Shown: positions 1-21,903 of the stretch, in pieces
Numbering within the stretch: position 1 is the first letter of the stretch
Layout: every line of letters starts with the position of its first letter
From: a virus
IMG/VR virus record: IMGVR_UViG_3300034283_002167
Location: 1-21,903 of that record
Reading direction: 5' to 3' (one strand)
Length of the DNA: 21,903 nucleotides
The notes under the pieces: generated by a model
What the model was told of the DNA's origin: nothing
Seen by the model: only the letters and a program-made list of their open reading frames with translations
The model's database searches: none
Made by a program: the position numbers and the translations under genes

Positions 1-572
1 GGCACGCTACGGCTAGTCCAATTAGGAGATTCCAGATAGACCACACTTAGGCTGGTCCAGTCGATGTAGTTATCTGTCGATTGTATTTCCAATGCTGGAT
101 TAAACAGCACCATCAATTGTTCTAATAGCTGTAGTTTCTGTTTGGTATTAGATGTCCAGATATCTAATTTTAAATCTATAGTGTAAGGTACAGGCATCAG
201 GCGTTCGATGCTGAAGGCATTACCTTGGCGATTCTCGTACTCCATGGTGTCTTCATTGTAGTAGCGTTCTCTGATCTGCATCTTGCCAATGAAAGTAGGA
301 TCCTGCACGCGATCGCGATCATAAGTGATGTTATTGATCCAAGCGGCCATGGCCGGTACTGTGGGCAACATATTACCAGCGGTATTTTGGCTGAGTATGG
401 CCTGCACCTGGCGACTGCTGTCACCATAGTAAACAGGCACACGCTGTAAAGTAGTATTACCTTGGCGATCCTGCCCAAACTCTACTTGGAATCCTGATAC
501 CATCCTAATGAACTGCGCAAGGAATCGTTCTATCTGGGCATCATAAAAAAATTGAATATTAGCTGTGGCCAT
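1..572 (-). CDS. 15: Tail completion / sheath stabiliser protein gp15 (3' end outside window)
   Basis: The minus-strand frame opens at the ATG whose complement is 570-572 and stays open for 190 codons to the window edge, so the C-terminus is missing. The N-terminus (IQFFYDAQIERFLAQFIRMV) followed by a RVPVYYGD segment near residue 45, an LPTVPAM segment near 70 and a later PVPYTIDLKLDIWT segment near 137 follows the layout of T4 gp15 (short aromatic start, RVPITY-type strand, ILPRI, then PxxxxYELSIFT). In T4, gp15 (272 aa) caps the top of the finished tail sheath and tube and binds the neck. The start lies 2 nt after the stop of the gene-14-like frame, so the two are co-transcribed and probably translationally coupled. 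Identity is by pattern only. Confidence 0.75.
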   Translation of the reverse strand, partial: MATANIQFFYDAQIERFLAQFIRMVSGFQVEFGQDRQGNTTLQRVPVYYGDSSRQVQAILSQNTAGNMLPTVPAMAAWINNITYDRDRVQDPTFIGKMQIRERYYNEDTMEYENRQGNAFSIERLMPVPYTIDLKLDIWTSNTKQKLQLLEQLMVLFNPALEIQSTDNYIDWTSLSVVYLESPNWTSRSV

Positions 573-574
573 CT

Positions 575-2233
575 TTAGTTATCCGCTGAAGGACGCAGGG
601 CTTGACTCAAGCTCTGACGTTCATTGACTACATTTCTGTAAATTGTATATTCTAATACACTGCCAATTGGCAATGGACTTGCATCTGCTACAGTAGCACT
701 TGATACTACGCCAGTTAGATTACCAGCTAGAGTATAACTCGCACTTGATGCATTAGCTGTAGTCACGACATAACTGCCATTGAAAGCTGTGCTACCAGCC
801 ACACCTGCTATCAAGATATCTTGACCTACTACGAACGGTGTAGTTGATTGGCTAGCAAATCGTACGGTAGCATTACCACCCGTGGCCGTAGCAGATGTTA
901 TCCTTAGCTTTCTTGGATACAGTGGACCAGTGATAGTAACAGCTACGTTACCACTGCTGTTAGATATAGTATTAGTGATAGGTAATCCGTCTAGTTTAGT
1001 TCTAGCACCATAGGTGCTGTTGTATGGAACTTTAACAACCACTGTCTTGGTAGATAGTGTAAATGATAAAGTTGCGGCATTGGCCGGGGGAGTGTATGAA
1101 CTTGATATACGTATAGCGTCCCAGGCTGCACCGTTACTCATGAACTGATTAGTGTCGTTGATAAATCCACTTAGTTGTGTTTGATTTTCCACGCCCGGTG
1201 TTAGATTAGTTCTCACTGAATCCTCTACTTTGACCCAACGGCGTCCATCATATCGGAACAGCCTATTAGGTATGTAATCTAAACGTAGATGGTAGTCGCC
1301 TTGTCCTGGAGCAGCTGGGAACGCGATACCAGCGGCCACTGTGGCACCGTTTGGTGGTAGTGCATCTCCAGTGAGATAACCTTCTATTTTTACTGCTGAC
1401 GTTAATGTCTGTGCGCTGGCATCTGCAATGTTTGAGCTGGCATCAGGTGACATGTCACTGGCATCTAGCGCACCAGGATCAACAGGTAATCCATGTGCGT
1501 TAACATTTTCAGTGTAGAACGTGCTGGTATCGTAACCACTCTTAGGTACATCTTGTTCTGCACGAGTAACGATGGCATCATTGATCTCAATGTATTTGTT
1601 ATAGGTGCTGATAACTTCACCCAGAGTATTAGTATTTGTTTCGTCGTTGCTAGCTGGTAAGTTATTGAGTATGTCTTTGTATTCTTGGCTGTCTACCAAT
1701 GGTTGTAGTTTAACACGCCATAGATGTGGCCACCAAGTCTGTGCGAAACCTTCCGCGGCACGGCTAGCATCATTGACCACATAGAATCGTTTGAGTGCGG
1801 CGCCAACACCTTCATCCAATGGATAGTAGTCTATTAGATTGGGTAGTTCTAGCACATCACCTACCATGAGCTTGCGACCAATGATGTCGATCATGTCGTC
1901 ATAGTGTACCACTGCAAACATGGTATCACCAGTTAGGAATAATCCAAACTGCGTTAGGTCAAAATCGTTGTCATTGATGCGATAGATAGTTCGCATGGTA
2001 TATACACTAGTGTCATACTTGCGATCACGATTTTCGAGGAACAAGAGATCCTGTATGCCCATGATTCCAGTAGCACCCGACTCTGTGGCGCTGGCATTGG
2101 CCTGTGCTAATGGTCCCAAATATTTGTGGACATAGACATCGACTCCACCAACGGTAAACATCTCGCTCATGGTGCGATTGATGAACTTGTCGTCATTACC
2201 TTTGGTGGGCTTGTAAAGTGATAATCTTGGCAT
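575..2233 (-). CDS. 14: Neck/virion structural protein, probable gp14 type with long beta-rich C-terminal extension
   Basis: This 552-aa protein starts MPRLSLYKPTKG and has a conserved-looking N-terminal half (residues 1-235): GGVDVYVHKYLGP near 29, IQDLLFLENRD near 60, a QFGLFL segment near 95, a GDVLELP segment near 125 and a WWPHLWRVKL segment near 167. This matches the plan of T4-type gp14 (aromatic strand, small-domain insert, GDxxYFP, interaction strand), and it lies directly ahead of gene 15 as in T4. Family gp14 is about 256 aa, so residues 240-552 are extra: an Ala/Ser/Asp linker, a short GDY...LFRYDG..W module at 309-338 also seen in the sheath protein, and a Gly/Ser/Thr-rich beta region from 390 on. 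The start has a good RBS (TAGGATTAGG) and a late promoter upstream. The role could instead be a collar or whisker-like decoration protein. Confidence 0.65.
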   Translation of the reverse strand: MPRLSLYKPTKGNDDKFINRTMSEMFTVGGVDVYVHKYLGPLAQANASATESGATGIMGIQDLLFLENRDRKYDTSVYTMRTIYRINDNDFDLTQFGLFLTGDTMFAVVHYDDMIDIIGRKLMVGDVLELPNLIDYYPLDEGVGAALKRFYVVNDASRAAEGFAQTWWPHLWRVKLQPLVDSQEYKDILNNLPASNDETNTNTLGEVISTYNKYIEINDAIVTRAEQDVPKSGYDTSTFYTENVNAHGLPVDPGALDASDMSPDASSNIADASAQTLTSAVKIEGYLTGDALPPNGATVAAGIAFPAAPGQGDYHLRLDYIPNRLFRYDGRRWVKVEDSVRTNLTPGVENQTQLSGFINDTNQFMSNGAAWDAIRISSSYTPPANAATLSFTLSTKTVVVKVPYNSTYGARTKLDGLPITNTISNSSGNVAVTITGPLYPRKLRITSATATGGNATVRFASQSTTPFVVGQDILIAGVAGSTAFNGSYVVTTANASSASYTLAGNLTGVVSSATVADASPLPIGSVLEYTIYRNVVNERQSLSQALRPSADN

Positions 2234-2253
2234 TACCTAATCCTATTATCTAG

Positions 2254-2261
2254 TATTTATC
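2254..2261 (-). promoter_or_regulatory. Late promoter for the 14-15 block
   Basis: On the minus strand the octamer is GATAAATA, one base from the T4 late consensus TATAAATA. By T4 spacing the transcript would start near 2248 and give a leader of about 15 nt carrying the RBS ahead of the ATG at 2233. It lies back to back with the plus-strand sigma70 promoter at 2266-2294. Confidence 0.6.
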
Positions 2262-2265
2262 GACA

Positions 2266-2294
2266 TTGACAACTACACCAAAATGTGTTATACT
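2266..2294 (+). promoter_or_regulatory. Sigma70 promoter giving a predicted leaderless mRNA
   Basis: TTGACA at 2266-2271, a 17-nt spacer and TATACT at 2289-2294. With standard spacing (7 nt beyond the -10) the start point is 2301, the A of an ATG. No Shine-Dalgarno is visible before that ATG. Confidence 0.75.
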
Positions 2295-2300
2295 GCTTTT

Positions 2301-2567
2301 ATGGCTGAAATTACTCAGAGTTTAGATTGGGCTCAAGTTCAAATTGAACTAGAAGCACCTGCACATAAGATAAAAAAGCATACCAACGACATGCTGAAAA
2401 TGAGCGATGCCATAGGTGCTATGGTTAAAAAATTATCAGAAGAAGAAATTAACTGCCGTAGAATGGGTCGCCAAACCCGTAAGCACAAGGAATTATTAGA
2501 ACAAATTAACCAAGAAATATCCCATTATGAACAATATTTGACTTTTGGTGTGCTATTAAATGGTTGA
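2301..2567 (+). CDS. Small coiled-coil-like protein of unknown function
   Basis: An 88-aa charged protein beginning MAEITQSLDW, mostly helical in appearance, with long runs of Lys, Glu, Gln and Arg (residues 22-76) that could form a coiled coil. I do not recognise the family. An ATG at 2283 in the same frame would add six residues (MCYTAF), but it lies inside the promoter spacer, upstream of the -10 box, so it would not be on the transcript from that promoter. I therefore choose 2301, which is predicted to be the first nucleotide of the mRNA. Promoter type suggests early expression. The TGA stop overlaps the -35 box of the next promoter. Confidence 0.75.
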   Translation: MAEITQSLDWAQVQIELEAPAHKIKKHTNDMLKMSDAIGAMVKKLSEEEINCRRMGRQTRKHKELLEQINQEISHYEQYLTFGVLLNG

Positions 2568-2592
2568 CAAATCTACCAAAAGATAGTATAAT
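2564..2592 (+). promoter_or_regulatory. Consensus sigma70 promoter
   Basis: TTGACA at 2564-2569, a 17-nt spacer and TATAAT at 2587-2592: both hexamers match the consensus exactly. The predicted start is near 2599, with a 17-nt leader containing AAAGGAG before the ATG at 2616. The -35 box overlaps the stop codon of the preceding gene. Confidence 0.85.
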
Positions 2593-2615
2593 ATACATAA
2601 TAAAGGAGTGACTAA

Positions 2616-2840
2616 ATGCATGATTTTATTAGAAAACTATGGAATAGCAAGACCACTATAGCTGTTATATTGTGGATAGCTGTATTTGTTTGGGTTTATA
2701 ATTTAAATCCTGCGAAAAAATCCATAATACCGCATACACCTGCGGGAAAGACAGTCGAAGAAATCATGGCCACTCCGGTGGATACTGTCCAAGAAGCACC
2801 CTGGGACAAAGATTTTAAATCAGCAGTGGAGCCTATGTAA
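2616..2840 (+). CDS. Small single-pass membrane protein, unknown function
   Basis: A 74-aa protein with a short basic N-terminus (residues 1-13, including RKLW and K13), a hydrophobic segment at about 14-31 (TTIAVILWIAVFVWVYNL) and a polar, Pro/Asp/Glu-containing tail. This fits a signal-anchor inner-membrane peptide with the tail most likely outside, but orientation is inferred from the basic N-terminal residues and could be wrong. It has a strong RBS (AAAGGAG) and a consensus sigma70 promoter, which suggests strong early expression. Small host-takeover proteins, lysis-inhibition or superinfection-exclusion factors of T4-like phages can look like this, but nothing here decides between them. 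The TAA stop overlaps the next ATG (TAATG). Confidence 0.75.
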   Translation: MHDFIRKLWNSKTTIAVILWIAVFVWVYNLNPAKKSIIPHTPAGKTVEEIMATPVDTVQEAPWDKDFKSAVEPM

Positions 2841-3013
2841 TGGAATATAAATGGAGCCAACCCTATCCCGGTGAAAGCCGTTATGAACGCCTGTTCCGTG
2901 CCCAACGTATTCTACAGCTATCACGCCATGTGATGTTGCTGGACACCGTAGAGCCAGTGAAAGATTTAACAGAAGCTAATAAATACCTCATGAAGTTTAG
3001 ATTGGAGAAGTAA
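2840..3013 (+). CDS. Small basic protein, unknown function
   Basis: A 57-aa frame starting MEYKWSQPYPGE whose ATG overlaps the stop of the preceding membrane protein by one base (TAATG), a typical coupled start. The middle (SRYERLFRAQRILQLSRHVM) is Arg-rich and looks helical, and the protein ends in FRLEK. I do not recognise a family. Overlap upstream and 1-nt spacing to the next gene, which has its own RBS, support it as a real member of a small co-transcribed set (2616-3239). Confidence 0.6.
   Translation: MEYKWSQPYPGESRYERLFRAQRILQLSRHVMLLDTVEPVKDLTEANKYLMKFRLEK
2978..2985 (+). promoter_or_regulatory. Possible late promoter inside the 57-aa gene
   Basis: AATAAATA, the same octamer used before gene 13, lies 29 nt upstream of the ATG at 3015, with a predicted start near 2991. 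It lies inside coding sequence, so chance is a real alternative. Confidence 0.25.
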
Positions 3014-3014
3014 C

Positions 3015-3239
3015 ATGGGAACACCAGTATATATGGAAATAGAAGAAGCCTATAGCATCGTGCAATGGCACGGTGAAGAATACGGACATCGCAATCTCTG
3101 GGGTGCCCTGAACAGCATGGAAGAGAATTGGGATGATCTAGACAGTATGGAACGTGCGGCATATAAACAAGTTAAACGTGAATTAGAAAAAGAATTTCTT
3201 GCAGTCCGTGTCTTGGAAGATGACGGACAACCAGATTAG
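3015..3239 (+). CDS. Small acidic protein, unknown function
   Basis: A 74-aa protein, MGTPVYMEIEEAYSIVQWHG at the N-terminus, rich in Glu, Asp and aromatic residues with a charged helical C-terminal half (MERAAYKQVKRELEKEFLAV). The start has a clear RBS (GGAGAAG) 4 nt before the ATG and begins 1 nt after the preceding stop. I do not recognise the family. Small acidic early phage proteins often bind host proteins or mimic DNA, but that is only a general analogy. The stop codon TAG directly abuts the TTGACA box of the next promoter. Confidence 0.65.
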   Translation: MGTPVYMEIEEAYSIVQWHGEEYGHRNLWGALNSMEENWDDLDSMERAAYKQVKRELEKEFLAVRVLEDDGQPD

Positions 3240-3267
3240 TTGACAGATAAAATAAATTCTGTATAAT
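3240..3267 (+). promoter_or_regulatory. Consensus sigma70 promoter
   Basis: TTGACA at 3240-3245, a 16-nt spacer and TATAAT at 3262-3267. The predicted start is near 3274, giving an 18-nt leader with AAGGAA before the ATG at 3292. No terminator is visible between the following gene and gene 13, so this promoter probably also reads into gene 13. Confidence 0.8.
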
Positions 3268-3291
3268 TAAATAATTAACTAAGGAACTAGC

Positions 3292-4485
3292 ATGGCAATC
3301 AAGATTGATGGTATGAAAAAGAAAGCAAAAGTTAGCAGTAATAATTTCGCTGACGAAAAATATACAGGTAATGAACCTATTTGGGATTATGATCGCGCTC
3401 TGACTTTTTCAAATGAAGAATTTGACCATCATCTACGCCAAAGTTTTCGTTATTATAATTACTATTACAGCACCAAAGATCTTAAAAAATATGTTGTAGC
3501 ATGGTTGCGTCAACACGAAGGTGAGCAAGGAGTTCATAAGTTAGATAAAACTACTATTGATCGTTATCAACGCAGTGCAGATTGTCTTACCCCATTTACT
3601 GTTTGTGCATTGATCAAGGCACATGAACGTGGCATGCCTTTGCGTGATCGTCATGTAGAATACATCCTTGATGCTGTTAAACGGGTGTTGACATTAAAAG
3701 CAGATAACGACGAAGACTTTGAAGTAAAGGCAGAAGTAAAGAAAGCGGAAGTTCGTATACCAACGATACAAGACCGCATGAATGAAGTGGCTAAAAAGCA
3801 CATCTTATATTTTGAAATGCTTGAGGATGCCCTATACACAGGTGAAACTGTAGATCCTAAAGCCTACGAATACTTGATTAAAAATACTGTTCCGCAAGCA
3901 TTGATTGGTAAAATTCAAGCAGTGTTTGAACCACGCTGTGCAGAAGTGCGCGAAGCACGTACAACCAAAGATGAAGATCTTAAAGAAGCCTACAGCTATA
4001 TGAAAGCCGCAGACTATAAACGCTATGATGCTTTCTACGATAAACTATTTGCTGACTTAACAGCCTACAATCAAACTAAGCGAGCAACTAAAAAGGCCGC
4101 AGTGCGTAAGCCTCCAGCTAAAGAAAAACTAGTTAAGAGCTTGAAATATCTTAAACAAGATGCAGGTATGAAACTAGTGTCAATCAATCCAGTAGACATC
4201 GTTGGTGCAGAACAGCTATGGGTCTATAACGTTAAGAATCGTAAACTAGGTCGCTATGTAGCAGAAGACCAAGGCGGAGTGCTTGGAGTTAAAGGTACTA
4301 CGATCACAGGATTTAGTGAAACTAAGAGCACACAAAAGACTCTACGTAAACCTGAAGAACAAATTAAAACATTCCTAGCAAGTAGTAAAGTTGAACTACG
4401 TAAATTCTTAGAAAATATCAAAACTACAGAAATAAAATTAAACGGCAGGATAAACAGCGATACTATCCTACTTAAAGTAATCTAA
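3292..4485 (+). CDS. Conserved-looking hypothetical protein of T4-like phages (397 aa)
   Basis: A 397-aa soluble, lysine-rich protein with no signal peptide or membrane segment. The N-terminal third is Tyr-rich (FRYYNYYYSTKDLKKYV near 52). Residues 150-260 are charged and helical. A basic linker (KRATKKAAVRKPPAKEK near 265) leads to a C-terminal domain (about 280-397) with a SINPVDIVGAEQLWVYN strand region and a final NGRINSDTILLKVI. From memory this C-terminal pattern recurs in unannotated proteins of marine T4-like phages; I cannot verify that here and know no function. The basic linker and charge suggest nucleic-acid or capsid-related binding, which is only inference. It has its own strong sigma70 promoter and RBS, so early expression is likely, unlike its structural neighbours. 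Confidence 0.7.
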   Translation: MAIKIDGMKKKAKVSSNNFADEKYTGNEPIWDYDRALTFSNEEFDHHLRQSFRYYNYYYSTKDLKKYVVAWLRQHEGEQGVHKLDKTTIDRYQRSADCLTPFTVCALIKAHERGMPLRDRHVEYILDAVKRVLTLKADNDEDFEVKAEVKKAEVRIPTIQDRMNEVAKKHILYFEMLEDALYTGETVDPKAYEYLIKNTVPQALIGKIQAVFEPRCAEVREARTTKDEDLKEAYSYMKAADYKRYDAFYDKLFADLTAYNQTKRATKKAAVRKPPAKEKLVKSLKYLKQDAGMKLVSINPVDIVGAEQLWVYNVKNRKLGRYVAEDQGGVLGVKGTTITGFSETKSTQKTLRKPEEQIKTFLASSKVELRKFLENIKTTEIKLNGRINSDTILLKVI

Positions 4486-4513
4486 TCCCCCTCAAGGTAG
4501 CGCAAAGCCAAAC

Positions 4514-4553
4514 TTATCCTGTTGTCGATAATAAATATACGATAACAGGATAA
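4514..4553 (+). promoter_or_regulatory. RBS-sequestering hairpin upstream of gene 13
   Basis: Arms 4514-4527 (TTATCCTGTTGTCG) and 4540-4553 (CGATAACAGGATAA) form a 14-bp stem with one G-U pair in RNA and a 12-nt loop. The 3' arm contains the whole Shine-Dalgarno AGGA (4547-4550) of gene 13, 8 nt before its ATG. Read-through RNA from upstream would fold and hide the RBS. RNA begun at the late promoter in the loop would lack the 5' arm. The hairpin has no T-tract and does not look like a terminator. Confidence 0.8.
4530..4537 (+). promoter_or_regulatory. Late promoter of gene 13, inside the hairpin loop
   Basis: AATAAATA, one mismatch to TATAAATA. T4 spacing puts the start near 4543, inside the 3' arm of the hairpin, leaving a leader of about 16 nt with an exposed RBS. 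Confidence 0.6.
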
Positions 4554-4558
4554 ATTAC

Positions 4559-5476
4559 ATGTCAGATTTACCAGCAAACGTTTCAGCAACCACAGGTCTA
4601 ACAGCAAATCTCAGCCTTACAACTGAAAGCCTATTTAATCCAGCAACAGGCACGGGTGCCGGACGCATCGCCTTTGATGCTAATCTACAGGCACAGTTAA
4701 CCACAGTCCAAAGCCTGCAAAATGATATCATTGATTATATACGCTTACGTTTGGGCTATGGTATGATCGATGTTGAAGCAGATAAAGAACATTTTGACAT
4801 GGGTATCAAACAAGCCCTTATACGTTATCGCCAAAAGAGCAGTAATTCAGTAGAAGAATCATATGCGTTCCTAGACATACACCCCGAAACACAGGAATAC
4901 ATCTTGCCTAGCTATATCATGGACGTTAAACAGGTATTCCGCCGCGGCATTGGCAGCGTAACAGGCACGACTGCCAGCCAATTTGAACCATTTGCATCAG
5001 GATATCTAAACACCTACATGCTGGTAGCGGGACGAGTTGGTGGGTTAACCAACTATGAATTATTCGTAGACTATCAAAAACTAGCCATGCGCATGTTTGG
5101 TGGCTTCATGAACTTTACCTGGAACAAGGTAACTAAGAAACTAACACTAGTACGCAAACAACCATTTAATGGAACTAGCCCAAACAATGAAGTAAGTGAA
5201 AGCATCTTGCTTTGGGTCTACAACTACAAACCAGATATCATGTTGCTGAATGATCCGCAGGTATTTCCATGGATACAAGACTACGCTTATGCACTGACAT
5301 CTATGAGCATAGGTCAAGCACGTGAAAAATTCGCATCAATCGCAGGCCCACAAGGCGGTACTAGCCTTAACGGTACTGCACTCAAACAAGAAGGTCAGGC
5401 CCTACTAGATAAACTTGATGAAGAAATCAAGAACTATGTAGACGGTGGTCAACCATTAACTTGGATAATGGGTTAA
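4559..5476 (+). CDS. 13: Neck protein gp13
   Basis: A 305-aa protein, close to the 309 aa of T4 gp13. After a Thr/Ala-rich N-terminus it has IIDYIRLRLGYGMIDVE near 58, with an acidic position and KEHFDMGIKQALIRYRQKSS after it, which matches the T4 pattern [29 protein letters not shown]. Further on are a DIHPETQEYILP strand region near 102, a tyrosine- and tryptophan-rich middle and an IQDYAYALTSMSIGQAREKF helix near 240. gp13 joins gp14 to form the head-tail connector that closes the filled capsid and receives the tail. Its partner gene 14 is on the opposite strand 2.3 kb upstream, unlike T4. Expression is probably late only, because of the start-region hairpin and the loop promoter. Confidence 0.8.
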   Translation: MSDLPANVSATTGLTANLSLTTESLFNPATGTGAGRIAFDANLQAQLTTVQSLQNDIIDYIRLRLGYGMIDVEADKEHFDMGIKQALIRYRQKSSNSVEESYAFLDIHPETQEYILPSYIMDVKQVFRRGIGSVTGTTASQFEPFASGYLNTYMLVAGRVGGLTNYELFVDYQKLAMRMFGGFMNFTWNKVTKKLTLVRKQPFNGTSPNNEVSESILLWVYNYKPDIMLLNDPQVFPWIQDYAYALTSMSIGQAREKFASIAGPQGGTSLNGTALKQEGQALLDKLDEEIKNYVDGGQPLTWIMG

Positions 5477-5482
5477 AACCTC

Positions 5483-5511
5483 TAGACTTCAGCAGCGAAT
5501 TCCCGTAAAAT
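5483..5511 (+). promoter_or_regulatory. Probable sigma70 promoter for the dNMP kinase
   Basis: TAGACT at 5483-5488 (4 of 6), a 17-nt spacer and TAAAAT at 5506-5511 (5 of 6). The predicted start is near 5518, with a 17-nt leader carrying AAGGAG (5524-5529). The leader length matches the two consensus promoters upstream. Confidence 0.55.
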
Positions 5512-5534
5512 AGTATATCAACTAAGGAGTAGCT

Positions 5535-6239
5535 ATGAGTCAAGTCATTGGTATCTGTGGACTGATTGGTGCGGGCAAGGACACAGTAGCAGATTATCTG
5601 GTTAACCTACACGAATTCCGTAGAGAAAGTTTCGCCAACAGTCTCAAAGACAGCGTGGCCGCTGTGTTTGGGTGGGATCGTGAACTATTAGAAGGCCGCA
5701 CCAAACAATCAAGAGAGTGGAGAGAGCAAGTAGATCTATTCTGGGCTGATCGCTTGAAGATGCCCAAACTAACTCCACGCTGGGTCTTACAGTATTGGGG
5801 CACAGAAGTCTGCCGCCGAGCCTTCCACGATGATATCTGGGTAGCTAGTCTAGAAAATCGCCTGCGACAGAGCAAAGATGACATCGTCATCACTGATTGT
5901 CGATTTCCTAACGAACTCAAGGCCATACGCAAAGCTGGAGGTAAGATCATACGTGTCAAACGTGGAGCAGAACCCCAATGGTACGATGATGCTGTCAGCA
6001 TGAACAAAGGGCCTAGCCGTAATATGAATTGGGCCTTGAGCAAGCACAACATTGAAAAACTCAAGATACATGCCAGTGAAACTGCTTGGATTGGTAGTAA
6101 GTTTGATGCAGTGTTAGATAATAACGGCTCGTTAGATGATTTATACCTACAGATAGAACAAATATTAGTTAAAAATCAGGAACGAGATCGCCCTGCCGCC
6201 ACCCTAGGCCCTCGCGAGCAACTTCAAATTGGCAGTTAG
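5535..6239 (+). CDS. Deoxynucleoside monophosphate kinase (T4 gp1-like)
   Basis: A 234-aa protein (T4 dNMP kinase gp1 is 241 aa) with an N-terminal P-loop GLIGAGKDT at residues 9-17, including the KDT form typical of this family. It also has a VITDCRFPNELKAIRKAGG stretch near 120-140, where the Asp-Cys-Arg and basic residues fit the nucleotide-binding core, followed by IIRVKRG. The family phosphorylates deoxynucleoside monophosphates for phage DNA synthesis in the cytoplasm. A sigma70-like promoter and an AAGGAG RBS point to early or middle expression, apart from the surrounding late genes. The last 23 codons overlap the 3' end of the convergent HNH gene, and its C-terminal tail (ERDRPAATLGPRE) may be less conserved for that reason. 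Confidence 0.85.
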   Translation: MSQVIGICGLIGAGKDTVADYLVNLHEFRRESFANSLKDSVAAVFGWDRELLEGRTKQSREWREQVDLFWADRLKMPKLTPRWVLQYWGTEVCRRAFHDDIWVASLENRLRQSKDDIVITDCRFPNELKAIRKAGGKIIRVKRGAEPQWYDDAVSMNKGPSRNMNWALSKHNIEKLKIHASETAWIGSKFDAVLDNNGSLDDLYLQIEQILVKNQERDRPAATLGPREQLQIGS

Positions 6240-6519
6240 CACAGACTGTTTTTAAATTAGTTATTGCTGTATTGTTTAGATCACCATCGACGTGATAGAC
6301 ATATAACTGTTCTTTTAGTTTAGCCTTGAATCCACACTTTTCACAGTGTGGTTTCTTTTTATAGCCTAGTTCCATCCAACGTGGTCTGGGCGCAGGTAGA
6401 TTTTTCTTCTTTCTGATACAGCTATCGCAGCGAGTCCTATAGTAAGTCTTGCCATGCATCTTATAGTTTACAGCAACCGGCTTTTTACCACAGATTAGAC
6501 ATATTTTTCGGTATTCCAT
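6169..6519 (-). CDS. HNH-type endonuclease-like zinc protein
   Basis: A 116-aa protein from the ATG at 6519. It has two zinc-binding pairs at the N-terminus (C7xxC10 and C31xxC34), then C59xxC62, a YHVDGDLNN core with H76 and N82-N83, N88, and C93xxC96. CxxC pairs flanking an HxDGDxxN core are the hallmark of zinc-stabilised HNH nucleases. A longer frame starts at 6564 (15 extra residues), but the late-type octamer and an AGG lie just before 6519, so I prefer the shorter form. It could be a free-standing homing endonuclease, or a conserved phage HNH protein acting in packaging or DNA repair. It sits alone on the minus strand between an early-type gene and the sheath gene, and its 3' end overlaps the dNMP kinase by 71 nt. 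Confidence 0.75.
   Translation of the reverse strand: MEYRKICLICGKKPVAVNYKMHGKTYYRTRCDSCIRKKKNLPAPRPRWMELGYKKKPHCEKCGFKAKLKEQLYVYHVDGDLNNTAITNLKTVCANCQFEVAREGLGWRQGDLVPDF
6332..6360 (+). terminator. Possible plus-strand terminator inside the HNH gene
   Basis: CCACACT (6332-6338), a 6-nt loop and AGTGTGG (6345-6351), followed by TTTCTTTTT. This hairpin with a T-tract lies about 90 nt past the dNMP kinase stop and before the sheath promoter, so it could stop early read-through into gene 18. The same bases encode the C59xxC62 zinc pair on the other strand. Confidence 0.45.
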
Positions 6520-6524
6520 ATACC

Positions 6525-6532
6525 TATTTAGC
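6525..6532 (-). promoter_or_regulatory. Possible late promoter of the HNH gene
   Basis: On the minus strand GCTAAATA, the same octamer as in front of gene 19, then GGTAT and the ATG. The 5-nt gap places the predicted start exactly on the A of the ATG (6519). An alternative is that AGG works as a short-spaced RBS on a longer transcript. Confidence 0.4.
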
Positions 6533-6591
6533 TTACAGCAGTGGATGAACCTTTCAAAGGGCACCTTAGAACACCAAAATTGCCAAATATC

Positions 6592-6599
6592 TATAAATA
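6592..6599 (+). promoter_or_regulatory. Late promoter of gene 18 (perfect T4 late octamer)
   Basis: TATAAATA matches the T4 late consensus exactly. The predicted start is near 6605, giving a 28-nt leader with AAAGGA (6618-6623) before the ATG at 6633. Confidence 0.8.
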
Positions 6600-6632
6600 G
6601 TTTAAAGTAATCTATTTAAAGGATCTCATACT

Positions 6633-9600
6633 ATGGCATCATTAGTTTCCCCAGGCGTTCAAGTAACCATTATTGATCAAAGCCAATACGCACCAACCCA
6701 AGCTGGTTCAGTACCCTTGGTTATCCTTGCTACAGCACAAGACAAATTATCTCCAGGTGATACACTCGCAGCAGGCACAACCATAGCCAATGCTGAAAAG
6801 ATCATCACTGTAACTAGCCAACGCGATCTCGTTAATTTATTTGGTAACCCTTTCTTCGCAGTTGATGCAAGTGATAATCCAATTAACGGCGATGAACGCA
6901 ACGAATATGGCCTATTAGCAGCTTATTCAGCACTGGGTGTGACTAATACCATGTATGTGCAACGAGCCAATATTAATCTAGCACAGCTAGAAGGTACAAG
7001 CACACGCCCAACAGGAACACCTCCTGATGGAACATATTGGTTAGACATAGGCACTACTAACTATGGTATCTATGAGTGGTCAGAAGATACTGGATTCACC
7101 CTAACAACACCATCAGTGATCACATCGACTAGCTATCTCAGCAGTGGTATTCCACTAGCTTCATACGGTAGCATTGGTGAGTATGCTGTGGTAGCCACAA
7201 GTTCAGCTAATCCAATCTATTACAAGGGATTTGACAATGCCTGGGTACTAGTAGGCAGCGACGATTGGAAATCAGTGGTTCCGACGGTTACAGGTAACAT
7301 CGCAAGTCCTACAGTTACAGCCGGCGATAAAATGTTCATCAATGGTAATCTTGTTACCATGTCGGGCACGACAGCTTCAGCAGCTGCAACTAATATTAAT
7401 TCAGCAAGTATTGCGGGTGTTTCGGCATTTGTAAACTCTAGCAACCAATTGGAAATTTTCTCAAACGGTCTAACAGTTCTTTACAGCAATGCAGCTGGTA
7501 ACCTTCGAGGCGTGATTGACACTAGCACAAGTGAACCAGATACGCTACAAATTATTCGAGGATCAGTGCTCCTTGGAGCAAACGTTGACTGCGCGGCTAA
7601 CCTAGGTATCCTACAATCAGGATTAGCTACTATCAGCAGTGGTGGTAATGTCTATGCCTACAATAGCCCAACTGTTGAATTTGCTGGTTACACAGCACCT
7701 CCAGCTTGGAGAACCAGTGATGTAACTCCACGTCCTGATGGATCAGTATGGTTCAAGACCACTGCCACAGGCAACGGTGCTAGCTATGCGATCAAAGAAT
7801 ACAGTGCTGTATTAGACAGTTTCACACTGTTAAGTGCTCCATTATACATAGGTGATGCAGCAGCCATATATGGTCTAGATCCAGTAGGTGGCGGTGCAAG
7901 CCTTGATGCAGGTGCATTATATGTTAAATATGACCTATTAGGTACAACATCAGCTACATTTACTCCTTTCATCAAGAACGTCCAAGGTATCTTGACTATC
8001 AATGGTACAGTAGCAGGTGGAGCAGCACTAACATATAGAGCCAATGATAGTTTCAGCATGAGTGTAAGTGTTCCGGGTAGCAGCACATTAAGCACGGCCA
8101 CAGTGACCATTGGTGGCAGTGGCAATGTACAACCAGCAACAGCATTGGTTAGTGCTATACTAGCAGCCAATTTGCCAAATATCACAGCAGGAATTAACTC
8201 AGATGGACAAGTTTTTGTTAGCCATCTAGCTGGTGGTATTATTGGATGGACGCAGTTAGTTGGTACTCCGATGGACACAGCTGGGTTAAATAGTTCTATT
8301 CGTGTTCAAGAACTAACTCCGAGTGTGGTATATCTAGCTAGCCCATTTACAGAACTAACCTATACATATTCAGCAACAGAGCCTTACAGTGATCCACGCG
8401 ATGGTACGTTATGGTACTATAGTGATCCATTAGTAGCTGACATCCTAATCAATGATGGTGCAGGTTGGAAAGGTTATCGAAACGTGGCAAATGATGCACG
8501 TGGATATGATCTAACAGCAACAGACCCAGCTGGTCCAATTTTTGCAGCTAGCCAACCACTAACACAGAATGATGGCACTAGTCAATTAGTCCAAGGTGAC
8601 TTATGGATCAGTACCAGTGATGCTGATCTAGCCAACTATCCTGTATTGTATCGCTACAATGGTGCGACATGGGAATTATTTGACAACGCAGATGATGTTG
8701 ATGCCAATGGCATAGTGTTCGCAGATGCACGTTGGTCAGCTACAGGTAACGTTGATGTTGTCACAGGCAGCTTGCCAACTATCACAAGTTTAATTACCAG
8801 CGATTACATTGATCCAGATTGTCCAGCATATCAATTATATGCACGTGGTACAATATTATTCAATACACGTCGCAGTGGATTTAATGTTAAACGATTTGAA
8901 AGTGCAGGATTTACCAGTGCAGAACTAGCAACAGTCACAGGCACAGAAGCAGCAACATGGTTCACACAAAGTGGAGTTGATCCTACAACAGCAGTTCCAT
9001 ACTTTGGCACTAAAGCACAGCGTTCAACAGTGGTTGAAGCACTTAAAGCAGCAGTGGCCGCAAGCACAGTGTTACGTGAAGAACAGACAAATTTCAACTT
9101 GATCTGCTGCCCAGGATACCCTGAACTGATCCAAGACATGATTACCTTAAACAATGATCGCCTTAACACAGCTTTCATTATCGGTGATAGTCCATTAGAC
9201 TTAACTAGTGATTCGACTAACATTGATGCATGGGCTAGAAATACTAACCTTGTGGTAGATAATGGTGTAGATGGGTTAGTCAGCAACAGCGAATATCTAG
9301 GTGTTTACTATCCAAGTGGATTTGCTACTAATCTAGATGGAGAAAGTGTCGTAGTTCCTCCAAGTCACATGATGCTGAGAACTATCATCCGCAGTGATGC
9401 TGTTAGTTATCCATGGTTTGCACCAGCAGGTGTGCGCCGCGGTTTAATTGATAATGTCACAGCTATTGGTTATGTTGATACAGCAGACAATAATACGTTC
9501 AAGTCAATTGGTGTAACGAGTGGATTGCGAGATGTTCTATACAGAAACAGAGTTAATCCAATCACTATATTACCTGGTGTTGGCTTAGTCGCATACGGTC

Positions 9601-9953
9601 AGAAAACTCGCAGTGCGCAGGCAAGTGCGATGGATCGTATCAACGTGGCAAGACTAGTTGTTTATCTAAGAACAATATTAGGTAGGATTGCACAGCCATT
9701 TATATTTGAACCAAATGACACGATTACACGTAGCCAAGTCAAAGGAGCATTTGATTCAGTGTTTAACGATCTAGTTGCTAAACGTGCGATCTATGACTAC
9801 TTGGTAGTGTGCGATACATCAAATAACACTCCTATCAGGATTGATAATAATGAATTGTATATTGATATCGCTATACAACCAGTTAAAGCCATTGAGTTTA
9901 TCTATATTCCGGTTCGCTTACAAAACACCGGAGCAGCTTTGACTATTAATTAA
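6633..9953 (+). CDS. 18: Tail sheath protein gp18, enlarged by a central insertion
   Basis: An 1106-aa contractile sheath protein. The N-terminus (MASLVSPGVQVTIID, residues 1-15) is the usual strand that links sheath subunits. An EYGLLAAYSALGVTNTMYVQRA segment near 90-111 and the C-terminal third (about 715-1106), with an ICCPGYPELIQDM segment, a WFAPAGVRRGLI segment near 930 and a final PVKAIEFIYIPVRLQ segment, are the conserved core. T4 gp18 has 659 aa, so roughly residues 120-690 are largely extra: Gly/Ser/Thr-rich beta sequence with four copies of a short DG..W ... W or Y..G..W module (about 130-155, 367-393, 587-618 and 654-684). The insert probably forms domains on the outside of the sheath. 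From memory, long gp18 versions occur in marine T4-like phages. Confidence 0.92.
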   Translation: MASLVSPGVQVTIIDQSQYAPTQAGSVPLVILATAQDKLSPGDTLAAGTTIANAEKIITVTSQRDLVNLFGNPFFAVDASDNPINGDERNEYGLLAAYSALGVTNTMYVQRANINLAQLEGTSTRPTGTPPDGTYWLDIGTTNYGIYEWSEDTGFTLTTPSVITSTSYLSSGIPLASYGSIGEYAVVATSSANPIYYKGFDNAWVLVGSDDWKSVVPTVTGNIASPTVTAGDKMFINGNLVTMSGTTASAAATNINSASIAGVSAFVNSSNQLEIFSNGLTVLYSNAAGNLRGVIDTSTSEPDTLQIIRGSVLLGANVDCAANLGILQSGLATISSGGNVYAYNSPTVEFAGYTAPPAWRTSDVTPRPDGSVWFKTTATGNGASYAIKEYSAVLDSFTLLSAPLYIGDAAAIYGLDPVGGGASLDAGALYVKYDLLGTTSATFTPFIKNVQGILTINGTVAGGAALTYRANDSFSMSVSVPGSSTLSTATVTIGGSGNVQPATALVSAILAANLPNITAGINSDGQVFVSHLAGGIIGWTQLVGTPMDTAGLNSSIRVQELTPSVVYLASPFTELTYTYSATEPYSDPRDGTLWYYSDPLVADILINDGAGWKGYRNVANDARGYDLTATDPAGPIFAASQPLTQNDGTSQLVQGDLWISTSDADLANYPVLYRYNGATWELFDNADDVDANGIVFADARWSATGNVDVVTGSLPTITSLITSDYIDPDCPAYQLYARGTILFNTRRSGFNVKRFESAGFTSAELATVTGTEAATWFTQSGVDPTTAVPYFGTKAQRSTVVEALKAAVAASTVLREEQTNFNLICCPGYPELIQDMITLNNDRLNTAFIIGDSPLDLTSDSTNIDAWARNTNLVVDNGVDGLVSNSEYLGVYYPSGFATNLDGESVVVPPSHMMLRTIIRSDAVSYPWFAPAGVRRGLIDNVTAIGYVDTADNNTFKSIGVTSGLRDVLYRNRVNPITILPGVGLVAYGQKTRSAQASAMDRINVARLVVYLRTILGRIAQPFIFEPNDTITRSQVKGAFDSVFNDLVAKRAIYDYLVVCDTSNNTPIRIDNNELYIDIAIQPVKAIEFIYIPVRLQNTGAALTIN

Positions 9954-9967
9954 TATACGCATATTAT

Positions 9968-9985
9968 GGGAGGAGTGATCCTCCC
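9968..9985 (+). promoter_or_regulatory. GC-rich hairpin between sheath and tube genes
   Basis: GGGAGGA (9968-9974), loop GTGA, TCCTCCC (9979-9985): a perfect 7-bp stem shortly after the gene 18 stop. No T-tract follows, so it is more likely an mRNA 3'-end stabiliser or attenuator than an efficient terminator. Confidence 0.5.
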
Positions 9986-10004
9986 CCGATATGAGATAAA
10001 AACA

Positions 10005-10012
10005 GCTAAATA
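10005..10012 (+). promoter_or_regulatory. Late promoter of gene 19
   Basis: GCTAAATA followed by CTATT, matching the extended T4 late consensus (TATAAATACTATT) except at the first two bases. The predicted start is near 10018, giving a leader of about 22 nt with AAAAGGAAAA before the ATG at 10040. An AATACTA-TTA-TAGTATT hairpin overlaps the promoter but does not cover the RBS. Confidence 0.5.
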
Positions 10013-10039
10013 CTATTATAGTATTAAAAGGAAAATAAG

Positions 10040-10657
10040 ATGGCAACATCATCATTAACAAATTTTACAGTACCCCTAAGCACAAATCAGAGTGCTAGTT
10101 CACAGGGTCTGTTAATGCCAAAATTAAAGTTTCGCTTTCGCGTGACTTTCTTGAATTTTGGTGTTACACAACCTACTACTGAGCTGACCAAACAGGTCAT
10201 GGATTTCAAACGTCCGAGCGTGAGTTTTGACCCTATTGAAATTCCTATCTACAACAGCAAAGTTTATCTAGCTGGTAAACCTACCTGGGCAGAAGTATCC
10301 TGCATGTTACGTGATGATGCGGGCGGTGAAGTAAGCAAACGTGTTGGTGAACAGATGCAGAAACAATATGATTTCTTTGAACAAAGTTCTGCAAGTTCAG
10401 GTATTGATTATAAATTTACTACTGTTCTTGAAATCCTCGATGGTGGCAACGGAACGAACGTTCCTAACATCCTTGAAACTTGGGAGATGTATGGTTGTTA
10501 CCTAAGCACCACAGACTATGGTGACAATAACTATGCTACCAATGATCCAGTAACAGTATCATTGACAATACGTTACGACAACGCACTGCAAACACCTACA
10601 GGTTCAGGTATTGGTTCTCAGATAACAAGAACACTAGGCACAGTAATTACTGGATAA
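10040..10657 (+). CDS. 19: Tail tube protein gp19
   Basis: A 205-aa protein directly after the sheath gene, the standard T4 order. It starts with a Ser/Thr-rich stretch, then a PKLKFRFRVTFLNFG strand near 30, a segment ending in RPSVSFDPIEIPIYN near 55-70 and an AGKPTWAEVSCMLRDDAGG segment near 77-95, which parallels T4 gp19 (LFQVEISYLG, then PVGFMNRKINVAG, then FDDWTVTVMNDEA). A late ETWEMYGCYLSTTDYGDNNY segment parallels its KGLWPTNVGEL region. Hexamers of this fold stack to form the inner tube through which DNA passes. It is about 40 residues longer than T4 gp19, with a Gly/Thr-rich C-terminus. A terminator follows, so it ends a two-gene sheath-tube unit. Confidence 0.85.
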   Translation: MATSSLTNFTVPLSTNQSASSQGLLMPKLKFRFRVTFLNFGVTQPTTELTKQVMDFKRPSVSFDPIEIPIYNSKVYLAGKPTWAEVSCMLRDDAGGEVSKRVGEQMQKQYDFFEQSSASSGIDYKFTTVLEILDGGNGTNVPNILETWEMYGCYLSTTDYGDNNYATNDPVTVSLTIRYDNALQTPTGSGIGSQITRTLGTVITG

Positions 10658-10674
10658 TCCAGACGAAACTCTTC

Positions 10675-10707
10675 AAAAAGCTCGGCGTAAAAAACCGGGC
10701 TTTTTTT
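10675..10707 (+). terminator. Intrinsic terminator after gene 19
   Basis: AAAAAGCTCGG (10675-10685), a 9-nt loop, CCGGGCTTTTT (10695-10705) with a run of seven T at 10701-10707. The stem is 11 bp including one G-U. This is the clearest rho-independent terminator in the window and separates the sheath-tube unit from the next late promoter. Confidence 0.85.
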
Positions 10708-10711
10708 ATCG

Positions 10712-10719
10712 GATAAATA
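10712..10719 (+). promoter_or_regulatory. Late promoter for the gene at 10738
   Basis: GATAAATA lies 5 nt after the T-run of the terminator. The predicted start is near 10725, with a 13-nt leader and only a weak RBS (CGGAAA). Confidence 0.6.
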
Positions 10720-10737
10720 TATAAAACGGAAACGACC

Positions 10738-11763
10738 ATGGCAAGAAACAACATCTGGGGCAGTATCTTACAGTCGATAGCACCTAATAGGAATGTCAGG
10801 GACTATCAGCATGCCGCACGAACATTCATTGATGGCTTGTATAGACTTAGCCCTAAATTAAATAATCTATTCCACGTGTTTATTGATGTAAATCCGAACA
10901 TAGCCAACATGGATCAATTAAGCCAGATAGAAACGGGGCTTATGGCCAAGCAAGTACAGTTACCTAAATTTACTGTCACTACCAAGACGCATAATGCCTA
11001 CAATAGAAAGACAGTACAACAAGAAAAGGTTACCTATGATCCAGTGACCATCACCTTCCATGATGATAGTGCTGATGTAGTTCGCAAGTTCTGGTACAAC
11101 TACTATTCTTACTACTACAGAGACAGCGATTATCCATTGGAAAATTTCAAAGATGACAGCAAGTATAAACAACGCCAGCAACAGAATTGGGGATACAGTC
11201 CCAAGACCGATCTGGCAGGTAACATTCCTTTTATCACCAGCATAAGGATCTATAGCCTGCATCAGAAACGCTTCAGCAGCTATTATCTAATCCGCCCAAT
11301 GATCAGCATATTCCAACATGGCCAACACACAGCCGGTGAATACCAACCATTGGAACATACTATGACGGTCAATTATGAAAGTGTGTTGTATGACACAGGT
11401 CCAGTCAGCAATGGTACAGTCCTAGGATTTAGCGAAGTACACTATGATCAAACTAGCAGCCCACTGCGTAATCTTGGTGCTTTGATCGGTGCCGGAGACA
11501 GCATATTAAACAGCATTGAGAATGGGGACCTAGGCAGCACGGTACAGAATGTCATCAATGCTACGAATATCCTCACAGGCACTAACACACAGATCAAACA
11601 AACTCCTGCATTGGATCTGAGCCGGATTGGCGAAAATATCATGAAAGGACGCTCTCCGCTCAGCAGTATTTTCGTGCCTACCAGTGGCACGGTACAAGAT
11701 GGTATTAAGAGGTCGACTTCTAGTATCTTTGGCTCAAGCGACCAAGGTCGCACAGATTTATAA
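10738..11763 (+). CDS. Tail-tube-fold protein, candidate tube initiator (gp54-like) or paralogue of gp19
   Basis: A 341-aa protein. Residues about 37-235 have the flavour of the tail-tube family: a KLNNLFHVFIDV strand at 40-51, a MAKQVQLPKFTVTTKTHNAY segment near 69-88, VTYDPVTITFHDDSADVVRKF near 98-118 (compare the tube and gp54 signature DPLVISFRMDS), then an aromatic YNYYSYYYRDSDYP loop, and a late MTVNYESVLYDTG strand. The C-terminal 100 residues are Ser/Thr/Asn-rich and look flexible. T4 gp54 (320 aa, tube initiator on the baseplate) has the same fold and similar length, so that role is my first guess. It could instead be another tube- or baseplate-associated protein. It follows gene 19 but has its own late promoter behind a terminator. 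Confidence 0.5.
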   Translation: MARNNIWGSILQSIAPNRNVRDYQHAARTFIDGLYRLSPKLNNLFHVFIDVNPNIANMDQLSQIETGLMAKQVQLPKFTVTTKTHNAYNRKTVQQEKVTYDPVTITFHDDSADVVRKFWYNYYSYYYRDSDYPLENFKDDSKYKQRQQQNWGYSPKTDLAGNIPFITSIRIYSLHQKRFSSYYLIRPMISIFQHGQHTAGEYQPLEHTMTVNYESVLYDTGPVSNGTVLGFSEVHYDQTSSPLRNLGALIGAGDSILNSIENGDLGSTVQNVINATNILTGTNTQIKQTPALDLSRIGENIMKGRSPLSSIFVPTSGTVQDGIKRSTSSIFGSSDQGRTDL

Positions 11764-11772
11764 GGATATACT

Positions 11773-12288
11773 ATGTCAGCAACTTCGGGAAATTTACCAA
11801 CCAACGACGGCTTAAACGAAACCCAACAATACTTTAATAATTTCTACGTCCAACAGCCCGTGGTTGGCCCTAGCGAAAATGATGCAGTGGTGGCCTATTT
11901 CCAAATGATAACGGGGGACAGAGAAACCGGTAAAACACTAGCAGGTGCTGTGGTCTATACCTGCATACAGCAGAGTCTAGATCCTCTAGAAGTTGTCGAG
12001 CAGTTGAAAAAATTCAGTGACAAAAATAGGCTAACAAGTCCTACATATTCTAGTGAAACCAATAGCGATGCGCAGGACACAAATGCCTATGATCCAAATA
12101 CAGGAAACTGGACAGCAGGATCAAAACAGTATGCTAAACCAGGTCCTAGTGTGCCTTATAATAATCTCAGCGAACTTGATGCATATTTAACCATGCTGTT
12201 GAATCTTAATCGCGTAGGAACTAGTTTACTTGGATTGAGTAATAGTCCCAGGACTGGCAAATACATACAGAGAACTATCTTAGCATAA
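11773..12288 (+). CDS. Conserved-looking hypothetical structural-cluster protein (171 aa)
   Basis: A 171-aa protein with a helical first half (AVVAYFQMITGDRETGKTLAGAVVYTCIQQS near 38-68, then DPLEVVEQLKKF), a Thr/Asn/Tyr-rich linker at about 88-135, and a compact C-terminus ending LNLNRVGTSLLGLSNSPRTG plus KYIQRTILA. I recall this C-terminal pattern (LNLNRVGTS ... KYVQRSIL) in unannotated proteins of marine T4-like phages, beside structural genes, but know no function. The start has AAGGATAT overlapping the stop region of the previous gene, and the stop TAA overlaps the ATG of gene 4, so it is part of a tight operon with 10738 and gene 4. Confidence 0.65.
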   Translation: MSATSGNLPTNDGLNETQQYFNNFYVQQPVVGPSENDAVVAYFQMITGDRETGKTLAGAVVYTCIQQSLDPLEVVEQLKKFSDKNRLTSPTYSSETNSDAQDTNAYDPNTGNWTAGSKQYAKPGPSVPYNNLSELDAYLTMLLNLNRVGTSLLGLSNSPRTGKYIQRTILA

Positions 12289-12719
12289 TGGCCAAGTACG
12301 CTAACGGTAAATTTACAATAAAGAATCCAGAAAAATATATGGGGAAGAAAAGCCCTACATATCGTAGTAGTTGGGAATTCGCGTTCATGAATTTCTGTGA
12401 CAATAATCCCGCAGTACTAAATTGGACGTCAGAGAGCGTTAAGATTCCTTACTATAATCCAGTCAGTGGTAAGAATACTATCTATGTTCCAGACTTTCTC
12501 ATAGTCTACGTAGATGCCAATCAAAAGCAACATACAGAAGTAGTAGAAGTAAAGCCCTCAGCCGAGACTACCATGGAATCAGCACGTAGCTATCGTGATA
12601 AACTCAGCGTGGCTATTAATATGGCCAAGTGGGCAGCTGCGGATAGTTGGGCCCGAGCCAATAATATGCGCTTCCGTGTTATAACCGAATACGATATCTT
12701 CAAAAATGTCAAACGATAA
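12288..12719 (+). CDS. 4: Head completion protein gp4
   Basis: A 143-aa protein (T4 gp4 is 150 aa) with the family pattern: NPEKYMG near 14, YRSSWEFAFMNFCDNNPAV near 25, IPYYNPVSGKNTIYVPDFL near 53-71, VVEVKPSAET near 85 and INMAKWAAADSWA near 109. The conserved Glu in SSWE, the PDF Asp and the EVKP Glu-Lys pair are the restriction-endonuclease-like catalytic set expected of this family. In T4, gp4 (also gp50) acts after DNA packaging to complete the head before tail joining. The ATG overlaps the upstream TAA (TAATG). The stop TAA lies inside the late octamer GATAAATA of gene 16. Confidence 0.85.
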   Translation: MAKYANGKFTIKNPEKYMGKKSPTYRSSWEFAFMNFCDNNPAVLNWTSESVKIPYYNPVSGKNTIYVPDFLIVYVDANQKQHTEVVEVKPSAETTMESARSYRDKLSVAINMAKWAAADSWARANNMRFRVITEYDIFKNVKR

Positions 12720-12733
12720 ATATCGGTATGACA
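12707..12733 (+). promoter_or_regulatory. Start-codon-covering hairpin at gene 16
   Basis: TGTCA (12707-12711) pairs with TGACA (12729-12733), and CGAT (12714-12717) with ATCG (12722-12725), around an AAAT loop. The ATG at 12728-12730 lies partly in the 3' arm. The late octamer spans the loop and inner stem. The stem is interrupted and weaker than the gene 13 hairpin. Confidence 0.4.
12715..12722 (+). promoter_or_regulatory. Late promoter of gene 16, predicted leaderless
   Basis: GATAAATA, then TCGGT, then ATG. The 5-nt gap puts the predicted start on the A of the ATG at 12728. No Shine-Dalgarno precedes the ATG. Confidence 0.6.
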
Positions 12734-13207
12734 CAAAAACTCGAAGAACTGTTTAATCTACCTCCTGCTGAAGAAACATCAGCTGAAGAATCCAAATCTA
12801 CCATCGAAGAAAATCGTGCTATCATCAAAGAAGTAGATCTAGCCATTGATAAGATCGATGCCGCACTACCATTTGTAGCAGACTTAGATGTCAGCGATCG
12901 AGAGCTAGATGAACTCAGCGATCTTGCTAAAGAAAAATTCCAGGACCTAATTGATCTAGGAATGAACGTTGAAGCACGCTTCAGCGGACACATCCTAGCC
13001 ACAGCAGGTACCCTGCTAGGACACGCTATCACAGCCAAGCAAGCCAAGCTGGATAAGAAGCTACGTATGGTTGATCTACAGCTGAAAAAGGCACGTTTAG
13101 ACCAAACAAATGCCAAAAACGATGGCGAAAAACTAGTAGATGCCGCCGATGGCAAGGGTGTGATACTAGATCGCAACGAACTGCTCAAGCAGATTCTAGG
13201 CAAATAA
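12728..13207 (+). CDS. 16: Terminase small subunit gp16
   Basis: A 159-aa, almost entirely helical, highly charged protein (T4 gp16 is 164 aa). After an acidic N-terminus (about 1-35) it has two long helices: roughly 36-85 (EVDLAIDKIDAALPFVADLD then ELSDLAKEKFQDLIDLG) and 86-125 (ARFSGHILATAGTLLGHAIT then KLDKKLRMVDLQLKKARLD). This is the antiparallel coiled coil, with an Arg followed by a small-residue helix, seen in T4-type gp16 ([20 protein letters not shown]). gp16 forms an oligomer that recognises DNA and stimulates the gp17 packaging motor. Its partner gene 17 is 4.8 kb downstream rather than adjacent as in T4. Identification is by architecture and length more than by identical residues. 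Confidence 0.7.
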   Translation: MTQKLEELFNLPPAEETSAEESKSTIEENRAIIKEVDLAIDKIDAALPFVADLDVSDRELDELSDLAKEKFQDLIDLGMNVEARFSGHILATAGTLLGHAITAKQAKLDKKLRMVDLQLKKARLDQTNAKNDGEKLVDAADGKGVILDRNELLKQILGK

Positions 13208-13220
13208 TCTCCGGATTCTT

Positions 13221-13228
13221 GATAAATA
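13221..13228 (+). promoter_or_regulatory. Late promoter for the gene at 13250
   Basis: GATAAATA with predicted start near 13234 and a leader of about 16 nt containing AGGAT (13237-13241), the same RBS type as genes 13 and 18. Confidence 0.65.
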
Positions 13229-13249
13229 ACACTAATAGGATACTAAAAT

Positions 13250-13852
13250 ATGAAGAACTTTTTAAAATATCTTTCAGAAGTCCAAAAAACTTATGAATTC
13301 CGCATCAAGATCGCTAACTGTGATCCTAAAGATAAGTTAGACGGACTTAAAGTTGGTCTTGCAAAATACGCTTTAGAAAGCGTGAGTGAAACAAAACGTA
13401 TACCAATTAAAGCCAACGATATCGACTTCCCTAGCATTCCTAACTGCGAAGTGTTCATAATGGATGCAGTTCTAAAATATCCAGTAAATGATCAACAATT
13501 ACGCAGTATCGTCGCTGAACGCCTAGGTTGCCCTATAGCTAGTGTAGTCGTTGTTCCTAAATATAACCCAGAAGAAATTTGGCGTTGGAATATAGACGGT
13601 GAAAGCGAAATTAAAGAATACAAACAAGGTGATGCAGAATTAACAAAGCCTTATCCAAAAGCTGATGCAGATCAAAAAGCGGCCAGCAAGTCTTATAGCG
13701 AGGCGGGAACCATACTTAAAGAATTAAGTAAACCAGCAGAGTTTGAGATAGCGGGCAGTGACAATACCATTGGTGGTGTTGCAAATCCCGCATATGGTAA
13801 AACAACTAATGATATAGCTGCTGGTGATAAAAGTCCAGTAGGTAGCAAATAA
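13250..13852 (+). CDS. Hypothetical structural-cluster protein with a likely alpha/beta domain (200 aa)
   Basis: A 200-aa protein. Residues about 14-115 alternate strands and helices in a ferredoxin-like rhythm: TYEFRIKIANC, then DKLDGLKVGLAKYALESVS, then RIPIKANDIDFPSIPNCEVF, then DAVLKYPVNDQQLRSIVAER and SVVVVPKY. The rest is charged, then Gly/Asn/Ala-rich and probably disordered. I recall similar sequences in marine T4-like phages without assigned function. Given its late promoter and the large scaffold-like gene directly behind it, a head, core or internal virion protein is a guess. Its TAA lies 3 nt before the next ATG. Confidence 0.6.
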   Translation: MKNFLKYLSEVQKTYEFRIKIANCDPKDKLDGLKVGLAKYALESVSETKRIPIKANDIDFPSIPNCEVFIMDAVLKYPVNDQQLRSIVAERLGCPIASVVVVPKYNPEEIWRWNIDGESEIKEYKQGDAELTKPYPKADADQKAASKSYSEAGTILKELSKPAEFEIAGSDNTIGGVANPAYGKTTNDIAAGDKSPVGSK

Positions 13853-13855
13853 TAT

Positions 13856-16800
13856 ATGAGCAATAATATCTACGATATTTTAAATAACCTGTCTAAAAGT
13901 ACTCCAGTAAGTACTGTAGAGGCAGAGCCTATTTACGAAAGCGTAGATCCTCGCGGCGATATTATGGAAGCCATTAACACTCTTGAAGCAAAATTTGATA
14001 AATTTAATTCCAATGATGAAGCAGAAGACAAATATCTAAACCCACAAGCCAAACGATTTGTTCAATTAGCCAAGGCCAAGTTTCCCGAAACGTCAAGTGA
14101 TCTCGAGGCTGTAGTTGCAGCCATTGGTGATAAAACAGAAGAACTCGATCGTCGCGACAGGGAAACCGGCGAGTGGATGAACAAAGCCAAGTCTACCATT
14201 GATTCTCAACAGAAAGAAATAAAACAAACAGAGCAAGCAGTGACTGATGCTAATGCACGCTATGATGCACAGGAAAAACGATTCCAAGATTTCACCCAAC
14301 AGGTAGCTGCGGCTAACCTACCAGTCCAACAACAAGCTCAAGCTGCTGTGGATTTTGCTAAGGCAACGAAAGATACTGGTGCTGCTCCGGAAAAAATAGC
14401 GGCGCGAGGTAAAGAGATCGTAGCTAAGGCCAAAGAAAAAGTCAAAACTAAAGAAAAAGAGCAACCATCAATCCAAAATCAACCAGTAGTTGACATAGAC
14501 ACTGATATTGCAGGTGTTGATGATCAAGACAGCACAAAATCTACAGCGGATAGTTCCTTGGCTCGTAGTGTACAAGACCTGTTAAAGAATCAACCATCAC
14601 CAAATGAAATCCCACAAATCACTCCTGCACCAATATCAACAGCTCCAAAGACACAACAAAAGAATTATGGAAAAGCTGCAGATCTTTTAAAGAAGCGATC
14701 AGGAGCTAAATTGGAAGAAGCATTACTCAATGAATTATCACCAACGGCATCAAAAAATACAATGGCATTATACCAATGGTCAGATGCTTGGGCAAAATAT
14801 CAAGAAGCGATGGAACTAGGACCACAACCAGGACAGGCATTACCAACTGCACCACAAGAGTCTATTAAATTAGAATTTGCAGATGGAGCAGTTAACATAT
14901 CCAAAGCTACCATGGACAAATTTATCACGATCCTTACTAAAATGTCTGCTAAACAGCAAGATCAGTTTATTAATAATGTATTGGGTGATAGAAGTCAGTT
15001 TGTTTGGTTCATAAAAAATATAAATGAGCCGGCACCAAAAAAAGCTGCACCAGCACCAGCACCATTAAAGAAAGGCCAAACACAAGATCTGTTTGCTCCA
15101 CTAGCAAACACCCCAACCGGAACACAAGGACAATTTGATTTAGGAACCCCTACTATGAATGAAACTATTAACAAACTAGCAACAAGTCTGATGGAAAGAT
15201 TTGCAAAATTCAGTGAAGATGCAAAACCAGACTTCTTAGATCTTGACAAGGATGGTGACACTGATGAGCCAATGAAATCGGCGGCTAAGAGTGCTAAAAA
15301 ACACGAACCGGCTGAGATAGACAAAGACGCAGTTGCTAAACGTAAACGTCTACAAGCTCTTAAAGACAAGCAAGAAGATGAACGTGCTGAGAAAGGTGAT
15401 TATGATAGCAAATCATCCTCACGTGTGGTCAAAGGTCGTGCCTACGGTGGATCAGCTCAGAAAGATGATGAAGACAAAGATGAAGTAGATGAAAGCGGTC
15501 TACAAGCATATCTGGGTAAAAAGAAATATGGCAAAGAAGGCATGAAAGCCCTACAGCAAGCAGGTCGTGAAGGTGCTGGCAAAGAGACCATGGCTAAGCT
15601 ACGTGCTCGTCATGACAAGTTTGATGAATCAGCTAAACCAGACTATATCGATCTTGACAAAGATGGCAACAAGACAGAACCAATGAAGAAAGCAGCCAAA
15701 GATGCTAAACAAGTTGATGAAGTAGCACCTCCAGGTGCCAAAGCTGAACGCATGGTTAAACACATCAAGAAAGGTTACAGCAAAGACGGCAATCTATCTA
15801 AGAAAGAAAAAGGTATCGCTTACGCAACAGCATGGAAAGCACGTAATAAAGGCCAAGTAGAAGAAGCTACAAAATTTGGTGATACAATTAAAAATTCCAA
15901 AGTAGAATTAAAAAAACACAAAATGGTCAAAGAAGGACGTAACCCAGAAAGCAGTGAATACACTTATGAAACAATAGGTCGAGTCTTGTGTGATGAACAA
16001 CCAGGATTAGATGTTAATTCAGAAGCTTTCGTTAAAGCAGTCTACGATGAACTGATTGAATTAAAATTAACACCTAAAGCCGCACGTTGGTTAGTACACT
16101 ATGATGAAGACTTCATAGGTGATGCCGCTACATCATACGGACATTTCTGTGCTAGCAAGGAAAAAGAAGCTATGGAATGTGGTGCACCGATGAACAGTTT
16201 CGTCAGTGAAGAACCTCTATTAGATGCAGAACACGAGCTAGCAGAAATTGCTAAACTAGCAGGCCTGGCACGTGAGGACTTCAATCCAATGGTACCAGGT
16301 GACTCGGCAAGTCCATTGACCTATGCAGGTTGCTCAAAATGTAATGCTGATCCTTGCTGTTGTGAGGATGTAAAAGCTATGGACGAAGGTATGGGCTGTA
16401 GCGAAGAAGAATTGAATGAAGCCGCGACACGCAAAGATTTCCGCATGGTAGCAGACTTGCTTAAATCGATTCCAGATATAGCCAAACGTACTGAATTGGC
16501 CATGTATCATGCAGACATATTCAAGCAACAAAATCCAAGATTTAAAAAAGAAATGTTCTTGGCGGCTGCAGGTGTTGATACTACACCCATCAAAGATGCT
16601 GAAGATGAAGTATTAGTAAGTGAAGAAGAAGTAGGTGAAGGTAACGAATTCTCAGGCGCATTAGCCAAAGCTCGCGCCGACGGGAAAAAGGAGTTTGAAG
16701 TGGACGGTAAAAAATACACAGTAAAAGAAGATATCAACTTAAACGTATCAGCTAACGGCGAAGAAGATGTAGTTAATCTAATCCGCAAGTTAAGTGGCAT

Positions 16801-17071
16801 GCCAGTGGTTGCTATCCAAGCACAACCAGCGATGGTTGAAGAAGTCGTTGCTGAAGAAGGACCAACAGAGCGTGACGTAGAATATGCAAACACTCCACAT
16901 GAAGATGTAGCAGGCACAGACGCTGCGATCCCAAGTGGCACAGGTGAAGACCGCGCTAAAAAAATGTACAGAAAAGAATATCCTGGTGACAATCCAATGG
17001 CAGTAGCAGAAGCCAAAGAAGAAAGTCTTTGGAAAGCATACGAAAGTATGATTAATGACGTTAAGGCATAA
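13856..17071 (+). CDS. Giant modular Lys/Glu-rich structural protein, EF-hand-like loops and Cys cluster, unknown function
   Basis: A 1071-aa soluble protein with no signal peptide. N-terminal: NIYDILNNLSKS, then a coiled-coil-like Gln/Lys/Ala region (about 85-205). Middle: two near copies of KPD-(F/Y)-(L/I)-DLDKDG-(D/N) followed by an EPMK-(S/K)-AAK segment at about 457-478 and 594-615. The DxDxDG core resembles a calcium-binding EF-hand/dockerin loop. Between and after them are Lys-rich segments (YLGKKKYGKEGMKALQQAGR; HIKKGYSKDGNLSKKEKGIA). C-terminal: a cysteine cluster (C826, C829, C834, C835, C836, C848), an RKDFRMVADLLKSIPDIAKR helix module near 862 and a final RKEYPGDNPMAV and LWKAYESMINDV. 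I remember several of these modules from unannotated marine phage proteins, mostly near structural genes. A prohead-core/scaffold or internal virion role is inference. No good RBS; translation is probably coupled to 13250. Confidence 0.7.
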   Translation: MSNNIYDILNNLSKSTPVSTVEAEPIYESVDPRGDIMEAINTLEAKFDKFNSNDEAEDKYLNPQAKRFVQLAKAKFPETSSDLEAVVAAIGDKTEELDRRDRETGEWMNKAKSTIDSQQKEIKQTEQAVTDANARYDAQEKRFQDFTQQVAAANLPVQQQAQAAVDFAKATKDTGAAPEKIAARGKEIVAKAKEKVKTKEKEQPSIQNQPVVDIDTDIAGVDDQDSTKSTADSSLARSVQDLLKNQPSPNEIPQITPAPISTAPKTQQKNYGKAADLLKKRSGAKLEEALLNELSPTASKNTMALYQWSDAWAKYQEAMELGPQPGQALPTAPQESIKLEFADGAVNISKATMDKFITILTKMSAKQQDQFINNVLGDRSQFVWFIKNINEPAPKKAAPAPAPLKKGQTQDLFAPLANTPTGTQGQFDLGTPTMNETINKLATSLMERFAKFSEDAKPDFLDLDKDGDTDEPMKSAAKSAKKHEPAEIDKDAVAKRKRLQALKDKQEDERAEKGDYDSKSSSRVVKGRAYGGSAQKDDEDKDEVDESGLQAYLGKKKYGKEGMKALQQAGREGAGKETMAKLRARHDKFDESAKPDYIDLDKDGNKTEPMKKAAKDAKQVDEVAPPGAKAERMVKHIKKGYSKDGNLSKKEKGIAYATAWKARNKGQVEEATKFGDTIKNSKVELKKHKMVKEGRNPESSEYTYETIGRVLCDEQPGLDVNSEAFVKAVYDELIELKLTPKAARWLVHYDEDFIGDAATSYGHFCASKEKEAMECGAPMNSFVSEEPLLDAEHELAEIAKLAGLAREDFNPMVPGDSASPLTYAGCSKCNADPCCCEDVKAMDEGMGCSEEELNEAATRKDFRMVADLLKSIPDIAKRTELAMYHADIFKQQNPRFKKEMFLAAAGVDTTPIKDAEDEVLVSEEEVGEGNEFSGALAKARADGKKEFEVDGKKYTVKEDINLNVSANGEEDVVNLIRKLSGMPVVAIQAQPAMVEEVVAEEGPTERDVEYANTPHEDVAGTDAAIPSGTGEDRAKKMYRKEYPGDNPMAVAEAKEESLWKAYESMINDVKA

Positions 17072-17072
17072 T

Positions 17073-17405
17073 ATGAAAGAGCTTAAAGAATTTGTTGAGA
17101 TGATGGACGCCATTGCTGCAGGCGAACCTATCCAAGAGGATGCTGTAGATAGAACACATCTCAGCGATATGCTAGACCAACTTGAAGAACATCTTAATCA
17201 AGCTGCAGGTATCGCCGGTGATCTAGCACGTTATGGTCGTGATCTTCCAGGTCCATTTGCAGGCCAGATCCGTAGTTATCTCGCTCCACATTTAGAAAGT
17301 TTCATAGATGATCGCCGCCAACCAGGTAGCATAGCTAGCCTACGCAATATGCTGATTGACAGTGGCGACGAAGACGAAGATCAAGACGATTATGAAAATC
17401 AATGA
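17073..17405 (+). CDS. Small acidic protein, unknown function (110 aa)
   Basis: A 110-aa protein starting MKELKEFVEMMDAIAAG. A frame start at 17055 exists, but AAGG at 17064-17067 is correctly placed only for the ATG at 17073, which also follows the previous stop by 1 nt. The protein is helical (DMLDQLEEHLNQAAGIAGDL near 34), with a FAGQIRSYLAPHLESFIDD segment, and ends in a run of Asp and Glu. I do not recognise it. The start overlaps or abuts both neighbours, which suggests an operon with the giant protein and the terminase gene. It could be a small accessory of the scaffold-like protein. Confidence 0.6.
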   Translation: MKELKEFVEMMDAIAAGEPIQEDAVDRTHLSDMLDQLEEHLNQAAGIAGDLARYGRDLPGPFAGQIRSYLAPHLESFIDDRRQPGSIASLRNMLIDSGDEDEDQDDYENQ

Positions 17406-17757
17406 GATCATTACTGAAGTATTAGAAAGAGGTGAACTTCGTAAGACAACTCGCCAATCTCTATCAAACGTAAATAGTTATCCATATTTAGATAATAATT
17501 CACATCCTTATGTTGCTTACAGATTTGGTATGGCGTTAGCACGAAGTCCCGATGACGTAATTGATCCTTTAGGTCCAATTGGTAGTGAATTTACAACGGT
17601 AGGGTATAGTGATGCTGATCAAGAAATCATCGATCATGCACGCAAAGAATTTGGATTAAAAACAAGAAAACACAGCGGAAAAGGCAGTGAAGAATTAGAA
17701 AAAATCAACAAAGTCAGTCCAGTAGCTAAACCTAAACGTAACAAATACGGAGTTTAA
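17392..17757 (+). CDS. Hypothetical protein (121 aa)
   Basis: A 121-aa protein starting MKINEIITEVLERGELRKTT. The longer frame start at 17356 would lie wholly inside the preceding gene and add 12 residues (MTVATKTKIKTI); the ATG at 17392 gives a natural N-terminus and a 14-nt overlap. It has a conserved-looking YPYLDNNSHPYVAYRFGMAL segment near 26-45 and a basic C-terminus (AKPKRNKYGV). I recall the LDNNxxPYxxYRFG motif from marine phage proteins of unknown function. MKI(N/T)EI-type starts with a Tyr/Asn-rich motif often occur beside virion genes, so a minor structural role is possible. Confidence 0.6.
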   Translation: MKINEIITEVLERGELRKTTRQSLSNVNSYPYLDNNSHPYVAYRFGMALARSPDDVIDPLGPIGSEFTTVGYSDADQEIIDHARKEFGLKTRKHSGKGSEELEKINKVSPVAKPKRNKYGV

Positions 17758-17758
17758 C

Positions 17759-17986
17759 ATGGATGATATAGATCAAATCAAACAACTAGCAGGTATCACA
17801 CAAAATATCGGGCGCCTACAGGAATATCAGGGAGAAGGCTCAGTTCACACAGAAGGTAGCAACATGAGTGTTACTGCCAACGAAAAGATACAATACCAAA
17901 ACAACAACAATATCCAACCAGGAACTCCAGAATGGTTTAAACTATGGTTTAGTTTACCATATCTAACAGGCGAAAAACCCTGGTAA
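17759..17986 (+). CDS. Small hypothetical protein (75 aa)
   Basis: A 75-aa protein, MDDIDQIKQLAGITQNIGRL at the start, a polar Gln/Asn-rich middle, and a striking aromatic C-terminus (PGTPEWFKLWFSLPYLTGEK then PW). GGAG precedes the ATG by 6 nt, and it begins 1 nt after the previous stop. The amphipathic N-terminal helix and the terminal WFxLWFxxPY motif could be binding peptides for a larger partner, such as the terminase encoded next, but that is only a guess from position. Confidence 0.6.
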   Translation: MDDIDQIKQLAGITQNIGRLQEYQGEGSVHTEGSNMSVTANEKIQYQNNNNIQPGTPEWFKLWFSLPYLTGEKPW

Positions 17987-18009
17987 TTGTAGTAACCTAC
18001 CCCCGCCAA

Positions 18010-18017
18010 GATAAGTA
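18010..18017 (+). promoter_or_regulatory. Possible late promoter of gene 17 (variant octamer)
   Basis: GATAAGTA, then ATAAT, then ATG at 18023: the same 5-nt gap as genes 16 and 19605, but the octamer has an A to G change. No convincing Shine-Dalgarno precedes the ATG. Confidence 0.35.
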
Positions 18018-18022
18018 ATAAT

Positions 18023-19591
18023 ATGGCAACAGCAAAAGGCACAGATAGTGTTCTAGTAAAGAAACCCCACACTCGTGAGAGCTTTACAGAAGAACAATTA
18101 AGAGAATTCGCAAAGTGCGCAGATCCTATCACGGGTCCTGAATACTTCATGAGTAATTACTTCTACATACAGCATCCTACTCGTGGACGTATGTTGTATA
18201 CCCCTTTTGAGTATCAGAAACGCCTGATACATTCATACCATAACTACCGATTCAGCATCTCACTAATGCCTCGGCAAACAGGTAAATCAACTTCAGCCGC
18301 AGGATACCTACTTTGGTATGCTATGTTTGTTGCTGATGCGACTATCCTAATTGCCGCACACAAATACACAGGCTCACAAGAAATCATGCAACGTATACGC
18401 TACGCCTATGAAAGCGTGCCGGACTTTATACGTGCAGGTGCTGTGAGTTATAACAAGGGTAGTATAGACTTTGACAATGGCAGTCGCATAGTGAGTGCTA
18501 CTACAACAGAAAACACTGGTCGAGGTATGTCTATATCATTACTATATGCAGATGAGTTTGCTTTCGTCCGCCCTACTATTGGTCGTGAGTTTTGGACTTC
18601 AATCAGCCCCACATTGGCCACTGGTGGTAAATGTATTATCACTAGTACACCTAACAGCGATGAAGATCAGTTTGCTACCCTATGGAAAGGTGCTAACAAG
18701 CAGTTTGATGAATTTGGCAATCCAACTGAAATAGGTATTAACGGATTCAAAGCGTTTCGTAGCTATTGGAATGAACATCCAGATCGTGATGAAGCATGGG
18801 CAGTACAGACTCGTAGTCAGCTAGGCGATGAACGTTTTCGTAGAGAAATGGATTGTGAATTTATCATCTGGGAAGAAACCTTGATCAGTCCTAGTTTCTT
18901 AGTTGAAATGCAAGGGTTAGATCCCATAGAACGCCAAGGACAGGTACGTTGGTATAAACGTCCAGAAACACAGTATACCTATGTGGTGTCCTTAGATCCC
19001 AGCCTAGGTACAGGTGGTGACCCTGCTGGCATACAGATATTTGAGTTGCCCACATTTAGGCAAGTGGGTGAGTGGCAACATAATCGCACACCCATACAGC
19101 AACAGGTGGGAATCCTAACAGAGATTACCAAATATCTAGCTGAAACTGTAAATCCTAATAATATCTATTACAGTGTCGAAAATAACACCGTAGGCGAAGC
19201 GGCTCTGATCAGCATCAGTGAAATTGGTGAAGAGAACATCAAGGGTATATTCCTAAGTGAACCTAAACGCATGGGATCTGGTCGACGTTATCGCAAGGGA
19301 TTTAATACCACTAATTCCAGCAAGATATCGGCCTGTGCCAAGCTCAAGAATCTAATAGAATCCAAACGCATGATGATCGTCAGCCGTCCACTAATATCAG
19401 AGCTAAAAACATTTGTAGCCCACGGTAGCAGCTATGCGGCAAAACCAGGTGAAACTGACGATCTAGTGATGAGCTTGATCTTAATAGTACGCATGGCACA
19501 GATGCTGCAGAGCTTTGACAGCCAGCTGGATTTGACCATGAAAGACAGCCTAGAAGATGTGATCGAGCCCATGCCATTCTTTATCACTTAA
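18023..19591 (+). CDS. 17: Terminase large subunit gp17 (packaging ATPase and nuclease)
   Basis: A 522-aa packaging motor. The ATPase half has a Walker A motif MPRQTGKS at residues 82-89, a Walker B LLYADEF with D177-E178 and the coupling motif TSTPN shortly after. The nuclease half has the RNase-H-like acidic triad: D325 in SLDPSLGTGGD, E386 in SVENNT and D479/D480 in ETDDLVMS. All expected catalytic residues are present. T4 gp17 has 610 aa; the N-terminal region here is shorter. Gp17 docks on the portal, pumps DNA into the prohead by ATP hydrolysis and cuts the concatemer. The ATG is the first after the preceding gene and lacks a good RBS, so a leaderless late mRNA or coupling to 17759 are options. 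The small subunit gene lies far upstream. Confidence 0.95.
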   Translation: MATAKGTDSVLVKKPHTRESFTEEQLREFAKCADPITGPEYFMSNYFYIQHPTRGRMLYTPFEYQKRLIHSYHNYRFSISLMPRQTGKSTSAAGYLLWYAMFVADATILIAAHKYTGSQEIMQRIRYAYESVPDFIRAGAVSYNKGSIDFDNGSRIVSATTTENTGRGMSISLLYADEFAFVRPTIGREFWTSISPTLATGGKCIITSTPNSDEDQFATLWKGANKQFDEFGNPTEIGINGFKAFRSYWNEHPDRDEAWAVQTRSQLGDERFRREMDCEFIIWEETLISPSFLVEMQGLDPIERQGQVRWYKRPETQYTYVVSLDPSLGTGGDPAGIQIFELPTFRQVGEWQHNRTPIQQQVGILTEITKYLAETVNPNNIYYSVENNTVGEAALISISEIGEENIKGIFLSEPKRMGSGRRYRKGFNTTNSSKISACAKLKNLIESKRMMIVSRPLISELKTFVAHGSSYAAKPGETDDLVMSLILIVRMAQMLQSFDSQLDLTMKDSLEDVIEPMPFFIT

Positions 19592-19599
19592 GATAAATA
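19592..19599 (+). promoter_or_regulatory. Late promoter for the gene at 19605, predicted leaderless
   Basis: GATAAATA directly after the gene 17 stop, then CTTAC, then ATG. The predicted start coincides with the A of the ATG at 19605. No Shine-Dalgarno is present. Confidence 0.6.
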
Positions 19600-19604
19600 C
19601 TTAC

Positions 19605-21903
19605 ATGAGAGAAATTAACAAGATAGCAGAAGGTCTATTTGAGAAAATCCGTGATAGATTCGAGGATGTCAGCTTGGGCGATGATAAAGCCAAGGCCACT
19701 ACAGATCCAGAATCTGCACGCTTTTTCAACTTTGACTATGTGATAGATGACCATGATCATGGTAATATCACCATCAGCCTGATAGATGAAACCAGCTTAA
19801 AAGTCTATTTTAGCAAGAACATCAGCGGTGATCTGGATGACGAACACAAGCAAGAATGGTATAGATTCCTACGTGAACTGCGTGAATTTGCCAAGCGCAA
19901 TCTGCTCAGCTTTGAACCCAGAGATATCACACGCTCAACCCTAAAGCATCGTGATCTACAGCAGGTCAGTAAGTCAGATGATACTTATAGTAGAGACGAT
20001 GTGGTCAGCGAAAGTCTATATGGTACTCGCAGATCAAGTTACGAAAAGAAAGGTCCTGTACGCATCATAGTTCGCCACAGCCAACCTATCCTAGATGAAG
20101 AAAATCGCCGTGCCCGAGCACATCATATCAACAGCATCTACGTTGAAAATCAAGAAGGTGAGCGTTTCAAGATGCCAGTCAAGAGCTTGAAACTAGCCCG
20201 TGCAGTAGCACAGCATTTCAAACAGGGCGGTAACCTACATGATGATCTAGGTCGACATATCTGTGAAATGGCTGTAGAAGCGGCTAAACTTAAACCATTC
20301 TTGAACAAGGTCCGCCACAGAACATTTGAAGACACGCAAACACACGCCATGGTAGAAGCAGCATTTGAATATCATGGCCTATTAAATAACACACTAACTC
20401 GCATGACAGGCAAGAAAGGTTACAAAAAATGCGCAGAACAATTTGTAGCAACATCGACTTCGTACATTCCAGAAGTTGACACCGATGAAATGAAAGAGCG
20501 TTTCGTTAAACGCACATTTGATGAACGTTTAGAGGAAGCATTACCTTTGGTACATAAGGCATATAACATGAAGAAAGAAAATAAATTTGCAGAACAATTT
20601 GAAAGCTGGGCCGACACGGTCAGTGAAGGTACTTGGGCAGTGCCAGACAGTGATGATGAAGTTGGTAAGTTGATCGACGTACTAAATCAACCCTTGCCAG
20701 TGGGAGTAGATGCACAGAACGCTACCAACGCACTGTACGATATCATCGGTGACGACAGACTGTTTGATCGTTTAGGAGAACTGGCTAAATCAGATCCAGA
20801 AGCTGATGCACGTGATCTAGTAGTTGATTGGCTACAGGATAACCTACCACACATCTATCAACAGATCATGAATGAAATCGGTGACCAAGATACACCAGCA
20901 GAACCAGCAGAAGACAATCAAGAAGTAGACGAAGGTAACACTTATGGCTCAAGCAACAGTGGTATAGATGGTGTGGTCTACGAAGAAGACAAAGAAGATT
21001 GCAAATATTGCGGCGGTGATTGTCCACATGATGAAGAACACGCCTGCGATGGTTACCTAGGTGACATTGACGACTTATACAAAGATACAGTAAAAGAAGA
21101 CGAAGAAGATGATGATGGTGGTTTCGAAGCGATCCAATCAGCTATCATACGTAGGATCGCACACAGCCATCATGAACTATTGATGAAACTAGGCCCAGAT
21201 GGTGTATTAGAAGCGGCACGTGAAATCGCCAATTGGACTGCGCCTGTTGAAGAAATTGGCACTAGTGATGTCAGTGGTTGGGTTCGACAAATTGAACAGG
21301 ACGCTGGTATTGAAAGTAAAGAAGTAACAGAGGAACGAGATATTGATGACAACGAAGAAGTTTGTGTTTACTGTGGTGACCCACGCGATGACAAACTTGG
21401 CTGCTGCGAAGAAAATCATTTTATCTCAAAGAAAGAATATGACCAAGACAATGAAGTAAACGAAGCCAAAGACAAAGTCTCATATGATCCAAAAACAGGC
21501 AAATTAACAGGCTGGGAACACGAAGGTGATTGGAAAAAACAAACTAAGAAGAAAGATCCTGTTGGTAAGATCCATCACATGAGCGATGTTGCCCGCAGAC
21601 GAACAGAAAAGATGGCTAAAGATGAGACACTAGAAGAGGCATTTGAACGTGCATTAAACGAAGCGGCTATTAACGTAGGCGATAAAGTTAAATGCCCAGA
21701 TGGCAAAGAAGGCACAGTTACAGGTGATGCAGATGGTTATTATCACGTAACAGGTGATGATGGCAAAACATACTCATATAGAATACAAGAAATTAAACCC
21801 ATTGATGAAGAAATTACCATGCCAGACAATCCTGATTATAGTCCATACGATAAACCAACTTTCCAACGCAAAGTGCCTGTGGGTTGTCCTGGAGTGATGC
21901 CTT
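19605..21903 (+). CDS. Giant modular structural-cluster protein with CxxC clusters (C-terminus outside window)
   Basis: I translated this frame by hand: it is open for 766 codons from the ATG at 19605 to the window edge without a stop. The N-terminal about 300 residues look folded (FFNFDYVIDDHDHGNITISL near 42; a GPVRIIVRHSQPILDEENRR segment near 150; NSIYVENQEGERFKMPVKSL near 178). I recall the VxxxHSxPxxxE...I(Y/F)VEN.EGERFK pattern from unannotated marine phage proteins. An acidic region then leads to two cysteine clusters: C466, C469, C473, H475, H479, C481, and C587, C590, C600, C601 with H605. The last complete module (VGDKVKCPDGKEGTVTGDAD, near 688) looks like a small KOW/SH3-type barrel. 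Function unknown; probably virion-associated from its late promoter and place after gene 17. Confidence 0.75.
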   Translation, partial: MREINKIAEGLFEKIRDRFEDVSLGDDKAKATTDPESARFFNFDYVIDDHDHGNITISLIDETSLKVYFSKNISGDLDDEHKQEWYRFLRELREFAKRNLLSFEPRDITRSTLKHRDLQQVSKSDDTYSRDDVVSESLYGTRRSSYEKKGPVRIIVRHSQPILDEENRRARAHHINSIYVENQEGERFKMPVKSLKLARAVAQHFKQGGNLHDDLGRHICEMAVEAAKLKPFLNKVRHRTFEDTQTHAMVEAAFEYHGLLNNTLTRMTGKKGYKKCAEQFVATSTSYIPEVDTDEMKERFVKRTFDERLEEALPLVHKAYNMKKENKFAEQFESWADTVSEGTWAVPDSDDEVGKLIDVLNQPLPVGVDAQNATNALYDIIGDDRLFDRLGELAKSDPEADARDLVVDWLQDNLPHIYQQIMNEIGDQDTPAEPAEDNQEVDEGNTYGSSNSGIDGVVYEEDKEDCKYCGGDCPHDEEHACDGYLGDIDDLYKDTVKEDEEDDDGGFEAIQSAIIRRIAHSHHELLMKLGPDGVLEAAREIANWTAPVEEIGTSDVSGWVRQIEQDAGIESKEVTEERDIDDNEEVCVYCGDPRDDKLGCCEENHFISKKEYDQDNEVNEAKDKVSYDPKTGKLTGWEHEGDWKKQTKKKDPVGKIHHMSDVARRRTEKMAKDETLEEAFERALNEAAINVGDKVKCPDGKEGTVTGDADGYYHVTGDDGKTYSYRIQEIKPIDEEITMPDNPDYSPYDKPTFQRKVPVGCPGVMP

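Follow-up and report, generated by a model that had tools for sequence, protein, structure and literature searches.

A candidate transcript-origin translation switch at the neck protein gene gp13 of T4-superfamily jumbo phages

Promoters, hairpin and genes at the gp13 start

The window analysed here, a 21,903-nt stretch of viral DNA (IMG/VR record IMGVR_UViG_3300034283_002167), encodes a gp13-like neck protein that is preceded on the same strand by a presumed early gene of unknown function and followed by the dNMP kinase and tail sheath genes (Table 1). Between the upstream gene and gp13 lies an inverted repeat, in which positions 4514-4527 (TTATCCTGTTGTCG) can pair with positions 4540-4553 (CGATAACAGGATAA) to form a 14-pair stem with one G-U (4524/4543). 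A late-promoter motif, AATAAATA, sits in the loop, and the Shine-Dalgarno (SD) sequence AGGA lies entirely in the 3' arm. This arrangement had been described in the initial annotation, and direct reading of the sequence shows that description to be exact.

Table 1. Coordinates of the features at the gp13 locus and of similar arrangements in relatives
Feature	Position	Strand	Basis
Sigma-70 consensus promoter, TTGACA-16-TATAAT	3240..3267	+	12/12 hexamer match; same position in relatives
Upstream gene (phrog_11903), function unknown, presumed early	3292..4485	+	Profile match
Hairpin 5' arm	4514..4527	+	Sequence; RNA fold; covariation with 3' arm
Late-promoter motif AATAAATA, in loop	4530..4537	+	Position; TAAATA in relatives
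Hairpin 3' arm	4540..4553	+	Sequence; RNA fold
SD AGGA, entirely inside 3' arm	4547..4550	+	Sequence; SD opening cost
Predicted late RNA start	4542..4544	+	T4 late TATA box spacing
gp13-like neck protein (head-tail adaptor Ad2), 305 aa, ATG 4559	4559..5476	+	phrog_211, E 3.6e-29
dNMP kinase, downstream	5535..6239	+	phrog_139
Endolysin gene	L236 136-765 (G011 about 120364)	minus	Hidden-SD scan
Tail sheath sites	L092 4812; L162 3056; L163 3053; L164 3332; L165 3378; L166 3331; L167 3331; L096 4819; L094 4889
DnaJ-like gene	L241 1579-2124 (121Q 35078)		Hidden-SD scan
Mirror sites	L126-L160 kinase starts, e.g. L127; G013 104485; G011 337808
MazG-like gene	L239 148-561 (G011 about 146660)	minus	Hidden-SD scan

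The predicted fold of the RNA from 4486 to 4620 has an energy of -28.2 kcal/mol (z -3.9), which was equalled by none of 200 shuffles. We also estimated the cost of opening the SD. When only the 5' flank (4486-4529) was dinucleotide-shuffled, with the promoter, the SD and the coding start kept fixed, the observed cost of 11.96 kcal/mol was reached in none of 500 shuffles (mean 2.63, maximum 7.21). Among the ten starts measured in the window, the gp13 start stands at about 11.9 kcal/mol versus 0.2-4.1 at eight others, of which several carry a late motif; the start at 12728 has no recognisable SD. The motif AATAAATA occurs in the window about as often as expected by chance (2 versus 1.7 expected), and it is notable by its position, its frequency alone not being significant. 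Other late-motif sites are found at 2259 (minus strand), 6594, 10007, 10714 and 13223, close 5' of structural genes or genes of unknown function, and none of these five sites has an SD-hiding hairpin. Among the tail genes of the window, a short protein (12288-12719) carries a TnsA-like endonuclease N-terminal domain (PF08722, E 9.2e-22).

We considered whether the first ten bases of the 5' arm belong to a repeat family in the window and rejected this, as their recurrence is not above chance: the ten-mer is found in both arms and, with one mismatch, at 20833, against 1.9 occurrences expected. Searching positions 3200-5600 with the Rfam covariance models gave no match at E values up to 1.

The initial annotation had also pointed to a consensus sigma-70 promoter with no terminator before gp13. 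This holds in our analysis: both hexamers of the promoter are perfect, and the scan found no terminator-like site from the promoter (3240-3267) to 4558. The total numbers of promoter-like and terminator-like sites in the scanned stretch match those in shuffles, and therefore only the 12/12 promoter match is notable. A search of the 75 nt before the upstream gene, in the 38 loci with a readable start (the window among them), found a sigma-70 promoter matching at 11 or 12 of 12 positions in 19 loci; in the other 19 the best score was 7-10, which counts against the switch proposed below.

Conservation of the motif and covariation of the arms

A DNA similarity search with positions 4300-4900 against named phages gave no match, and relatives were therefore sought by protein. 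IMG/VR loci were taken from the best 80 of 178 in a first scan, with 62 further loci from the best 80 of at least 589 in an alignment-based scan, so that the sample leans to close relatives; named phages were gathered through protein searches. This yielded 155 usable gp13 starts, from the window, 139 IMG/VR contigs (78 + 61) and 15 named phages. Start codons were set or corrected by hand in L147, L153, L162, 121Q, RaK2 and Muenster. The counts leave out three loci with too short an upstream sequence (L010, L074, L151), as well as XacN1 and RAS14 (L168, L169), where the gp13-like domain lies within a much larger annotated ORF and has no separate start. T4 and phiM12 served for comparison only, outside the counts.

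The motif TAAATA was found 12-55 nt 5' of the gp13 start in all 104 distinct upstream regions represented by the 155 loci. The hairpin is kept at most of these 155 starts despite wholly changed arm sequences. Arms resembling TTATCCTGTT are mostly kept in the near clade; in distant relatives the arms are often very different with complementarity kept, the SD stays within the 3' arm, and the motif occupies either the loop or the final part of the 5' arm. The same design with other arms is present in 11 RaK2-like phages (121Q, RaK2, Muenster, Munch, Hallingskeid, CBB, BF, XbC2, Kaldavass, GAP32 and XaC1), and in all seven RaK2-like phages tested the upstream gene is other than phrog_11903. Three loci (L004, L005 and L007) share a distinct upstream sequence and keep the hairpin with an altered 5' arm; L004 has a 412-aa ORF between the phrog_11903 gene and gp13. 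A gene for a late sigma factor of the gp55 family was found in 12 of 15 long relative records, the three records without it being fragments of 57-100 kb. One such gp55-family gene (G016:C1:57719-58576, minus strand) has a single TGA within the match, which may reflect a sequence error, recoding or decay.

We then compared the pairing of each locus's own 5' and 3' parts with that of permuted parts, using 63 representatives of less than 80% mutual identity. Own parts averaged -15.9 kcal/mol versus -8.6 (sd 0.40) for permuted ones, with none of 20,000 permutations as low, and in 22 of the 63 representatives own pairing was better than every swap. Since relatives share ancestry, arms were also swapped with the nearest relative only, as judged by gp13 sequence and with reciprocal pairs counted twice: own pairing averaged -16.6 versus -13.8 kcal/mol when swapped, being better in 48 of 63 and worse in 13. 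Relatedness is only partly corrected in these covariation tests. Among loci with the geometry of the window (36 of 103 loci, 21 distinct arm pairs), which were picked for pairing so that their high pairing is partly a matter of selection, departures from Watson-Crick pairing in 252 cells comprise 15 G-U versus 2 others (one of them A-C), with 12 of the G-U falling in a single column of all 14. In an unselected set of 86 loci, own arms formed 8.8 of 12 pairs versus 7.6 for swapped arms, whose maximum over 300 swaps was 8.0. Compensatory change in the arms of relatives, which the initial annotation had named as a check on its proposal, is thus strongly evident from the permutations, the nearest-relative swaps and the G-U departures.

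Other tests of the stem as RNA are less one-sided. Over the 63 representatives, the stems contain 71 G-U in 849 pairs, and A-C accounts for 7 of the 11 single mismatches. Of the 63 representatives, 39 show better folding of the transcript strand than of its complement and 23 show the reverse (p 3.5e-4, kinship ignored). The strand test is mixed and A-C is not rare among single mismatches, which counts against the switch proposed below. The stem data lean towards a structured RNA and away from a palindrome in the DNA, with less contrast than the near clade shows.

We next estimated the cost of opening the gp13 SD at 64 loci, both in read-through RNA and in a late RNA modelled as starting 5 nt 3' of the motif. 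The predicted median is 10.1 kcal/mol in read-through RNA versus 1.2 in late RNA, whereas for 56 other starts with a late motif, taken from these loci, the medians are 2.0 and 1.2; a cost of at least 8 kcal/mol is found at 41 of the 64 gp13 loci versus 2 of the 56 other starts. For the window the predicted values are 11.9 and 2.8 kcal/mol. By the same measure, T4 e, the experimentally established case, gives 10.8 kcal/mol in read-through RNA versus 1.9 in RNA from its upstream late promoter, and T4 I-TevII gives 11.3 versus 0.3; the T4 gene 13 start costs 4.2 kcal/mol, and the late motif is absent from the stretch examined there. These predictions agree with the earlier claim that read-through RNA conceals the SD and late RNA exposes it.

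Thirteen of the 64 loci, including PA5oct and Vibrio 2.275.O, have intermediate costs of 4-8 kcal/mol, and ten are below 4 (L073, L103, L125, L131, L133, L137, L140, L152, L156 and L091/Atu_ph07). Most of these ten share the same upstream gene; in L073 the stem is kept and the SD lies outside it. The absence of the effect at these ten loci is consistent with a device that can be lost, and it restricts how universal the device can be called. The five loci without an adjacent upstream gene on the same strand (L091, L093, L095, L131, L146) have costs of 1.1-8.3 kcal/mol versus a median of 11.0 in the 59 others (p 0.007), in a grouping made after the values were seen and among related loci. PA5oct has such a neighbour, yet its gp13 cost is weak (4.8). 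A dependence of hairpin strength on the adjacent same-strand gene is therefore only suggestive.

A proposed switch set by the origin of the transcript

We propose that the gp13 start is a translation switch that responds to where the transcript began, and we consider this very likely, judging from the sequence and from the analogy with T4. Transcripts begun early at the sigma-70 promoter (3240) would read through the upstream gene into gp13 and so contain the 5' arm, which would occur only in RNA entering from upstream. In this read-through RNA, 4514-4527 would fold onto 4540-4553 and hide the SD, and gp13 would not be made early. Later in infection, a gp55-type sigma factor of the phage would start RNA at AATAAATA in the loop. 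The late TATA box of T4 precedes the RNA start by about one helical turn (PMC2988020), and the late RNA should therefore lack the 5' arm whatever its exact start; it would begin at or within the 3' arm (about 4542-4544), leaving the SD free. Such a switch had been put forward in the initial annotation, and it is supported by the covariation of the arms, the promoters, the gp55-family genes and the predicted hiding of the SD.

Other functions of the inverted repeat have to be weighed against this switch. The repeat might chiefly terminate transcription of the early unit upstream, and the late promoter would then be nested in it as an economy of space. A T-run follows the stem in some relatives, such as 121Q, BF, CBB and XaC1, and 12 of the 63 representatives have at least five T among the 10 nt directly 5' of the ATG. 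However, the window has no T-run or terminator-like site at the stem, and the T-run is absent in 51 of the 63 representatives, including RaK2, Muenster and Hallingskeid, whereas the SD in the 3' arm is a shared feature. We regard termination as the main role as very unlikely; in the members with a T-run, termination and SD hiding may coexist. Stems of this type can also be cleaved, or can protect RNA ends, and a stability or processing element such as a nuclease site would be compatible with the sequence. Such an element would need neither an SD in its arm nor a promoter in its loop, and the late RNA, presumably the abundant one, would be without the stem. We regard a stability role, in place of a translation switch, as likewise very unlikely.

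The symmetry of the arms about the promoter, near-palindromic in the window, could instead point to a DNA operator, palindromic and enclosing the late promoter. An operator would be hard to reconcile with arms that are replaced wholesale with pairing retained and no conserved arm sequence, or with G-U in place of Watson-Crick pairs on the transcript strand, and the other late promoters of the window have no such repeat. We consider it extremely improbable.

The proposed translation switch would have clear precedents in T4. The leaders of T4 e, soc and 49 are known cases in which early RNA hides the SD (PMC3014915). For T4 e, as described in that source, the SD is sequestered by a helix in the long early RNA and is free in the late RNA, and the late promoter lies within the stretch that encodes the 5' strand of the helix; the effect on translation is given there as about 100-fold. 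The predicted costs are also alike (10.8/1.9 for e and 11.9/2.8 for gp13 in the window), and the mechanism proposed here rests on this strong analogy. The present case differs from T4 e in that the gene encodes a neck protein, with other sequences and at another place in the genome, and in that the gp13 device is kept across many lineages with changing arms. Late promoters inside hairpins that hide the ribosome-binding site are likewise described for the leaders of T4 I-TevI, I-TevII, I-TevIII and segB and of Aeh1 mobE (PMC2988022). These leaders belong to homing endonucleases, in contrast to the gene here, which would be an essential-type virion gene by inference from its T4 homologue.

In the RaK2-like phages CBB and GAP32, the same late motif, ATAAATA, precedes structural genes and a gp55-like sigma factor is predicted, with 35 occurrences of the motif reported; no hairpin is mentioned at these promoters in the available text of that source (PMC5259590). 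The terms 'gene 13' and 'gp13' are absent from the main text of PMC3014915. Among the open-licence papers listed in our searches, a set that mostly excludes subscription papers, titles and abstract openings contain no report of the gp13 device or of the mirror form described below. The initial annotation likewise named e, soc and I-TevI as T4 cases of this logic and knew of no report for gene 13. The logic itself, that of e and I-TevI, is known, and what appears to be new is its site at gp13 and its wide conservation.

The deep conservation of the device suggests that the phage is harmed when the neck protein is made early. The switch would offer a way to interleave early and late genes on one strand without separate terminators, and its many sequence-changed stems would amount to a natural experiment on the silencing of genes on RNA that cannot be avoided. 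A handful of T4 cases might thereby become a widely conserved rule that predicts late genes in uncultured giant phages.

Hidden Shine-Dalgarno sequences at other genes

We scanned four relatives for hidden SDs, considering only starts with a recognisable SD (838 of 1452 ORFs from a custom ORF calling). There are few matches per genome, and these are enriched at late-motif genes: an SD cost of at least 8 kcal/mol was found at 14 of 149 starts with TAAATA versus 14 of 689 without (Fisher p 7e-5), although at least 3 of the 14 TAAATA matches may reflect inverted late motifs alone. These three (G012 93400 and 93451, G013 56555) are apparently back-to-back late motifs near divergent genes, an arrangement that produces hairpins by itself.

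The endolysin gene of a 374-kb contig has the late motif in an SD-hiding hairpin, with a cost of 11.0 versus 1.3 kcal/mol; this gene, which emerged from the scan unsought, is the direct counterpart of T4 e. At the tail sheath gene of 121Q, located after the kinase gene, a late-motif hairpin likewise hides the SD, and the device is present at all nine RaK2-like sheath starts read, a set without RaK2 and Muenster (11.0-14.3 versus 1.7-5.0 kcal/mol). There, the hairpin has a long loop; its 5' arm, rich in ATCC(T/C), lies beside AATAAATA, and its 3' arm contains the SD GGAGG; the PA5oct sheath start gives 4.8 versus 3.0 kcal/mol. In 121Q, a DnaJ-like gene located after those for IF3 and the ClpS adapter shares this device and has a T-run as well (13.4 versus 0.7 kcal/mol). 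The proposal of a switch at gene 13 is supported, with a correction of its scope: sheath, endolysin and other genes share the device, and some gp13 loci do not show the effect.

A putative mirror form was found 5' of the dNMP kinase gene in a related clade. There, the kinase SD lies in a terminator-like hairpin whose 5' arm is continuous with the -10 box of a sigma-70 promoter. TTGACx is followed, after 16-18 nt, by a TAAAAT-like box that merges into GCTCC..GGAGC or a similar sequence, and then by a T-run and the ATG. Opening the SD requires at least 6 kcal/mol in read-through RNA at 24 of 50 kinase starts, and the median over all scorable starts is 1.6 kcal/mol in RNA from the gene's own promoter. 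The kinase start of the window is without the mirror device (4.1 kcal/mol).

These cases lead us to favour, by a slight balance of probability, a general origin code in T4-superfamily jumbo phages, in which promoters nested in hairpins police early/late borders in both directions where early and late genes alternate on one strand. If so, the start point of each RNA would decide whether it is translated and perhaps whether it is terminated, and T4 e would be one case of this code. Its late side would comprise gp13, the RaK2-like sheath, the endolysin and the DnaJ-like gene. On its early side, sigma-70 boxes or the spacer between them would serve as the 5' arm of an SD-hiding hairpin, in many cases resembling a terminator, at the dNMP kinase and probably at a MazG-like pyrophosphatase. 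At the MazG-like gene of the 374-kb contig, the SD pairs with the spacer between the gene's own -35 and -10 boxes, and this gene may be another mirror case.
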